A stretch of DNA of 64,000 bases from Lampropedia puyangensis. Lineage in GTDB: Bacteria; Pseudomonadota; Gammaproteobacteria; Burkholderiales; Burkholderiaceae_C. Positions 1 to 64,000 of this stretch are shown piece after piece. The stretch spans positions 1-64,000 of the forward strand of contig NZ_STFG01000016.1 in the NCBI RefSeq assembly GCF_004833285.1, given 5' to 3'. Positions within the stretch are counted from its first letter, which is position 1; every line of letters begins with the position of its first letter. Position numbers and translations under genes: made by a program. A model generated the notes under the pieces. The model was not told where the DNA came from. It made no database searches and saw only the letters and a list, made by a program, of their open reading frames with translations.

Positions 1-263
1 AGATTCAGCCTCCACGGATACCGGTGCGATTCAAAGGTGGCATCACCGTTTTGTTCGTAGCCAAACACTTGCATGATCAATGTATTGCCCTGCACATCAA
101 TAGCCAAGCCTCGACCTGGTTTGCCGTCTACTTCTTCGCTGATGACCCAAGTACCAGCCTGGGGTGTGAAATCCCTTGCTGCTCAATTCCCAAGGCAAGT
201 TAAGACAAGCAGCGAGGCCAAAACTGTTGGACGTAGGGTTTGTGAGGTTTCGGTATTTTTCAT
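1..263 (-). pseudogene. Exported/lipoprotein-like protein with in-frame TGA, truncated by window edge
   Basis: Reading leftward from an ATG at 263, the frame encodes a signal-peptide-like start (MKNTETSQTLRPTVLASLL, then VLTCLGN), hits TGA at 185-183, and stays open in the same frame to the window edge. The continuation reads RDFTPQAGTWVISEEVDGKP, then an Ile-Asp-Val-Gln-Gly core that looks like the mature part of a small secreted beta-rich protein. I see no plausible alternative start just after the TGA. I infer one ancestral gene split by a nonsense mutation between signal peptide and mature domain; a base error is the alternative. Function unknown. Confidence 0.55.
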
Positions 264-357
264 GTCATCTCCTCTTTTTACTAATTCTCAGACAGTATAA
301 ATGCAGGTTTTTTTGTTTCAATATTGATTGATTTGATAGAAGTTTGACACTGCAGTG

Positions 358-1545
358 TCATGGCTTCATGTGGTGGACGATTGCTTGTCCGATATGCTGT
401 AGTGGCAAGATGCTGCAGGTAGCACCCAATGCTGCGGCTTCGCGAGGCATGCCGTAGACGATGCTGGTTGAGGCATCCTGCGCAATGGTGTAGGCGCCGC
501 CGATTTTTAGTTCGAGTAGTGCGGCGGCGCCATCTGTTCCCATGCCGGTTAGAAGTGCAGCGATGCAGTGTTGTGCTCCGATGGCGCGGGTGATGGAGCG
601 AAACAGCGCATCGACAGATGGGCGATGGCGGAGCACGGGGCTGTCTTCGCTGATTTGTGCGTAGAGGTTGCCTGCGACGTGTGTGACGCGAAGGTGCTTT
701 CCTCCTGGGGCGATGTAGGCATGGCCGCGTTGTAGTAGTTGGCCTTCCTCTGCTTCACAGACATGCATTGAGCACACGGAATCGAGTCGCTCTGCAAAAT
801 TGCGTGTGAACCCCGCTGGCATGTGTTGCACGATTGTGATTGGAGGGCAATCAAGCGGTAGCGCTTGCAAGATAGTGCGAATCGCATCGGTTCCGCCTGT
901 AGATGCACCGATTGCAATAAGCTTGATAGGGGCAGGCTGCGTATTGTGGCGTTGAGTTTTATACGGTGTCGGCCTGCTTGGTTGGCGGGGCTCCAGTCGC
1001 TCTGGTTGTGTGATGACTGCTTGCCAAGAAATGAGCTCGGTTTCTGGAGTTGAACGCGAGGCGCTATTGCAATTGTTGTCGTAATTCGTAGTGTGGTGCG
1101 TAGGCAGTTGCGCGTGCGCTGCAGCTCGAATTTTTTCAACGACCTCTTGAGCAAGTTGTATAAGTCCATCGGCGACACCGATACTGGGTTTTGCAACAAA
1201 ATCAATAGCACCCAGTTCGAGGGCTGTGAGGGTGGTTTGTGCTCCGTCATGTGTTTGTGAGGAGATCATGACCACAGGCAGGGGTTGGGATTGCATGACC
1301 TGTTGGAGTAATTGCAAACCGCTGATGCCAGGCATTTCGACGTCCAATGTCATGACGTCAGGTCGCAGCTCACTGGCCATGCGTATGGCCATTTCTGCGT
1401 GCTTTGCGATGGCAATACAGGTCATATCTGCCTGTGCATCAATAATGGTTTTGAGGAGTTGGCGCACTAGCGCTGAATCATCTACGACCAATACTCTGAT
1501 TAAGTTTGATGATGGGGTGTTTGTCTGTTGTGATGCAGGGATCAT
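358..1545 (-). CDS. cheB: Chemotaxis response regulator protein-glutamate methylesterase CheB
   Basis: CheB removes methyl groups from chemoreceptor glutamates when phosphorylated by CheA and also deamidates glutamines. An N-terminal receiver domain carries the VVDDSALVRQ acidic pair, the phospho-acceptor Asp near residue 68 (TLDVEMPG) and the distal Lys (VAKP). A linker follows, then the methylesterase domain with Ser in AIGASTGGT, His in QHMPAGFT and Asp in LTGMGTDG. At 395 residues it is somewhat longer than usual, mainly in the linker. The ATG at 1545 has no Shine-Dalgarno; a TTG lies at 1560. It is the last gene of the operon and is separated from cheD by an inverted-repeat element ending 17 bases before the ATG. 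Confidence 0.95.
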   Translation of the reverse strand: MIPASQQTNTPSSNLIRVLVVDDSALVRQLLKTIIDAQADMTCIAIAKHAEMAIRMASELRPDVMTLDVEMPGISGLQLLQQVMQSQPLPVVMISSQTHDGAQTTLTALELGAIDFVAKPSIGVADGLIQLAQEVVEKIRAAAHAQLPTHHTTNYDNNCNSASRSTPETELISWQAVITQPERLEPRQPSRPTPYKTQRHNTQPAPIKLIAIGASTGGTDAIRTILQALPLDCPPITIVQHMPAGFTRNFAERLDSVCSMHVCEAEEGQLLQRGHAYIAPGGKHLRVTHVAGNLYAQISEDSPVLRHRPSVDALFRSITRAIGAQHCIAALLTGMGTDGAAALLELKIGGAYTIAQDASTSIVYGMPREAAALGATCSILPLQHIGQAIVHHMKP

Positions 1546-1562
1546 GGCATGTGCACGCAATG

Positions 1563-1684
1563 CTTAGAGCGTGTTTAGTATTTCCACGCAGACCACGTTG
1601 GAGTCCGAAAAAACGCCCCTTGCACAGCCTCTTTTTTTTTTTGAGTCTTGCGCGACTGTGTAGAGATCGTGAACATGTTCTTAG
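1563..1684 (-). repeat. Inverted-repeat element, copy C (short form)
   Basis: About 122 bases bounded by imperfect inverted ends: CTTAGAGCGTGTTTAGTAT at one side and GATCGTGAACATGTTCTTAG at the other. Inside are CCACGCAGACC and GTTGGAGTCC, also found in the copy before hpnC, and a GAGTCTTGCGCGAC block shared with the copy at 37971-38241. It appears to be an internally deleted member of that family, inserted inside the chemotaxis operon between cheD and cheB. Confidence 0.7.
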
Positions 1685-1687
1685 GTC

Positions 1688-2326
1688 TCAAGAGACGTTG
1701 ACTGACTGGTCAAAGAGTTCGACCGAGCCTCCTGCATTGCGCGCAGCCAATTGCAGAGCACTGTTGCGTTGTTGCGCGATGTCTTGAGGGGATAGCGTGG
1801 ATTCGCCAAGGCGTTTGATGAGGGCTTGACCTGTTTGAGGAAAAAAAACCAAACGCCTCGGTTGCCTGCCCAGCAGGTCTTTCGCGACAATGGGGATGCG
1901 CTCGGTCATCAGGTAATTCTCTACAAATGTGGCATTGCGCTCTCCCACGTTGCCTGTGCCATTGGGCTGTATCAGTTGTGCCCCGCCGAATATTTTGGCC
2001 TGCAGTTGTGTGCGAGGTACGCCCAGTTTCATCAATGCGTTGATGAGCAACTCCATGGCCATGATGCCGTACAGACCTTGTGAGAGCGGATCCGAGGTTT
2101 CGGATTCAGGCAGCATGAAATGGTTTATGCCGCCAATGCCTTGTTGAGGTGACCAGATGCATGCCGAGATGCAGGAGCCCAATACCGTGGAGATTAAAAC
2201 AGGCTCGGCAGTGGCGGCATAGCCACCGGGATAAATCTTGATAGCTGGCCTGCCAAATTCACGATCAAAGTAGCGTTGGGTGGAGCCTTGGCAAAATGTG
2301 CGTCTGGGGTGCTCAGCGTTTGACAT
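1688..2326 (-). CDS. cheD: Chemoreceptor glutamine deamidase CheD
   Basis: CheD deamidates specific glutamines of methyl-accepting chemotaxis proteins and in some species works with CheC-type phosphatases. The catalytic Thr/Cys/His set is visible as STVLGSCISAC and GINHFMLPE, followed by the family's ELLINALMKLG and IFGGAQ segments. At 212 residues it is of normal length for betaproteobacterial CheD. Its start overlaps the end of cheR by 14 bases, which suggests translational coupling. The C-terminal tail (FDQSVNVS) ends at the edge of the inverted-repeat element. Confidence 0.93.
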   Translation of the reverse strand: MSNAEHPRRTFCQGSTQRYFDREFGRPAIKIYPGGYAATAEPVLISTVLGSCISACIWSPQQGIGGINHFMLPESETSDPLSQGLYGIMAMELLINALMKLGVPRTQLQAKIFGGAQLIQPNGTGNVGERNATFVENYLMTERIPIVAKDLLGRQPRRLVFFPQTGQALIKRLGESTLSPQDIAQQRNSALQLAARNAGGSVELFDQSVNVS

Positions 2327-3197
2327 ACACGGTCTTGCCTATAGGTGTAAAGAGGTCTTCATGCTTGCCTAAATGTTCGGCGTGCCCCATGAATAGATGC
2401 CCTGCTGGTGTGAGTGCTTGGTGCAGTTTTTCAAGCACTAGCCGTTGTGTGCTTTCCTGAAAGTAAATCAAGACATTGCGACAAAAGATCGCATCGACCT
2501 GAGCTACTTGGCTGGGCCAGCGTGGCTCTTGAAGGTTGATCTGGGCAAACGTGACCCAGTCGACTAGCCAAGGCTGGATACGGACTTGGCCAGTATGCAC
2601 ACCGGTGCCTTTTTGGAAATAATTCTTCAAAAATTCCGGCTCCAGACTTTGAACCTTGCTTGCTGGGTAAATGCCTTCTCGCGCCCGGGCAAGCGTTTGT
2701 GTATTGATGTCACTGGCCACAATGCGGATCCGTTGCGTCGCGTTGGGCAGTGCGCTGTCGGCAGTCATTGCAATGGAATAAGCTTCTTCGCCGCTTGCTG
2801 CTGCGCAACTCCAGATGGTGCAGTTTGTCTGTGGCGATAGTGCTTGTAACCATTGGGCTAAAACGTCGAAATGGTGTGCTTCTCGAAAAAATCCGCTGAG
2901 GTTGGTGGTGAGTGCATTGGTGAAAAACTCCCACTCCGGCGCGGTGGCTGCGCGATCGAGTTGATCTAAGTAGTCGCAAAAACGGCGATGTCCCGTCAGT
3001 CGTAATCGCTTGGATAGGCGGTTGAATACCATGGCACGCTTACCATCGTGCAGGTGAATACCAGCACGCGCAAAAATCATGGCGCGTATGCGTTGAAAGT
3101 CGTGCTCTTGATAGTCGAGCTCACCACCGATCACCGTGGCCTCTGACTGCGGCATAGGACCGGTTGTGCGTTGAGTAAAGCTGCGAGAGTCAGGCAC
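2313..3197 (-). CDS. cheR: Chemotaxis protein methyltransferase CheR
   Basis: CheR transfers methyl groups from S-adenosylmethionine to receptor glutamates, opposing CheB. The N-terminal helical domain (FQRIRAMIFARAGIHL) is followed by the Rossmann methyltransferase domain with the SAM-binding segment IWSCAAASGEEAYSIAM and the IFCRNVLIYF motif, ending in LFMGHAEHL. The start shown is a GTG; an internal ATG at 3155 is possible and neither has a clear ribosome site. It lies 26 bases after cheW. Confidence 0.93.
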   Translation of the reverse strand: MPDSRSFTQRTTGPMPQSEATVIGGELDYQEHDFQRIRAMIFARAGIHLHDGKRAMVFNRLSKRLRLTGHRRFCDYLDQLDRAATAPEWEFFTNALTTNLSGFFREAHHFDVLAQWLQALSPQTNCTIWSCAAASGEEAYSIAMTADSALPNATQRIRIVASDINTQTLARAREGIYPASKVQSLEPEFLKNYFQKGTGVHTGQVRIQPWLVDWVTFAQINLQEPRWPSQVAQVDAIFCRNVLIYFQESTQRLVLEKLHQALTPAGHLFMGHAEHLGKHEDLFTPIGKTVYVKR

Positions 3198-3223
3198 GGC
3201 AACAGGGGGTAGGAAGAAGGGAG

Positions 3224-3748
3224 TCAGGTCGTGAGAGCTGTCGTCTCTGAAGCCGCCTCATGGGCTTGCAGCCAGTCATCTACTTCTTGGATGAGGCGAT
3301 CTGCATCCAGCAAAATCAGCATGTGCGTTTCACGTTGTACCAAACCGGTAAAGCAACTGCTGTGGATCACGCTGCGCATGGCGGGAACGGGTTCGATTGC
3401 GGAGGGCAAGACGTCTGATACATCGGTCACGCTATCGACGACTACAGCCACCATACGGGCGCCTAGTTGCAGCACTACCATCACGGTAAAAGGGCCATAC
3501 TCAGCCTCGGCGCATTGGAAGCGGATACGCAGGTCCATCACAGGCACGATGGCGCCGTGTAAATGGAGTACCCCTTTGACGAAGTCTGGCGTATTGGCGA
3601 TGCGTGTAGGGATTTGATAGTGGCGAATCTCGCGTACAAAAGCCACATCAACGCCATACGTTTCCTGCGCCAAGGTGAAGCTGAGGTACGCACTTGTGCC
3701 ATCAGCGGGCTGGGCGAGAGGGATGGAGAAGCTGGTGGTTGGGCTCAT
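3224..3748 (-). CDS. cheW: Chemotaxis coupling protein CheW
   Basis: CheW links receptors to the kinase CheA in the membrane array. A single CheW domain of beta-barrel type covers about residues 15-160 (AYLSFTLAQETYGVDVAFVREI, then VKGVLHLHGAIVPVMDL). The chosen ATG has a GGAG ribosome site and lies 4 bases past the cheA stop; the longer frame upstream overlaps cheA and is not needed. At 174 residues it is a normal CheW length. Confidence 0.93.
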   Translation of the reverse strand: MSPTTSFSIPLAQPADGTSAYLSFTLAQETYGVDVAFVREIRHYQIPTRIANTPDFVKGVLHLHGAIVPVMDLRIRFQCAEAEYGPFTVMVVLQLGARMVAVVVDSVTDVSDVLPSAIEPVPAMRSVIHSSCFTGLVQRETHMLILLDADRLIQEVDDWLQAHEAASETTALTT

Positions 3749-3752
3749 GGCT

Positions 3753-5798
3753 TCAAACTCCTGCGGCTGTTGTGGGGCGCAACGTACTGGGCTGCGGTGT
3801 GGCTGTGTGATTGGGCGCTTGATCGGTGGTGCGCATGTTTTCAGGCCGAATCCAGCCATGGGGGTGGCGAATAGTGGCCAGTTGTGCGACATCCAAAATC
3901 AGGGCGACCTGGCCATCACCCAATACCGTGGCTGCCGCAACGTAGGGGATTTTGCGGTAATGGGTTTCCACGCTCTTGACGACGACCTGTTGTTGACCAA
4001 TCAGGGCGTCGACCAATAGCCCTACTTGATGAGTACCCGCTTGCAGTAGCAGCAATGTGGCGTTGCGTTCTGGCGCGGGCGGCGATTGGCGTGTTACGGC
4101 AAAAAGCTGGTCAAGTGCCACTACCGGGTAATACGTTTGGTTGATGTGCAACACGCTGGCGCTATGGCCAATCGTTTCTATCCGTAGGGGTTTGGCAGGC
4201 ATGGATTCTTGCACTGCGGCTAAAGGGAGGATGTATTGCTCTGAAGCAACCTGTACGACGAGCCCATCGGTGATGGCAAGCGTTAAAGGAAGGCGCAGCG
4301 TGATGGTCGTGCCTTGCTGGGGGATGGAGTCAATATCAACGCGCCCCCCCAGATTCTCGATATTGCGTTTGACCACATCCATGCCGACACCACGGCCTGA
4401 GAGATCGGAGATGGCCTCAGACGTGCTAACGCCGGGCAGGAAGGCCAGATGCCAAATGTGGCTATCGGGAGCATGGTCAGCCACAACCATTCCGTGCTGT
4501 GCCGCACTGGCAAGCAATTTGTCTCGCGACAGGCCCCTGCCATCATCTTGAACCTGGATGACGATTTGGTTGCCATCGGTCTGCGCACGAATCCATAAAG
4601 AGCCTTCTGCAGGCTTGCCTATGCGCAGGCGTTCTTGTGGTGTTTCAATGCCATGGTCCATGCAGTTGCGCAGCAAATGCATTAAAGGATCAGTGATGTG
4701 CTCGATGATGGCTTTGTCCAGTTCAGTGGCGTCGCCTTCGGTAATAAGGCGCACTTGTTTGTGCAGCCGTTCGGACAAATCGTGCACCAGTCTAGGAAAG
4801 CGTTTGAAGAGCTGCGAAACGGGCACCATACGAATGTGCATGACCGTCTCGCGCATGTTGCGAATCAATTCCTGCTGGATATCCAATTGAAGTTGTAGGG
4901 CATCGCGTTGATTTTTTTCTAGTTGCAGCACCATTTGTTGCAATGCAGTTTGTGACACGATCAGATCACCCAGAAGGTTGACCATCGCATCTACTCGCTC
5001 CATCGGGACGCGCACACTGTGCAGTCCGCTCTCTGCATTGGAGGTTCCTGCCGCTGTGCGCAGGGATGGTGGTGCATCAGCATGGAGATCGGAAATTGGT
5101 GGCGCAGCCGAAGCGGGGTCTCCATTGCCGAAGGTTATGGTTTGTGCGTTGGTACTTGCCGCACTTGAAGCCGTTGCTCTAGGTGTTGTGGCGATGGGTT
5201 TGGGCGCGCCCGGTGCGCCAGCAAAAAAACCAAAATCATCGTCCTCTATGGGAGAGGGCGTTGGATAAGGTGTGGTTTCGGTTGGCCCAGCTGCAAGCTC
5301 TTGTATTGGCGTAGGGGTGAGGGCTGGCGTTTGTGCATTACTCACCTGCGGCTGTGGTGTGCTGGCTTGCCCATCGTGCAGCTGCAATGCCGCAACGGCA
5401 TGTTCCACCTGCGTAAGCAGCGGGGTTTCAAGTGGCCGGTCTTGGGCATGGTTGGCGACCATCGTACGGATCAGATCCGCGGCGGCCAACATGTGGTTAA
5501 TGGCTGTGGGCTCAGGGGCGATTAGCCGTTTGCGCCACAAGTCCAGCAAGGATTCCATGTGGTGCGAAAGTTGGGCAATCGCATCGAAGCCGAATGTCGC
5601 GGCACTGCCTTTGATGGAGTGCGCGCAGCGAAAGAGCGCGTGAAAGTCCTCATCTGCTGCATGGCCCCAATTGGTCGCCAGCAGCATGCGCTCGAGTTGA
5701 TCGAGGTTGTCTTGTGTTTCTTCAAAGAACAGCCGGTAGAACTGCCGAAGATCAATCTGCGGCGGTGTGAAGTCCGGTGCATTGAACCGATCAGGCAT
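3753..5798 (-). CDS. cheA: Chemotaxis sensor histidine kinase CheA
   Basis: CheA autophosphorylates and passes phosphate to CheY and CheB. The domain order is visible: an Hpt domain with the phosphorylated His near residue 60 (CAHSIKGSAATFG), a long Pro/Ala/Thr-rich linker (about 150-260), the dimerisation helices, an ATP-binding domain with N-box (LLRNCMDHGIETP) and G-boxes (QDDGRGL, GRGVGMDVV), and a C-terminal CheW-like regulatory domain. The P2 response-regulator docking domain is not obvious in the linker. Length is 681 residues. The start lies 15 bases downstream of cheY. Confidence 0.95.
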   Translation of the reverse strand: MPDRFNAPDFTPPQIDLRQFYRLFFEETQDNLDQLERMLLATNWGHAADEDFHALFRCAHSIKGSAATFGFDAIAQLSHHMESLLDLWRKRLIAPEPTAINHMLAAADLIRTMVANHAQDRPLETPLLTQVEHAVAALQLHDGQASTPQPQVSNAQTPALTPTPIQELAAGPTETTPYPTPSPIEDDDFGFFAGAPGAPKPIATTPRATASSAASTNAQTITFGNGDPASAAPPISDLHADAPPSLRTAAGTSNAESGLHSVRVPMERVDAMVNLLGDLIVSQTALQQMVLQLEKNQRDALQLQLDIQQELIRNMRETVMHIRMVPVSQLFKRFPRLVHDLSERLHKQVRLITEGDATELDKAIIEHITDPLMHLLRNCMDHGIETPQERLRIGKPAEGSLWIRAQTDGNQIVIQVQDDGRGLSRDKLLASAAQHGMVVADHAPDSHIWHLAFLPGVSTSEAISDLSGRGVGMDVVKRNIENLGGRVDIDSIPQQGTTITLRLPLTLAITDGLVVQVASEQYILPLAAVQESMPAKPLRIETIGHSASVLHINQTYYPVVALDQLFAVTRQSPPAPERNATLLLLQAGTHQVGLLVDALIGQQQVVVKSVETHYRKIPYVAAATVLGDGQVALILDVAQLATIRHPHGWIRPENMRTTDQAPNHTATPQPSTLRPTTAAGV

Positions 5799-5813
5799 GC
5801 GTGTGCGCGGTTG

Positions 5814-6212
5814 TTATGTTGCTGAAGGCTCAGCCGGGGTGGTGACTCTGCGAATCACATCCACCAGTCGAACCGGATCAAAAGGTTTGACCAACCAACC
5901 GGTGGCGCCTGCGGCCCGTCCAGCTTGCTTCATCTCGTCGCTGGACTCTGTGGTCAAAATCAAAATGGGTGTTTGGCTGTAGCTGGGCAAGTTGCGTAAT
6001 TGGCGCGTCAGGCCTAAACCGTCCAGGCGGGGCATGTTCTGATCGGCCAATACCAGTGCAATGCTACTGTGCTGCTGTGCTTTTTCCAAGGCATCCTCAC
6101 CATCCACAGCCTCAATGACATGAAAGCCAGCTTCTTGCAGCGTGAAGGCCACCATTTTTCGCATGGACGGTGAATCATCTACGGCCAATATCTGTATCGG
6201 CTCGACACTCAT
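5814..6212 (-). CDS. cheY: Response regulator CheY
   Basis: A stand-alone receiver domain of 132 residues, the diffusible chemotaxis output that acts on the flagellar switch when phosphorylated. Visible motifs are the acidic pair in AVDDSPSMRKM, the phospho-acceptor Asp in LVLADQNMPRLDG, the Thr in LTTESSD and the Lys in WLVKPFDP. The ATG at 6212 overlaps the stop of the preceding cheZ-like gene (ATGA). The upstream in-frame Met would need a long overlap and is rejected. Confidence 0.93.
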   Translation of the reverse strand: MSVEPIQILAVDDSPSMRKMVAFTLQEAGFHVIEAVDGEDALEKAQQHSSIALVLADQNMPRLDGLGLTRQLRNLPSYSQTPILILTTESSDEMKQAGRAAGATGWLVKPFDPVRLVDVIRRVTTPAEPSAT

Positions 6213-6676
6213 GGGGTTTCTCCTTGAATTCGGGAATGGGTGGGCCAATCGAACAAATCAATACTGCCTGCATCCATGCTGGCTTGTGTGACTGGCCCAT
6301 GGGCAGGTGGCAATACGCTGGCTTCGTGCGTCTGTAAACCATGTGGCTGCGGTTGCTCCATTAAATCAGTACACGCTTGCAGCCGCGATTGGCAATGGCT
6401 AAGCATTTGCGATGCAATGTCTTGGAACTGCATATTCAGCACCGCTTGCGAGAGCAATTGTTTGGCCTCTTGAATATGCCCATCTGCACAGCCTTGGTCT
6501 GTGGCTGCTGCGTGGTTGAGGGCGCTGATTGTTCCTTCAAACGCCGCAATCAAGCCCTCGCAGTGGTGGTTGAGCATCACATCGAGTTGGTGCAGGTCTT
6601 GATGGGTTGCTTGCAGTGCATCCTGAATCGCTTTCAGGGCAGGCGAGCTGGGCACATGGGCTTGGGTGTAGGGCAC
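6209..6676 (-). CDS. CheZ-like CheY-P phosphatase
   Basis: A 155-residue, mostly helical protein, first in the chemotaxis operon and translationally coupled to cheY by ATGA. The segment LNMQFQDIASQMLSHCQSRL resembles the catalytic helix of CheZ (QDFQDLTGQ), where Gln and Asp attack phospho-CheY. It is shorter than enteric CheZ (about 214 residues), and the C-terminal CheY-binding helix is not obvious, although the tail SIDLFDWPT is acidic and aromatic. It starts with GTG. The role as a phosphatase is inferred from the helix motif and position; it could be a divergent chemotaxis helper. Confidence 0.6.
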   Translation of the reverse strand: MPYTQAHVPSSPALKAIQDALQATHQDLHQLDVMLNHHCEGLIAAFEGTISALNHAAATDQGCADGHIQEAKQLLSQAVLNMQFQDIASQMLSHCQSRLQACTDLMEQPQPHGLQTHEASVLPPAHGPVTQASMDAGSIDLFDWPTHSRIQGETP

Positions 6677-6917
6677 AAAAGATTCCGCTCAATCGAGAAG
6701 ATGCAGGCGTGATCGGTGTCAGCGTACGTTGCAAGCATCATAAGGGCAACGGTAACGGAATGATAACAATCAATGGGCTTTGTGCGTACCCTGCTGATAC
6801 AGGGCACTCTGCAATGCTCACCTTTTGCTAGGTGGTCATGCGATGGATTTTGCCCTTTGCTGGGTGCATTGAGTAATGCAGCGCCGGATCAAGCAGGGGC
6901 GCATTTAATTTTTTGGT

Positions 6918-7133
6918 TCAGCAGGTAGTTTTTACCAAGTCCAGGTACTCTGCGATGCTGCGGCACTGACTTGCTGATTGTGTGCTGATATTGATGTTGA
7001 GTGCCAAGCATGTCTCATCATTGATGGTGGTTTTGTGGCCCCAGTCACGTAGCGGAGCGTCTAATTCCAGCTCTTGCGGGCCCACGCCCATCACTTCTGC
7101 TGCAATTTGAATGACTTGCTGATCAATACTCAT
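6918..7133 (-). CDS. Acyl-carrier-protein-like small protein lacking the phosphopantetheine serine
   Basis: A 71-residue protein (MSIDQQVIQIAAEVMGV at the start) that follows the helix I and loop pattern of acyl carrier proteins: VIQIAAEVMGVGPQELELD, APLRDWG, and a final SIAEYLDLV helix. The DSL phosphopantetheine site expected after DWG is replaced by HKTTINDETC, so a classical carrier role is doubtful. It stands alone between clpP and the chemotaxis operon and has a weak ribosome site. The fold assignment is inference from short similarity; function unknown. Confidence 0.5.
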   Translation of the reverse strand: MSIDQQVIQIAAEVMGVGPQELELDAPLRDWGHKTTINDETCLALNINISTQSASQCRSIAEYLDLVKTTC

Positions 7134-7279
7134 AGGCGGCTATTGTGCACTCTTTTTGGCAGCGCTGCGTGGCCTCGTGATGCCCCGTTCAAAGATGGTG
7201 ACAATGCGCGAGTGCTGTGACTGCGCACAAGAATTAGGATCACGTCACAGTATGTGATCATTTATTAATAGGAATCAGA

Positions 7280-7317
7280 CAAAAAAACGCTTGCCTGGAT
7301 GTGTCCAGGCAAGCGTT
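7280..7317 (-). terminator. Rho-independent terminator of clpP
   Basis: A near-perfect stem (AACGCTTGCCTGGA pairing with TCCAGGCAAGCGTT across a 4-base loop) is followed on the minus strand by seven T residues. It lies about 55 bases after the clpP stop. Confidence 0.9.
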
Positions 7318-7372
7318 CAATACGGAGTTGGTTGTCGTTAGCCGCTGAATTGTGCGATGACAATACTTTTTA

Positions 7373-7975
7373 TTAGCCGCGTTTTTCAACCACCGAGTCG
7401 ACTAAGCCGTAGTCTTTGGCCTCTTGGGCTGTCATGAAGTAGTCGCGTTCGGTATCGTGCACGATTTTTTCATAAGGCTGGCCTGTGCGGTCAGCCAGAA
7501 TCCGGTTCATTTGCTCTTTAGTGCGCAAAATATCGCGTGCGTGGATTTCAATGTCTGTAGCCTGACCGCGTGCACCGCCCAAAACCTGATGGATCATGAT
7601 TTTGGAGTTGGGCAGGGAATAGCGTTTGCCCTTGGCGCCTGCAGCCAGCAAGAAAGCCCCCATGCTGGCTGCAAAGCCCAGGCACATGGTGGAAACATCG
7701 GGTTTGATGAACTGCATGGTGTCGAAAATCGACATGCCAGCTGTAACGCTGCCGCCAGGCGAATTAATGTAGAGCGAAATGTCCTTGTCTGGGTTCTCGC
7801 TTTCCAGAAACAGGAGCTGGGCCACGACCAGATTGGCGGTTTGGTCATTGACCTCGCCCACCAAGAAGACGACACGCTCTTTCAAAAGGCGGGAGTAGAT
7901 ATCAAAAGCTCGCTCGCCACGGCCAGATTGTTCAATGACGGTGGGGATCAGCCCCAGATTTTGGGTTTCCAGCAT
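7373..7975 (-). CDS. clpP: ATP-dependent Clp protease proteolytic subunit ClpP
   Basis: ClpP forms the tetradecameric serine-protease barrel that degrades substrates unfolded by ClpX or ClpA. The 200-residue length is normal. The catalytic Ser ([11 protein letters not shown]), His ([10 protein letters not shown]) and a C-terminal Asp are visible, with the [11 protein letters not shown] segment. The ATG at 7975 has a good AGGAGA ribosome site; the longer upstream frame is rejected. It follows tig on the same strand, as in most proteobacteria, but clpX is not downstream: a terminator and an unrelated small gene follow. Confidence 0.96.
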
Positions 7976-8163
7976 GTTCACTTTGGAATCTCCTGTAGAT
8001 GGAATGACGTCGGTGTTCTGATCAAACAAGGTACAACCCAAAGGCTGCAACAGATGCGTGCATGGTACATGAATAGCGCGCACCTCAGTGGTCAGCGCTA
8101 GTCGAACAGGTGTGGCCAACTATGTGGCGTTACATGCCCTTTGGTTTGCCGCAATGCCCAATA

Positions 8164-8196
8164 AATAAGGGCTTGTGCATTAAACACAAGCCCTTG
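8164..8196 (-). terminator. Terminator-like hairpin between tig and clpP
   Basis: AAGGGCTTGTG pairs with CACAAGCCCTT over a 7-base loop; on the minus strand it is followed by a T-rich run (ATTTATT). It lies about 50 bases beyond the tig stop, so clpP probably also has its own promoter in the remaining 188 bases. Confidence 0.75.
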
Positions 8197-8244
8197 CTTT
8201 TGAATCAAAACGTGGCAGCAGTTCGCTGCCCGTTTATGCAGCCA

Positions 8245-9576
8245 TTAAGCTTCTTCTGTCGCTGGCGCTTGTGGGTTCATCAGCTCTTCAAAACCAATGG
8301 TCTTGTCTACAGCTTTGGCTTTTTGCAGCACAAATTCGGTCACGTTGTTTTCAATCACAACGGCTTCTGCATCGGCCAAACGGTTGCGGTCGCTGTAGTA
8401 CCACTGCACCACTTCTTCAGGCTTCTCGTAGCTGGCTGCCAGTTCTTCAACATGGGCACGCAACTGTTCAGGCGTAGCTTGCAGCTCATTGGAGCGAACC
8501 AGTTCAGCCACAACCAAACCCAAACGCACGCGGCGTTCAGCTTGTGGGCGGAAAATTTCAGCAGGGATAGGAGACTGGTCCACATCCTTGATGCCGCGCT
8601 GACGCAGTTCTTCGCGGGCGCCTTGCTCCAAACGGGCAATTTCGCTTTGAATGCTGGCGTTTGGCAGGTCCAGCTCGGCCTTGGTCAGCAATGCATCGAG
8701 AACGGCTTGCTTGTTGCGAGCTTGCACGCGGAATTTGACTTCACGCTCGAGGTTTTTGCGAATGTCGTCACGCAGACCGGCGACAGTACCAGCTTCAACT
8801 CCTAGGGATTTCGCCAACTCGTCGGTCACTTCGGGCAGATTGGCTGCTTCAACCTTGTTCACAGTCACCAAGAAGTCGGCTGTTTTGCCTGCCACTTCAG
8901 CACCATGGTAGTCGGCTGGGAATGCCAGTGGGAAAGTTTTGCTTTCGCCCACTTTCATGCCGCGCACGGCATCTTCAAATTCCTTGAGCATTTGGCCTTC
9001 GCCGACCAGGAATGCAAAGCCTTCGGCTTTGCCGCCAGCGAATGCATCGCCATCAATCTTGCCTTCGAAGTCCACAGTCACGCGGTCGCCATCTTGAACC
9101 GCATCTTCTTTACCGCGTTGGGCAAATGTACGGCGTTGCTTGCGCAGGATGTCGATGGTGCGGTCAATGGCGGCATCGTCCACGTTCACGTTCACGCGGT
9201 CGATTTCCAAATCGCTCAGGTCGGCAATCTTGACTTCAGGGAATACTTCGAAAATGGCTTCAAAGTCAACAAAGCCTTCAGCAGAGCCTTCTTTTTCGCT
9301 GATGCGAGGCTGGCCTGCCACGCGCAGTTGTGCTTCATTGGCAGCTTGGTTGAAAGCGGCGCTGACTTGGTCGTTGAGCACTTCGTACTGCACTGAGTGA
9401 CCGTAGCGCTGGGCGACAACGGACATCGGTACTTTGCCTGGACGGAAGCCGTCCATTTTGACTGTGCGGGCCAGACGTTTGAGGCGCGACTCCACTTCGC
9501 TTTGAATGGCGTTGACAGGCACATTCAGCGTAATTTTGCGCTCGAGTTTTTCCAGTACTTCAACATTCACTGCCAT
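8245..9576 (-). CDS. tig: Trigger factor, ribosome-associated chaperone and peptidyl-prolyl isomerase
   Basis: Trigger factor binds nascent chains at the ribosome exit tunnel. The N-terminal ribosome-binding domain carries the signature GFRPGKVP near residue 45, followed by the FKBP-type isomerase domain (DGDRVTVDFEGKIDG and AFPADYHG) and the C-terminal chaperone helices. The ATG at 9576 has an AGGA site, giving 443 residues, close to the family norm. It is upstream of clpP on the same strand. Confidence 0.96.
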   Translation of the reverse strand: MAVNVEVLEKLERKITLNVPVNAIQSEVESRLKRLARTVKMDGFRPGKVPMSVVAQRYGHSVQYEVLNDQVSAAFNQAANEAQLRVAGQPRISEKEGSAEGFVDFEAIFEVFPEVKIADLSDLEIDRVNVNVDDAAIDRTIDILRKQRRTFAQRGKEDAVQDGDRVTVDFEGKIDGDAFAGGKAEGFAFLVGEGQMLKEFEDAVRGMKVGESKTFPLAFPADYHGAEVAGKTADFLVTVNKVEAANLPEVTDELAKSLGVEAGTVAGLRDDIRKNLEREVKFRVQARNKQAVLDALLTKAELDLPNASIQSEIARLEQGAREELRQRGIKDVDQSPIPAEIFRPQAERRVRLGLVVAELVRSNELQATPEQLRAHVEELAASYEKPEEVVQWYYSDRNRLADAEAVVIENNVTEFVLQKAKAVDKTIGFEELMNPQAPATEEA

Positions 9577-9667
9577 GAGATGGGTCCTATAAGGCAGAGC
9601 GGTGAGGGCCCATGAGATCACCGCTGCTGCAATGGCCCCTATGTTGTCTTCACGCACTCAAAATATG

Positions 9668-9698
9668 TGAGCGCACCTGCAAAAGCAGTGGGTGCGCT
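9668..9698 (-). terminator. Hairpin downstream of tRNA-Leu
   Basis: AGCGCACC pairs with GGTGCGCT around a loop of about 11 bases just after the tRNA 3' end; the minus-strand run after it is CACATATTTT, a weak T tract. It probably ends or processes the tRNA transcript before the tig promoter. Confidence 0.5.
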
Positions 9699-9711
9699 TT
9701 CTTGTAAAAGG

Positions 9712-9798
9712 TGGTGCGCGGGGGGGGACTCGAACCCCCACACCATTGCTGGCGTCAGGACCTAAACCTGGTGCGTCTACCAATTTCGCCACCCGCGC
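9712..9798 (-). tRNA. tRNA-Leu (anticodon UAG)
   Basis: The 87-base minus-strand sequence folds as a class II tRNA: acceptor GCGCGGG pairing with CCCGCGC, leucine-type D arm (TGGCGAAATTGGTAGACGC), anticodon loop TTTAGGT giving UAG, a long variable arm (ACGCCAGCAATGGTGT) and a T arm with GGTTCGAGTCC. The 3' CCA is encoded. It reads CUA and, by wobble, other CUN codons. Confidence 0.96.
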
Positions 9799-9961
9799 AC
9801 TTATTTTCGCTAAGCCACCCTTACTTGACGCAACAAAACGCCAGTAAGGAAAATCTGACCCAGTAAAACCGGGCAATTCTACAGAGGTTTGTGCATCTCG
9901 TCGCGTAATTTCCCTATTAAATCTGTAAATTGCTTTCTTTTGCTTGTCTTGCTTGGGCGCT

Positions 9962-10621
9962 TTACGGCTGGATTGGTGCGGTTTGTTCTTTCCTGCCAGC
10001 ACGCCAGGCACCAAAAATGGCCAGCAAACCGGGGACCAGGATCAAGCCCCAAATAATTTTTTCAAGGTGCTGCTTTACCCAGGGCAAATTGCCGAAAAAG
10101 TAACCTGCCGTGCAAATGCCTACAACCCACAGGAATGCGCCCAGTACGTTAAAGGCGGTGAAGGTTGGGCGATGCATGCGGGCAACGCCGGCAACAAACG
10201 GGGCAAAGGTACGCATGAAAGGCATGAAACGCGCCAGTACCACGGTGATGCCGCCGTAGCGTTGGTAGAAGGCATGGGCGCGTTCAAATGCTTTGCGGTT
10301 GAACCAGCGTGAATTTTCCCACTGGAAGACCTTGGGGCCGAGGTGGTGACCGATTTGGAAGTTGCATTGATCACCCAGGATGGCTGCTACGAGCAAGACT
10401 GGGATAGCGATGGAATAGTGCATCAGGCCTGCGCCACACAGCGCGCCAACGATGAACAATAGCGAGTCGCCTGGTAGAAAAGGCATGACGACCACACCTG
10501 TTTCTACAAACACGATTAAAAAAAGAATCAGATATACCCACGCACCATAGTTGGCAACGAATGCCTCCAAATATTGGTCAACATGGAGAATGAAGTCGAT
10601 CAGAAGTGAGACGATTTCCAC
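9962..10621 (-). CDS. DedA family membrane protein
   Basis: An integral inner-membrane protein of 219 residues with about five hydrophobic segments. Family features are the re-entrant PFLPGDSLLFIVGAL segment, the Arg-containing RFMPFMRTFAPFVAGVARM signature and a final amphipathic tail. DedA/VTT proteins are linked to undecaprenyl-phosphate or phospholipid translocation and membrane potential homeostasis. It is a single gene between the tRNA and the efflux operon; the substrate cannot be told from sequence. Confidence 0.9.
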   Translation of the reverse strand: MEIVSLLIDFILHVDQYLEAFVANYGAWVYLILFLIVFVETGVVVMPFLPGDSLLFIVGALCGAGLMHYSIAIPVLLVAAILGDQCNFQIGHHLGPKVFQWENSRWFNRKAFERAHAFYQRYGGITVVLARFMPFMRTFAPFVAGVARMHRPTFTAFNVLGAFLWVVGICTAGYFFGNLPWVKQHLEKIIWGLILVPGLLAIFGAWRAGRKEQTAPIQP

Positions 10622-10735
10622 AATAACTGTCCTGGTTGGCAGCGCCGCACTAGCGGGCTACCGTATTTGCATAAATGGCGGGGAGGGCACGATTGTGCAC
10701 GTGAATCGGTGGCTAGGACCCACTCCCGTCGTGTT

Positions 10736-13700
10736 TCAGCCGTGAGCTGCTTCTGGTACTACGCCGGGTGTGTCGCGGCGAATTTTGAACCATGCCGCGT
10801 ACATTGCAGGTAAGGCCAGCAAGGTCAAGATGGTGGCGATGATCAACCCCCCCATGATGGAGATTGCCATAGGTCCCCAGAACACACTGCGCGAGAGAGG
10901 GATCATCGCCAGCACTGCGGCCGCAGCGGTCAGCACAATCGGGCGCAGGCGGTGCATGGCTGCGTCGAGAATGGCTTGCCAAGGGGCAATGCCTTCGGCG
11001 CGTTCGAGTTCAATCTGGTCAATCAGAATGACGGCATTACGCTGGATCATGCCCATCAAGGCGATGACACCGAGCAGCGCGACAAAGCCAAAGGGCTTGC
11101 CTGAGAGCAGCAGCGCCACCGCAATGCCTGCAATGCCCAGCGGACCAGTTAAAAAGACCAGCATGGCACGCGAGAAACTGTGCAATTGAATCACCAGCAA
11201 TGTAAAGACAATGAACAGCATCAGCGGGATACCGGCTGCAATTGAGGCGGAGCCTTTGGAGCTTTCAGCAATGGCACCTGCAACTTCGATGCGGTAGCTT
11301 TGGTCGCCTTTAGCGTGCCACTGGGCCTCAAGCGCTCGCAGTTGCGGCAGCACTTCGTTGGTAACGGTAGCGCCTTGCATGCCATCAATCACATCGCCTT
11401 GCACGGTAATGGCGTACTCTTTGCCGCTGCGCCACATTACGCCCCATTCCCATTCCAGTGCAGGTTCTGCAATTTGAGACAGCGGAATTGCACCGCCTGT
11501 GTTGGTGCTGATGTAAGCGTTGCTCAGGGCCGAGAGTGACTCGCGTTCATTCAGAGGTGGGCGTAGAACGATGCTGATGAGCTTGTCGCCTTCACGGTAT
11601 TGGCCGATGGTTTCGCCCTCCAAAATCATTTGCGTGCCGCGCGCGATGGACTGGCTGTTCACGCCCAGTGCCAATGCCTTGTCTTGATCGACATTCAAAC
11701 GCCAGGTTTTGATACGTTCATTCCAGTTGTCGTTTACCCCTCGCAGATGGGCGTTGTTGGTCATGGTGGTTTTGACTTCATCTGCGTATTGGCGCAGCGT
11801 TTGAGGGTCTGGGCCAATCACTTTGAACTGCACCGGATAAGGCACTGGCGGTCCCATGGGCAGCAGTTTGATGCGGGCGCGTACTTCAGGAAAGTGCGCG
11901 GCCATGAATTGCGGCAATTGCGCCATCAGGGCATTGCGCTCTTTTAGCGAGGTGGGTTTGACAATGAACTGCGCCACATTGGTTTGCGGAAAGATTTGAT
12001 CGAGTGGCAGGTAAAATCGTGGCACGCCAGAGCCGATCCAGGTCGCGACATTCTCCACCCCGTCCATGGCCATCAATTGCGCCTCAGCGCGGGTCGCTAC
12101 TTGCTCAATTCCGGTGAAAGAGGCGCCTTCGGGCAACCAAATGTCCAGCATGATTTCGGGGCGACTGGAATCCGGGAAGAACTGTTGCTGCACCTTGGTC
12201 ATGCCCAATAGTCCGGCGGCAAACAGTGCCAGCGTTGCCACAATCGTGGTCCAGCGGTGTTCCACACACCAATCGACCATGTTTCGGAAGGTCTGGTAAA
12301 AGCGCGTGTTGTACACATCGTGCTCATGCGTAGAAGTCTCTTGCGCTCCTTCTGCCGCAGTTGCAACCGCTTGGTTTTTGCCATTGGCCGGGTGGTTGGC
12401 GTATTCATCGTCTTCGCGGGGCGCAACGTGTGCCGGGGGCTTGAGCAGCCAGACCCCGAGATACGGCACAAAGTACACCGACACAATCCACGACAGCAGC
12501 AACGCCACCACCGTCACGCCAAAAATTGCAAAGGTGTATTCCCCGGTCATCGACTTGGCAATGCCAATAGGCAAAAAGCCTGCTGCCGTGATCAAGGTGC
12601 CAGTCAGCATGGGCTTGGCTGTAATGTCATAAGCAAACAGCGCAGATCGGAACTTGCTGTAGCCTTCTTCCATTTTGCGCACCATCATTTCTACGGCGAT
12701 GATGGCGTCATCCACCAGTAAGCCCAGCGCAATGATGAGTGAGCCCAACGAAATCTTGTGCAGGCCAATACCCCAATACAGCATGGCTAAAAAGGTCAGC
12801 GCCAAAACCAAGGGAATGGTGATGGCTACGACCAAACCTGGGCGCACATCCAAGACGTAACGGCGCCAGAGTGGGTGTTGCCCTGGACGTTTGTGCAACC
12901 CAAGACTGAGAAAACTCACCGCCAGCACAATGGCCACGGCTTCAATCAGCACCTTCACGAACTCATCGACCGCAGTAGTCACGGCGTCGGGTTGGTCTTG
13001 CACATTCTGCAATTGCATCCCTGCTGGCAAGTTGCGGCCAATGGTATCGGCCAAGCCATGCAGTGCTTTGCCCAAGGCCACAATGTCGCCGCCTTTGGCC
13101 ATGGAAATGCCCAGCGCAATCACCGGTTGGCCTTGAAAGCGTACTTTGACAGATGCCGGGTCTTCATAGCCACGCCATACCTGGGCAATATCTCCCAAGC
13201 GCAATTGTTGCCCAGAAGCGGCGCGAATGGGCATGGCGCGCAGGTCCTCCAGCGCATCGAACTGGCCTTCCACGCGAATGCGCACTTGTTCGCCCACGGT
13301 GTAAACGCTGCCCGCCGGTGAGACGGCATTTTGCCGCCCCAGTTGTGCAAGCACTTCAGGCATGTTCAAACCCAGCTGCGAGAGCCGCTGCTGAGGGGCC
13401 TCAATGAACAGGCGCTCCTCTTGTTCGCCAAACAACTCGACTTTGGCCACATCGGGCACGCGCAGCAATTGCTGGCGCACGTCATCGGCTTGGGCTTTGA
13501 GCTCTGCATAGCTGTACCCTTGGCCTGAGAGCGCGTAAATCACGCCATACACATCGCCAAAGTCGTCTATGAAGAATGGCCCCTGCACCCCTTGTGGCAA
13601 TTGGTAGGCCATATCACCGATTTTTTTGCGCACCGTGTACCAGATGTGCTGCACCTCAGAAGGTGGGCTGTTTTCTGCCAACTGGAAGATGATTTGCGAG

Positions 13701-13990
13701 ACACCTGGTTTGGAATAACTGTCGATCTTGTCTGCGTAAGGCACTTCTTGCAGGGTGCGTTCCAAGCGGCTGGTGACTTGCTCGGCCACTTGCTCTGCTG
13801 TGGCGCCTGGCCACTGGGTTTGCACCACCATGGCGCGGAATGTGAAGGGAGGGTCTTCATCCTGCCCTAGTTGGAAATAGGCAAAGCAGCCCAGCACCAT
13901 CAGCACGATCAGTAAATATCGCGTCAGTGCCGGATGGTCCAGCGCCCATTTCGAGACGTTGTGACGGGAAACTGCAGGGCTGGTGCTCAT
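10736..13990 (-). CDS. RND family efflux pump, inner-membrane permease
   Basis: A 1084-residue proton-driven exporter of the AcrB/MexF superfamily. It has an N-terminal helix (TRYLLIVLMVLGCFAYFQL), two large periplasmic porter regions and two six-helix bundles. The proton-relay acidic pair is visible in LIIALGLLVDDAIIAVEMM, with MTGTLITAAGFLPIG nearby. The start overlaps the adaptor stop (ATGA). No outer-membrane TolC-type gene is adjacent, so a shared channel is likely. The QDEDPPFTFRAMVV motif places it in the broad multidrug group rather than the heavy-metal CusA group; the substrate is unknown. Confidence 0.93.
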   Translation of the reverse strand: MSTSPAVSRHNVSKWALDHPALTRYLLIVLMVLGCFAYFQLGQDEDPPFTFRAMVVQTQWPGATAEQVAEQVTSRLERTLQEVPYADKIDSYSKPGVSQIIFQLAENSPPSEVQHIWYTVRKKIGDMAYQLPQGVQGPFFIDDFGDVYGVIYALSGQGYSYAELKAQADDVRQQLLRVPDVAKVELFGEQEERLFIEAPQQRLSQLGLNMPEVLAQLGRQNAVSPAGSVYTVGEQVRIRVEGQFDALEDLRAMPIRAASGQQLRLGDIAQVWRGYEDPASVKVRFQGQPVIALGISMAKGGDIVALGKALHGLADTIGRNLPAGMQLQNVQDQPDAVTTAVDEFVKVLIEAVAIVLAVSFLSLGLHKRPGQHPLWRRYVLDVRPGLVVAITIPLVLALTFLAMLYWGIGLHKISLGSLIIALGLLVDDAIIAVEMMVRKMEEGYSKFRSALFAYDITAKPMLTGTLITAAGFLPIGIAKSMTGEYTFAIFGVTVVALLLSWIVSVYFVPYLGVWLLKPPAHVAPREDDEYANHPANGKNQAVATAAEGAQETSTHEHDVYNTRFYQTFRNMVDWCVEHRWTTIVATLALFAAGLLGMTKVQQQFFPDSSRPEIMLDIWLPEGASFTGIEQVATRAEAQLMAMDGVENVATWIGSGVPRFYLPLDQIFPQTNVAQFIVKPTSLKERNALMAQLPQFMAAHFPEVRARIKLLPMGPPVPYPVQFKVIGPDPQTLRQYADEVKTTMTNNAHLRGVNDNWNERIKTWRLNVDQDKALALGVNSQSIARGTQMILEGETIGQYREGDKLISIVLRPPLNERESLSALSNAYISTNTGGAIPLSQIAEPALEWEWGVMWRSGKEYAITVQGDVIDGMQGATVTNEVLPQLRALEAQWHAKGDQSYRIEVAGAIAESSKGSASIAAGIPLMLFIVFTLLVIQLHSFSRAMLVFLTGPLGIAGIAVALLLSGKPFGFVALLGVIALMGMIQRNAVILIDQIELERAEGIAPWQAILDAAMHRLRPIVLTAAAAVLAMIPLSRSVFWGPMAISIMGGLIIATILTLLALPAMYAAWFKIRRDTPGVVPEAAHG

Positions 13991-15174
13991 GGCTGGCCCC
14001 TTGCAGTGTTTGCTGCATTTGCGCCTGCGTTTGTGTCTGTCTTATTCATTGCTGCTGGGGTATCTGGAATATCGCCTTTGAACACACTGACTTTTTCCCC
14101 CGCTTGCAGCACATGCACGCCTGCCGCTACCACACGTTCGCCCACTTGTAGCCCGCTTTGCACCACCCATTCATTGCCATCGGCGCGGGCAATGTCGATG
14201 GTGCGCGCTTGCACGGTTTGATCGTTGCTATCAAATACCCATACCGCGCTTTGCCCTTTAGGATCTTGCCAGATCGCAGTGCCCGGAAGACGAATACTGT
14301 TGGCGGTGGTGTTGGCCACCGGCCAATCAACAGTAACGGTTGCCCCCAATGGGGGCTGGGATTCACCCAGAATCTCCACCTTCACCGCAAATGTGCGCGT
14401 CGCTGGGTCGGCACTGGCGGCGATTTCGCGCACGCGCGCAGCTTGTGGCGCTTGGTTAGCCGCCCACGCGCGTACGGTCACTTGCTGGCCCGCCTGCACT
14501 TGCGCCACCCGTTGCTCAGGCACGGCGAAGCTCACATCGCGCGCGCCGTCCAGCGCCAAACGCACCACGGGTGTGCCAGCTGCCACTACTTGGCCAGGCT
14601 CTGCCAAAGTGGCAATCACAATCGCGTCGGCATCAGCCTCAAGCTTGGTGTACTGCGTTTGGTTGCCTTGCGCGGCCATTTGGGCCTGGGCTTCTGCTAC
14701 CCGCGACTCGGCAGCTTTCAGGCCTGCTGTGCGACGGTCCAGTTCGGCGGCGCTGATGAAGTTTTGCGCGCGCAATTCTTGGAAGCGTTTCAAGTCTGCT
14801 TGCTGCAAGTCACGCTCCGTGGTGGCTGCACGCAGTTGCGCTTGCGCCGCTGCCGCCGAGAGCTGGTAGTCCGTCGCATCCAGTTGGGCCAGCAGTTGGC
14901 CTTTGTGTACAGATTGGCCTTGCTCTACCGGGCGAGAGAGCAATTTTCCAGCAACGCGAAAGCCCAATGCGGTTTCCGTACGCGCGGTGACGGCACCTGC
15001 ATATTGAATGGCACTTTGCTGGCTGCTGGGCCCTACCGTTACCAGCTTGACTGCCCGCACCGGTGGCGCGACTGCTTCTGGTTTAGAGCAGGCCATTAAT
15101 GCAATGCCAACCAGTGCAAAACAACTCAAACGCAAAGAGAAGCGGCGAACAAGGTGCAGAGGCATATGGCGCAT
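13987..15174 (-). CDS. RND efflux periplasmic adaptor lipoprotein (membrane fusion protein)
   Basis: The adaptor links the RND permease to an outer-membrane channel. A lipoprotein signal (FALVGIALMACSKPE, lipobox LMAC) is followed by the lipoyl/barrel-sandwich halves (GFRVAGKLLSRPVEQGQSV, and DADAIVIATLAEPGQVV) flanking an Ala/Gln-rich coiled-coil hairpin, then beta-barrel and membrane-proximal domains. I chose the ATG at 15174; 15165 is equally possible, since neither has a clear ribosome site. It is first in a two-gene operon with the permease. Confidence 0.88.
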   Translation of the reverse strand: MRHMPLHLVRRFSLRLSCFALVGIALMACSKPEAVAPPVRAVKLVTVGPSSQQSAIQYAGAVTARTETALGFRVAGKLLSRPVEQGQSVHKGQLLAQLDATDYQLSAAAAQAQLRAATTERDLQQADLKRFQELRAQNFISAAELDRRTAGLKAAESRVAEAQAQMAAQGNQTQYTKLEADADAIVIATLAEPGQVVAAGTPVVRLALDGARDVSFAVPEQRVAQVQAGQQVTVRAWAANQAPQAARVREIAASADPATRTFAVKVEILGESQPPLGATVTVDWPVANTTANSIRLPGTAIWQDPKGQSAVWVFDSNDQTVQARTIDIARADGNEWVVQSGLQVGERVVAAGVHVLQAGEKVSVFKGDIPDTPAAMNKTDTNAGANAANTARGQP

Positions 15175-15796
15175 GTCTGTGGTTTCTGAATGAAAAGGCG
15201 TGTACCAAAAAGGAGGCACAAGGCTGGAGAGGAAGCCGTGAATAGGTTGCGAGATTTTGGCTGATTTCATGCCGATAAACAGGTTCCGTAAAACCCGAAG
15301 GGGTTTGTCGCGCATGTCTGCGGCCAGGCAATTCGCAAAGGGGGCAACGCTACACGCAGTGGTGTGGCCCGTCAATACATGGGCAGATGTCTGCGTAGGC
15401 CTGCTTTGTCTCGCACGCCAAGCGTGTTGCTCTGTATGCCGAACATGCGCCACCAGTGTTTGGCCATTGTTGGGCGCTCTCGCGCTCTAATTGGGCTTGC
15501 TTGGATGTGTGTGGACGCCATGGCACGTTGGCTATGGGCTCGCCGCATGCTTGGATTGCCTCGCTGCGCAAGGGCGTCCCGTGTAGACGAGACTTGCACT
15601 ATTTTCATTCGAGGATACGTTTTAATGACAAATTACGTTTAAAGTATCTAATTGTTAAAAATCGCGACGGCGAACCATGTGCAACGCGGTAAATACACAC
15701 CACTGGCAGCAGTGTTGGTACTTGTTTTGCTTTCGTATACACAGTGCGGCACAACCAGCCCCAACGCCGCAGCAATCCATTGAAAAGACAATCTTC
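15175..15796. other. Divergent intergenic region, efflux operon / surface protein
   Basis: This 622-base region lies between two divergent transcripts. It is GC-rich with no convincing gene up to about 15590, then AT-rich (15600-15665, with GTTTAAAGTATC and TTGTTAAAAATCG), which is the likely promoter zone of the surface-protein gene. A short hairpin AAACCCGAAGGGGTTT lies near 15290. No regulator gene is next to the efflux operon. Confidence 0.4.
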
Positions 15797-18700
15797 ATGC
15801 CATCAACTGCCATTCATGCCAGAACTTTCGCAGTAAAAGCCGTAAGAATGCTTTTACTTTTATGTTGGATGGCGTTATTTACTGGCCACGCATTGTTTGC
15901 CAATGCCGCGGTCGCAGCCCCAGTCGTTACCACATCTGGCGGCACCACTGCCTATACCGAAGGCTTTCCTGCAGTGGCGATTGACCCCGGCCTGGTACTG
16001 ACCGACGCCGACACGCTCTACATGGCTTTTGCCACGGTTTCCATAATCGGCAATTTCCAGAGCGGGCAGGATGTATTGGCTTTTATTGCCCAGAACGGCA
16101 TTAGCGGCTCCTACAATTCTGGAACCGGTGTACTGACTCTCACGGGGAATGCCACCATCGCCCAGTATCAGGCGGCGCTAAATTCTGTGACTTACCACAA
16201 CAGTTCCAACAACCCAAACACCAGCAACCGAACCATCAGCTTTGTGGTAAATGACGGCACAAGCAACAGTGCGCCTGTCACCAAAACCCTTAGCATAACC
16301 GCGGTAAACAGTGCGCCAACATTGACAGCTACACCAGCTAACCCCTCCTTTACTGAAGGTAGTGGTGCGGTCACCTTGTTTAGCGCCGCTTCAGCCAGCA
16401 CCATCGAGTCTGGCCAGAGCTTTCAATCCGTCACGCTCACGGTCACTAACCTGAGTGATGGCGTCTCTGAACAGCTCGAGGTGGATGGAACGTCCATTGC
16501 CCTTGTTAGCACAATGAATCCAGGAACAACAGTAACGAATGGCCTGACCTACAACGTGAGTCTGGCAGCGGGTACGGCAACGGTCACGTTGAGCAACGGT
16601 ACGTTAAATTCCACCCAGTTACAGACTCTGGTCAATTTCATAACTTACCGTAACATCTCGCCGGATTTCAACAGCTTGGCGCCTAGGGTGGTGACCATTA
16701 CCAGCCTGCAGGACAACGGCGGCACAGCCAATGGTGGGGTGGACACCATCAGCCTGTCGCTGGCAGCAATCGTGTCGATGGACGCCGTGCCTCCCGCAGT
16801 GCTAGGGATTACCATCGCTTCTCCTCCCGGGAACGGAGCATCGCAGGTGACCTTCCATGTTGATTTCAGCAAGAGAGTCTCGAATGTCGATGTAACGGAT
16901 TTTGAGCTAAGCTCGACTGGCTCAGCATCGGGGACGATTAGCTCAGTCATCCATTCAGCTAATCAAGCGGATGTGACCGTTACTGATTTGAGAGGGGTGG
17001 GTTCTCTCAGGCTGGATTTGCGGGCGACCCATAATATTGTGGACCGTTGGAATAGTTTTATTTACGGGGGTTATACCGCGGGTGCTATCCATAATGTCCT
17101 GGTTTCTATGGCCCCGCCTGCGCCAACCATAGGCACTGCCACTGCAAGCAATGGACAGGTTTCGGTTTCTTTTACTCCCCCGGGTAACAATGGCGGCTCG
17201 CCGATTACTGGGTACACCGTCACGGCCAACCCCGATGGCATCACAGCGAGCGGTCCGGGGACACCGCTCACTGTGACAGGCCTGACCAATGGTACTACCT
17301 ATACCTTCACGGTAACGGCGACTAATGCGGTTGGAACCAGTACGGCATCGGGAGCTTCCAATGCTGCCACGCCAAAAGGTAACCAGACGATTACCTTTGC
17401 CAATCCCGGGGCTCAAAACTTTGGTACTCGACCAACACTGACTGCTACATCAAACTCCGGTTTGCAGGTTTCCTTCAGTTCAGCAACGACTGGCGTGTGT
17501 ACGATTACCTCGGATGGAATCCTCACCTTTGTGGGCACAGGTTCTTGTACTATTGAGGCACATCAGTCAGGCAATAGTGCCTGGAATTCGGCAACAGTGA
17601 GTCAGACCTTTACGGTAAATACGGTGGCACCTGGCGCACCCACCATAGGTACTGCGATAGCGGGTAATCGCCAAGCAGACGTAACCTTTACTGCTCCCGC
17701 CAGTAATGGTGGGGTGAATATCACAGGGTATACCGTGACCTCTAACCCTGGTGGTTTTACTGGAACAGGTGCAAGCTCGCCGATTACGGTGACGGGGTTG
17801 ATCAACGGTACGGAATATACCTTCACGGTCACTGCCATTAACGAGGCCTCATTGACGGGGAGTGCGTCAGCAGCTTCCAATGCAATTACCCCAGCGTCTC
17901 CGCAAACCATTACGTTTGCCAACCCTGGAGCGCAGAACTTTGGCACATCGCCAACGTTGACCGCAAGCTCCACCTCTGGTTTAACCGTTAGCTTCATTTC
18001 CTCTACCACCAACGTTTGTACTATCACGAGCGGTGGTGCATTGACCTTTTTACGTGCCAGTACTTGTACCATTTATGCTAATCAGGCAGGGGATTCATCC
18101 TGGTTTCCAGCCCAGGTGTCCCAGACCTTCACGGTCAACCCGGTAACTCCAGGCGCTCCCACCAACGTGGCGGCCACTGCGGGTAATGGTCAGGTGAGTG
18201 TGGCCTTTACCGCACCAACCAATACGGGGGGTGTGGCGATTACCGGTTATACCGTTACTACCAGTCCGGCAGATGTACCGCCTGTTATGGGAGACGACTC
18301 ACCGATAGTGATCACTGGTTTAACCAATGGCACGTCTTATACCTTCACGGCCCAGGCCACTAATGAGGTTGGGACAAGCGCCAGTTCTGCGCCCAGTGAA
18401 CCTGTTGCGCCGGTGTTGTTGGAGGTTGAATCAGCCGATGGAAGCGTTCCTGGGATGGCGGGTGTAGCAAGTGCAACGCTGTCAGGAGGTGGTGCCACTT
18501 GCACCTTGACTTCTGAGAGTGGCTTTGGTGAAGTGACAAACGTACCGCCCAATACCACCTCCACCCCCCATGGGCAGTTTTACTTTACCGCCACATCGTG
18601 TGTGGGGGCTGTCACTGTCAGCCTGAACTACCCAGAGCCATTGCCTGAAGGCGTGCGTTTCCGTAAGGCAGATCCCCAAAGGGGTTGGTTTGATCCGCAA

Positions 18701-18961
18701 GATGCGGCGACCTCGTTGGACCTGACGCTCAGTGCAGACCGCCGAACGGTGACTTACAGCGTGACGGACAATGGACTGGGCGACAGTGCGCCTGACCAAC
18801 TTGGTGTGATCGTCGATCCATTGGTCCCGGTATTGGTGGCCGCACCAGGTGCGCCTAATCCTGTTGCGGTACCCGTGTTGGATGTCTGGAAACTGGCGCT
18901 GTTGTCTGCACTTGCTGCTTTGATGGGGGTGCGACTGGGGCGACGCCGTCAAGCTGCATAA
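15797..18961 (+). CDS. Large surface protein with fibronectin type III repeats and IPTL-type C-terminal sorting tail
   Basis: A 1054-residue exported protein: signal peptide (LLLLCWMALFTGHALFANAA), two cadherin-like repeats (about residues 35-330), an Ig-like segment, then three fibronectin-III modules (each ending in TGLTNGTTYTFTV or a variant) separated by two near-identical blocks beginning QTITFANPGAQNFGT. The C terminus has a choice-of-anchor-U-like domain and ends VPVLDVWKLALLSALAALMG then RLGRRRQAA, a variant of the IPTL-CTERM sorting signal. It probably sits on the surface or in the matrix and acts in adhesion. The ATG at 15797 directly precedes the signal peptide. It stands alone in its transcript. 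Confidence 0.85.
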   Translation: MPSTAIHARTFAVKAVRMLLLLCWMALFTGHALFANAAVAAPVVTTSGGTTAYTEGFPAVAIDPGLVLTDADTLYMAFATVSIIGNFQSGQDVLAFIAQNGISGSYNSGTGVLTLTGNATIAQYQAALNSVTYHNSSNNPNTSNRTISFVVNDGTSNSAPVTKTLSITAVNSAPTLTATPANPSFTEGSGAVTLFSAASASTIESGQSFQSVTLTVTNLSDGVSEQLEVDGTSIALVSTMNPGTTVTNGLTYNVSLAAGTATVTLSNGTLNSTQLQTLVNFITYRNISPDFNSLAPRVVTITSLQDNGGTANGGVDTISLSLAAIVSMDAVPPAVLGITIASPPGNGASQVTFHVDFSKRVSNVDVTDFELSSTGSASGTISSVIHSANQADVTVTDLRGVGSLRLDLRATHNIVDRWNSFIYGGYTAGAIHNVLVSMAPPAPTIGTATASNGQVSVSFTPPGNNGGSPITGYTVTANPDGITASGPGTPLTVTGLTNGTTYTFTVTATNAVGTSTASGASNAATPKGNQTITFANPGAQNFGTRPTLTATSNSGLQVSFSSATTGVCTITSDGILTFVGTGSCTIEAHQSGNSAWNSATVSQTFTVNTVAPGAPTIGTAIAGNRQADVTFTAPASNGGVNITGYTVTSNPGGFTGTGASSPITVTGLINGTEYTFTVTAINEASLTGSASAASNAITPASPQTITFANPGAQNFGTSPTLTASSTSGLTVSFISSTTNVCTITSGGALTFLRASTCTIYANQAGDSSWFPAQVSQTFTVNPVTPGAPTNVAATAGNGQVSVAFTAPTNTGGVAITGYTVTTSPADVPPVMGDDSPIVITGLTNGTSYTFTAQATNEVGTSASSAPSEPVAPVLLEVESADGSVPGMAGVASATLSGGGATCTLTSESGFGEVTNVPPNTTSTPHGQFYFTATSCVGAVTVSLNYPEPLPEGVRFRKADPQRGWFDPQDAATSLDLTLSADRRTVTYSVTDNGLGDSAPDQLGVIVDPLVPVLVAAPGAPNPVAVPVLDVWKLALLSALAALMGVRLGRRRQAA

Positions 18962-18988
18962 ACTCGCCTCAAACAAAAAAGGTGACTG

Positions 18989-19031
18989 AAAGCGGTGGAG
19001 GGGCCATCAAGGCCTTGCATTCACCGCTTTT
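18989..19031. terminator. Shared terminator between convergent genes
   Basis: AAAGCGGTG pairs with CACCGCTTT across a 25-base loop that itself holds GGCC repeats; TTTTG follows on the plus strand, and on the other strand a C/T-rich run. It sits between the surface-protein stop and the porin stop, so it could serve both. Confidence 0.6.
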
Positions 19032-19049
19032 GTCTGTGCGGTAGCCACA

Positions 19050-20399
19050 TCAAAACAGCTTGAACGGGAACTCGGCCTGTAACTTGATTTGGTCGATGTT
19101 GGCTTCGCCTTGCGCAGCGTTGGTGCGATGCATGCTGTAGCGCAGTTGCAGGTTCAGGCCCTTGGCCCTGCCGCTAGGCACGGCATAACGCAGCACTGCA
19201 TCGCGTTCCCAGTGCTTGCCGTTGTGGCCGCTGTAACCCAAGTAGTTGGCATACACACTGTTGAGGTGGTTGTTGTCAATGCCAGAGCCTCGGGTGTAGG
19301 CGATGCCTGCGCTCCAGCCGGGGCTGAGGAGGGTTGCCAAATCCAGTTCGTACTTGATTTGCCATGAGGCCTCTTGTGGCCCGTTGAAGTCGGAGAGTTG
19401 CATGGCGTTATCCAGCCAGATGGAGCCGCGGTTGACGTAGTCAAAAGGGCTGTTTCCGTGCACTTTTTGGTAACCCACGCCGATCTTGTGTGGCCCGGTT
19501 GCGTAGGTGCCAAGCAAGCTCCAGGTGGTGTTGTTCACTTCGCCCGATTGGGCCTGGCCCGTGTCGGTGTTGCGATACAGATTCAGGTTGACGGAGAGGG
19601 CACGATTGTTCTCCAGTGGCCGTTTGTAAAAGCCTCCTAGGTACCACGTGTTCCAGTTGTCTTCGTATTGGCCAAAGTAGCTGCTCAATGAGAACGTTTG
19701 CCCTGCGGGACTCCAAGCGCCGCCCATGAAACGGAACGCATCACCTTGGGCGCCGGAGTAGTTGGCCTGCAATGGGTTATTGCTTTTGCGGGCGTTGCGG
19801 TCGGCCCAGCCTGTGAAACGCCCGGCTTGCAGGGCCAACGTAGGAATGTCGCTGCTGCTGATTAGCCACCCACGGTTCGATTCGGGTAGCAAGCGCGAGT
19901 CAGAGCTGCTGAAGATCGGGTTTTTCGTGCGGATTTCACCAAGCTTCAACTCTGTGGAGGACAGGCGAATTTTCAGTGCGGCGCCTGCCCTGCCAAAGCG
20001 ATTGGGAATGCCTTGCCCATCTTTGGCTACATAGCGCGGCGTGGCGCGGGCGCTGTTTGCATCGGTGCCGAGATTGATGGCGCCATAGGCTTGTGCATCC
20101 AGGCCAAGCCCTATGGGGCCACGTGTGTAGCCCGATTGGTACTGCAGCATCAACCCATAGGCCGATTCGGTCGCTTGCGTTTTGCTGCGCTCACCATTGG
20201 TCGCACGGAATGTGCTGCCATGCTGGTAGTCCAGTTGCTCGTACACGTAGCGGTTGAGCATGTTCAGGCTGCTGCCTGCAATGAAGCCTTGGGCATCATC
20301 TTGCGTGCCAGCATGGGCAGTTGCCAGGGTGGCCAGTGTTGCTGCGGCGATGCAGAGATGGCGCATGGGGGCTGCAGGCGCAAAGGGGCGGTGGTTCAT
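19050..20399 (-). CDS. OprD-type outer-membrane porin, last gene of cobalamin-riboswitch operon
   Basis: A 449-residue outer-membrane channel. A signal peptide (LCIAAATLATLATAHA) precedes the family's N-terminal pattern (DDAQGFIAGSSLNMLNRYVY), the GLGLDAQAYGAINLG strand, and alternating amphipathic strands ending in the terminal Phe (FPFKLF) expected for barrel insertion. OprD porins admit small substrates such as amino acids and peptides. It lies 37 bases after the pseudoazurin gene and has no promoter of its own that I can see, so it is probably co-transcribed with the riboswitch-controlled transporter. The substrate is unknown. Confidence 0.85.
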   Translation of the reverse strand: MNHRPFAPAAPMRHLCIAAATLATLATAHAGTQDDAQGFIAGSSLNMLNRYVYEQLDYQHGSTFRATNGERSKTQATESAYGLMLQYQSGYTRGPIGLGLDAQAYGAINLGTDANSARATPRYVAKDGQGIPNRFGRAGAALKIRLSSTELKLGEIRTKNPIFSSSDSRLLPESNRGWLISSSDIPTLALQAGRFTGWADRNARKSNNPLQANYSGAQGDAFRFMGGAWSPAGQTFSLSSYFGQYEDNWNTWYLGGFYKRPLENNRALSVNLNLYRNTDTGQAQSGEVNNTTWSLLGTYATGPHKIGVGYQKVHGNSPFDYVNRGSIWLDNAMQLSDFNGPQEASWQIKYELDLATLLSPGWSAGIAYTRGSGIDNNHLNSVYANYLGYSGHNGKHWERDAVLRYAVPSGRAKGLNLQLRYSMHRTNAAQGEANIDQIKLQAEFPFKLF

Positions 20400-20436
20400 A
20401 GCTTTAATGGAGTGGGTTTGCTGGGTGCGCTGGCCG

Positions 20437-20880
20437 TTATGGGATTGTGCGGGCGGCAATGTTCTCAAAGCGTTGCTTGGCGCGTGCGGGCGCGTCGGCA
20501 GGTACGTTCAGTGCAGACAGCGGCGCATCGCCCACTTGCACCAGCATCACCATGCCCATGGCGTAATGGGGCAGGCACTTGATGCCATACAGCCCTTCTT
20601 GGGTGAAGGTGACTTCGATCTCTTCGTTGATCTTGCCCTTGAAGGGGCTGGCGCCTTCGGGCAGCATGCCTGCAATGGAGGCCGCATCGTGGCCGTTACT
20701 GCTGGCCAAAAACTTGATTTTGTCGCCCGGTGTGAGTTTCACAAAGTCAGGTTCGTAGACCATGGCACCTTGGGCGCCGCGGTTGAGCATTTTGACTTCA
20801 TAGGTTTCGGCATGCGAGGCCAATGCAAACGAGAGGCCCAGCAACAAGGGCAGGGTACGGGTGAAGGGGCGCAAGGTCAT
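20437..20880 (-). CDS. Pseudoazurin-type periplasmic blue copper protein
   Basis: A 147-residue periplasmic cupredoxin. A signal peptide ends at ALASHA-ET. The type 1 copper ligands are all present: His64 (SNGHDA), Cys102, His105 and Met110 (KCLPHYAMGM), with the pseudoazurin-like MLNRGAQGAMVYEPDFV start. Pseudoazurins pass electrons to periplasmic reductases such as copper nitrite reductase, but no such enzyme is in the window. The gene starts 3 bases after the ATPase stop, so it belongs to the riboswitch-controlled transporter operon, which is an unusual setting. Confidence 0.9.
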   Translation of the reverse strand: MTLRPFTRTLPLLLGLSFALASHAETYEVKMLNRGAQGAMVYEPDFVKLTPGDKIKFLASSNGHDAASIAGMLPEGASPFKGKINEEIEVTFTQEGLYGIKCLPHYAMGMVMLVQVGDAPLSALNVPADAPARAKQRFENIAARTIP

Positions 20881-20883
20881 GGT

Positions 20884-21675
20884 TTAAGAAGAAGACAGAG
20901 ATTGGAAACGCAGCACGCGCGTGCCATCGAGTGGGTCGATCAGTGTGCGCATGTGGACTTTGAAAATGTCCTGCAGCAAGGCGGGGGTGAGCACTTCATC
21001 TGGGGTGCCCACGCGCACCAGTTGCCCCTGGTGCATGACGGCCAGCCGATCGCAGAGCAGGGCTTGGTTGAGGTCATGCAGGGCCACAACCTTGGCAATG
21101 GGCAGCGATTGCACCAACTGCATCAGCGAGAGCTGTTGGTGGATATCAAGGTGGTTGGTGGGCTCATCAAGCAGCAGCACACGCGGTTGCTGGGCCAGCG
21201 CGCGGGCAATGTGCACGCGCTGGCGCTCGCCCCCCGACAAAGTGTTCCAGGCGCTGCGTGCTTTGTCTTGCAGTCCTACCGCGGCAATGGCTTCCCGGAC
21301 TGTGTTGTGGTCATCAGGGGATAGTGGTTGCAAGGCGGAAAGCCAGGGTGTGCGCCCAAGCTCGACGGCATCCCAGACTTGGATGGCGTCGAGTGTTTCT
21401 GCCATCTGCGACACCAGAGCCAATTGCTGTGCAATGGCGCGTCTGGAGAGATGGCGCAGGGGGCTGCCATGCAGCAAAACCTCGCCTTGGTCGGGTGCGA
21501 GTATGCCTGTGAGCAAGCGCAGCAAGGTGGATTTGCCTGAACCATTGGGCCCAATCAGCCCCAAGGTTTCACCTGTATGCAGCGCAATGGATACATCGCG
21601 CACGATTGGCACGCCTTTGGCGCGCCAACCGATGTGCTGGGCTTGTAGCAGCAAGGGGGCGTGTGCGTGCGTCAT
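20884..21675 (-). CDS. ABC transporter ATPase, FecE/BtuD type
   Basis: A 263-residue cytoplasmic ATPase that powers import through the FecCD-type permease. Visible motifs are Walker A (GPNGSGKST), Q-loop (VSQMAET), signature (LSGGERQRV), Walker B (VLLLDEPTNHLD) and the H-loop (VALHDLNQAL). The start overlaps the permease stop by ATGA. This subfamily serves iron-siderophore, haem and cobalamin importers; the riboswitch points to a corrinoid or cobalt-related substrate. Confidence 0.92.
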   Translation of the reverse strand: MTHAHAPLLLQAQHIGWRAKGVPIVRDVSIALHTGETLGLIGPNGSGKSTLLRLLTGILAPDQGEVLLHGSPLRHLSRRAIAQQLALVSQMAETLDAIQVWDAVELGRTPWLSALQPLSPDDHNTVREAIAAVGLQDKARSAWNTLSGGERQRVHIARALAQQPRVLLLDEPTNHLDIHQQLSLMQLVQSLPIAKVVALHDLNQALLCDRLAVMHQGQLVRVGTPDEVLTPALLQDIFKVHMRTLIDPLDGTRVLRFQSLSSS

Positions 21676-22712
21676 GGGCGGGCCCCTTGCCCTTTGAGCA
21701 ATATGCCGGCAAACACAGGGGCACCCACCAAAGCGGTAATCACGCCAATGGGGAGCACCTGGCCTGGGATCAGGATGCGAGAGACGACGTCGGCTGCGAT
21801 CAAGAACACGGCGCCTATCAGTGCGCTGGCGGGAATTAATCGGCTGTGGCGAACGCCAACCAACATGCGTGCGGCATGGGGAATGACCAAGCCTACGAAA
21901 CCAATGGCCCCCACGATGGAGACCATCACTGCAGTGATCAAGGCGGCCACCAGCAACAAGGTCAATTGCACGCGCCGCACAGGCACGCCCAGCGAAGCGG
22001 CCGACTCACTACCAAAGGTGAAGGCGTCCAAGGCACGGCAATGCCACAGGCACACCACAATACCCACCAAGGCCACGGTCGTGGAGAGCACCGTGTCTGC
22101 CCAACGCACGCCACTGAGGTTGCCTAGCAGCCAGAACATGATGCCGCGCGCTTGTTCGGCACTACCCGATTGGGTGATGATCAGCGAGGTGAGGGCGTTG
22201 AACAGTTGTGAGCCTGCAATACCAGCCAGCACAATCTGGCCACTGTTGCGCAAGCCGCCGCTGCCTGCTGCATGGGCCAATAGTGCCACCATCGTGAAGG
22301 CGCACACGGCGCCAAAAAAAGCGCCCGTCGTCATCGAGATAGCGCCCGCGCCCAGGCCCACCACCGACACCAGCACCGCTCCGGTTGAGGCGCCCGCTGA
22401 AATGCCCAATAAATAGGGCTCTGCCAGCGCATTGCGCAGCAATGACTGCAGCATCACGCCAGAGATGGCCAGCCCTGCACCACAGCCTGCCGCGACCAAG
22501 GCGCGGGTAAGCCGGTAATTCCACACGATGCCCTGGTCGATGGGATCGACCACATACTGGGTGCCTACCAGCTTGTTGCTGAGTACCTCATACACCACGC
22601 GCACGGGGATGACGGTTTCTCCAATCGCTATGCCCAGCAGCACGGCTGCGAACAGGATCGCCGCGGCAATGGCGCCGCGCACCAAAAGGCGTGGCAGATG
22701 CGGTGTGATCAT
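21672..22712 (-). CDS. ABC transporter permease, FecCD/BtuC family
   Basis: A 346-residue inner-membrane permease with about ten hydrophobic segments. Family signatures are LTRALVAAGCGAGLAISGVML, LGISAGASTGAVLV and FVGLVIPHAARMLVG. It forms a homodimer with two ATPases to import metal chelates or cobalamin. It is 42 bases downstream of the binding-protein gene and overlaps the ATPase start. Confidence 0.93.
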   Translation of the reverse strand: MITPHLPRLLVRGAIAAAILFAAVLLGIAIGETVIPVRVVYEVLSNKLVGTQYVVDPIDQGIVWNYRLTRALVAAGCGAGLAISGVMLQSLLRNALAEPYLLGISAGASTGAVLVSVVGLGAGAISMTTGAFFGAVCAFTMVALLAHAAGSGGLRNSGQIVLAGIAGSQLFNALTSLIITQSGSAEQARGIMFWLLGNLSGVRWADTVLSTTVALVGIVVCLWHCRALDAFTFGSESAASLGVPVRRVQLTLLLVAALITAVMVSIVGAIGFVGLVIPHAARMLVGVRHSRLIPASALIGAVFLIAADVVSRILIPGQVLPIGVITALVGAPVFAGILLKGQGARP

Positions 22713-22754
22713 GCGGCGTAGAACCCTGGCGCTCTTGTGTACTTGGGTGCCAAT

Positions 22755-23777
22755 TTAGGGGGCCTTGGCTTGTAGTTGGAGTACGGCATCGGCAATTTGC
22801 TCCATGCCATCGACTAGGCGGATAGAGCCTTGCAGGGCATCGGCATCGACAACCACGATGCGGTTGTTCTTCACGGCATCCATGTGTTGGGTGACGGGGT
22901 CACTTTTGAGGAATTCCAGTTTTTTCTCGTAGTCGTCAGCAGGAAAGCGGCGGCGATCCATGCGCGCGATGATCAAGATAGATGGGTTGGCCTTGGCGAT
23001 GGTTTCCCAGCCCACGGTGGGCCATTCTTCGGCGGAGCTGACGATATTGCGCAGACCCAGCGTTTGCATCATGTAGCCTGCCACGCCTTTTTGTCCCGCC
23101 ATATAGGGGTCAATGGCCAAATCGGCACTGGAGAACCAAAGTGCTGCGGTCAGGTCTTTGTGTGGGGACGCTTGGACTTTAGCCACGGCTTGGGTTTGGC
23201 GTTGGGTAAGCGCTTGTACCAGCGCTTGGCCACGGGGTTCAACATCAAAAATTTGGGCCAACTGGTGGATGCTTTTGTACAAGGCCTGCACATCGTAGGC
23301 GGCTGTTCGGGTGCCGTCTGCGCCGGTTAAGTTGTTCTTGCCTTCGCAGTCTGAGGGCATGGCGTAGGTAGCAATGCTCAGGTCGTGAAACTGTTCGCGG
23401 GTGCCGACCACGCCGTCTTTGCCCACCATCCATTCAAATTGTGACACTATCAGCGCGGGGCGCTTGCCGATCACCGATTCAAAGCTGGGATCGTTGTCAG
23501 CCAAGCGCTCGACCTTGTCGTTGATGCTCTTGAACTGGGGCAGCACAGGGTTGAACCACAGGGAGGTGCCTACGAGCTTGTCGCCCAAGTCCAATGCGTA
23601 GAGCATTTCCGTGCCTGCTTGCCCGATTGTGACGACTGAGGCGGGCGCTTTGTCATAGGCCACGGTGTAGCCGCAGTTCTCGACGTTCAGCGGGTAAGTG
23701 GTGGCTCCAGCCACAAAGGGCAGTAGGCTCAAGGCGCTGGCTAGCAGGGTGCGCGGAGTCAGTAGGGGCATCGGCAT
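22755..23777 (-). CDS. Periplasmic substrate-binding protein, FecB/BtuF/TroA type, under cobalamin riboswitch
   Basis: A 340-residue exported binding protein. A signal peptide (TLLASALSLLPFVAGA) precedes two lobes joined by a rigid helix: the N lobe begins YPLNVENCGYTVAYDKAP and the C lobe contains VGWETIAKANPSILIIARM. The ATG at 23777 has a GGAAGGA ribosome site, whereas the longer frame runs into the leader RNA. It is first in the operon, 158 bases below a cobalamin riboswitch, so cobalamin should repress it. A corrinoid, a cobalt chelate or a related metallophore is the likely ligand; this is inference from regulation. Confidence 0.88.
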   Translation of the reverse strand: MPMPLLTPRTLLASALSLLPFVAGATTYPLNVENCGYTVAYDKAPASVVTIGQAGTEMLYALDLGDKLVGTSLWFNPVLPQFKSINDKVERLADNDPSFESVIGKRPALIVSQFEWMVGKDGVVGTREQFHDLSIATYAMPSDCEGKNNLTGADGTRTAAYDVQALYKSIHQLAQIFDVEPRGQALVQALTQRQTQAVAKVQASPHKDLTAALWFSSADLAIDPYMAGQKGVAGYMMQTLGLRNIVSSAEEWPTVGWETIAKANPSILIIARMDRRRFPADDYEKKLEFLKSDPVTQHMDAVKNNRIVVVDADALQGSIRLVDGMEQIADAVLQLQAKAP

Positions 23778-23780
23778 CGA

Positions 23781-23812
23781 ATGGGTCCTTCCAAAGTGGT
23801 GCGGGACCCCAT
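23781..23812 (-). promoter_or_regulatory. Possible Shine-Dalgarno-sequestering hairpin of the riboswitch
   Basis: On the RNA, AUGGGGUCC can pair with GGACCCAU (one bulged G), burying part of the GGAAGGA ribosome site just before the AUG. No terminator with a U tract is seen between the aptamer and the gene, so a translational expression platform is plausible. Confidence 0.55.
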
Positions 23813-23934
23813 GGAAGCAACAGCCAGCACGTGTGACAAGCGCCCGCACAAGCGCAGGGCCGGTGTGCAGGAAAACCTCATATGCTGAACGCTGTTCACT
23901 TCCCGGACACCCCGCCGGCAATGACTATGTTGCG

Positions 23935-24117
23935 CTCTGGCAGGTCTCCTGACTGGCCATTCATCGCCTGCTCTGCGCCTTCCCGGATTGGACATCCAGT
24001 GACTTGTTTGAGAGCCAGCTCATGACCTACAGTTGCGGGGGCAGTTCCATTTCATGGGCGTTGGCAGTTGAGCCAACACCACTGGATTCCCTGTTGTGCA
24101 GCACGCGACTGAACAAC
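23935..24117 (-). promoter_or_regulatory. Class-I cobalamin (adenosylcobalamin) riboswitch
   Basis: Reading the minus strand, the conserved core elements appear in order: ACAACAGGGAATCCAGTG, GGAACTGCCCCCGCAACTG, GTCACTGG, CCGGGAAGGCG, and the B12 box GCCAGTCAGGAGACCTGCC. Spacing fits the class-I aptamer. It sits upstream of the binding-protein gene and should shut the five-gene operon when adenosylcobalamin is abundant. Confidence 0.96.
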
Positions 24118-24216
24118 TTCTTACGAAACCAAAGCGGGGCGATTCTAACCCGTGTTGGTACCGTTTTGGGTGCATCCCTGCTTGAGGCGCGCGCAGGCAA
24201 GAAAATACCAATGTGT

Positions 24217-24636
24217 CTATTGATGTGGTTGGCTTGCGTCTTGCCGGTCTGCCGGGTGGTGGACGCCGTCATACGTTGGAACGTGTTCAAGGGTCAACGG
24301 ATTCACGCCTTCAAGGCAAGCGACGTTGTACCCGTATTCGTGGGGGGTGGAGCGGCGTTGATGGTGTGTATAAATGCCGCAGTGCGAGCAGAAGTAGTGT
24401 TTGGCCGTGAATGTGTTGAATTGGTAGAGCTTCAAATATTCTTGGCCTTTAAGGATGCGAATGCCATCCAAGGGGACAGAAGCCACAATGGCACCTCGGC
24501 GTCGGCACAGGGAGCAATCGCAGCGGCGCGGATTGACGACTCCGTCAGGAAGACTCAATTCCAGCACCACCGATCCGCAATGGCAGGAGGCTCTGTGTTT
24601 CGCTTGGATTTCTACGCCGCCGATTGTTTTGAGCAT
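24217..24636 (-). CDS. GFA family zinc protein (glutathione-dependent formaldehyde-activating enzyme fold)
   Basis: A 139-residue protein with the family's zinc-ligand cysteines: SCHCGSV near residue 18, CDCSLCRRRG near 39, and FCSHCGIYTHH near 82. The fold is shared by S-(hydroxymethyl)glutathione synthase-like proteins, most of whose true reactions are unknown. It stands alone, convergent to nothing and upstream of the riboswitch, with no formaldehyde-pathway gene nearby. Confidence 0.85.
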   Translation of the reverse strand: MLKTIGGVEIQAKHRASCHCGSVVLELSLPDGVVNPRRCDCSLCRRRGAIVASVPLDGIRILKGQEYLKLYQFNTFTAKHYFCSHCGIYTHHQRRSTPHEYGYNVACLEGVNPLTLEHVPTYDGVHHPADRQDASQPHQ

Positions 24637-24797
24637 GTTGTTGATACTCCCATGTGGTGTGCTTGGATACGGCCGGGCGCTTCACTGCACGGCCTTGCAA
24701 TGCCTGTTGGCAATTCTGTAGATTAAACCCTTTGAATGGTTCGTGGCGTTAATCTACGCTGCTGTTGGAATGCGATGTTACCCATAAGGCCATAGCC

Positions 24798-25700
24798 ATG
24801 TACCCCACCGCTATCTTTGAATTTCTCGATGTGATACCGATTCCGGCATTGGCCGCTGAAATGACGGGGGATGACAATTCCTTTAACCACCCACGCTTTC
24901 TGAATGCAGCTTTTCTCGCGCAGATTGGCTACACCCTGGATGAAATTCCGGATATTGAACGTTGGTTTGAAGTGGCTTACCCCGATCCTGTGATGAGAGC
25001 ACAAGTGCGGCAAGAGTGGTACCAAGCCATCCATGAAAGCTTGGCGCAAGGCCGCCAGATTGCAGAGACCAGCGCACTGATTCAATGCAAGAGTGGGCAG
25101 CAGCGTTGGTTTGTGGTCACTGCGCAGGTGCGGCCAGAGAGCATGCCCAATATGCATATCGTGACGTTTCGCGACATCCACGATTTGAAAATGCTGTCAG
25201 ATGAAAACCATTTCCTCTCTCATACCGACCAGTTGACCCATGTATCCAATCGCCGTGCAGGCCAGCAACGGCTTGAGGCTGAACATGCGCGCTTCACGCA
25301 AGCAGCGGTGCCATTTGCCTTGATCATGTGCGATGTGGACCATTTCAAATCCATCAATGATCAAATGGGGCATGTTTGCGGAGATTACGTGTTGCGCAAA
25401 ATTGCTGAAACACTGCACATGCACGCAGGCAATTTGGATGAGGTCGTGCGCTGGGGCGGCGATGAGTTTTTGCTTGTTGTGCCCGCTACAGGCGTAGAAG
25501 AAGCGGCGGCGCTGGCTGAACAGTTACGCATGGCGGTGCAGTCTTTGAATTGTTCCTGGGAGGGGCAAACATTCAGTCCCACATTGAGTGTTGGCTGTGC
25601 TGTCAGTGCGCCAGGGCAATCGGTGGTTGCATTACTCAAAACAGTAGACGCTGCCTTGTACGCCGCGAAGCAGCAAGGCCGAAACGCCGTTTGTTTTTAG
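24798..25700 (+). CDS. Diguanylate cyclase with N-terminal PAS-like sensor domain
   Basis: A 300-residue protein predicted to make cyclic di-GMP from GTP. A PAS-like domain (about 1-120; FLNAAFLAQIGYTLDEIPDI, ending RDIHDLKML) is joined to a GGDEF domain with intact active site RWGGDEFLLV and the substrate segment CDVDHFKSINDQMGH. No RxxD inhibitory site is obvious five residues before GGDEF. The start at 24798 has an AAGG site; an upstream Met at 24765 is badly spaced. There are no membrane segments, so it is cytoplasmic. Confidence 0.9.
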   Translation: MYPTAIFEFLDVIPIPALAAEMTGDDNSFNHPRFLNAAFLAQIGYTLDEIPDIERWFEVAYPDPVMRAQVRQEWYQAIHESLAQGRQIAETSALIQCKSGQQRWFVVTAQVRPESMPNMHIVTFRDIHDLKMLSDENHFLSHTDQLTHVSNRRAGQQRLEAEHARFTQAAVPFALIMCDVDHFKSINDQMGHVCGDYVLRKIAETLHMHAGNLDEVVRWGGDEFLLVVPATGVEEAAALAEQLRMAVQSLNCSWEGQTFSPTLSVGCAVSAPGQSVVALLKTVDAALYAAKQQGRNAVCF

Positions 25701-25732
25701 CCTGAGCAGCAGGCCTTTCGCCCGTACAACCT

Positions 25733-26254
25733 ATGTTTGAACAATTGTCTTTTTCCATTCGGCGTGTGCACGACGTGCAGCGTGTGCTGGATTTTCAATT
25801 GCACGCAAGGTCGAGCATGTTTGGGGCGCGTATGGCGGCACAGGGTATGCCACACGATTTGCAGTTTTTTGATGCGGTATACGGCACTGATAGCGGGTGC
25901 ATGCTCGCTGCAGTGGATGTGCACGGCGCTGTGCTGGGAACGATCGGTTACCGTGCGTATGACCACCGGTTTGCGCATCTGAATCTACCCAAAGAAGTGC
26001 TTGTAGCCGAGGTGGTCCGTTTATTTGTACAGCCAGCCTATCGCCAGCATGGGCTTGGTTCCGCGCTGTGGCTTGCGTTGCAGTGCCATGCCCAAGGGCA
26101 GGGGTGCGAGATGCTGTATCTCCACACGCATCCATTTCTGCCAGGAGCGCAGGCGTTTTGGTCTAAGCAGGGGTTTGTGGTTATTCACCGAGACCAAGAC
26201 CCGGTGTGGCAGAGCATCCACATGCAGATGGCCATTCCTGCTGTACGACGCTGA
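25733..26254 (+). CDS. GNAT family N-acetyltransferase
   Basis: A 173-residue acetyltransferase-fold protein. The acetyl-CoA-binding motif A reads VVRLFVQPAYRQHGLGSALW (Q-x-x-G-x-G pattern as RQHGLG), followed by the motif-B-like AFWSKQGFVV near the C terminus. The substrate cannot be told. It lies 32 bases after the diguanylate cyclase and may be co-transcribed. An inverted-repeat element begins 14 bases after its stop. Confidence 0.85.
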   Translation: MFEQLSFSIRRVHDVQRVLDFQLHARSSMFGARMAAQGMPHDLQFFDAVYGTDSGCMLAAVDVHGAVLGTIGYRAYDHRFAHLNLPKEVLVAEVVRLFVQPAYRQHGLGSALWLALQCHAQGQGCEMLYLHTHPFLPGAQAFWSKQGFVVIHRDQDPVWQSIHMQMAIPAVRR

Positions 26255-26267
26255 CAACAGCGCCGAT

Positions 26268-26466
26268 CATCGGTGCAAGACTCAAAAGAAAACGGGCAAT
26301 GCCGCAATGCGTTTTTTTTAGGCCTTGCGCTTCCGGTTGGAGCCCAAAAGCGCGCTGCTGTGTTAAAAACCATCGCCGGGCAGATAGTCCGACTGCGGTT
26401 TTTGCCGCGCATCGCATCTTTTGGGACTCCAACGCGGTCTGCGTGGAGGTCGTAAACACGTTCTAA
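26268..26466 (+). repeat. Inverted-repeat element, copy A
   Basis: The core (GCAATGCCGCAATGCG, then AGCCCAAAAG, ATCGCCGGGCA, CTGCGGTTTTTG and GCATCTTTTGGGA) matches, on the opposite strand, the copy at 37971-38241. It ends with GTCGTAAACACGTTCTAA only 8 bases before the hpnC start codon. The left end lacks the outer inverted repeat but keeps the TGCAAGACTCAAAAG block, so this copy is 5'-truncated. Confidence 0.75.
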
Positions 26467-26474
26467 TATGGGCT

Positions 26475-27365
26475 ATGCCTCAAGACACCGCTGCATACAA
26501 GCCCATTGGGCACTATGAAAATTTTCCCGTGGCCACGTGGTTGTGCCCGGCGCATCTGCGTGCGCCCGTGGCTGCCATTTACCACTATGCGCGCACGGCT
26601 GACGATATTGCCGATGAGGACGATGTGGCCGTAGCCGAACGGCTGAGGCAATTGCGTGAATATCGTTTGTGCCTATGGCAGGAGATGGAGCCGCCTGCGC
26701 ATTGGGCGCCGTTGTTTGCGGCCTTGCACCAGCAAGTTGTGGCGTTTGGCCTGCCGCTGCCCTTATTGGATGCCTTGCTCAGCGCCTTTGAGCAAGACGT
26801 GAAAAAAACCGCGACCGGCCAAGGCTATAGCGACCAGACTGAATTGCTGGATTACTGCGACCGTTCTGCTAACCCGATTGGACGCTTGCTGCTGCATTTG
26901 CATGGTGTGGATGATGCCATGGCCTTGCAACAAAGCGATGCCGTGTGTACCGCGTTGCAGCTGATCAATTTCTGGCAAGACCTGCAGCACGACATTCCAC
27001 GAGGGCGTTGGTATGTACCAGAACGCGATGCCAGTGCCTTTGGGGTGTCACGCCCCATGCAGCAGCAGGCCATTTCGCAGGGGCAGCAGCCACGCGCCTT
27101 GACGGACATGATGGCCCATTTGGTCGGCTGGACGCGTGAGTGCATGCACCAAGGCATGCCTTTGGTGCAACGTTTATCAGGTCGTGCGGGTTGGGAAATT
27201 CGTGTGGTGATCCAGGCGGGCTTGCGTGTGCTGGAGAAGATGGAGCAAGGCGGCTACCGCTGTTATGTGGACAGGCCCACCATCCACAAGGCAGACGCCA
27301 TGACTTTGCTGTGGCGTGCCTGGCGCATGCCTTCTACGCGTGTGCGGCCACACACCACTGGCTAA
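26475..27365 (+). CDS. hpnC: Squalene/hydroxysqualene synthase-like enzyme HpnC
   Basis: A 296-residue trans-isoprenyl diphosphate synthase-family enzyme. In the hopanoid pathway HpnC converts presqualene diphosphate to hydroxysqualene. The first Asp-rich motif is YHYARTADDIADED, the second LINFWQDLQHDIPRGRWY, and the family's NPIGRLLLHLHG segment is present. The partners hpnD, hpnE and squalene-hopene cyclase are not in the window. The ATG follows directly on an inverted-repeat element, and its ribosome site is weak. Confidence 0.88.
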   Translation: MPQDTAAYKPIGHYENFPVATWLCPAHLRAPVAAIYHYARTADDIADEDDVAVAERLRQLREYRLCLWQEMEPPAHWAPLFAALHQQVVAFGLPLPLLDALLSAFEQDVKKTATGQGYSDQTELLDYCDRSANPIGRLLLHLHGVDDAMALQQSDAVCTALQLINFWQDLQHDIPRGRWYVPERDASAFGVSRPMQQQAISQGQQPRALTDMMAHLVGWTRECMHQGMPLVQRLSGRAGWEIRVVIQAGLRVLEKMEQGGYRCYVDRPTIHKADAMTLLWRAWRMPSTRVRPHTTG

Positions 27366-27397
27366 AACGCGTAGAAGGGCTGGTGCGCAGACTGCTT

Positions 27398-28198
27398 TTA
27401 GGCTTGCAAAAGCGCTTGGAGCAACGCCCCCTCAGAAGCGGCCAGCGCATTCAGGATGCTGAAGTGGTCAGCCCCTTCTATAGCCAATGCACGGGTGTTG
27501 GTGTAGTGCGCATAGGTGGTGCTTTGCGCTTGCAGGGCAGGCAATTCAGCCGTGCCGTAGGCCGTTATGAATGGTTTGTTGGGCACTTGGGCGCGCAGCG
27601 GGCTGAGCGTCAAGGCGTCAGCTTCATGCAATTGCAGCGCAGCATTTAAATACGTGTGGCAGATGGGGGCGAGATCGTAAATGCCACTGATGCCAAGGCC
27701 TGCAATGACTTCGGGCCTGTCCATGGCCATGGCGGTCAAATGCCCTCCGGCGGACCAGCCGCACAAACGGATGCGGCCACTGTGCCCTGCGGCCAGCGCT
27801 TGTGTGCTCACTGCTGCAATGCCTTGGTGCACTTGGTCGATGATGGTGTGCAAGGCTGCTTCAGGCGCCAAGGTGTAGCCAATGAGGGCCGCACTTGCAC
27901 CTTGCGTCAAGGCCCCTTCGACCACGAAGCGGAAGGTGTCTTTGTGCCGCATTTGCCAGTAGCCACCGTGGATGAACAGTACGGTGTCTGACCCGGTGGG
28001 GCCACTGAAAAAGTCGAATTGCTCGCGAGGTGTGGGGCCATACCTTTGATTGAGCAAGGCTTGTGGCAGCTTGGCCACCAGCGCGCTGCGGGCTTCAAAA
28101 GCTTGCAGTTGTGCGGCGCTGTTGGCGACAGCGGCAGTGTTGTCGTAGGCCGCGTCACGCGCGGATTGTGGCAAGGCCAGAAAAGTATCCAGTGTCAT
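27398..28198 (-). CDS. Alpha/beta hydrolase, arylformamidase-like, last gene of the cyanurate operon
   Basis: A 266-residue hydrolase of the HGGYW group that includes kynurenine formamidases. The oxyanion motif HGGYW is at 77-81, the nucleophile Ser149 in GWSAGG, and the likely catalytic His244 in GADHFS. The start overlaps the ATPase stop (ATGA), so it is translationally coupled to the transporter. No tryptophan-catabolic gene is nearby; the position suggests a role on an imported amide or ureide, perhaps a late step of cyanurate breakdown. That role is inference. Confidence 0.8.
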   Translation of the reverse strand: MTLDTFLALPQSARDAAYDNTAAVANSAAQLQAFEARSALVAKLPQALLNQRYGPTPREQFDFFSGPTGSDTVLFIHGGYWQMRHKDTFRFVVEGALTQGASAALIGYTLAPEAALHTIIDQVHQGIAAVSTQALAAGHSGRIRLCGWSAGGHLTAMAMDRPEVIAGLGISGIYDLAPICHTYLNAALQLHEADALTLSPLRAQVPNKPFITAYGTAELPALQAQSTTYAHYTNTRALAIEGADHFSILNALAASEGALLQALLQA

Positions 28199-28992
28199 GC
28201 GGCTTTTGCGTGCGAGACGTGGCTGGTGAGCATCTCGGTGAGCTCTTGGCGCACATGGTTGAATTCTGGCGCGGTGATGTGGCGAGGCCGATCCAGCGGA
28301 ATGCGGTAATCGCGCTCAATGCGGCCCGGCCCTGCGGTCATCACGACGACACGGTCGGCCAGCAGCACCGCTTCTTCGACCGCGTGGGTCACAAAGATCA
28401 CGGTCAGCTTGGTGCGCTCCCAGATGTTGAGCAGCTCTTGCTGCAGCACTTCGCGGGTCAGCGCATCCAGCGCGCCAAACGGCTCGTCCATCAGCAGCAC
28501 GTCGCAATCGTTGGCCAGCACGCGGGCAATCGAGACGCGTTGCTTCATGCCGCCTGACAACTGGCCGGGGAAGTGGTCAGCGAACTTGGAGAGGCCCACC
28601 ATGTCCAGATAGTAGTCCGACAGCTCTTTGAGCTTGGCTGCGGGCAGGCCGCGTTGTTTGGGGCCAAAGGCAATGTTTTGGCGCACCGTCAGCCAGGGAA
28701 ACAGGCCGTAGTCCTGAAACACCATGCCGCGCTCCGGGCCGGGGCCTTCAATCGGCGTGTGGTAGAGCCGCGCAACGCCAGAGCTCGCATCTTCAAAGCC
28801 ACCAATGATGCGCAACAAGGTCGATTTGCCGCAGCCAGAGGCCCCAATCAGGCAAATGAATTCGCCTTTTTGGATCTCCAGGTTGACATCCTTCAACGCA
28901 TGGATGGGCTTGCCATTGAGGTTGAATACTTTGCTCAGGCCGTGGATGTTCAGAATCGGCGCGGAGCGGTCGGTCATCGTTGGTTTAGACAT
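28195..28992 (-). CDS. ABC transporter ATPase, nitrate/sulfonate/taurine (SsuB/TauB) type
   Basis: A 265-residue cytoplasmic ATPase. Walker A is GASGCGKST, signature LSGGMKQRVSIARVL, Walker B VLLMDEPFGALD, H-loop FVTHAVEEAV. It overlaps the permease end by 8 bases and the hydrolase start by 4, so the transporter genes are tightly coupled. By position it energises uptake of cyanurate or another s-triazine or ureide breakdown compound. Confidence 0.92.
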   Translation of the reverse strand: MSKPTMTDRSAPILNIHGLSKVFNLNGKPIHALKDVNLEIQKGEFICLIGASGCGKSTLLRIIGGFEDASSGVARLYHTPIEGPGPERGMVFQDYGLFPWLTVRQNIAFGPKQRGLPAAKLKELSDYYLDMVGLSKFADHFPGQLSGGMKQRVSIARVLANDCDVLLMDEPFGALDALTREVLQQELLNIWERTKLTVIFVTHAVEEAVLLADRVVVMTAGPGRIERDYRIPLDRPRHITAPEFNHVRQELTEMLTSHVSHAKAA

Positions 28993-29902
28993 TGTGCTGC
29001 GGGCTCCATTTGAGGAAGTGGTTGTTGAGGCTCACCAAAATGCGGTCGGTGATAAAGCCTGTCAGGCCAATTACGATCATGCCGGCCATCACCACATCGG
29101 TGCGCGACAGCATGCGGCCGTCCATGATGGCTGCGCCCAGACCCTGGGGTACGCCGGTCATCTCACCGACGACGATCAGGAACCAAGCAATGCCGTGGCC
29201 CAAACGCAGGCCGTTGAAGATCGAGGGCATGGCCGCAGGCAGGACGACTTGGCGGAACATTTGCGCGCCACCACAGCCCAGCATCGCAGCGGCTTCAAAC
29301 AGGCGCGGCTCGACCGAGCGCACGCCAAAGGTGGTGTTGATGACAATCGGGAATACCGCACCGAGGAACACCAGAAACACCGCAGCATTGGGGCCAACGC
29401 CAAAGAAAATCATCGACAGCGGCAGCCAGGCGGTGACCGGAATCGGGCGCAGCATCTGCAAGGTCGGGTCAATAAAGCGGCGCGCCGTGGTGTTCTTGCC
29501 AATGACCAAGCCCAGTGGAATACCAATTAAAACGGCGAGGCCAAAACCGAGGTAGACGCGTTCGACCGATTTAATCCAGTGAACCCATAAGGTTTGGCTG
29601 AATGCATCGTCGTAAATGCCGCCGAACATGAAGTCCCACAGCATCAGCGCAACTTCCTTGGGCGAGGGCACCAGCATCGTGCCTGAGAAGCGCACAGCCA
29701 GATCCCAGGCGATCAGCAAAGCGATTGGCAAGATGATGGGCAAGAGCCACTTATGGAGCCAGAGCTTGAGGCGGCTGGGCGCGGGCGGCATCAGCAGCTC
29801 TTCTTGGGGAGACACAGTTTTGGGGGGATTGGTGCCTGCGCTCGCTTGAGGCGCCAGTCCAGCGTCTGGGCTGAGCGTGACTTTGGCGTCAATGGTGGCC
29901 AT
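28985..29902 (-). CDS. ABC transporter permease, SsuC/TauC type
   Basis: An inner-membrane permease of about 305 residues with six hydrophobic segments after a cytoplasmic Pro-rich N terminus. The EAA-like coupling loop reads LFEAAAMLGCGGAQMFRQVVLPAAMP. The start at 29902 has an AGGA site; 29911 is possible. It sits between the binding protein and the ATPase. Confidence 0.9.
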   Translation of the reverse strand: MATIDAKVTLSPDAGLAPQASAGTNPPKTVSPQEELLMPPAPSRLKLWLHKWLLPIILPIALLIAWDLAVRFSGTMLVPSPKEVALMLWDFMFGGIYDDAFSQTLWVHWIKSVERVYLGFGLAVLIGIPLGLVIGKNTTARRFIDPTLQMLRPIPVTAWLPLSMIFFGVGPNAAVFLVFLGAVFPIVINTTFGVRSVEPRLFEAAAMLGCGGAQMFRQVVLPAAMPSIFNGLRLGHGIAWFLIVVGEMTGVPQGLGAAIMDGRMLSRTDVVMAGMIVIGLTGFITDRILVSLNNHFLKWSPQHNV

Positions 29903-30003
29903 CGTATTCATCCTGCTTTTATCATTCGGGGGAGGTGCAGGCACACTGCCTAGACACAGGCAGTGGCCGCACACCTCAAGCTCAAATCAAGGAATATGAG
30001 AAC

Positions 30004-30942
30004 TTATTTCGGTGCGAGATCGGTATTGATGAAGGTCTCGTAGTTGGGCAAGCGGCGAATTTGCTTGCGCTCGAGCATCAGCGAACCGTAGAACTTGGCG
30101 CGATCCACGTAGGCGTCGTCAATCTTCCAGGCCAGCTCGACGTTGTTGGCCGCCAGATCGGCCAGCTCAGGCGAGAGGCCCAACACAGCGCCGGCTTTCT
30201 CGATCAAGGCAGGGCGGTTGCTGTTGGCAAACTCGGTGGCTTTTTTGTGGATCTCCAAAAACACTTTGACGGTTTCTGGATCGCCCTTGATCTTGTCGGA
30301 GTGGGTGGCCATCACCATATTGATCGAGCCTGCGGGCGTGCTGTAGGGCAGCTCCAAAATTTCACCCACGCCGCGTGAGACACTGATCGACGGGCCGGGT
30401 TCGGCGCCCACATACGCGTCCACATCGCCGCGCTCCAGCGCACTGGCCATTTCACTGAACGAGACACGAACCGATTGCACGTCTTTGATCGTCATGCCCT
30501 CTGCTTTGAGGCGCTCCAGAAACACGGCTTCTTGTGTGGTGCCCGGCAGAACGCCCACGCGCTTGCCTTTGAGTTCCTTGAAGCTGCTGATGCCAGCGCC
30601 TTTTTTGGCCACGATGGCCATGCCGCCATTGGACTGCGGGGCAATGATGGTGACCGGTTCACCAGCGGCTGCGCCCAGAGTGGCAGCGGCCAGGCCAAAG
30701 GTGCCGAAATCGACCGACTTGGTCACGATGGCGTTCTTGCCGTCGGTCGGGGTTTCAAAGGTCAGCACTTCGATCTTGTAGCCAGGGGGCGTGAACTGGT
30801 CGTAGAAGTAAGGGGTAATGCCGTGAATCAACTTGAGTGTGCCTACTTTGATCACTTTGTCTTGGGCTTGCGCAGGAGTCGCAATCGACAAAGCCAGTAC
30901 GCAAGAGGACAGGGTGGCGAGTAAGAGTCGGCGAGAGAGCAT
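30004..30942 (-). CDS. ABC transporter substrate-binding protein, NMT1/SsuA type
   Basis: A 312-residue periplasmic binding protein. The signal peptide reads LLLATLSSCVLALSIATPAQA, then VIKVGTLKLIHGITPYFY begins lobe 1; lobe 2 contains KGKRVGVLPGTTQEAVFL and ALERGDVDAYVGAEPG. Its gene follows atzH after a 92-base gap that holds a perfect palindrome, so transport genes may also be controlled separately. The ligand is inferred from context to be cyanurate or a relative. Confidence 0.9.
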   Translation of the reverse strand: MLSRRLLLATLSSCVLALSIATPAQAQDKVIKVGTLKLIHGITPYFYDQFTPPGYKIEVLTFETPTDGKNAIVTKSVDFGTFGLAAATLGAAAGEPVTIIAPQSNGGMAIVAKKGAGISSFKELKGKRVGVLPGTTQEAVFLERLKAEGMTIKDVQSVRVSFSEMASALERGDVDAYVGAEPGPSISVSRGVGEILELPYSTPAGSINMVMATHSDKIKGDPETVKVFLEIHKKATEFANSNRPALIEKAGAVLGLSPELADLAANNVELAWKIDDAYVDRAKFYGSLMLERKQIRRLPNYETFINTDLAPK

Positions 30943-31008
30943 GGTGTTTCCTTAGCAGTCTTGGGTTGAGGTCAACGATGAGGGGGATCGGTTGTTTGGA
31001 ATACCTTC

Positions 31009-31030
31009 TTGTACACAAGATCGTGTACAA
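31009..31030. promoter_or_regulatory. Perfect palindrome, possible GntR-type operator, before the transporter genes
   Basis: TTGTACAC-AAGATC-GTGTACAA has eight-base perfect arms and lies 67 bases upstream of the binding-protein start, just after the atzH stop. The arms resemble TTGTA-TACAA operators of FCD-type GntR regulators. A weak hairpin in the mRNA is the alternative reading. Confidence 0.45.
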
Positions 31031-31034
31031 AACG

Positions 31035-31463
31035 TTAAGCAAGGGGCGTGCCACTTGTGTCGGGGAGCAATGCTGGCGCTGCCGCAGGCGTTTGCATCAC
31101 GCTGACGTGGGCAGACACCACGCGCCAGCCTTCGGGCATACGTGCCCACACTTGGCTTTGCCTGCCAATGCGGTCAGAGCCTGTGCGTTGGAATTCGATG
31201 TTGGTGGTGGCCAAATCCAGCCCGTATGTCGTGATGGCTGTGCGCAAAACAGTGCGCGCTAAACCTGCTGGCGAGCGTGCATGGCGAAACTGCGCAATCG
31301 CGTCGTAGCCATAGAGGTTCTCGCTGGCGCCGTAGCGAATGGTGTGCGGGCTGTTCCAGAACAGTGCATCAAGCGTTTGCACATCGTTGCTGACCAAGGC
31401 TTGTTCGTAACGTGCAAATACAGCGCTGACTTCTTCGACGATGAAGGGAATATTGATGTCCAT
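31035..31463 (-). CDS. atzH: AtzH-like protein (DUF3225, NTF2 fold)
   Basis: A 142-residue NTF2-like protein ([26 protein letters not shown] near the start, then [18 protein letters not shown] and WRVVSAHVS). Members accompany amidases of the AtzE and HpxY type; AtzH of Pseudomonas acts on the 1,3-dicarboxyurea intermediate in cyanurate degradation. It lies 47 bases after atzE. The Met at 31463 begins the conserved domain; longer frames are rejected. Confidence 0.82.
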
Positions 31464-31510
31464 AAGGGGCTTTCGAAGGAGGGAAAACGTGCGACCAAGC
31501 GGTGCACGGT

Positions 31511-32914
31511 TCAGGGCGTTTGCACCAAACTTGGGCGCAACCCGGCGACACCCTGGCTTTGCAATTGGTAGGCTGCGCGCAGGCACAGGGCTTCATTCCA
31601 CGGAGCAGCGATCAACTGCACTCCAATGGGTAAACCTTGGGTGGTTGAGGGCCACATCGGCGCTACGGCAACGGGGCAACCCGCAAATGAAATAGGCTGT
31701 GTCAGCAGCCCAATGGCGGCGCGGCAAGGGTGGCGCTTGCCTGCCAGTTCCAGCCATTGCGTCCCAATTGAGGTGGCGGCAACCGGGGTGGCTGGTGCAA
31801 TCAGCACATCCCAGTGCTGAAACAGGGCGGTTACCTGATCGCGATACCACCGGCGAAAGCGCTGGGCTTGCACATACCACGCTGCTGGCTGCAGTGCGCC
31901 GGAGAAAAACCGATCGACTGACAGCGGTTCAATCTCGTCAGCGCGGGTACGCAAATCATCCAGATGGAGGTTGCTGCCCTCACTGGCGGTCATGATGAAG
32001 GCGGCTGCGCGGGCGGCTTCAGCGGCAGGCCAGGTCACGGTTTCTTGTGCCCCGAGGGTGCGAGCAGCCAGTGCAGTGACTTCGCGAGCGGGATCGCTGG
32101 CCAAGTCATGGAAATAACCGTCCAATATGCCAATGCGCAGTCCGCTCAGAGGCTGCTGCAAGAGCGAGGCTGTGGGCTGAATGCGGGTGGCGTGGCACGC
32201 AGGGTCTAGCGCATCAGGGCCTTGCATCGTGTCGTACGAGAGGGCCAGGCCCTCCACGCTGTCAGCCAATGGGCCGAGGTGGTCGAGGTTGTGCACAAAA
32301 GGGAATGTGCCGCGCCGGGTGAGGCGTCCGAAGGTGGGTTTGAGCCCCCAAGTGCCGCACAGCGAGGCGGGAACCCGAATCGAGCCATTGGTATCTGAGC
32401 CCAGCGCCAGCGGCACACAGCCAGCAGCCACTGCAGCGCCACTGCCGCCCGAGGAGCCGCCAGCGATGCGATCGAGTGCATGGGGGTTGTGCGTAGGGCC
32501 AAAGAACGAGTTCTCGGTGGTGAAACCGTAGGCATATGCATCCATGTTCAGCGCCCCAACCAAAATGGCGCCTGCTGCGCTGAGCCGCTGCACCAATTGG
32601 GCGTCGGCCGTTGCTGGTGCTGCATTGGTATGGATTTGTGCGCCCGCTAGGGTAGGCAAGCCCTCAATGTCAAAAAGATTTTTGACGGCAAAGGGCAAGC
32701 CAGCCAAAGGCGGCAAGGTGTGGCCTTGGCGGCGGCGTTGGTCCAGTGCATCGGCTTGAGCCAACGCACGTTCTGCTGTGGTGGCGGTGAAGGCATTGAG
32801 CTGGCCGTCTACGCGGGCGATGTGCGCCAGTGTGGTTTGCACCACTTCGCGCGCGCTGCGCTGGCCACTGGCAACAGCAGCCAGTATCTCGGTTGTGTGC
32901 ATGGTTGTGGGCAT
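31511..32914 (-). CDS. atzE: Amidase-signature hydrolase AtzE (1-carboxybiuret hydrolase)
   Basis: A 467-residue amidase. The catalytic triad is visible: Lys in [10 protein letters not shown], cis-Ser in [10 protein letters not shown], and the nucleophile Ser in [13 protein letters not shown]. With the small subunit AtzG it deaminates 1-carboxybiuret, the product of cyanuric-acid ring opening. Start and atzG stop share bases (TGATG), the usual arrangement for this heterodimer. Close relatives act in oxalurate breakdown (HpxY), but the adjacent AtzD makes the cyanurate role more likely. Confidence 0.88.
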
Positions 32915-33123
32915 CAGCAGTCCTTCGCAGGAAATGGGGCAGGGCAGTAAATGGCGGCTGGCTCATCGTGGGCACCCAGTGCGGCCGCTTGCTCCAGCAA
33001 GCGCGCCATTGCGGCAGTGCGTTCGAAATGCTCCGCGACGGCGTGGGCGCGTTCCTCTGATAAGGGCAGCGCCAGCAAGGCTGCAGCCGCTTGCACGTAG
33101 GCCAATGTGGCTGGGGAAGTCAT
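32914..33123 (-). CDS. atzG: AtzG-like small amidase subunit (DUF4089)
   Basis: A 69-residue helical protein (YVQAAAALLALPLSEERAHA, VAEHFERTAAMARLL) matching the Asp/Glu-tRNA GatC-like partners of AtzE. It is needed for AtzE folding and stability in the known pathway. It overlaps the atzD stop (ATGA) and the atzE start, so stoichiometric co-translation is likely. Confidence 0.85.
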   Translation of the reverse strand: MTSPATLAYVQAAAALLALPLSEERAHAVAEHFERTAAMARLLEQAAALGAHDEPAAIYCPAPFPAKDC

Positions 33124-34229
33124 GCGGCATCTCCTTCGGATGTGAGCCTTGCCACCACGGCCACTGGCCCACCGCCTGCAGGGCCTTGGTGTTCGGCACC
33201 GCCTGAGACATACACCATGCCGTGGCCAGCGATAGAGGCCACCACCGCACCGGTGACGGCGCGGGCATGGCGGGTGGAGTGGATATCGGAATCGACCAGC
33301 ATGGTGTGGCGTTGGCCCCTGACCAAACCGTCCGGGCTGGCTTCGGTTTTGGCAAACACGTTGACGATACAGTCCAACTGGCCAGCAGTGCTTGGCAGGG
33401 CCGCAATCGCGCTTTGTATGGCTTTGGCATCGATGGCATCGACCATGACAGCATGCGCAATGGCCAAGTTGCTGCTGGCCCGCTCACTCATGCCCAACAC
33501 GATGACCACGTTGTGGTCGATCTCAATGCCAGAAGAGGCAGAGGCGACGGCGGAAAACAAGTCCCAGCGCTGCAAAATCGCTTCGTCATCCACGGCAGTG
33601 ACGGGTACTTCCTGAGTGGCCAGCGCCACCCCTAAAGACGATGCTCCGCGTGAATACGCCATGGATTCATACGTGTCGTGTGTAACCACGCTGGCGCCAC
33701 GCGCTTGCGCATCGGCGATTTTTGCCGAGGTCAGCAACGGACATTTGATCTGTACAAAGTGCACATCCTCCAGCGCGGTAATGCCGCCGTCGTGCATCGC
33801 TTGTGCAACAGCCTCCTGGGTGGCGAGCACTTGGGCCATGCGGCCAATTTCTTCAGGGAAGAAGTCGCGGGTAAAGGCAATACCGATGCTCATGCGCTTG
33901 CCCATGCCGGGCGCGCGTGGTTGTGCCGGTTTGCGGGTGAAGACCGTCCAGTGCGGGGACAGTACCCCTTCGGTGCCGCCGGACATCACAAAAGCCACAC
34001 GTTGCTCGACATCGGCGGGTGTGCAGCGCAGCCATGTGGCGAGGCATTGGGCCAAGGCGCGGGTGGCGTACTCGCGGGTGAAGTCGTTGACGCAGCCATT
34101 GCCTTCGGTCTTGCCCATGACGGCCACAATGTCCTCGGCCACGATGGCGCCAGAGCGCAGGAGGTTTTCTAAGCCCGAGGTGTCACCCGGGCCACTGCAA
34201 GCAATTCGAAAAGCATCAATGTGGTGCAT
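33120..34229 (-). CDS. atzD: Cyanuric acid amidohydrolase AtzD
   Basis: The ring-opening enzyme of s-triazine catabolism, hydrolysing cyanuric acid to 1-carboxybiuret. The family's three-fold repeated active site is intact: Lys40/Ser83 (VMGKTEG, VMSGGTEG), Lys162/Ser232-233 (VQIKCPLL, ASASSGIE) and Lys294/Ser342 (FAKTEASPDG, YVSGGAEHQGPAGGG). The 369-residue length and the start MHHIDAFRI fit AtzD. Barbiturase is the nearest alternative, but the neighbours are those of cyanurate breakdown. It is divergent from atzR and first in its operon. Confidence 0.92.
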   Translation of the reverse strand: MHHIDAFRIACSGPGDTSGLENLLRSGAIVAEDIVAVMGKTEGNGCVNDFTREYATRALAQCLATWLRCTPADVEQRVAFVMSGGTEGVLSPHWTVFTRKPAQPRAPGMGKRMSIGIAFTRDFFPEEIGRMAQVLATQEAVAQAMHDGGITALEDVHFVQIKCPLLTSAKIADAQARGASVVTHDTYESMAYSRGASSLGVALATQEVPVTAVDDEAILQRWDLFSAVASASSGIEIDHNVVIVLGMSERASSNLAIAHAVMVDAIDAKAIQSAIAALPSTAGQLDCIVNVFAKTEASPDGLVRGQRHTMLVDSDIHSTRHARAVTGAVVASIAGHGMVYVSGGAEHQGPAGGGPVAVVARLTSEGDAA

Positions 34230-34319
34230 GGTCATTCCAGTCTTCAAAACAGATGCTGCAAACGCAGCAATGCCTGTGCCAGATTGGTGCCATTCGAATA
34301 CTTTTTGATGCACAACGTG

Positions 34320-34334
34320 TTGCCGTTTTGGCAA
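34320..34334. promoter_or_regulatory. LysR-type operator in the atzR-atzD intergenic region
   Basis: TTGCC-GTTTT-GGCAA is a perfect T-N11-A dyad, 33 bases before the atzR start and about 90 bases upstream of atzD. Its position fits an autoregulatory and activating AtzR site. Confidence 0.65.
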
Positions 34335-34367
34335 CGAGATGGCATGGCGATTGCTTGCTCATTTGCC

Positions 34368-35255
34368 ATGCAACATCTTCGTTTTTTACAGTATGTCGAT
34401 GCCGTGGCGCGTTGCGGTTCATTTCGTGGTGCCGCGGAGCGGCTGCATGTGGCCGCCTCAGCGGTGAACCGTCGGATTCAGGATATCGAGGATGAATTAG
34501 GCGTTTGCCTGTTCGAGCGCCTGCCTCGTGGTGTGCGTTTGACCACTGAGGGTGAGCTGTTTGTGGCCTATGCGCGGCGCAGGCAGGCAGATTTGGAGGG
34601 GGTGCTGGCACAGATGCAGGCACTCAAAGGCTTGCAACGCGGAACCGTCAAGCTGGCCATCAGCCAAGCCTTGGCGCCTTCCTTTTTGCCCCGGCTGATG
34701 GGGCAGTTCCAACGCAGCCACCCCAAGGTAGATTTTGAGGTCAAGGTGCTCGATCATGCGCTGGCCATCGAAGCCTTGCAGGGGTTCGAGGCGGATGTCG
34801 GCATGGTCTTTAACCCGCCGGTGCGCCACGGCTTGGATGTGTTGGCCAAAATGCCAGCACGCACCTGCGCCGTGATGGCGCAAGGGCACCCGCTGGCACA
34901 ACGCGCATCGGTGGGGTTGAAAGAGTGTTTTGCCTATCCCGTGGTGATGCCCGACGCTTCCTTGGCTGGCCGCGCCATTTTGGATCGCGTGGTTTCTGCT
35001 ACAGGTTTGCATCCCAATGTGGTGCTGCAGGCCAATGCCTTTGAGTTGATGTTCGGTTATTTGCGCCACTCGCAGGCAATAGGATTTCAAACGCGGGTAG
35101 GTGATGAGGCGCCACCGGGTTTGCAGTGGGTGCCTATTCAGGAGCGCCGCTTGCATGCAGGCACTGTCGCGCTGTTGGCGCTGCCGCAGCGGGTATTGCC
35201 TGCCTGTACTGCCGCCTTTGCACAGCATGTGGCGCACTGCATGGCAGAGGCCTAG
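34368..35255 (+). CDS. atzR: LysR-type transcriptional regulator AtzR
   Basis: A 295-residue regulator. The N-terminal helix-turn-helix reads GSFRGAAERLHVAASAVNRR, followed by the linker helix and a periplasmic-binding-like effector domain. AtzR activates the cyanurate operon in response to cyanuric acid and nitrogen limitation. The Met at 34368 matches the family start (MQHLRFLQYVDAVARCG); an upstream Met is possible but would cover the operator. It is divergent from atzD. Confidence 0.87.
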   Translation: MQHLRFLQYVDAVARCGSFRGAAERLHVAASAVNRRIQDIEDELGVCLFERLPRGVRLTTEGELFVAYARRRQADLEGVLAQMQALKGLQRGTVKLAISQALAPSFLPRLMGQFQRSHPKVDFEVKVLDHALAIEALQGFEADVGMVFNPPVRHGLDVLAKMPARTCAVMAQGHPLAQRASVGLKECFAYPVVMPDASLAGRAILDRVVSATGLHPNVVLQANAFELMFGYLRHSQAIGFQTRVGDEAPPGLQWVPIQERRLHAGTVALLALPQRVLPACTAAFAQHVAHCMAEA

Positions 35256-35270
35256 GGTTTGTGCGGATCT

Positions 35271-35285
35271 ATTCCATCTCGGAAT
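35271..35285. promoter_or_regulatory. LysR-type dyad upstream of hglS
   Basis: ATTCC-ATCTC-GGAAT has perfect 5-base arms and T-N11-A spacing, about 125 bases before hglS. The LysR gene at 40024 is a candidate binder. Confidence 0.4.
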
Positions 35286-35408
35286 GGGTGATGTTCAATT
35301 TATTGTTTGCTAGGTCTGGGCGTGGCTCCTAGTATCGGCGCTCTGTTCATGCATGGCGGTGGCTTGACGCACAACGTATGCATGGCGCTGTTTGCTTGTC
35401 TTTCTCCA

Positions 35409-36848
35409 ATGAACACCCCCACTATGGCCGCTACCCACGCCCACGATGTTTCAGGCTCTTTTGTCTCGCCCGATGAGGTGCGCACGCGCTTCTCACGCGC
35501 TATGTCGGATATGTACCGCGACGAAGTACCGCAATACGGCACCTTGCTGGATTTGGTGGGCGAGGTGAATGCACAGGTTTTGCAGGCGCAACCTGCTGTG
35601 CAGCAAGACATGGAGCGTACAGGTGAGTTGGCGCGCTTGAATTTGGAGCGTCACGGTGCCATTCGACTGGGCACTGCGCAAGAACTTGGCACGATGCGCC
35701 GTTTGTTTGCCGTGATGGGCATGCACGCTGTGGGTTATTACGACTTGTCTGTGGCCGGGGTGCCGGTGCACGCCACGGCCTTTCGCCCGGTGACCGATGA
35801 GGCCTTGCACAAGAACCCTTTTCGGGTCTTCACCTCGTTGCTGCGTTTGGAGTTGATTGCTGACGAGGCCCTGCGTGCCAAGGCCGCAGATATTGTGGCC
35901 CAGCGTCAGATTTTCACGCCCAAGGCGCTGGCCTTGATCGAACAGTGTGAAGCTGCAGGTGGTTTGACGCACGCACAAGCCGATGCTTTTGTGCAGGAGG
36001 CGCTGGAGACATTCCGCTGGCACAGCGATGCCACGGTAGATTTTTCGACGTATGAAAGTCTGCAGCAGTCACACCGCTTGGTGGCTGATGTAGTGTGCTT
36101 CAAAGGGCCGCACATCAACCATTTGACGCCGCGAACCTTGGACATTGATGCCATACAAGCGGCCATGCCTGCGCGAGGCATTAATGCCAAAGACGTGGTG
36201 GAAGGCCCGCCACGTCGCCAATGCCCGATTTTGCTGCGCCAAACCAGTTTCAAAGCACTGGAGGAAACCGTGCGTTTTACCGACCATACCGGTTCGCACA
36301 CAGCCCGTTTTGGTGAGATTGAGCAACGTGGCGTGGCGCTCACGCCCAAAGGCCGTGCGCTGTACGACCAACTGTTGGCTCAGGTGCGCAGCATGGAGAA
36401 CGCAGGCAGCGCTGCACCCGATTATGTGCAGCGTCTGGCGCGCACGTTTGAGCAATTTCCCGACGACCATACTGCCATGCGCGAACAAGGTCTGGCCTAC
36501 TACCGCTACGCATTGACGGCGGCTGGCCAGGCACAGGCTGCAGAAGCCTTGGCGCTGCTGCAAGCGCCAGAGCCTGCACTGAATGTGCTGGTCGCGCGGG
36601 GTTGGGTGCAGGCCCACCCGATTACGTATGAAGACTTCTTGCCGGTGAGTGCCGCCGGTATTTTTCAGTCCAACTTGGGCGGACAAGAACAGCGCCAGTA
36701 CCAAGCCAATGCGGCCCGGCAAGTGTTTGAGCGCGACTTGGGCGGCACAACGTTGGATGAATTGGCCTTGTATGCCCAGGCGCAGGAGCGCTCTGTCGAC
36801 GCCGTGCTCCAGGCATTGATGGCGCTGGTGGTAGCGCCGGCGCATTAA
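35409..36848 (+). CDS. hglS: 2-oxoadipate dioxygenase/decarboxylase HglS (DUF1338)
   Basis: An iron(II) enzyme that converts 2-oxoadipate to D-2-hydroxyglutarate in D-lysine catabolism. The likely metal ligands are His in LERHGAIRLG, His in GPHINHLTPRTLDID and Glu in RFGEIEQRGVALT; RFSRAMSDMYRDEVPQYGTL is the conserved start. At about 479 residues it is close to the known enzyme. The start is unsure (35409 or 35424); neither has a clear ribosome site. Downstream lie a Bug protein and a D-2-hydroxyglutarate-dehydrogenase-like enzyme, fitting the pathway. Confidence 0.85.
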   Translation: MNTPTMAATHAHDVSGSFVSPDEVRTRFSRAMSDMYRDEVPQYGTLLDLVGEVNAQVLQAQPAVQQDMERTGELARLNLERHGAIRLGTAQELGTMRRLFAVMGMHAVGYYDLSVAGVPVHATAFRPVTDEALHKNPFRVFTSLLRLELIADEALRAKAADIVAQRQIFTPKALALIEQCEAAGGLTHAQADAFVQEALETFRWHSDATVDFSTYESLQQSHRLVADVVCFKGPHINHLTPRTLDIDAIQAAMPARGINAKDVVEGPPRRQCPILLRQTSFKALEETVRFTDHTGSHTARFGEIEQRGVALTPKGRALYDQLLAQVRSMENAGSAAPDYVQRLARTFEQFPDDHTAMREQGLAYYRYALTAAGQAQAAEALALLQAPEPALNVLVARGWVQAHPITYEDFLPVSAAGIFQSNLGGQEQRQYQANAARQVFERDLGGTTLDELALYAQAQERSVDAVLQALMALVVAPAH

Positions 36849-36972
36849 TGCAAGCCAACAGCAGCAAGAACATCGGCAAGCTGGGCAGGCCACGTGCCAG
36901 CACAAGCTTTTTATAGCGCAAGACCCATACCAATAGACCCCACCCGTGTGTAACCCCAAAAAGGAGACAACC

Positions 36973-37974
36973 ATGTCCAAGTTCCAGCTCACCCGCAAAG
37001 CTTTTCTTCATTCCATTGCCGCGCTTGGCGTGGCCGCCAGTGTGGCGCCCTTGTCCGCTTGGGCTGCGGACACGTACCCGAACAAAGCGATCCGTTTGGT
37101 GGTGCCTTTTGCACCAGGCGGTAACACCGATTTGATTGCACGCATCTTGGGTCAATCCCTGTCTGAAGAACTGGGGCAGCCTGTGGTGGTGGAAAACATC
37201 TCCGGTGCCAATGGCTCAATTGGTGCCAGCCGTGTGGCCTCTGCAGCCAAAGATGGCTACACCCTGTTGTTTGGTACGGCGGGGACTCAGGCCATCAACC
37301 AAAGCCTCTACAAAAGCCTGAGCGAGAAGAACCTTGACGATTACGAGTACCTGGGTTTGGTGGCCTACATTCCGAATATTTTGGTGGTCAACGAAGAGCG
37401 CGTACCTGCCAAAACGGTGCAAGAGTTTGTGCAGTTTGGCAAGAACCATAAAGACGGCCTCAGTTACGGCACACCCGGCAGTGGCTCAACCATCCATTTG
37501 TCTGCAGAAATGTTTGGCACGGCTGCAGGCCTGAATTTGCTGCATGTACCCTATCGTGGCAGCGCCCCCGCATTGGCCGATTTGATGGGTGGGCAGTTGG
37601 ACTTCATTTTTGAGAACATCACCCCTGCCTTGCCTTTTGTGACTTCTGGAAAGCTCAAGGCATTGGCGGTGGCTTCTGAAGAACGTGTTCCTCTGCTGCC
37701 CGATGTTCCAACCATGATTGAAAGTGGTTACGACCAGTTCGTGACCGGAACCTGGAATGGAGTGCTGGCGCCTAAAGGTACACCTGCAGAGATTACTGCC
37801 CTACTGAGTGCAGCGGTTCTCAAGTGCGCACAAGACCCCGGCTTTAAGAGCAAGGTCGCTGAAATGGGCGGCCAACCTCGTGCCATGGGGCCAGAAGAAT
37901 TCAAACGCTACACGCAAGAAGAATACAAGCGCTGGAACACGGTCATTGAACGCGCAGGCGTAGAAAAGATGTAA
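36973..37974 (+). CDS. Tripartite tricarboxylate transporter (Bug family) periplasmic binding protein
   Basis: A 333-residue exported solute-binding protein. After a Tat/Sec-like signal (LTRKAFLHSIAALGVAASVA), the mature part starts YPNKAIRLVVPFAPGGNTD, the classic Bug motif, followed by GYTLLFGTAG and HVPYRGSAPALADLMGGQLD. The start has a strong AAGGAG site. The membrane partners TctA and TctB are not adjacent, as is common for Bug genes in Burkholderiales. Context suggests a dicarboxylate such as 2-oxoadipate, 2-hydroxyglutarate or glutarate as ligand (inference). Confidence 0.92.
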   Translation: MSKFQLTRKAFLHSIAALGVAASVAPLSAWAADTYPNKAIRLVVPFAPGGNTDLIARILGQSLSEELGQPVVVENISGANGSIGASRVASAAKDGYTLLFGTAGTQAINQSLYKSLSEKNLDDYEYLGLVAYIPNILVVNEERVPAKTVQEFVQFGKNHKDGLSYGTPGSGSTIHLSAEMFGTAAGLNLLHVPYRGSAPALADLMGGQLDFIFENITPALPFVTSGKLKALAVASEERVPLLPDVPTMIESGYDQFVTGTWNGVLAPKGTPAEITALLSAAVLKCAQDPGFKSKVAEMGGQPRAMGPEEFKRYTQEEYKRWNTVIERAGVEKM

Positions 37975-38241
37975 GAACGTTTTACGATCTTTTTGGGGAT
38001 CGCGTTACATCCCAAAAAGATGCACCGGAGCTTGAGAAACCGCAGGCGGGCTTGTTGCCCGGCGAAGCTTTTCAAGCTTCAGGGCGCCTTTTGGGCTGTA
38101 ACCCGAAGGGCAAGGTGCAAAAAAGTGCATTGCTGCATTGCTCGTCTTGCTAGACCAACAGTCTGAGCTGCGCCGCACGCCTTGTGCTGCCTCTTTTTTG
38201 CGTCTTGCGCGACCCCAAAAAAATCGTAAACACGTTCTAAG
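37971..38241 (-). repeat. Inverted-repeat element, copy B (longest)
   Basis: Bounded by GTAAGAACGTTTTACGATC and ATCGTAAACACGTTCTAAG, imperfect inverted ends, each followed inward by a T or A tract and GGGGATCGCG-like sequence. The core reads, on the minus strand, GCAATGCAGCAATGCAC, AGCCCAAAAGG, CTTCGCCGGGCA, CTGCGGTTTCT and GCATCTTTTTGGGA, as in copy A. The left end contains the stop codon of the Bug gene. No open reading frame inside looks real. Confidence 0.8.
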
Positions 38242-38336
38242 CATGGTGCTAACGCACTGTGGTTGCGTGAGGGCACATGTTTGTGCCAACACGCTCTTAT
38301 ACCAACCTATAGACCTTCATAAGCATTGAGATTGTG

Positions 38337-39746
38337 ATGCAAACGCCATTGATTGCTGCTCTGCAGCGCATCGTCGGGGAGGCCCACGTATTGCTGGGTG
38401 ATGCCACCGCGCAATACGTGACCGATTGGCGCCAACGCACCCATGGCCAAGCCTTGTGTGTGGTGCGCCCAGGCAGCACTGAAGAAGTGTCGCAGGTCGT
38501 CAAAGTCTGCGCGCAAGCGGGAGTTTCCATTGTTCCGCAAGGCGGCAATACGGGCTTAGTTGAGGGCTCCATCCCGCAGGACACAGGCCAGCAAGTGCTG
38601 CTGAGTTTGCGCCGCATGCAGGCAGTGCGTGCAATCGATGCGCACAATATGACCATCACCGTCGATGCGGGCGTGGTGCTGCAAAGCCTGCAAAAACAAG
38701 TCGATGAGGCTGGTTTTTTGTTTCCCCTGAGTCTCGGGGCAGAAGGCAGTTGCACCATTGGCGGCAACCTGGCAACCAATGCGGGCGGCACGCAGGTTGT
38801 GCGCTATGGCAATACGCGGGACTTGTGCTTGGGGTTGGAGGTGGTGACTGCTGATGGCCAAGTGTGGGAAGGCTTGCAGGGCCTGCGCAAGGACAACACC
38901 GGTTACGACTTGCGCAACCTGTTCATTGGCAGCGAGGGCACCTTGGGCATCATTACGGCAGCGACCATGCGCATGTACCCCAAGCCTGCAGCGCAATTGA
39001 CTGCATGGACGGCGGTGCCCACGCTGGAAGCAGCCAGTGCCTTGTTGGCCTTGGCACACCAGCATCTGGCATCAGCCCTGACGGGGTTTGAGGTGATGAA
39101 CCAGCAAGCTTTGGCGTTGGTGGATTCGCATTACCCGCACCTGCGGGTGCCGATGTGGCAAGACAGTCCATTCTGTGTGTTGCTCGAAGCCTCGGACAGT
39201 GAATCAGAATCCCATGCGCGAACGCTGTTTGAGCGGTTGCTGGAAGAGGCCATGGAACAGGAGATGGTGGCCGATGCCATCATTGCGGAGAACCTCAAGC
39301 AGGCACATGACCTTTGGCATATCCGTGAGAGCATTACGCTGGCCCAAGCGGCTGAGGGCGTGAACGTCAAACACGATATTTCCTTGCCCGTCTCACGCAT
39401 CCCCGCGTTTGTAGAGGAAACCGATGAGGCCTTGCGCGCGCTGGTGCCTGGTATCCGCTTGGTGAATTTTGGCCATTTGGGCGATGGCAACTTGCATTAC
39501 AACACCCAGGCGCCTGAGGGGGGCGATGCCGCGGCTTTTGTGGCGCAGTTTGAAGGCGCCATTGGAGATGTGGTTTACCAAGCGGTGCTGCGCCATGGCG
39601 GGTCGATCTCGGCTGAGCACGGCATCGGCACGCTCAAACGTGACAAACTGCCGCATTACAAATCACCCGTGGCTTTGCAGCTGATGCATCGCATCAAGGC
39701 AGCGCTGGACCCCGATAACCTGCTCAACCCGGGGCGGGTACTGTAA
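38337..39746 (+). CDS. FAD-linked oxidase, D-2-hydroxyglutarate dehydrogenase-like
   Basis: A 469-residue flavoprotein of the GlcD/D2HGDH/LDHD group. The FAD-binding domain has VPQGGNTGLVEGSIPQ and GTIGG-like LGAEGSCTIGGNLATNAGG with RYGNTRDLCLGLEVV; the C-terminal domain has the metal-site pattern FGHLGDGNLHYN and GGSISAEHGIGTLKRD. It would oxidise the D-2-hydroxyglutarate made by HglS to 2-oxoglutarate. D-lactate is the alternative substrate. A GTG three bases upstream could also start it. Confidence 0.85.
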   Translation: MQTPLIAALQRIVGEAHVLLGDATAQYVTDWRQRTHGQALCVVRPGSTEEVSQVVKVCAQAGVSIVPQGGNTGLVEGSIPQDTGQQVLLSLRRMQAVRAIDAHNMTITVDAGVVLQSLQKQVDEAGFLFPLSLGAEGSCTIGGNLATNAGGTQVVRYGNTRDLCLGLEVVTADGQVWEGLQGLRKDNTGYDLRNLFIGSEGTLGIITAATMRMYPKPAAQLTAWTAVPTLEAASALLALAHQHLASALTGFEVMNQQALALVDSHYPHLRVPMWQDSPFCVLLEASDSESESHARTLFERLLEEAMEQEMVADAIIAENLKQAHDLWHIRESITLAQAAEGVNVKHDISLPVSRIPAFVEETDEALRALVPGIRLVNFGHLGDGNLHYNTQAPEGGDAAAFVAQFEGAIGDVVYQAVLRHGGSISAEHGIGTLKRDKLPHYKSPVALQLMHRIKAALDPDNLLNPGRVL

Positions 39747-40023
39747 GCGGCAGTTCGCGATTGCGATGTGCGCTTGCAAAGCAATTGTGAAAAATGCTCG
39801 TGAAAAACGCCAGTGCGGTTGCATGGCAACGGGATTGGAATTGCATGTGGATTGGCGTTGCTGCAATCGACCAATCCATTGCGCGCAACCGCTGTTGGCC
39901 ATTGCGGCGCTGGAATTGGCGCTTTTGACAATGCATGTTGTATCTGATCCGTACTGCCTTTGAGTCAAGGTTATGTGGACTATGCCGCACACAGAAGACA
40001 GCGTTCGCGCACAATGCGGACCT

Positions 40024-40929
40024 ATGTTCGCCCGCAGAGACCTTCCCCCCACTTCCTTGCTGATCGCTTTTGAAGCGGTGGCTCGGCTGTTGAGTTTTAC
40101 GGCTGCCGCTGCCGAGTTGCATCTGACGCAAAGTGCGGTCAGCAGGCAAGTGCGTGCACTGGAAGATTTTGTGGGGACGGCTCTCTTTATTCGTGAGCGC
40201 CAGACCGTCAAACTCAGCGGGATAGGGCAGGTTTATGCGCAAGAGGTGCGCGAGGCGCTGGCACGCATTACCAGTGCAACGCTGGCTTGCAAGACCAATC
40301 CGCAAGGGGGCGCGCTGAATTTGGCGATTTTGCCGACTTTTGGCACACGTTGGCTTGCGCCACGGTTGCCTGATTTTTTTCAGAAGCACCCAGGAATCAC
40401 CTTGAACTTGAGCACCCGCTTGGCCAAGTTTGATTTCCAACTGGATATGCAAGATGCCGCAATTCATTTTGGGCAGGCCGACTGGCCGAATGCCGAAAGT
40501 GCTTTTTTAATGCACGAAACCGTGGTGCCCGCATGCAGCCCGGCATTTCTGCAACGCCATGCCATTGGTCGCGTGCCTGACCTTGTGGAGGTGCCTTTGC
40601 TGCACTTGGCTTCGCGGGCCCATGCTTGGCAGCGTTGGTTCGCAAGCAAAGGCATGGAGCTGCCTGCTATTGCTGGGGCGCACTTTGACCAGTTTGCCAC
40701 CTTGGCGCAAGCCGCAGTGGCTGGTGTGGGCGTGGCGCTGTTGCCGCAATTTCTGATTGAGCGGGAATTGCAGCAGGGCGAACTGGTGTGCGCAGTCCCG
40801 AACTTGCCTGCGCTGCAAAGTGTGGGCGCTTATTACTTGGTATGGCCTGCACGGCGTGCGCATTTCCCACCGCTGCAAACCTTCAGGGCGTGGCTGCAAG
40901 AGCAGGCACTGCAGTTCACGGCGGTGTGA
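40024..40929 (+). CDS. LysR-type regulator, GcvA-like
   Basis: A 301-residue regulator. The start LLIAFEAVARLLSFTAAAAE and helix-turn-helix AAELHLTQSAVSRQVRALE are typical of the GcvA subgroup; the effector domain has LPTFGTRWLAPRLPDF and VAGVGVALLPQFL. It follows the 2-hydroxyglutarate dehydrogenase gene on the same strand after a 277-base gap in which I see no gene; it probably controls that module. It is convergent with the TPP enzyme gene. Confidence 0.87.
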   Translation: MFARRDLPPTSLLIAFEAVARLLSFTAAAAELHLTQSAVSRQVRALEDFVGTALFIRERQTVKLSGIGQVYAQEVREALARITSATLACKTNPQGGALNLAILPTFGTRWLAPRLPDFFQKHPGITLNLSTRLAKFDFQLDMQDAAIHFGQADWPNAESAFLMHETVVPACSPAFLQRHAIGRVPDLVEVPLLHLASRAHAWQRWFASKGMELPAIAGAHFDQFATLAQAAVAGVGVALLPQFLIERELQQGELVCAVPNLPALQSVGAYYLVWPARRAHFPPLQTFRAWLQEQALQFTAV

Positions 40930-40965
40930 AGCCTCAGGCGTGGCACTTTCGTGCCGGTGCGCCGA

Positions 40966-42663
40966 TCAAAGATCCGATGTAGACAAGCGCATGTCTGGTG
41001 TGATCTGCATTGGATCTGTCATCAGTTCCAACACGGCAATGCCGCCGTGTTGCTGTGCCCGTGCCAATGCGGCTGGAAAATCTTCTGTTCGGGTGACTTG
41101 TTCGGCGTAGGCACCAAATGAGCGTGCAAGAGCGCAGTAATCTGGCCCTTTGAGGCGCGTGGCACTGACACGACCGGGATAACGTTTGGCCTGGTGCATG
41201 CGGATGGTGCCGTACATACCATTGTTGACCAACAGCACAATCAGCTTGGCACCAAACTCGGCTGCTGTGGCCAATTCTTGTGGGTACATCATGAAGCAGC
41301 CGTCACCCGCTGCACACACCACCGTGCGTTGCGGGTGGCGCAAAGAAGCCGCAATCGCTGCAGGCAGGCCATAGCCCATGGCTCCGCAAATGGGGGCCAA
41401 TTCGGTTTTGGCTTGGCGGTAACGGTAGTAGCGGTGCAGCCACACGGCGTAGTTGCCTGCACCATTGGTCATGATGGTGTTGGCGGGTAAGGCTTGGCTG
41501 GCATGCAGCATAACTTCGCGCAAGTCCACTCCGTTGACGGGCAAAGCAACGGCCGGGCGACTGGTGAATACGTCAAAACCTGCGCGGCCATGTGCGGTCC
41601 ATTCGCTCCAGTGTTGCGATGCCGCAGCGATACTGCTGCTGGTCACTGGCGCGTCCAACAAGGCTTGCAGCAGGGGCAATGGTGGCGCGGCAATGGCCAG
41701 ATCGGACTGGAATACGCGGCCGAGTTCGTGCACATCGACGTGGCAGTGCACCAGCTTTTGCGCTGGACGTGGCACCTGCAGCATGTCGTAATCGGCCGTG
41801 GCGGTATCGGTCAGTCGTGCGCCCAGGACCAAGATTAAATCTGCTTCTTCCACCATATTGCGCACACTGGCGCTCATGCCCAGACTCAGGTGCCCCACAT
41901 AGTTGGGGTGGTTGTTATCCAGCGCATCCTGGCGCCTGAATGAACTGGCCACGGGCACATTCCAGGTTTGTGCAAAACGCTGCAGTTGCGCGCTGGCCGC
42001 GGCATCCCACTGGCTTCCGCCTGCAATGACCAGTGGCTTGCGGGCTTGCAGTAGCAGTTGGCAGACTGCCTCAGCAGTGGGGGCTGCAACTGCCGTCGGC
42101 TCAATGGCTGTTGCCTTGCAGGCTGCCACGTGGGTAGTCACCTCCAGCATGTCTTCGGGCAGGGCCACCACGACAGGGCCGGGTCTGCCCGATACCGCTG
42201 TATGAAAGGCCCGGGCTATCAATTCGGCCATGCGGTCGGCATGGTCTACTTCAATCACCAGTTTGGCAAACGGGCCAAAGACGGCTTGGTAATCCATTTC
42301 CTGGAAGACATCACGGCCTTTGTGTTCGCGTGCTATTTGCCCGATGAATAAGATCATCGGCGTGGAGTCTTGCTGGGCGATGTGTACACCAATGCTGGCA
42401 TGGGTTGCGCCTGGGCCGCGTGTGACCATGCAGATACCTGGCTTGCCGGTGAGCTTGCCATCGGCTTCGGCCATGTTGGCTGCTGCTCCTTCGTGCTTGG
42501 TCACCACTACCTCAATGCCTTTTTCGTCATACAGCGCGTCCAGCACTTCCAGATAGCTTTCGCCGGGAATGCAGAACACACGGTCAACACCGTGTAGCGC
42601 CAGTGCATCGACGAGCACGCGGCCAGCGCTTTGAGAATGGGCAGATGTAGTGAAGTGCGTCAT
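40966..42663 (-). CDS. Thiamine-pyrophosphate enzyme, acetolactate synthase large-subunit family
   Basis: A 565-residue TPP-dependent enzyme with three domains: PYR with the catalytic Glu (TKHEGAAANMAEA), central (KPLVIAGGSQW) and PP with the TPP/Mg motif (CAAGDGCFMMYPQELATAAE...NNGMYG). There is no small-subunit ilvH nearby, so it is not the main biosynthetic acetolactate synthase. It may act on other 2-oxo acids (decarboxylase or carboligase). It stands alone between a convergent LysR gene and the esterase operon end. Confidence 0.85.
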   Translation of the reverse strand: MTHFTTSAHSQSAGRVLVDALALHGVDRVFCIPGESYLEVLDALYDEKGIEVVVTKHEGAAANMAEADGKLTGKPGICMVTRGPGATHASIGVHIAQQDSTPMILFIGQIAREHKGRDVFQEMDYQAVFGPFAKLVIEVDHADRMAELIARAFHTAVSGRPGPVVVALPEDMLEVTTHVAACKATAIEPTAVAAPTAEAVCQLLLQARKPLVIAGGSQWDAAASAQLQRFAQTWNVPVASSFRRQDALDNNHPNYVGHLSLGMSASVRNMVEEADLILVLGARLTDTATADYDMLQVPRPAQKLVHCHVDVHELGRVFQSDLAIAAPPLPLLQALLDAPVTSSSIAAASQHWSEWTAHGRAGFDVFTSRPAVALPVNGVDLREVMLHASQALPANTIMTNGAGNYAVWLHRYYRYRQAKTELAPICGAMGYGLPAAIAASLRHPQRTVVCAAGDGCFMMYPQELATAAEFGAKLIVLLVNNGMYGTIRMHQAKRYPGRVSATRLKGPDYCALARSFGAYAEQVTRTEDFPAALARAQQHGGIAVLELMTDPMQITPDMRLSTSDL

Positions 42664-42826
42664 GGCAAACAAGCGCACACACCATCGTGCATGCGCAAAC
42701 TGGTTGAATTACCGGCCAGATGCTAGGGCGCAGGAAGGCGCTTGGCAAACAATCATTGCGTGTGCACCTATTCCGCAAGGGAATGGCTCGATTGCTGCGT
42801 GCACACCTACTGTATTCAACATGTGC

Positions 42827-43993
42827 TTAGAGCGACTGCAGGTGGCTGGGGGTGTTTCCCAGAAAAAAGCCCACGGCATCGTTGATGGACGGTTGCATCA
42901 TCGAGGGGTGTGATTCATCTTCAAATTGGTGGTAGAACACCTGCATGCCTTGAATGCGTGCCAGTGCTTTACCAGTGTCTAGTGCTTGGCTGGCGGGCAC
43001 GCTGGCGCGGCCACTTGCGTTGGTGCTGTTGACGTTTGCGTTATTCAAGCGCGTATTGGCTGTGTGGGCAGAGCCATTGCTGGCATTGATTGGTGCTGCG
43101 GTGTTCGGTGTGGTGTTGCTGGTTTGGGTTTGCGCATCGCGTGCGCGGGGTTTGCTGGAAGAGCGCTCAATGAGCACTTTCATGGGATCAGTGAGCTTGT
43201 TGCCTGCAAGTTGCAAGGTTGAGAGAAAGGCAGCTTCGTGGCGCAGCAATGAACCCGCATTCCACCAGATAGAAGGATCGGCAGCAATCCAGGTTCGGAA
43301 CAAAGCCGGGCGTGTGTACAAAGCATACAAGCACAGCAAGCCACCTAAAGAATGGCCGTACAAGCCTTGCTGCAGCTGGTCCAGCGGCAATTGCTTGGCA
43401 ATAGCACTGCGTACATCGTGCGCAACAAAATCCAGAAACACGTCTTGCCCACCTGTGCGGGTGCTGCCTCTTCCGCCCATGGTGGCGGGGTCCGTTTGCG
43501 GTGTGTAATCGTAGAAACGGCGCTGCACATCAAAACGCACATCTGCAGGGTAACCCAGGCCGACCAATACCGTTTGGGCTGCGCGTTCTGCGGCGGGGCC
43601 TTGGCCTTGCCGTAAACGCTCTAGTGCATGCCATGCCATGGGAAAAGTCGCATTGCCATCGAGCAGAAACAGCGCGCGGTAGCCCGATTGGGGTGCTGGC
43701 GCAGCAGGTTTGGCCAGGTAGATGCGCCATGCGGGCTCATCAGCTTGGCTACTGCGCAAGTCAAAGTGGCTCACGCGTGGGTCGTCGATCTGCTCGGGAG
43801 CGCCCCCTGCATAGTTGCGGCGTGGTGATGGTGGTGTGCTGGATGTGGGCGCAGCCGCTGTTTGTGCGCTTGCCGACGTGGTTTGCGCTTGTGCTGCTGT
43901 TGCCAAAGGCAAGGTCCCTAAGGCAGCAAGACTGCACAGCACCTCACGCCGACGCAAGCCGTTCAGTGGGAAAGGGGTGGACTGTTGGTTCAT
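42827..43993 (-). CDS. Exported alpha/beta hydrolase, IroE/BesA-like siderophore esterase, second copy
   Basis: A 388-residue hydrolase with a Tat-like signal (LRRREVLCSLAALGTLPLATAAQA). Family motifs: LFLLDGNATFPMAWHA, nucleophile Ser215 in GHSLGG, DPSIWWNAGSLL, and His362 in DESHPSMM. Periplasmic relatives hydrolyse trilactone siderophores to release iron. A low-complexity Asn/Thr/Ala stretch (about 281-341) interrupts the domain between the WW motif and the final His and is absent in the neighbouring paralogue. It lies 26 bases after that paralogue in the receptor operon. Confidence 0.82.
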   Translation of the reverse strand: MNQQSTPFPLNGLRRREVLCSLAALGTLPLATAAQAQTTSASAQTAAAPTSSTPPSPRRNYAGGAPEQIDDPRVSHFDLRSSQADEPAWRIYLAKPAAPAPQSGYRALFLLDGNATFPMAWHALERLRQGQGPAAERAAQTVLVGLGYPADVRFDVQRRFYDYTPQTDPATMGGRGSTRTGGQDVFLDFVAHDVRSAIAKQLPLDQLQQGLYGHSLGGLLCLYALYTRPALFRTWIAADPSIWWNAGSLLRHEAAFLSTLQLAGNKLTDPMKVLIERSSSKPRARDAQTQTSNTTPNTAAPINASNGSAHTANTRLNNANVNSTNASGRASVPASQALDTGKALARIQGMQVFYHQFEDESHPSMMQPSINDAVGFFLGNTPSHLQSL

Positions 43994-44019
43994 GGTTTGC
44001 AATAGACGTGCATGGTGTT

Positions 44020-45066
44020 CTACACCGTTGCAGGGCTGGTTTGGCGCTGTTGGGCTGTTGCAGGCAAGCGGCCCAAGGCGAATAGCACACCATCCTCAAC
44101 GAGGGGACCGAGCATTGAGCCGTGTGAGGCTTGTGCTTGTTGGCGATGCCAAATGGACAGTCCCTCCAGCTTCGCCAAGGCGATGGTTGGGTTTGGGCGA
44201 TTGGGCGATGGTGTTCCTGAATTTTCAGTCAGCAAGCGCTTGCCAGGGGACAGACGACCTCCTGCTGCGCAGACGCCTGCAATGAACGCCGCTTGTTCTT
44301 CCAATAGTGATCCACCGTTCCACCAGAATGAGGGGTCGCCGGCAATGAAATTCTGGAACCGTTGAGGTTCCCGGTAGAGCATGTGCATAGCAAATTGGCC
44401 GCCCATAGAATGGCCCAGCAAGCTCTGTGCTTGCGGATTCAATGGTGTTTTTTGCCCTACGGCATGGCGTAGCTCTTGACCGATGAATGTGCGAAATTGA
44501 TCGCGGCCGCCGGTTTCCAATTCTGCGCCGCGTGCGCGGCGAAATTCTTCGGCAGTGTAGCTGGTGAAGTCTTGGTAGCGGCGTGGTGTGTCAATGCGCA
44601 GGCCAGAGGGATATCCAATTCCAACCAGTACCAAGGCATCCAGTTCGGCAGCGAGCTCGGGCTGAGCCTGCTTGAGGCGTTCTATCGCGTGCCATGCAAG
44701 CGGGAAGGTGGCATTGCCATCGAGTAGGTATAAGGCTGCTGCCCCTTCTTTGGGGACCGGGCCACGCGGCAGCGCCAAATGTATTTGCCATGGCTCCCCT
44801 TTACCAGAGCTTCCCAGCGGGAAGGATTGCACTTGCGCATGGCTAATGGTTTCTGCCGGTTGTTGGTTGCCGCGAGGCCCACCACCGGCATTGCTTGTGG
44901 TGTTTTTTTCTGGGGCATCCGCGCCGCGCCCGCCAGAGCGGGGTTGCTCGCCGTCCTGGCTTGTTCGCGGTGCTACTGAGGTTTGGGATGTGGCGACACC
45001 TGCAAGGCTGAGTGAGGCCAAGCCCAGCAACGCTGCGCGACGCTTTATCAGTGAATGTGCAGTCAT
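44020..45066 (-). CDS. Exported alpha/beta hydrolase, IroE/BesA-like siderophore esterase, first copy
   Basis: A 348-residue hydrolase with an export signal (IKRRAALLGLASLSLAGVATS). Motifs: LYLLDGNATFPLAWHA, Ser220 in GHSMGG, DPSFWWNGGSLL and His315 in ASHGSMLG. A Gly/Arg-rich linker follows the signal. The start lies 7 bases after the TonB-receptor stop, so uptake and ester cleavage of the same siderophore are likely linked. It is clearly paralogous to the next gene. Confidence 0.85.
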   Translation of the reverse strand: MTAHSLIKRRAALLGLASLSLAGVATSQTSVAPRTSQDGEQPRSGGRGADAPEKNTTSNAGGGPRGNQQPAETISHAQVQSFPLGSSGKGEPWQIHLALPRGPVPKEGAAALYLLDGNATFPLAWHAIERLKQAQPELAAELDALVLVGIGYPSGLRIDTPRRYQDFTSYTAEEFRRARGAELETGGRDQFRTFIGQELRHAVGQKTPLNPQAQSLLGHSMGGQFAMHMLYREPQRFQNFIAGDPSFWWNGGSLLEEQAAFIAGVCAAGGRLSPGKRLLTENSGTPSPNRPNPTIALAKLEGLSIWHRQQAQASHGSMLGPLVEDGVLFALGRLPATAQQRQTSPATV

Positions 45067-45073
45067 TGTTGGT

Positions 45074-47494
45074 TTACCAATCGTATGTGAGGTTGGCAGA
45101 TACAGTCCGGCGAGCACCATAGAAGCATGATGATGCGCCAGTACAGGCCACAGTGACTTTGTCAAACAGATTGGCCGCATTGAGGCTGAACTTCATACCT
45201 TTCCATTGGGCATCCAGTTGACCTAAGTCGTAACGCAGCGATGCATCCCAGATGGTTTTCGAATCGTTTTTCCACGTGTTGGTGGTGTTGCCATAGCTTG
45301 AACCGGTGTAGCGCGCGCCCAAACCAAGGCTTAAGCCAGGTGCAGCGCGCCAGTCACCACGCAAGGTGATGATCTGGTCAGGCACTCGGGCCAAACGCTT
45401 GCCAAGGTCGGTGCTGTTGCTTTCGGTCACCTTGGTGTTTTGGTAGGTGAACGAGCCAGACGTTGTCACGGTTGGTGTTACTGCGTACACACCCTCAAGT
45501 TCCAGCCCGCGAACGCGGCCTTCCCCTGTTTGCACATAGCACTGACCACCATTGCACAGGTGTTCTGGATCAGGGTCAGGGGTAGAGATGTTGCTCTGCG
45601 TGATTTCATACACCGAAGCCGTAATCAGGTTGGATGACCCCGCTGGCTGGTATTTCACGCCCATTTCGGCTTGTTTGCCCAAGACCGGGTCAAAACGCTT
45701 GCCAAAGTAATCCTCGCCAGATGAAGGCTGGAACGAGGTGGAGTAGTTGGCAAATGGCGCGACGCCATTGTCAAACAGGTAGGTGACCCCAACGCGTCCA
45801 GTCGTGGCTTCGTTGCGGTTGTCTGTGCGGGTGTTGCGAGTGAGGTTGACTACTTTGTCTTTCGCCCAGTCGTGGCGCAAACCGGCTGTCAATGTCCATT
45901 TTTCCCAGAACAGTTGGTCCTGCAAGTAGAGGCCGTGTTGGTAGCGCCCTGTTTCCTGACTAGGCTTGCGCTCTCCAATCACAACAGGCTGCCCATAGAC
46001 AGGTTCAAACAAGTCAATCGGGCCTACTGTGCCGCTGGCAGAATCAAGATGGATATCGGTTTTTTGGTAGTCGAACCCGGCGAGCAAAGATTGCACGAAA
46101 GGTCCTGTCTCAATGGTGTAGGCAACGTTAGTGTCAATGCTGATGCCATCGCTTTTATTTTTGTTGGAGCTGGCCGTGCCGGTCATAGTTCGCCCATCGG
46201 CGCCCAACGTGCGACGGCCAGCGCCATCGCTGATCATGTCCACTTTGATGTAGCGCACGTTCTGTCGCAATACGCCAGCGTCACCAAAAAACTGCTCAAA
46301 CGAATACCCCAGCGCAGTCTGGTTACGGTCGTAGCGGTTGTAGTCCGGTTCACCCAAGAATCGGCTCGTGGGCACTGTTCCATAAGGTGAGGCAGTGGCA
46401 ATACCGGCCGATGGCAGGAACTGGTAAGTGGCGCCGCCACGGTCTTGCTGGTAATTGCCCAGCACCGTTAAAGAGGTGCGTGCAGAGGGCTGCCAAGTCA
46501 AACTGGGGTTGACGAAGATGCGATTGAGATCGACATGGTCAACCTGTGTGCCTGTATGCGAGGCCGAGCTGACCAAGCGGTACAACAAGGTTTTGTCCTC
46601 GTTCAGCGGCCCACCAAAATCCATATTGGCGCGAATCAAACCCCAGTTGTCTGTCTGCAAGCCAACTTGGCGTTGGGTGGTTTCAGGAGGGCGTTTACTG
46701 CGCATATTGACCACCCCACCGGGGGCCACTTGCCCGTACAAGGTTGAGATAGGGCCGCGTACGACTTCGACACGTTCGACGCCGTAGCTGTCAAAACGGG
46801 TTGATAGGGCCGATGCGCCGCTGCTGCTTCCTGGTGGGCGCAGGCCATCCAAGTACAAATTGTTGGCGAAGCTGCCTGTGCGGAAGCCGCGCACCCAGAT
46901 TTCGTCTACACGTGAGTCCGTTCCGTTCGTGCCAATATCCACGCCTGCCAGATAACTCAGTGAATCCTGCACGGATTGGGCACCCATCTGGTCCATTTGC
47001 TCACGCGTGACCACTGAGATGGAGACGGGGGTTTCAACGAGTGCGGTATCTGTTTTCGTTGCACCAACTGCGCGGGTGGCTACAAGGCCTTGTTCATTGG
47101 CACCGCCTAGACCTTGCGCAGTGACCACAACTTCCGGTAGGGCTCCTGCCTCGGCTTGGGATTGTGGCGCGCGTGGTTTGGCTTGAATCACGATGCTGCC
47201 GTTGTGTTCAATGGCTTCTAGATTTGAACCTGCCAGTGCTGCACGCACCGCCTCCAGCGCGCTTAATGTCCCATTGATTGCAGGTGCTTGGTGCGTGGAC
47301 TCCAAGGGGGTTGCAAGCTGCATGGGTACGTGGGATTGCGTGGTGATGGCATCCAATGTGCGCTCAATGTGTTGCGCTGGCAGGTTGTAGTGGGCATCGC
47401 TTGCCTGCGCAAGGGCATTTGTGAATGCACCCATTAAAAATAAAGAGGCAAGTGAGACTGATGTGTATTTAAGTTTTGTGTTGTGATGAACCAT
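45074..47494 (-). CDS. TonB-dependent siderophore receptor with N-terminal signalling (STN) domain, FecA/FpvA type
   Basis: An 806-residue outer-membrane receptor. Signal peptide (ASLFLMGAFTNALA), STN domain (about 28-105; YNLPAQHIERTLDAITTQS), TonB box (EVVVTAQG), plug (ETPVSISVVTREQMDQMG...VDEIWVRGFRTG) and a 22-strand barrel ending in aromatic Trp (LTYDW). The STN domain normally contacts a FecR-type anti-sigma factor; none is in the window. The ATG at 47494 begins a normal signal peptide. It is first in an operon with two esterases and divergent from a FecI-type sigma factor. Confidence 0.93.
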   Translation of the reverse strand: MVHHNTKLKYTSVSLASLFLMGAFTNALAQASDAHYNLPAQHIERTLDAITTQSHVPMQLATPLESTHQAPAINGTLSALEAVRAALAGSNLEAIEHNGSIVIQAKPRAPQSQAEAGALPEVVVTAQGLGGANEQGLVATRAVGATKTDTALVETPVSISVVTREQMDQMGAQSVQDSLSYLAGVDIGTNGTDSRVDEIWVRGFRTGSFANNLYLDGLRPPGSSSGASALSTRFDSYGVERVEVVRGPISTLYGQVAPGGVVNMRSKRPPETTQRQVGLQTDNWGLIRANMDFGGPLNEDKTLLYRLVSSASHTGTQVDHVDLNRIFVNPSLTWQPSARTSLTVLGNYQQDRGGATYQFLPSAGIATASPYGTVPTSRFLGEPDYNRYDRNQTALGYSFEQFFGDAGVLRQNVRYIKVDMISDGAGRRTLGADGRTMTGTASSNKNKSDGISIDTNVAYTIETGPFVQSLLAGFDYQKTDIHLDSASGTVGPIDLFEPVYGQPVVIGERKPSQETGRYQHGLYLQDQLFWEKWTLTAGLRHDWAKDKVVNLTRNTRTDNRNEATTGRVGVTYLFDNGVAPFANYSTSFQPSSGEDYFGKRFDPVLGKQAEMGVKYQPAGSSNLITASVYEITQSNISTPDPDPEHLCNGGQCYVQTGEGRVRGLELEGVYAVTPTVTTSGSFTYQNTKVTESNSTDLGKRLARVPDQIITLRGDWRAAPGLSLGLGARYTGSSYGNTTNTWKNDSKTIWDASLRYDLGQLDAQWKGMKFSLNAANLFDKVTVACTGASSCFYGARRTVSANLTYDW

Positions 47495-47972
47495 GGTGCT
47501 TAGGCAATCGGCCTGAACGTTGTCCTGCTGCAGTGTCAGGTGTAGCGTACAGACGGCAAGATGTTGTGATGGACAGAAAAAAGGAATGCAGATAGGCGTG
47601 GTCAACACTTTCTCTGATTCGTCACTGCATGGCGACTCTTTTGGCTCGCTTGTAAGAACGTAAACACGTTCTAAGAATGATGCATTCATAAAGACGAACG
47701 AATCCTTTGAAATGCGGTGCTGTTTACGTTTTGTTTCTCTGTAAAGAGAGTCCGTAACATCGGTATATCTCTGTAATGGAAATTATTCTGATTTAGAATT
47801 GTTAAGTATTAGTAAAAATACCGAGGCGCGAGCATGTCCTCAAGTCCTATTTTTGTTTTGTCTTTTCTCAGATGACCCCCCATGCAATGAAAGGCTTTGC
47901 ATGCTTGTACCTAGGCACAGCTGAAGTGCAAGAGGGTTGCGAGCAATGAATCCCTAGCGGAGCAGTGGGCTT
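47495..47972. other. Divergent intergenic region, receptor / sigma factor
   Basis: This 478-base region carries the collapsed inverted-repeat copy (47652-47675) and an AT-rich core (about 47760-47830, with GGAAATTATTCTGATTTAG and GTTAAGTATTAGTAAAAATA) that probably contains the sigma-gene promoter. The AT-rich part could also host a Fur site, but I see no good match to the 19-base consensus. Confidence 0.4.
47652..47675. repeat. Inverted-repeat element, collapsed copy D (two ends only)
   Basis: GTAAGAACG joined directly to TAAACACGTTCTAAG gives both outer ends of the element family with no interior. It looks like a deletion or excision remnant, about 160 bases upstream of the TonB-receptor start. 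Confidence 0.6.
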
Positions 47973-48614
47973 GTGAATGAGCAGAAACACGACGGTGCGG
48001 TCGCAACCGAACTCGAGGCGATTTCAGTATGTTTTGAGCAGATGTACCCCAAGTTGAGGCGGTTTTTCGAAGCCAAGACAGGCAACATCGATGATGCGGT
48101 GGATCTGACGCAGCAACTCTGGCTGCATATGTACGAAAAAGCCAAACAAGGGAATATGCTGAAAAACCAAGAGGCCTATATTTTTGGCTCAGCACACAAC
48201 TTGCTGAAGGACTTTTGGCGCAGTGAACAGCGTCGTATGCAGTTAGATGGCGCCTTGTTTGATGTGCAGCGCGTACCTGAACTGGCGCCAGATGCTGCAG
48301 ACTGTGCCAGCAGTCGTGAGTTGCTTGGCCGCGTTCAAGCGGTTCTGCAAACATTTCCGCAGCGCACACGCGAGGTTTACATTGCCCATACGGTGTTAGG
48401 CGCCACCAAGCAAGAACTGGCACAGCAGTATGGTGTGGACCGCAGCACAATCGACCGTTGCTTATGCCGAGTTGCGGACGTCGTAGAGCAACTGCGGGTG
48501 CGCCATCGCGATCGTTTTCATGACAGTGCTTTGCCCCCTGCAACCACCTTTCTTCCACAAGCAATGAATTCGTATCTGAACAAGATGGGGCTTGAAAGAA
48601 AAACGACCCTGTAA
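47973..48614 (+). CDS. ECF sigma factor, FecI type
   Basis: A 213-residue sigma factor. Region 2 has FEQMYPKLRRFFEAKTGN and DDAVDLTQQLWLHMYEKA; region 4 has FPQRTREVYIAHTVLGATKQ and a helix-turn-helix LAQQYGVDRSTIDRCLCRV. A tail of about 35 residues after region 4 is unusual. FecI-type factors drive iron-uptake operons on receptor signalling through FecR, yet no fecR follows; pyrB comes next on the other strand. The start is GTG with a CGGAG site. It is divergent from the receptor operon, its likely target. Confidence 0.87.
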   Translation: MNEQKHDGAVATELEAISVCFEQMYPKLRRFFEAKTGNIDDAVDLTQQLWLHMYEKAKQGNMLKNQEAYIFGSAHNLLKDFWRSEQRRMQLDGALFDVQRVPELAPDAADCASSRELLGRVQAVLQTFPQRTREVYIAHTVLGATKQELAQQYGVDRSTIDRCLCRVADVVEQLRVRHRDRFHDSALPPATTFLPQAMNSYLNKMGLERKTTL

Positions 48615-48623
48615 AGGGCCGTT
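48592..48623 (-). terminator. Rho-independent terminator of the pyrB operon
   Basis: AACGACCCT pairs with AGGGCCGTT around a 4-base loop; on the minus strand TTTTTCTTTC follows. It overlaps the end of the sigma-factor gene, 38 bases past the pyrB stop. Confidence 0.75.
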
Positions 48624-48660
48624 CTGGTGCGGATAAGACGCTTGCGCGCTGGGCGGGAAT

Positions 48661-49623
48661 TTATGCCTCATTGCCTGCCACGATGGACATGGCAGCCATA
48701 CGCACTGCAATCCCGAATGTCACTTGCGGCAGGATCACGCTTTGCTTGCCGTCTGCGACGTCAGAGTCAATTTCCACACCGCGGTTGATGGGACCTGGAT
48801 GCATGACGATGGCATCAGGCTTGGCCCAGCGCAATTTCTCCTGGGTCAGGCCAAAGTTGTGGAAATACTCTTGGCTGGAGGGCAGCAGGGCGCCACTCAT
48901 GCGCTCATTCTGCAAGCGCAGCATGATGATGACGTCGGCATCTTTAATGCCTTCTTCCAGGTTGTGGAATACACGAGCGCCCATCGCAGAGAAACTCTCT
49001 GGCGCCAAGGTACGAGGACCCACCACGCGCACGTCAGGGCAACCCAGCGTGGTCAGCGCATGGATGTCAGAGCGCGCTACGCGTGAGTGCAGGACATCGC
49101 CCACAATCGCCACTGACAGATTGGTGAAATCCTTTTTGTAGTGGCGGATGGTGTACATATCCAGCAAGCCCTGTGTAGGGTGGGCGTGGCGGCCGTCGCC
49201 TGCGTTGACCACGTGCACGTGAGGAGCCACATGCTGGGCAATCAGGTATGGGGCGCCTGACTCACTGTGGCGCACAACGAAGATGTCTGCTGCCATGGCG
49301 GACAGGTTGGCCACGGTATCCAGCAGGGTTTCACCTTTTGCGGTGGATGAGCGTGTGATGTCTAGCGTAAATACGTCGGCAGACAAGCGCTTGGCTGCAA
49401 TATCAAACGTCGTGCGTGTGCGTGTGCTGTTTTCAAAGAACAGGTTGAAAACACTTTTGCCCCGCAATAGGGGGACTTTTTTCACTTCACGGTCACTGAC
49501 CGACACAAACGTGCTGGCGGTGTCAAGGATGTGGGTGAGGATCTCGCGCGAGAGGCCTTCGGTGGAGAGCAGGTGAATCAATTCACCGTGTTTGTTGAGC
49601 TGAGGGTTGTGGCGGGCCAGCAT
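48661..49623 (-). CDS. pyrB: Aspartate carbamoyltransferase catalytic subunit PyrB
   Basis: Catalyses carbamoyl phosphate plus aspartate to carbamoyl aspartate, the first committed pyrimidine step. The carbamoyl-phosphate loop [12 protein letters not shown], the [11 protein letters not shown] and [12 protein letters not shown] motifs are present; 320 residues is normal. It is 9 bases after pyrR. No pyrI is present, and pyrC does not follow directly. Confidence 0.96.
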
Positions 49624-49632
49624 GGTGGTGTT

Positions 49633-50148
49633 TTACGCTTGTTCAATGGCAAAGTGCAAACCGCTGTTGTCTTGGCGGGCCAGGGCCAATTTCTGGCTGG
49701 CGGGCAGGGACAGGCGAGCGGCTGCGTAGGTCGCTTCGATAGGAAGCTGGCGTCCGGCACGGTCAACCAGCACAGCCAGTCGAACGCGGGCAGGGCGTCC
49801 GTAATCAAAAAGTTCGTTGAGCACAGCACGGATGGTACGGCCGGTGTGCAGCACATCGTCAAGCACCAGAATGTCGGCGCCATTGACGTCGAAGTCCAGC
49901 GTGGTTTGCGCGCTGGCAGTAAGGCCCCGCTGCGCAAAATCATCGCGGTGCATTGAAGACGACAGCGTATTCACGCTTTGGGGCAGGTTGAGGTCTTGGA
50001 TGAGTCGCTCAACCAGCCACACGCCACCAGAGGTGATGCCTGCAAGCTTGGTGTCTTTATCCAGCAAGCGCGAAACACCGGTGCGCAGGTCGTTGTAGAG
50101 GCTTTCGGCATCGAGCGCTAAAACGCCGGAGGAAGAGATGTCCGTCAT
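49633..50148 (-). CDS. pyrR: Bifunctional pyr operon regulator / uracil phosphoribosyltransferase PyrR
   Basis: A 171-residue phosphoribosyltransferase-fold protein with the PRPP loop ILVLDDVLHTGRTIRAVL and the early segment KLAGITSGGVWLVERL. In Gram-positives PyrR binds mRNA to attenuate pyr genes; in betaproteobacteria its regulatory role is less clear. It overlaps the ruvX stop by ATGA and precedes pyrB. Confidence 0.92.
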   Translation of the reverse strand: MTDISSSGVLALDAESLYNDLRTGVSRLLDKDTKLAGITSGGVWLVERLIQDLNLPQSVNTLSSSMHRDDFAQRGLTASAQTTLDFDVNGADILVLDDVLHTGRTIRAVLNELFDYGRPARVRLAVLVDRAGRQLPIEATYAAARLSLPASQKLALARQDNSGLHFAIEQA

Positions 50149-50600
50149 GGCAGGCTCCTTAAAAACTGAGTGAGGATGATAGCGGCAGATTGCGCATCGA
50201 CTTGGCTCTCGTTGGCACCATCGGCCAACGCCTCGGTGGTGCTGTAGCGCTCATCGACCCCAAAAATGGGCAGATTGAAACGACCATGCAGGCTGCGCAT
50301 GAATTTTCGTGCGCGAAGCGTGTTCTCGTGTTCGGCCCCATCGGGATGGAAGGGGATGCCTACTACCAGTGCGTCGGGTTGCCACTGCGCAATGTACTGC
50401 TGCGCCAGTGGGAACTGCGCTTTGCCTTGTGCGGCAATCAGGCCGACGCCATTGGCAGAGGCCAGCATGCGCGTGCCAAAGGCGACGCCAGTGCGTTTGG
50501 TGCCGTAATCAAATGCGAGAAAAGTTCCCATATGGGCCGGTACGCTGGTGCATGGCATTGGCAGGCCGATGGTTTCTGCAAAAGAAGTATTGCTGGTCAT
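50145..50600 (-). CDS. ruvX: Putative pre-16S rRNA nuclease RuvX/YqgF
   Basis: A 151-residue RNase H-fold protein with FLAFDYGTKRTGVA near residue 27, VVGIPFHPDGAEHENT and VDERYSTTEA. YqgF matures the 5' end of 16S rRNA in E. coli. It sits between yqgE and pyrR, as in many betaproteobacteria. A Met at residue 24 could also start it. Confidence 0.93.
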   Translation of the reverse strand: MTSNTSFAETIGLPMPCTSVPAHMGTFLAFDYGTKRTGVAFGTRMLASANGVGLIAAQGKAQFPLAQQYIAQWQPDALVVGIPFHPDGAEHENTLRARKFMRSLHGRFNLPIFGVDERYSTTEALADGANESQVDAQSAAIILTQFLRSLP

Positions 50601-50657
50601 GGCATTGCCTTAGGGCAGCAGCAAGGCAGTGCAGCACGGAAATTGGTGGAGTCGGCT

Positions 50658-51248
50658 TTATGCATGGCCAGCCGTGGCAACCAAGCGCAGTGGGTCAACA
50701 CCCAGTAGTTCGAACGCTTTGGCATAGCGTTGGTTGGGGTGGAGGTTGAACAGCCAATCTGCATCGGCTTGTACAGTCAGCCATGCGTTGGCAGCCAATT
50801 CACTTTCGAGCTGGCCTTCGTCCCAAGAGGAACAGCCAAGCGCCATCAACGCTTTACGCGGGCCAGCGCCGTGGCTGAGATCGTCAATGACATCTTTGGA
50901 GGAAGTCATGGCCAAGCCTTGGATGATGGGCAGAGTCGATGCATAGCGCTTGCCTTCTTCGTGCAATGGCGCCTCGTGCAACACAAAGCCGCGATCTTGG
51001 TGCACTGGGCCGCCCATCAACACGGGCAAGTCGGCCAGATCATTGCGGGCCAGGCTCAGCTCCAATCTTGAGAACAGGTGCCGGACATTCAAGTCGGTGG
51101 TTTTGTTGACAATCAACCCCAACGCACCTTTGTCGTTGTGCTCACACAAGTACACCACACTGCCACCAAACAAATCGTCTTCAAGGCCTGGTGTTGCAAT
51201 GAGCAGATGGCCTGTGAGGTTGGTAGGGGGCATTGGCGTGGAAGGCAT
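50658..51248 (-). CDS. yqgE: YqgE/AlgH family protein (UPF0301)
   Basis: A 196-residue protein with the family's GHLLIATPGLEDDLFGGSVVYLCEH and GALGLIVNKTT start and RKALMALGCSSWDEGQLE later. Its biochemical role is unknown; AlgH affects alginate regulation in Pseudomonas. It is the first gene of the yqgE-ruvX-pyrR-pyrB block. Confidence 0.93.
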   Translation of the reverse strand: MPSTPMPPTNLTGHLLIATPGLEDDLFGGSVVYLCEHNDKGALGLIVNKTTDLNVRHLFSRLELSLARNDLADLPVLMGGPVHQDRGFVLHEAPLHEEGKRYASTLPIIQGLAMTSSKDVIDDLSHGAGPRKALMALGCSSWDEGQLESELAANAWLTVQADADWLFNLHPNQRYAKAFELLGVDPLRLVATAGHA

Positions 51249-51452
51249 GCCGTGATTTTAAGACAACACTGGAGGGCAAATCTGGAATGGAACCCACATT
51301 CGATCGACGCGCTGTGCACCATGGTGGGTTCAGCCGCGCACGCCAAAGGCACCTGTGGTATCGAAAAATGCGACTTCAGCGAAGGCGTGGCGCGCCACTA
51401 TGATGCGCAGTTATGGTGCAGCCATTCACGGTTGCAGGAGGAGGGACTGACT

Positions 51453-54400
51453 ATGGTGATATGGGGAGCAATTTGGGGCGCGTTCATCGGGTGGCTGATA
51501 GGGTATGGCTGGGAGCTTTCCAGTCCGCTGATTGGCAGTGTTGTCGGCATGCTGGCAGGGTTGACGTTACGTCGCAGTGTTCGCAAGGAGTTTGCGCGCC
51601 TGCAGAAAGACCTGCAAACGAGTACGCGTGCGCAAGCACAGGTTGTGTTGGATGCAGCCCGAGATCCCGTTGAGGAAGAAGCCTCGCGCAGAGATCGGCG
51701 AAGCGAAGATAGAAGTGTTGGTGGTGCAGCAGACTCTGCAGCTATTACTGCTGGCGTGTTGTCTGTTTCCACAGTGGCTTCCACACCAGTGAGGCAAGAG
51801 CAAGATCCTGCTTCTTGGCATCAAGCGGCTGCGGCAGCTCCCCTTGCCCGCTCGGCACAGCCAGTAGCCGCCAATCCTTTCGCTCCTGTAGCGAAACCAG
51901 ACGCCATTGCAGGGCAAAGCACAGCAAGCCCACATTCTGCAGATTCCACTGCCGAATTTGCCCCCTCTCTTTATAGCTCGCCTTCGTGGGTAGAGCGCGC
52001 CTTCAGCAAGGTGCGTGATTGGCTTACCGGTGGCAATACCGTGGCCAAGGTGGGAGGGCTGATGTTGTTTATTGGTCTGGCCTTTTTGGCGAAATGGGCC
52101 GCAGACAACAGTATGTTTCCGCCGGAGGCACGTCTGGCAGGCATTGCCATAGTGGGGATTGGCTTGTTGGTGCAGGGCGCACGGATGGCTAAGGAGAGAT
52201 TCGCCAATGCAGGCGTTTTGGATGGCGATTCAGGTGACACGAGTTACCGTTTCCACTATGGCATCTTGCTGCAGGGCTTGGGTGTTGCCATCCTCTATTT
52301 GGCCATTTTTGCGGCTTTCAAGCTGTATGGTTTGTTGCCATCATCAGCGGCATTGGCGTTGATGGTTGCTGTGTGTGTGCTTTCCAATGTGATTGCATTG
52401 CAACGCCATGCACAGGCCATGGCTTTTGTCGGCTTTGCCGGTGCTTTTGCAGCTCCGGTATTGCTGTCGGATGGCTCTGGTAACCATGTGGCGCTGTTTT
52501 CGTACTACCTGCTGTTGAATATGGCGATAGCGGGCTTGGCATATTTGCGCCCATGGCGAGCCGTTCATCTGCTGGGCTTTTTGGCGACTTTTGGTGTGGC
52601 ATCGGCCTGGGGCGTGCTGCGGTACACGCCGCAGTTGTATGCGAGTACACAACCTTTTTTGCTGGCTTTTTTTGTGATTTATTTGGTTGTTGGCTTGCTA
52701 TATGCCTTGCGCCATAGCGCTGCGCGTGCGCACAAAGTCGATGCGTCGCTCGTCTTTGGCTTGCCTGTGGCGGCGCTGGCTTTGCAAATTGAGCTGGTGC
52801 GCGATACCGCGTATGGGGCCGCTTGGTCCTCGATCATTGCGGGGGCTTTGTATATCGGGCTGGCATGGGGGCTGCACAAACGTGCGTCTGAGGCTGCGCA
52901 TTGGTTGGGTCGCAGTTACGCAGCCATTGGGCTGCTGCTGGTGACCTTGGCTGTCCCTCTGGCCGTTGAGCCGCAGGTGACCGCGGCAGTCTGGGCGTTA
53001 GAAGGGGCAGGCATTTATTGGTTGTCACGCCAGCAAAACAGCCGTTGGGGGTGTGCATTTGGTGTCCTCATGCAGGCGGTAGCAGGGGCCATGATGCTCC
53101 ATGTCTTGGATAGGCGTTATTACGGGCTGACTTATGGGCTGTTGGACCAGCCTGTGTCGTGGCCATTTGCTAATGCAGATTTTCTCTCATCCCTTTTACT
53201 CGCTGGTGGTGCATTGGCTATTTCGTGGTGGACACGCAGCGACCCTTGGCGCTTTGGTTCAGGCAAGGCACAAGCCTCAAGGGAGCAACACGCCAACGCT
53301 GTTGTCAGTGTGGTGCTGTTTGTGGTCGGCTTTGGATGGGCTTGGCAGGGACTTTGGGCTCAATTGCAGTATGGCAGTCGACCTTTGTTCGGTCTAGGCA
53401 TGCTGCATGCCGTACGCATATTGGGGTTTGTGGCGCTGGTGTTGCTGGCGCAATGGGCTGCACAGCGCTTCGCATGGCGCGGAGCCCGTTTGCCTGCGTA
53501 TGCTGCGTTCCCCGTAGTCGGCTTTGGTATTTTGCTGGCCGTGGTTGAGGCTTCCTGGGGATGGCGGGAGGTGCTCTTGTGGAGTGTGGTTGCTATGGGC
53601 TATTTGGTTGTGCTGTACCGCGCAGATCGCAGCGCGCCACTGTTGTACTGGCGCGTGGTGCATACCGCGAATGTCGGTTTGGCGCTTCTCTTAGCGGGGC
53701 GCACTCTGGCTGCGTTGGTCGATTGGGCGCGATTGTGGCGCTCGGATTGGTACGCAGTGGTGGGAGTGGTCAGCGCCATTGCCGTGCTGTTGCTGCTCAG
53801 TCGCGCAGTGTGGTGGAGGGCGCAGCGTTCTCAGAATGCCAAGTCAGCGGGTTGGCCATTGAATCGCTTTCGACGTGATTATCTGCTGCATGCAGGCGCA
53901 GGCGTGGCTGCGCTGGTGGGCTTGAGTACGCTGGCACTGGCCTGTTTGGTGCGTGGCGATGTGCAACCTTTGCCTTATGTGCCGCTGCTCAATCCGATTG
54001 ATTTGGCAGCACTTCTGGGTTTGGGTGCATTGGTGCTGTGGCGGTTGCGCGTAGAGCAGGCTGATTGGATTGACGCTGAGTCGGCATGGAAGTCACGCAT
54101 GGGTTGGGCTGTCATTGCTGTGCTGGGGTTTGTGGTGGTCAATACCGTTTGGTTGCGCGTGGCCCACCATTTCTTTGCGGTACCTTGGCGGGCCGATACG
54201 TTAGCCCAATCGTTTGTGGTGCAAGCTGGTTATTCTGTTTTGTGGACGGTATTGGCTTTAATGACCATGGTTTTGGCGCGGCGTCGGGCGCAGCGTGTGC
54301 TGTGGCAAGTAGGTGCTGGGCTGTTGGGGTTGACGGTGGTCAAAATGCTATTGGTTGATTTAGCCAACAGCGGCGGGGGTGAACGCATTGTGGCGTTCAT

Positions 54401-54494
54401 TGCAGTGGGAGCGTTGATGGTGGCGATTGGTTACTTCGCCCCCATGCCTGCTGCCCGCACAGCGGTTGTGGCTCAGGGTAAGGAGTCATCATGA
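51453..54494 (+). CDS. DUF2339 multi-pass membrane protein
   Basis: A 1013-residue inner-membrane protein with more than twenty hydrophobic segments. It starts MVIWGAIWGAFIGWLIGYGW, has a cytoplasmic charged/Ala-rich region (about 45-190), then the DUF2339 signature WLTGGNTVAKVGGLMLFIGLA. The last helix region has RRAQRVLWQVGAGLLGL. Function unknown. The ATG at 51453 has a strong GGAGGAGG site; the longer upstream frame overlaps yqgE antisense. The next gene overlaps by ATGA, the usual DUF2339-DUF3999 pair. Confidence 0.88.
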   Translation: MVIWGAIWGAFIGWLIGYGWELSSPLIGSVVGMLAGLTLRRSVRKEFARLQKDLQTSTRAQAQVVLDAARDPVEEEASRRDRRSEDRSVGGAADSAAITAGVLSVSTVASTPVRQEQDPASWHQAAAAAPLARSAQPVAANPFAPVAKPDAIAGQSTASPHSADSTAEFAPSLYSSPSWVERAFSKVRDWLTGGNTVAKVGGLMLFIGLAFLAKWAADNSMFPPEARLAGIAIVGIGLLVQGARMAKERFANAGVLDGDSGDTSYRFHYGILLQGLGVAILYLAIFAAFKLYGLLPSSAALALMVAVCVLSNVIALQRHAQAMAFVGFAGAFAAPVLLSDGSGNHVALFSYYLLLNMAIAGLAYLRPWRAVHLLGFLATFGVASAWGVLRYTPQLYASTQPFLLAFFVIYLVVGLLYALRHSAARAHKVDASLVFGLPVAALALQIELVRDTAYGAAWSSIIAGALYIGLAWGLHKRASEAAHWLGRSYAAIGLLLVTLAVPLAVEPQVTAAVWALEGAGIYWLSRQQNSRWGCAFGVLMQAVAGAMMLHVLDRRYYGLTYGLLDQPVSWPFANADFLSSLLLAGGALAISWWTRSDPWRFGSGKAQASREQHANAVVSVVLFVVGFGWAWQGLWAQLQYGSRPLFGLGMLHAVRILGFVALVLLAQWAAQRFAWRGARLPAYAAFPVVGFGILLAVVEASWGWREVLLWSVVAMGYLVVLYRADRSAPLLYWRVVHTANVGLALLLAGRTLAALVDWARLWRSDWYAVVGVVSAIAVLLLLSRAVWWRAQRSQNAKSAGWPLNRFRRDYLLHAGAGVAALVGLSTLALACLVRGDVQPLPYVPLLNPIDLAALLGLGALVLWRLRVEQADWIDAESAWKSRMGWAVIAVLGFVVVNTVWLRVAHHFFAVPWRADTLAQSFVVQAGYSVLWTVLALMTMVLARRRAQRVLWQVGAGLLGLTVVKMLLVDLANSGGGERIVAFIAVGALMVAIGYFAPMPAARTAVVAQGKESS

Positions 54495-55960
54495 GCGGTA
54501 TGGGGATAACTAGATGGGATGCCCGAACATGGGGGCGCGGCGCTGTTATTTGCGTAGGGCTGGCGTGCAGCAGCGTGCTGAGCGTGTCGCTGCCTGCGCA
54601 GGCACAACCCGCAAGCCGGTTCGCATGGTCTGCAGAATTGGTGATGCCCGCACACGCTTCCATGGTGCGCGCTAGCGTGCCAGTGGCTGTGTTGGCAGGG
54701 TTGCACTCCGATCAGGGCGATGATTTGCGTGTGGTCAATGGCAGCGGAGCGATGCTGCCGTTTGCGTTTGTGGAGGAGAAAACGGGCCAAGTTCCAACAC
54801 CGGCTCCTGCGAAAGTGTTCAAAGGTTATCCCTTGTACGCCCCTGCGGCATTGGCCCAGCAAACGCCTGCTTTACGCATTATTGAACGTGATGGTGAGCG
54901 CATGGTGGAGCTTGCAGGGGCTTCTTCTCCTGCTTCGGCACAGGCGCAAGAAGCGCAAGCTTTGCGTGGTTTGCTCTACGACACGCGGGAGGTCAGTGGT
55001 GCGGTGCGCAGCCTTTCCATCCGCGGCGACTTCCCCCGCAATACCTTGCTGCAAGTGAGCGTTATGAGCAGCCATGATCTGAAAAATTGGCACCTTGTTG
55101 CGCAGGCGCAGCCCCTGTTCCAGTTTGACGAGAACGGGCCGGTCAATTCGCGCATTCGCTTGGAGACGCCTTTGCAACTGCAAGGGCAATATCTGCGGCT
55201 GAGTTGGGACAATGGCGCTAGCCTTGCTGAGGCCTTGATCGAGCTGGAGTTTGAGCCTGCCGTGGCGCCATTGCCGCCTCAAACATGGCCATTGGGTACA
55301 CCCAGCAAACAAGCCGAGGATTTCATGCAGTGGAGCTTGCCTTCGCGCCATGCAGTTCAGGCTCTCCGTTTGCAAGCGGTAGGGGCCAACACACTCTTGC
55401 CCGTGCGCATACTCACCCGCAATAGCGAAAACACGCCTTGGCGCTGGGTGGCAGACACGGTGGTGTACCAGCTCGCCGATACGAATGTTGACCCTACCGG
55501 GCCTGCTTTTGCCAGTATGGCAAGCCAAAGCAACCCTTCATTGCCGTTGCATGCAGCCTTGGGGTCACAGCTGCGTATTGAACCTGCCAATGGCTACACG
55601 CTTGCAAACAATCCAATCCAAGTAGCGCTGGACTATAGCCCCATGCAAGTGGTTTTTGTGGCAACTGGCGAAGCACCGTTTCAGCTGCTTGGCGGTGCTG
55701 ATGGCGTGCAACCGATGCGTTTGCCGTTGAGTACCGTGATGCCGGGTTACCAAGCGGGCATGGAAAACCGCTTGCCCGAGGCACAAGTGCTGGCAGTTCA
55801 GGGGTCTGCACAAACATTGCAAGGCCCAGGTCTGCGACAAAAGTGGTGGAATCAGCGCATCTTGCTGTGGGTGATTTTGGGTGCTGCGGTGCTGGTTTTA
55901 GGGGCCATTGCTTTGAATGTGTTGCGGGCTACTGCCGCCCCCCCGCCCGATGTGCGTTAG
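54491..55960 (+). CDS. DUF3999 exported/anchored protein
   Basis: A 489-residue protein with a signal peptide (CVGLACSSVLSVSLPAQA), a large periplasmic beta-rich region (VMPAHASMVRASVPVAVLA, then RIRLETPLQLQGQYLRLSW) and a C-terminal membrane helix (ILLWVILGAAVLVLGAIALN). It is translationally coupled to the DUF2339 gene, so the two probably act in one envelope complex of unknown purpose. Confidence 0.85.
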   Translation: MSGMGITRWDARTWGRGAVICVGLACSSVLSVSLPAQAQPASRFAWSAELVMPAHASMVRASVPVAVLAGLHSDQGDDLRVVNGSGAMLPFAFVEEKTGQVPTPAPAKVFKGYPLYAPAALAQQTPALRIIERDGERMVELAGASSPASAQAQEAQALRGLLYDTREVSGAVRSLSIRGDFPRNTLLQVSVMSSHDLKNWHLVAQAQPLFQFDENGPVNSRIRLETPLQLQGQYLRLSWDNGASLAEALIELEFEPAVAPLPPQTWPLGTPSKQAEDFMQWSLPSRHAVQALRLQAVGANTLLPVRILTRNSENTPWRWVADTVVYQLADTNVDPTGPAFASMASQSNPSLPLHAALGSQLRIEPANGYTLANNPIQVALDYSPMQVVFVATGEAPFQLLGGADGVQPMRLPLSTVMPGYQAGMENRLPEAQVLAVQGSAQTLQGPGLRQKWWNQRILLWVILGAAVLVLGAIALNVLRATAAPPPDVR

Positions 55961-56250
55961 TGTGGATGTGCGCCAGTGGCACCTGCTCTTGCCATGCTTT
56001 GCATGGTTTGGGTTCTGAATGGTCTCTGCTTGCGCTCTTAATCCCTATGCATGTCCTTATGTATCTACATATAGGCTATAGGCACGTTCTGATGTGAGAG
56101 GGGAATTCTCAGCATGGTATGCGTATTAGGTATTAAAAAATGATGCCTTTCTTCTCAAAAAAATCGATAAGGGCCAAATAACGCATCATTTAGGTCTTGT
56201 TGCCATGACGATATCGCCATGTTTGATCACCTCTTGGAAAGGACATGGTT

Positions 56251-56703
56251 ATGGCATCACCCCTTTTGGGCGTTCAACGTGACACAGCCCAATGGCACTG
56301 GCAAACATGGATTTCTTTTGGTCTTGCTATCGGGCTCAGTGCCATTGGTTTGTTGTATTTACCTGGGCAGGCGATTGAGAAAGCCTTTATGGCCATGGGC
56401 TATGTCTTTTGCTTGAGTACGGCGTTTGTGCTGTCCAAATTTGTCCGCGATGCCCAGTCCCCATGGGCGCAACAGCAAGACACCCCACTGTGGCGGCTGG
56501 TCGTATGGGGCAGTTTTGCTTTTGCAATGGGAATTACCGCCTGGGGTTTGCTGAATTTGACAATCAACCCGACCTACAAGGCCTACCTGGCGGTAAGCTG
56601 GCTTTTCATGATGAGTAGCGGTTTCACGTTGGCCAAGATGCTGCGCGACCGCCATGAAGCGGACTGCCAATTTGCCGCACAACCTACCGTGCCCATGTCA
56701 TGA
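56251..56703 (+). CDS. YiaA/YiaB-type inner-membrane protein
   Basis: A 150-residue protein with two repeated two-helix units: TWISFGLAIGLSAIGLLYLP with KAFMAMGYVFCLSTAFVLSK, and VVWGSFAFAMGITAWGLLNL with KAYLAVSWLFMMSSGFTLAK. Each unit ends RD/KM-RDRHE. Function unknown. The Met at 56251 is better spaced from AAGG than the one at 56245. The 290 bases upstream hold no gene. Confidence 0.85.
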   Translation: MASPLLGVQRDTAQWHWQTWISFGLAIGLSAIGLLYLPGQAIEKAFMAMGYVFCLSTAFVLSKFVRDAQSPWAQQQDTPLWRLVVWGSFAFAMGITAWGLLNLTINPTYKAYLAVSWLFMMSSGFTLAKMLRDRHEADCQFAAQPTVPMS

Positions 56704-56833
56704 GCGGCTTTCATTGCAGGTGGACTAGGGGAGTGTTCTTAGTGCGACCACAACACCTGGCTGATCAGCTTTTGAATATGTTTGTTTTTCGTTTTCTCGA
56801 TTTTTGCTTTAGGTCTTTATTAAGGAGATTTCC

Positions 56834-57355
56834 ATGCATTCTTTTCTATCGCCTGTTGTAACCATGAACCGGCTTAACGCCCGTGGCCAGCGCTGCGAAC
56901 CATACGTGCGCAGTCGATGGTTGGCCCCCCTCTTGCTGGCGCTGAGTTTGCACGGAATGGCGCTGCCATCGGCTTGGGCGCAAAGTGAGGCCTCTGGGGA
57001 TCTTTCGGTATTGCCGCTTGCCTCCATCGTTGTGACCGGTTCTGTGGCTTCGTCAGCTGCTTCCGAGGTCGCTGATGCCTCTGCAGAATTGGCGGTGAGT
57101 GGGGCCCAATGGACGGTCACGGCTATTGAAACGTCAGCAAAAGGCACGGTATTGGTGTTGCAGCGCACCTCTGATGGCGTCCGTATCTCTATTGCGCTGG
57201 CGGCTGACGCGGTGCAAGGTGTTGCTTATAGCGTTGGCAGCGTATTGACCACGGCGGTCATCAGCACAGGCGTGGTGCTATCCGTCTCCGGGGAGGTGTT
57301 GGCGTTCATCCCCAACGCGGTTGGCAATGCTTTGATCTACAACGAGCGTTTGTGA
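56834..57355 (+). CDS. Exported hypothetical protein paired with DUF2145
   Basis: A 173-residue protein with a signal peptide (LLLALSLHGMALPSAWAQ) and an Ala/Ser/Val-rich mature part (LPLASIVVTGSVASSAASEV, WTVTAIETSAKGTVLVLQ, VLAFIPNAVGNALIYNERL). The last segment matches short periplasmic proteins encoded next to DUF2145 genes. No enzymatic motif is visible. It has an AAGGAG site and lies 24 bases before the next gene, so the two are co-transcribed. Confidence 0.75.
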   Translation: MHSFLSPVVTMNRLNARGQRCEPYVRSRWLAPLLLALSLHGMALPSAWAQSEASGDLSVLPLASIVVTGSVASSAASEVADASAELAVSGAQWTVTAIETSAKGTVLVLQRTSDGVRISIALAADAVQGVAYSVGSVLTTAVISTGVVLSVSGEVLAFIPNAVGNALIYNERL

Positions 57356-57379
57356 ATAGGCGCAAAAAAAGGAGTCAGG

Positions 57380-58198
57380 ATGTTATTGAACCCATTCTTT
57401 CTACCAGCATGGAGTGCCAAAGCTGCATTGTGTTTACTGGTCGGCTCGATGACCACTGCTGCCTATGCGGGGCGCTCCTGTGAAGATCAGCGTCCCAATG
57501 TGCAGACTGTTGTGCAGGGGCTGAACTTGGCCGAGCAAACAGCGAAAGCGTTGGATGCCAGTGGTGCCAACGTCGTCTTACTGGCCAGAGCTGGGCAAGA
57601 CTTATCCCGGTGGAATTTGCAGTACTCGCATGCGGGCTGGGCATACCGTGATGGACAAGGGCATTGGCGTGTAGTGCACAAGCTCAATACGTGCGGCACT
57701 GACTCCGCCTATTTATATCGCCAAGGTTTGGCGGAATTTTTCCTAGATGACTTGTGGCGTTATGAGGCCGCATGGATCGTGCCGCAACCGGATGTACAAA
57801 GAAAATTGCTGGCAAAGTTGCCAGACAATGCGGCAGCGCTTCTCTTGAATGAGCGCAATTACAACCTAGTGAGCTACGCTTGGGGTACCAAGTACCAGCA
57901 ATCTAACCAATGGGCGTTCGAATTTTTGGCGCAAAGTATGGAGCCATCGCTTGTGCAAACGCGCGCGCAAGCCCAAGCATGGCTGCAGTTGCGCAACTAT
58001 GTGCCACAGCGGTTGCAAATTCGCGCACTATCGCGTTTAGGCGGGCGTATCAGTGCGGCCAACATTGCGTTTGATGACCACCCCAGTAGCCAGCGTTTCC
58101 AGGATCAGATCGACACCATCACGGTGGACTCGTTGTTTCGCTGGATGGCCGCCGTGCAATTGGCGCAAGCCGATGTGCAGACCGTTGAGTTGCGTTGA
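57380..58198 (+). CDS. DUF2145 family exported protein
   Basis: A 272-residue periplasmic protein: signal peptide (ALCLLVGSMTTAAYAGRSC), then ARAGQDLSRWNLQYSHAGWA and NYNLVSYAWGTKYQQSNQW, which look like a papain/NlpC-type fold with candidate His (SHAGW), but the full catalytic set is not certain. Start site has AAAGGAG. Its partner is the small exported protein upstream. Role unknown. Confidence 0.82.
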   Translation: MLLNPFFLPAWSAKAALCLLVGSMTTAAYAGRSCEDQRPNVQTVVQGLNLAEQTAKALDASGANVVLLARAGQDLSRWNLQYSHAGWAYRDGQGHWRVVHKLNTCGTDSAYLYRQGLAEFFLDDLWRYEAAWIVPQPDVQRKLLAKLPDNAAALLLNERNYNLVSYAWGTKYQQSNQWAFEFLAQSMEPSLVQTRAQAQAWLQLRNYVPQRLQIRALSRLGGRISAANIAFDDHPSSQRFQDQIDTITVDSLFRWMAAVQLAQADVQTVELR

Positions 58199-58369
58199 TG
58201 CTAATAGCGCTATGGCGTAGTGTGTTCAGTCTGACCTGAACGCAATCGCATAGATACAACAGCCCTCGGCGTATTGTTATTGGCCTTGCTATCTTCGCAC
58301 GCGCTCTTTTTGCCTCAGCGGCCAGCCATACTTGCCTTGACTTGGAGGTGAATGGTGCGCATATGTGTG

Positions 58370-58775
58370 AAGATTCCTTTGCTCACCGACTTTGGCAAAA
58401 AAGCCTCGTCAAGTTGATGTTTTTCGATCACGCAGCCAAAGCGAAGCAGTGTGGTGCCATCTGGCATACGCTCTCGGCCCAAATCAATGCCAACGAAACG
58501 GCGTAGTGCGGAGCCTTCAAGAAATGCATTTTTTCAGGCCTCATTGGCGAAATTGAACCCGTACTGCACAAAATACATTTTGAGCATGCGCTCAAGGCCA
58601 ATGGGCGGACGGCCATTACTGACTCAGGGAGAGAAGGCTAGATGACAGAGCAAAGCGCTTGCCACGGCACAAGCTTGTCCAGCGTTGCCAAAAAGATGTC
58701 GTGCCTTGTGGGCTTGCAATACTGTTCAAAGGCTTCGTGCTGAACGACGCATACGGCTAAGGTTTACTGCTTCAT
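58370..58775 (-). pseudogene. IS5-family transposase relic (N-terminal part)
   Basis: Reading the minus strand from an AGGAGGGG site and ATG at 58775: MKQ-stop-TLAV, then HEAFEQYCKPTRHDIFLATL, KLVPWQALCSVI-stop, a frame change, and PIGLERMLKMYFVQYGFN, FANEA-stop-KNAFLEGSALRR, FVGIDLGRERMPDGTTLLRF, IEKHQLDEAFLP. This is the DUF772 N-terminal domain of IS5-type transposases. At least three stops and a frameshift make it inactive, and the catalytic DDE part is missing past about 58370. The remaining bases of the 58199-58847 gap show nothing recognisable. Confidence 0.85.
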
Positions 58776-58847
58776 TTGCCCCTCCTGACTGGGCAATGGC
58801 TTGCCAAGCAAATTGTGCGCGTGCGAGGGGATTTATTCAGCGTTGCC

Positions 58848-59831
58848 TTAATGCTCGAACGTGATCTTTTGTTCAGCAGCTACTTTTTTCATTTTCTCTA
58901 ATTCTGCTTTGATTTCTTGTGTGAATATCTCGGGCGAACTGTTGGCTGGAACAGCGCCACTTGACGCCAAGCGCTTGATGACATCCTCGTCAGCCAGAAC
59001 TGCGGCAAATGCTTTGTCAAGGCGTTGGACGACTTCCTTAGGTGTGTTCATTGGTGCAACCACTCCATACCATGCGGGATCGTTGACTTCCGGCAAGCCC
59101 AGTTCTGCAAAAGTGGGAACGTCAGGTAAGTACGCTAAGCGTTCAGGTGAAGCTACAGCCAGAGCACGGATGTGTCCTGATTTGATATGGCCGATAGAGG
59201 AGGGCAAGTTGTCAAACATGACAGGCACTTGTCCACTAGCGACATCATTCAGAGCGGGGCCAGAACCGCGATAGGGGATGTGCAGTAACGATACATTTGC
59301 CGCTGCTTTAAACAACTCGCCCATCATATGCATGCCACCACAATGCCCTGAGCTTGCATAGCTATATTGATTAGGGGATGCTTTGACTACGTCTAGAAAT
59401 TCAGAATAGTTTTTGGCAGGAAAATCTCGGTTGATCGTTAGAACATTCGCTGTTCGTACCAAGTTCGTGATTGGGGTGAAGTCGGTGAGAGGGTTGTAGC
59501 TAAGTTTGGGATTGCATGCAGCGCTGACAGCGTGGGTGCTAACCGTAGCCATAGCAATGGTGTAGCCATCCGGACGCGCCCGGACTAACTGTTGTGTTCC
59601 GATAATGCCTCCCGCCCCTGCTTTGTTTTCAACTGCTACTGGCTGACCTAGTTCTTGGCTTAAACCATTGGCGATGATGCGCGCAACCACATCAGTAGTA
59701 CCACCGGGTGGGAATGGGATGATCCACGTGATTGCACGGTCAGGGTAAGTCTGAGCCTTTGATGCAATAGGCATGAAAAAGCATAGTGCCAATATAAGGC
59801 TGTGGATTGAGATGTGATTAACGGGTTTCAT
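58848..59831 (-). CDS. Tripartite tricarboxylate transporter (Bug family) periplasmic binding protein
   Basis: A 327-residue exported binding protein: signal peptide (LILALCFFMPIASKA), then YPDRAITWIIPFPPGGTTDV, the family motif, and HIPYRGSGPALNDVASGQVP and YLPDVPTFAELGLPEV. It has an AGGAGAG site and lies 11 bases after the racemase-like gene, so both form one transcript. The ligand is probably the substrate of that enzyme. Confidence 0.92.
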   Translation of the reverse strand: MKPVNHISIHSLILALCFFMPIASKAQTYPDRAITWIIPFPPGGTTDVVARIIANGLSQELGQPVAVENKAGAGGIIGTQQLVRARPDGYTIAMATVSTHAVSAACNPKLSYNPLTDFTPITNLVRTANVLTINRDFPAKNYSEFLDVVKASPNQYSYASSGHCGGMHMMGELFKAAANVSLLHIPYRGSGPALNDVASGQVPVMFDNLPSSIGHIKSGHIRALAVASPERLAYLPDVPTFAELGLPEVNDPAWYGVVAPMNTPKEVVQRLDKAFAAVLADEDVIKRLASSGAVPANSSPEIFTQEIKAELEKMKKVAAEQKITFEH

Positions 59832-59842
59832 GCGAAGCTCTC

Positions 59843-60652
59843 CTAGTCGATAGTGATGAGGTTTGGCTGTAAATCCACTCCTAATAGATGCAGCATTCTT
59901 GATAAATCATCCAATGGAGAGGCCTGACTGGCTGTTGCTAAGCATTTCGTGACACCACAGCCCTGACTGGTAAAGGGACCTAGCTGTGGGAGCAATTCCA
60001 GAGCGGGATCAAGGAACTGCACGCTTGGAGCTGCACGTTTGAAGTATTCAAGAAGCCATGGCAAGTGAGTAGACGAAAGGGTGCACACATCAATATGAGG
60101 TTTTTCTTCGAGTAGTCGAGCCATGAACTCGCTCACTTTGTTTTGTGTCTCTTCTTTTCTCCATAAGAAGCTACCGTCTTCAACCAAGGAAACTAAAGAC
60201 GATGCATTTCTTAGGGTGACAGGGGCTCCAGCAGCTTGGGTGTTTACATAGGAAAGGATTTCGCGGCTTTGCACCAACGATTGCACTCCCAATACTGCAA
60301 TCTGACCGCTACAGCTGCGCTGCAAAGCTTGCGCTACCGGGGGGTAAACACCAAATACAGGAACGCTTTGTTGTGATGAAATTTCGTCCAATACCATCAC
60401 AGAGGGCGCATTGGAGGCGAGAACGACAACCTGTGCACCATGGTTTACAAGTGCGTTGATCGCTTTGTTTACTGCCAATGCGAGCGAGGGTTTTGTTTTA
60501 CTCCCATAGGGAAAGCTGGCGCGATCTGCCAAATACAAGATGTCTTGTTGTGGAAAATGCTGGCGAATGACTTGCACTATTCCATAGCTTCCAATACCAG
60601 CGTCAAATACGCCAATGGGGGCTTGAAGAGAGTGTTGTTGGGTTGATTGCAT
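59843..60652 (-). CDS. Glutamate-racemase homologue lacking both catalytic cysteines
   Basis: A 269-residue Asp/Glu racemase-fold protein closest in pattern to MurI: FDAGIGSYG (MurI DSGVGG), YLADRASFPYGSK (PYG) and, where MurI has ACNT and GCTHYP, LASNAPS (Ser80) and LSSTHLPW (Ser194, His196). Both cysteines that carry out racemisation are serine, so normal 1,1-proton transfer is unlikely. It may be a different enzyme or a binding protein. The ATG at 60652 is chosen over an upstream TTG. It is divergent from a MocR regulator and coupled to a Bug gene. Confidence 0.85.
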   Translation of the reverse strand: MQSTQQHSLQAPIGVFDAGIGSYGIVQVIRQHFPQQDILYLADRASFPYGSKTKPSLALAVNKAINALVNHGAQVVVLASNAPSVMVLDEISSQQSVPVFGVYPPVAQALQRSCSGQIAVLGVQSLVQSREILSYVNTQAAGAPVTLRNASSLVSLVEDGSFLWRKEETQNKVSEFMARLLEEKPHIDVCTLSSTHLPWLLEYFKRAAPSVQFLDPALELLPQLGPFTSQGCGVTKCLATASQASPLDDLSRMLHLLGVDLQPNLITID

Positions 60653-60698
60653 AGCCGACTGGGAATGGAGTCTCAATGGGCTTAATTTATAAGGTCCA

Positions 60699-60715
60699 CC
60701 TTGAATCGTCCAAGG
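60699..60715. promoter_or_regulatory. Inverted repeat in the MocR/racemase divergent region
   Basis: CCTTG-AATCGTC-CAAGG lies between the two divergent start codons with GGTCC and GGGCC flanks, a plausible MocR operator. Short arms make this tentative. Confidence 0.35.
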
Positions 60716-60786
60716 GCCAGTTGTGGCTTGTTGCGTTGGGCCACTTGCTTTTTGGGGCCATCTAAGCTTCTATATGTTTTGCCTGC

Positions 60787-62259
60787 ATGAGTGCAATGTC
60801 TACGGAAAAAATATCACGTAAAAATAGAGGGATGTTTGACTTCCCTATGCTGCCAACTCTTTCTGGGGAGACTAAGCAGGAGTGGGCCTACCGGCAAGTG
60901 GCTCATGCAATTGCTGCGCGTTTGTTGCCTGCAGGGCACTCTGTACCTTCGACGCGCGTCTTGGCTGCGCGTTGGGGTGTCTCTCGAGGTGTTTTGGAAT
61001 TAGCTTTTGAGAGGCTGATACATGAGGGCTACCTGAAGGCCGAAGTAGGGAGGGGGACGTGGGTGAATGAGGTGCTCCCAGAGCAGTTTTTGTATGCTAC
61101 GGCGGATACGTTGATGGCCCCACACTTGCCGTTAGTGGTTGAGCCAATTTCCACAAAGGTGCAGGCGGGGCAGCCATTTGTTGCCCGAGTGCCTGATACA
61201 ACCACCTTTGATCTGAAAGCTTGGCGAGAGAGCCTGATTCGTTCCGCAAAGACTTTGCAAAATAGTGATTTAAGCAATCAAGATCCGCGTGGCCTGCTTT
61301 CTCTACGTGAGGAAATTTGCAAGCATCTAGCACTATCGCGAGCAGTATTCTGTGTGCCAGATCAGGTGCTCATCGTCGGGGGCATCCGCCATGCCATTGA
61401 CTTATGCGCGCAAGTGGTGGCCGACAGTGGAGCTGCCGTGGCGATCGAAGAGCCTGGTTATCGCAGTGCTGCGGAGTTGTTTGCCGCACGGGGAAATACA
61501 GTGTTGCCGGTGGTTGTGGATGAGAACGGTATTTGTGTGAGTGACCTGCATCATTTGAGTGCTCGTGCCGTATATGTGACGCCCGCACATCAAGCACCGA
61601 CAGGTGTCATGCTTTCTCCTGAACGCCGTATTGAACTATTGCACTGGGCAAATACGCGTGGCGCAACGGTCATTGAGGACGATTACGACAGTGATTTCAG
61701 CTACGATGCAGCGCCATTGCCCGCACTTAAAAGCCAAGATCAAGCCGGCAGTGTTATTTTTTGTGGCAGCTTTAACAAGTCGCTGTTTCCTGCATTGCGG
61801 GTCGGCTATATCGTTGCCAATTCAACTCGATTAAACGCATTAATTCGTGCCCATGCTGCTATGGGGCGCACTGCCTCTGTGCTTGACCAATTGACGCTTG
61901 CAGATTTTATGCGCACGAATGCTTTTGCAAGCCATTTGAAAAAAGTGCGTTTGTCCTATCAAAAAAAGCGAGATTTGATTCTTCATGAATTGTGTATGGC
62001 AGGGGTACCTAAAGAATCGTTTCGTGGACTACATGCAGGGTTTCATTTCGTACTGCGACTACCGCATGGTGTGTCGGAAGATAGGCTGATTGCCTGTGCA
62101 GCTGAGCGTGGTTTAGTGTTGCAGGGGGTGAGTTCTTTCTATTATGCGAATCAACCACCTCTTACGCCTGCGATCGTCATTGGTTATGCAGCACTGACTG
62201 AAGCGCAGACACGTTGGAATTCAAGGCAGCTTGCAAGCGTACTTAAGCAGTTTTTGTGA
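60787..62259 (+). CDS. MocR/PdxR-type regulator (GntR winged helix fused to aminotransferase fold)
   Basis: A 490-residue fusion. The winged-helix domain (about 30-95) has AYRQVAHAIAARLLPAGHSV, STRVLAARWGVSRGVLELAF and RLIHEGYL; the fold-type I aminotransferase domain has the PLP Lys331 in GSFNKSLFPALRVGY and Asp/Tyr of VIEDDYDSDFSYD. Such regulators sense PLP or amino acids through PLP. Divergent from the racemase-like gene and Bug gene, it likely controls them in response to an amino-acid-type ligand. Confidence 0.9.
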   Translation: MSAMSTEKISRKNRGMFDFPMLPTLSGETKQEWAYRQVAHAIAARLLPAGHSVPSTRVLAARWGVSRGVLELAFERLIHEGYLKAEVGRGTWVNEVLPEQFLYATADTLMAPHLPLVVEPISTKVQAGQPFVARVPDTTTFDLKAWRESLIRSAKTLQNSDLSNQDPRGLLSLREEICKHLALSRAVFCVPDQVLIVGGIRHAIDLCAQVVADSGAAVAIEEPGYRSAAELFAARGNTVLPVVVDENGICVSDLHHLSARAVYVTPAHQAPTGVMLSPERRIELLHWANTRGATVIEDDYDSDFSYDAAPLPALKSQDQAGSVIFCGSFNKSLFPALRVGYIVANSTRLNALIRAHAAMGRTASVLDQLTLADFMRTNAFASHLKKVRLSYQKKRDLILHELCMAGVPKESFRGLHAGFHFVLRLPHGVSEDRLIACAAERGLVLQGVSSFYYANQPPLTPAIVIGYAALTEAQTRWNSRQLASVLKQFL

Positions 62260-62784
62260 TGTACACGCAGCATTTCAATTGGCAGCAGTGCTTTGCATGG
62301 TGGCATTCCATGCCTCGTTGTTTTTTGCACACTGCGCTTGTGAAAAAATGCGTGAAGTGTCTTTAGGCACTGGAGTTTTTGATTTCAGCCACCTAGACTT
62401 GCGGCTCCTTATTACCTTCTCCTCTTTTTGACGAGGTTCATCATGCACCGCACTCCACGTTCTATCTGAACGACTGAGCATCCTCTGCCACCTTTGCTGC
62501 GTACCCATGGCGCACGCTGAGTGGTTTTCTCCTTTGGGTGCTGATGCGGTGTGAAGGAAGGTTGGGCTTGTCCTGCACAGGCGCGCAAGGCGTCTTGGCT
62601 GATTCCGTCAGTTGCTGTTTCAAGCGCAAAAGACTTCTTGCGTACTCCTTTTCTAATGCTTGTATGACTGCCATGTACTGAGTTTGCATGTTGCGCGTAC
62701 ATAGAAATAAAAAGCATTTGATGCACTGCATGGTCGTTCGTTTTCGATTCATTTTTGATATTGACCGTATGACGAAAGAACTCC
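62260..62784. other. Intergenic stretch with no convincing gene
   Basis: This 525-base stretch separates the MocR gene from the RNA ligase. A minus-strand frame of 96 codons starting at 62752 (KQQLTESAKTPCAPVQDKP within it) is open but has no ribosome site and no recognisable family; it may be chance or decayed sequence. Nothing else is supported here. Confidence 0.35.
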
Positions 62785-63705
62785 ATGACTATTTACTCTG
62801 TGTTGAGCAGCCCTTTGCATGCTCTTAATGACGGGCAAGACCTGTTGAAATACCCTCGCACGCCGCATCTTGAAGGCTCACGCCTGCAGCTTGGCGATAG
62901 TGATGCTGACCAAACGCCTTGGACTGCACTGGTTGGGCACTTTGTGGTGGTGGAGGAGAAGCTTGATGGGGCCAATTGTGCCGTGCGCTTTAGTGCCGCA
63001 GGTGAACTGCAACTGCAATCGCGAGGCCACTGGCTGGATGTTGCTAGCAATGGCGGGCGTGAGCGCCAGTTCAACGGTTTCAAACAATGGGCTAGGGCGC
63101 ATGAAAAGGCACTGCTGAATGTGCTGGAAGATCGCTTTGTGATGTATGGCGAATGGCTGTATGCCAAACATTCGGTTTTCTACGATGCGCTGCCGCACTG
63201 GTTTTGCGAATTTGATGTGTTTGACCTGCAGCGCCAATGCTTTTTAGATACGCATGCTCGCCATGCTTTGCTGCAAGCATTGCCGGTGGTTTCTGTGCCT
63301 GTGCTGTTTGCTGGTGTTGCCCCCAATTGATTCAAAATGGTGAAAGGCTTGGTCGCGCCTTCATTGGCGCGCAGCCCGCAGTGGCCGCTTGCATTTGAAG
63401 CTGCGGTTGCCCGTGAAGCACTTGACTTGGCGCTGTGTTGGCAGCAAACAGACAAGGACGATGCGAGCGAAGGGCTGTACTTGAAAGTAGAGGCGCAAGG
63501 TCAAGTCGTGGCAAGGTACAAATGGGTGCGTCCTAGCTTTGTGCAGACGATTTTGGATTCCGGATCACACCATAGTGTGCGTCCTATTGTGCCCAATGGT
63601 TTGCGTGCCGGTGTAGACCTGTTTGCCTCTTGCGTCGATAAACATTGGCCACTACCTGCGTTGATGCATGTTCCAAGCAGCAGCGGTATATGCGACGCAG
63701 AATAA
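62785..63705 (+). pseudogene. ATP-dependent RNA ligase interrupted by in-frame TGA
   Basis: A nucleotidyltransferase of 306 codons, with TGA at codon 182. The first part has motif I with the adenylated Lys59 (EEKLDGANCAVRF), RGHWLD and GEWLYAKHS (motif III), and WFCEFDVFD. After the stop, in the same frame, come motif IV (EGLYLKVEAQG) and motif V (ARYKWVRPSF). The break separates the lysine motif from IV and V, so a truncated product would be inactive. An ATG at 63337 could restart the C-terminal half. It is either a recent nonsense mutation, a sequence error or a read-through; the next gene is an HD-domain partner. Confidence 0.85.
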
Positions 63706-63715
63706 GGAGAGCAAC

Positions 63716-64000
63716 ATGTGGAACTGGAAAACCTTGGTGCAGTACGTTCCTGAGCCTGGAGGCACGTTTGATGCAAAGGCCTGGTTAGATGCATTTCCTC
63801 AATTGGAGCGGGCCAAAACAACGCCCCAAGATCCGATCCATCATGCAGAAGGTGATGTGTGGACGCATACCGTGATGGTGGCACTGGCGCTGTTGGCGCA
63901 TCCTGCATTTGCTGCATTGAATGAGACCGAGCGCCAAACGATTTTTACTGCTGCTGTGCTGCATGACATTGCCAAATGCGACACCACGCAAGTCGATGTG
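63716..64000 (+). CDS. HD-domain protein, N-terminal part (possible HD-Pnk RNA end-healing enzyme), truncated by window edge
   Basis: Begins MWNWKTLVQYVPEPGG and keeps an HD phosphohydrolase domain: IHHAEGDVWTHTVMVALALL supplies early His residues and AAVLHDIAKCD the His-Asp pair. It has a strong AAGGAG site 10 bases after the ligase stop. In the HD-Pnk family an N-terminal HD phosphatase/phosphodiesterase is fused to a P-loop polynucleotide kinase and co-occurs with an RNA ligase; the kinase part would lie beyond the window, so this is an inference. Confidence 0.7.
   Translation, partial: MWNWKTLVQYVPEPGGTFDAKAWLDAFPQLERAKTTPQDPIHHAEGDVWTHTVMVALALLAHPAFAALNETERQTIFTAAVLHDIAKCDTTQVDV

Follow-up and report, generated by a model that had tools for sequence, protein, structure and literature searches.

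Within the 64,000-nucleotide stretch of Lampropedia puyangensis DNA analysed here (hereafter the window), a gene related to glutamate racemase (MurI) occupies positions 59843-60652 of the minus strand. Its frame, which the first-pass annotation had called intact without naming a strand, runs from an ATG at 60652 to a TAG stop included in these coordinates and encodes 269 aa with no internal stop; the plus strand of the same interval contains 14 stops. The predicted protein matches Pfam Asp_Glu_race (PF01177; E=4.3e-12, 46.7 bits) above the gathering score of 31, and the NCBIfam glutamate racemase model TIGR00067 at 103.2 bits, under its curated cut-off of 146.65. Structure prediction, proposed earlier as a check, yielded an AlphaFold2 model (mean pLDDT 95.9, pTM 0.91; 36 input sequences) retaining the full-length MurI fold, which superposes on 2GZM with Z 30.5 and rmsd 2.4 over 254 aligned residues at 23% identity. 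The 31 top structural matches of the model are glutamate racemases, followed by aspartate racemases with Z of at most 19. Alignment to solved glutamate racemases, with codons checked, places serine at both catalytic Cys positions. The MurI motif ACNT reads ASNA (codons 79-82, positions 60407-60418, minus strand), with the codon of Ser80, at the first catalytic position, at 60413-60415, and GCTH reads SSTH (codons 193-196, positions 60065-60076, minus strand), with that of Ser194, at the second, at 60071-60073. Thr195 and His196 are retained within the latter motif, as are the PYG segment (residues 48-50) and Asp17 (codon 60602-60604, minus strand), which lies in FDAG where MurI has FDSG. Both motif changes, and the retention of Asp17, PYG and His196, are thus as first read. 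A second homologue in the same genome (L002) has ACNT and GCTH intact, is 26% identical to the window protein, and is likely the peptidoglycan enzyme of the host.

The two neighbours reported previously were also recovered. A Bug/TctC binding protein, identified by Pfam and structure search, is encoded at 58848-59831 on the minus strand and starts 11 nt downstream of the Ser/Ser gene, a spacing and orientation that make co-transcription likely. The nearest solved structure to this Bug protein is 2DVZ (345 bits vs 216 for the next), described as BugE with glutamate (PMC5812351). The neighbour therefore hints at a glutamate-like ligand, although a nearest structure alone cannot give the specificity of a Bug protein. 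Divergent from the Ser/Ser gene, a MocR/PdxR-type regulator comprising GntR and aminotransferase domains lies at 60787-62259 on the plus strand. A search for regulator sites in the 134-bp intergenic region between these two genes returned one two-copy repeat only, an imperfect direct repeat at 60714-60747 (GGGCCAGTTG / GGGCCACTTG, 24 nt apart), which is possibly a regulator site and possibly a product of chance; promoter-like sites were not in excess (2 vs 2.4 in shuffles). An open reading frame with an RNA_ligase domain lies beyond the regulator (62785-63330, plus strand; Pfam E=2.3e-32), and a single stop codon separates it from an in-frame open reading frame that extends to 63705 on the same strand, has no Pfam match of its own and may continue it. 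A further frame with a weak, sub-cut-off HD-domain match overlaps the end of the 62785-63705 region and leaves the window.

Among 112 distinct homologues whose catalytic positions were read, 76 were Ser/Ser, 36 were Cys/Cys and none was mixed, a distribution which argues for more than chance. Asp17, Asp43 (codon 60524-60526, minus strand), Glu158 (codon 60179-60181, minus strand), Thr195 and His196 are invariant in 35/35 Ser/Ser and 18/18 Cys/Cys rows, and the positions identical across all 76 Ser/Ser rows comprise F16, D17, G19, G21, S22, Y40, D43, P48, Y49, G50, S80, E158, L192, S194, T195 and H196. The matching MurI residues Asp10, Asp36, Glu152 and His186 presumably sit at or assist the thiols, and Glu158 is proposed here as the partner of His196. 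Changes specific to the Ser/Ser group relative to MurI are Gly22 to Ser, Ala83 to Pro (34/35) and Tyr197 to Leu or Ile. The possibility that other cysteines have taken over at the catalytic sites, for which an alignment check had been suggested, was ruled out by examination of all Cys columns over the 76 Ser/Ser rows, which revealed no replacement Cys at either site; the commonest such column corresponds to window position 169 (56/76), where the window protein has Thr, and five of the 76 rows are entirely Cys-free from the FD motif onward. Archaeal and bacterial members differ at positions 18, 82 and 123, which we take to be substrate contacts in MurI. Archaeal rows keep Ser18, Thr82 and mostly Thr123, while these residues have been lost from the bacterial rows (Ala18 and Ala82 in 8/8; Val in seven and Ala in one at position 123). 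This suggests that the transferred bacterial line may have shifted substrate, and leaves a glutamate-like substrate unsure.

Phylogenetic reconstruction separated the Ser/Ser from the Cys/Cys sequences with support of 100/99 (60 rows), and the Ser/Ser sequences still formed one group (100/100) when both catalytic columns were dropped from a 53-row alignment of 35 Ser/Ser and 18 Cys/Cys sequences, from which L039, on a long branch, and near copies had been left out. On sequence and tree together, the window gene is a member of a distinct MurI-fold group and not a one-off decay. In both trees the bacterial members form a single group (100/98 and 100/99) which, with the root placed on the Cys/Cys side, nests among archaeal members, with weak support for its exact sister. 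Most simply read, both replacements predate the archaeal radiation and were followed by transfer to bacteria; the archaea-to-bacteria direction is likely, though it depends on this sister relationship and on a sample limited to Pseudomonadota and one archaeal phylum.

Within the sampled genomes the group is rare in bacteria. Eight bacterial members were identified, the window gene and seven others (L003, L004, L032, L043, L044, L152 and L153). In the family of the host, 3/299 genomes reach the Ser/Ser level; another 49 match at E<=1e-20, and all 27 of those read are Cys/Cys. At E<=1e-45 the gene was found in 2/10 genomes of the host's genus, 2/399 of its order, 3/398 of its phylum and 1/43 of the genus of an Achromobacter record, each bacterial count including its centre genome. 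A search of a plasmid collection returned 76 matching records, among them Phyllobacterium (43%) and Fusobacterium vincentii (37%), the genus Fusobacterium being represented by that one record. Among viral contigs, 37 stretches matched a pattern and none coded for a relative. A scan of the whole contig collection, which used the window protein as its only query and so reaches close relatives only, recovered a Nitrosopumilus record (L033) at 33% identity.

The gene is common in Nitrosopumilaceae within the genomes sampled, occurring in 97/121 at E<=1e-15. Both sites are Ser in 91 of these 97 genes, including that of genome G739 (L101), and none of the 97 shows Cys; in the remaining six, one site is missing, gapped or at the alignment end, in one case with Ala at that end. 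A search for a canonical glutamate racemase placed none of 61 Nitrosopumilaceae genomes over the TIGR00067 cut-off, compared with 8/14 control genomes; 49 of the 61 match the model at E<=1e-6, at one place each and all under the cut-off. Across a sample of the archaeal phylum, 47/300 genomes match. Six distant archaeal members (L139-L144) all keep Ser80 and Ser194, three of them with Ile81 and Gly193 and one with Cys193, and a further distant match (L145) is Cys/Cys. One of the six, the L139 protein (positions 5997-6785 of its own locus, plus strand), exceeds the 146.65 cut-off of TIGR00067 with 166.5 bits, and automatic annotation could therefore label a Ser/Ser protein as glutamate racemase. 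The bacterial member L153 gave no Pfam match at E<=0.001. Some archaeal copies, those of G747, G774, G801, G1056 and G1100, carry in-frame stops or split matches, representing either lineage losses or assembly errors.

Genomic neighbourhoods of the relatives give no common pathway. The first-pass annotation had expected Ser/Ser genes to cluster with MocR and Bug genes, an expectation that did not hold: of the eight bacterial members the window gene alone directly adjoins such genes, and at one further locus (L045) a Bug-like open reading frame, recognised by eye, lies about 5.6 kb off. In Nitrosopumilaceae a Snf7-like gene, which we take to be possibly of CdvB type, is the divergent neighbour in 39/39 loci with a BLAST-located target (40 loci, L081-L120), and is likewise divergent in L142 and L143. 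As a functional partner it was set aside, since it is missing beside L139 and L141 and non-adjacent in L140, the loci bearing it come from related genomes, and the matches are weak and under the gathering score (L140, E=8.5e-4; L142, E=2.7e-4). Genes resembling precorrin methyltransferases (named by eye) are convergent in most but not all Nitrosopumilaceae loci and were read as synteny. A hydantoinase/oxoprolinase-family gene lies immediately downstream in L139 and L141 but does not co-occur with the Ser/Ser gene, 14 of 42 genomes having both, 18 the Ser/Ser gene only, three the hydantoinase gene only and seven neither. In G230 and G263 the Ser/Ser gene is inserted between aceF and lpd, which was read as use of a permissive site and not as a partnership with pyruvate dehydrogenase (PDH), given that the other nine of 11 genomes searched do not have it there and that the gap in G015 (L156) is occupied by an unrelated reading frame some 250 aa long. 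This gap of the PDH operon appears to accept cargo genes. Finally, an acetyl-CoA synthetase gene adjoins L153 and a PALP-type gene adjoins L043, each a single case, and GntR, amidohydrolase and MFS genes lie near L032.

Having considered these features together, we favour, with a probability of roughly one half, an enzyme with Ser at its active site, working either as a one-base catalyst or as a Ser racemase, that would act on a small, glutamate-like acid. Both thiols being absent, the textbook two-thiol mechanism cannot apply, and the invariance of His, Glu and Asp, with Ser fixed at both sites, argues for chemistry rather than decay. Ser80 and Ser194 stay where Asn81 or Ser193 changes (L141-L144). 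In the proposed mechanism, Asp17 and the Glu158-His196 pair may polarise Ser80 and Ser194 or, alternatively, might themselves serve as acid and base. The outcome could be one-sided chemistry, as in a lyase, dehydratase or tautomerase, or else Ser-based racemisation or epimerisation. The kept MurI fold, the BugE-like gene 11 nt downstream and the precedent for Ser catalysis discussed below also favour this reading. Supply of D-glutamate for peptidoglycan is an unlikely role, since the host has a Cys/Cys homologue of its own and archaea, to our knowledge, make no peptidoglycan.

Strong constraint on a binding protein could likewise keep these residues invariant, and a non-catalytic glutamate-binding sensor or regulator with a retained ligand pocket, while unlikely, is the alternative to which we give most weight. 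The loss of both bases would fit such a role, as would the divergent MocR gene and BugE-like binding protein in the window and the Snf7-like gene divergent from every BLAST-located Nitrosopumilaceae target. However, mere binding does not need the invariant His196, Glu158 and Asp17, the Ser pair shows no drift to Ala or Gly, and no Snf7-like gene directly adjoins the target in L139-L141. The invariance of Ser194, His196 and Glu158 could also be taken for the triad of a serine hydrolase or acyl-transfer enzyme, and the hydantoinase-type gene directly downstream in L139 and L141 might be cited in its favour; that gene is not distributed in step with the Ser/Ser gene, however, and we know of no hydrolase with the MurI fold, which together make this explanation distinctly improbable. 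Least credible of all is a decaying, functionless MurI copy. Sporadic presence in bacteria and the interrupted archaeal frames noted above are what such decay might produce, but frames are otherwise intact, the motif set is invariant across phyla and the Ser/Ser state is uniform.

Ordinary glutamate racemase activity despite the Ser pair, as printed for ammonia-oxidising archaea, is doubtful, and the published superfamily record on Ser replacement cuts both ways. A 2025 study describes glutamate racemase as ubiquitous in these archaea, names the Nitrosopumilus maritimus gene as such with the necessary catalytic sites, and infers that D-glutamate may be used as a carbon or ammonia source (PMC12363236); the passages of it consulted here contain no assay of the archaeal protein and no statement on its cysteines. 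The fold and additional pocket residues (Ser18, Thr82 and mostly Thr123) are kept in archaea, but neither thiol is present in any Ser/Ser member read. Within the superfamily, RacX, with Ala79 at the first site, is reported to work in both directions; its C193S variant is described as markedly reduced, yet showing a raised kcat alongside weaker affinity (PMC12838360), so a member with neither Cys may retain some activity. Conversely, C197S abolished the racemase activity of EcL-DER, and PH1733, whose first site is Ala, reportedly does not act on Asp or Glu (PMC12838360), while elimination from 3-chloroglutamate by Cys-to-Ser glutamate racemases was set by which Cys remained (PMC8142540). The earlier premise that a double Cys-to-Ser change is not expected in a proton-shuttling racemase was nevertheless too strong, given that the proline racemase superfamily includes enzymes with catalytic Ser: a Ser/Cys 4HypE is an active epimerase, a Ser/Thr t3HypD is a dehydratase, and one or both Cys are absent from some clusters, the passages of that report consulted here containing no Ser/Ser pair (PMC4113996). 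Of the original proposal of an unrecognised enzyme class, what stands is an intact, conserved gene in a group of its own with both Cys gone; its clustering with MocR and Bug genes and its Cys-to-Ser premise do not. Working from the sequence alone, the first-pass annotation had no means of recognising the Ser/Ser form as the standard one in Nitrosopumilaceae.

Taken together, these findings can be drawn, tentatively, into a broader picture in which the Ser/Ser proteins would constitute a second line within the glutamate-racemase fold, free of the catalytic cysteines, near-core in Nitrosopumilaceae and spread to a few bacteria, that may carry out a PLP-independent reaction of a dicarboxylic acid through paired serines assisted by Asp17 and Glu158-His196. 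Were this so, the published D-glutamate metabolism of Nitrosopumilaceae would need revision. Ammonia-oxidising archaea are abundant marine microbes. The archaeal sequences do not support the catalytic-site reading of PMC12363236, and with no sampled Nitrosopumilaceae copy showing Cys at either site the D-glutamate use proposed there is less certain. More generally, racemase models can mislabel the Ser/Ser group, as the L139 score illustrates, and the group offers a clean test of Ser replacing Cys on both sides of the fold, with bacterial and archaeal versions available for comparison. A search of open-licence articles turned up no description of the Ser/Ser state.

Compared with known systems, the window protein is most like MurI/RacE (TIGR00067; 2GZM, 1ZUW, 1B73), with which it shares the fold, the FD-G, PYG and T-H motifs, and Asp17, Asp43, Glu158 and His196. 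It differs from these enzymes in having Ser for both catalytic Cys, and like the 49 matching genomes among the 61 Nitrosopumilaceae it falls under the equivalog cut-off, whereas the archaeal L139 protein lies above it. In fold, EcL-DER (5ELL, Z 14.8) is a more distant match to the model than MurI is. Arylmalonate decarboxylase, maleate isomerase and hydantoin racemase belong to the same superfamily and are cofactor-free, like the window protein, which is nonetheless closer to MurI in sequence and fold than to any of them (hydantoin racemase 2EQ5, Z 13.9). Arylmalonate decarboxylase, as we understand it, is characterised by one catalytic Cys, located in the C-terminal half of the protein, whereas the window protein has Ser194. 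EcL-DER and RacX, also of this superfamily, have the first Cys replaced (Thr83 and Ala79, respectively) and the second kept (PMC12838360), in contrast to the Ser at both sites seen here. The Ser/Cys 4HypE and Ser/Thr t3HypD enzymes are from a different superfamily, that of proline racemase, and the likeness is one of analogy only, namely a catalytic Ser replacing Cys in PLP-independent chemistry (PMC4113996).
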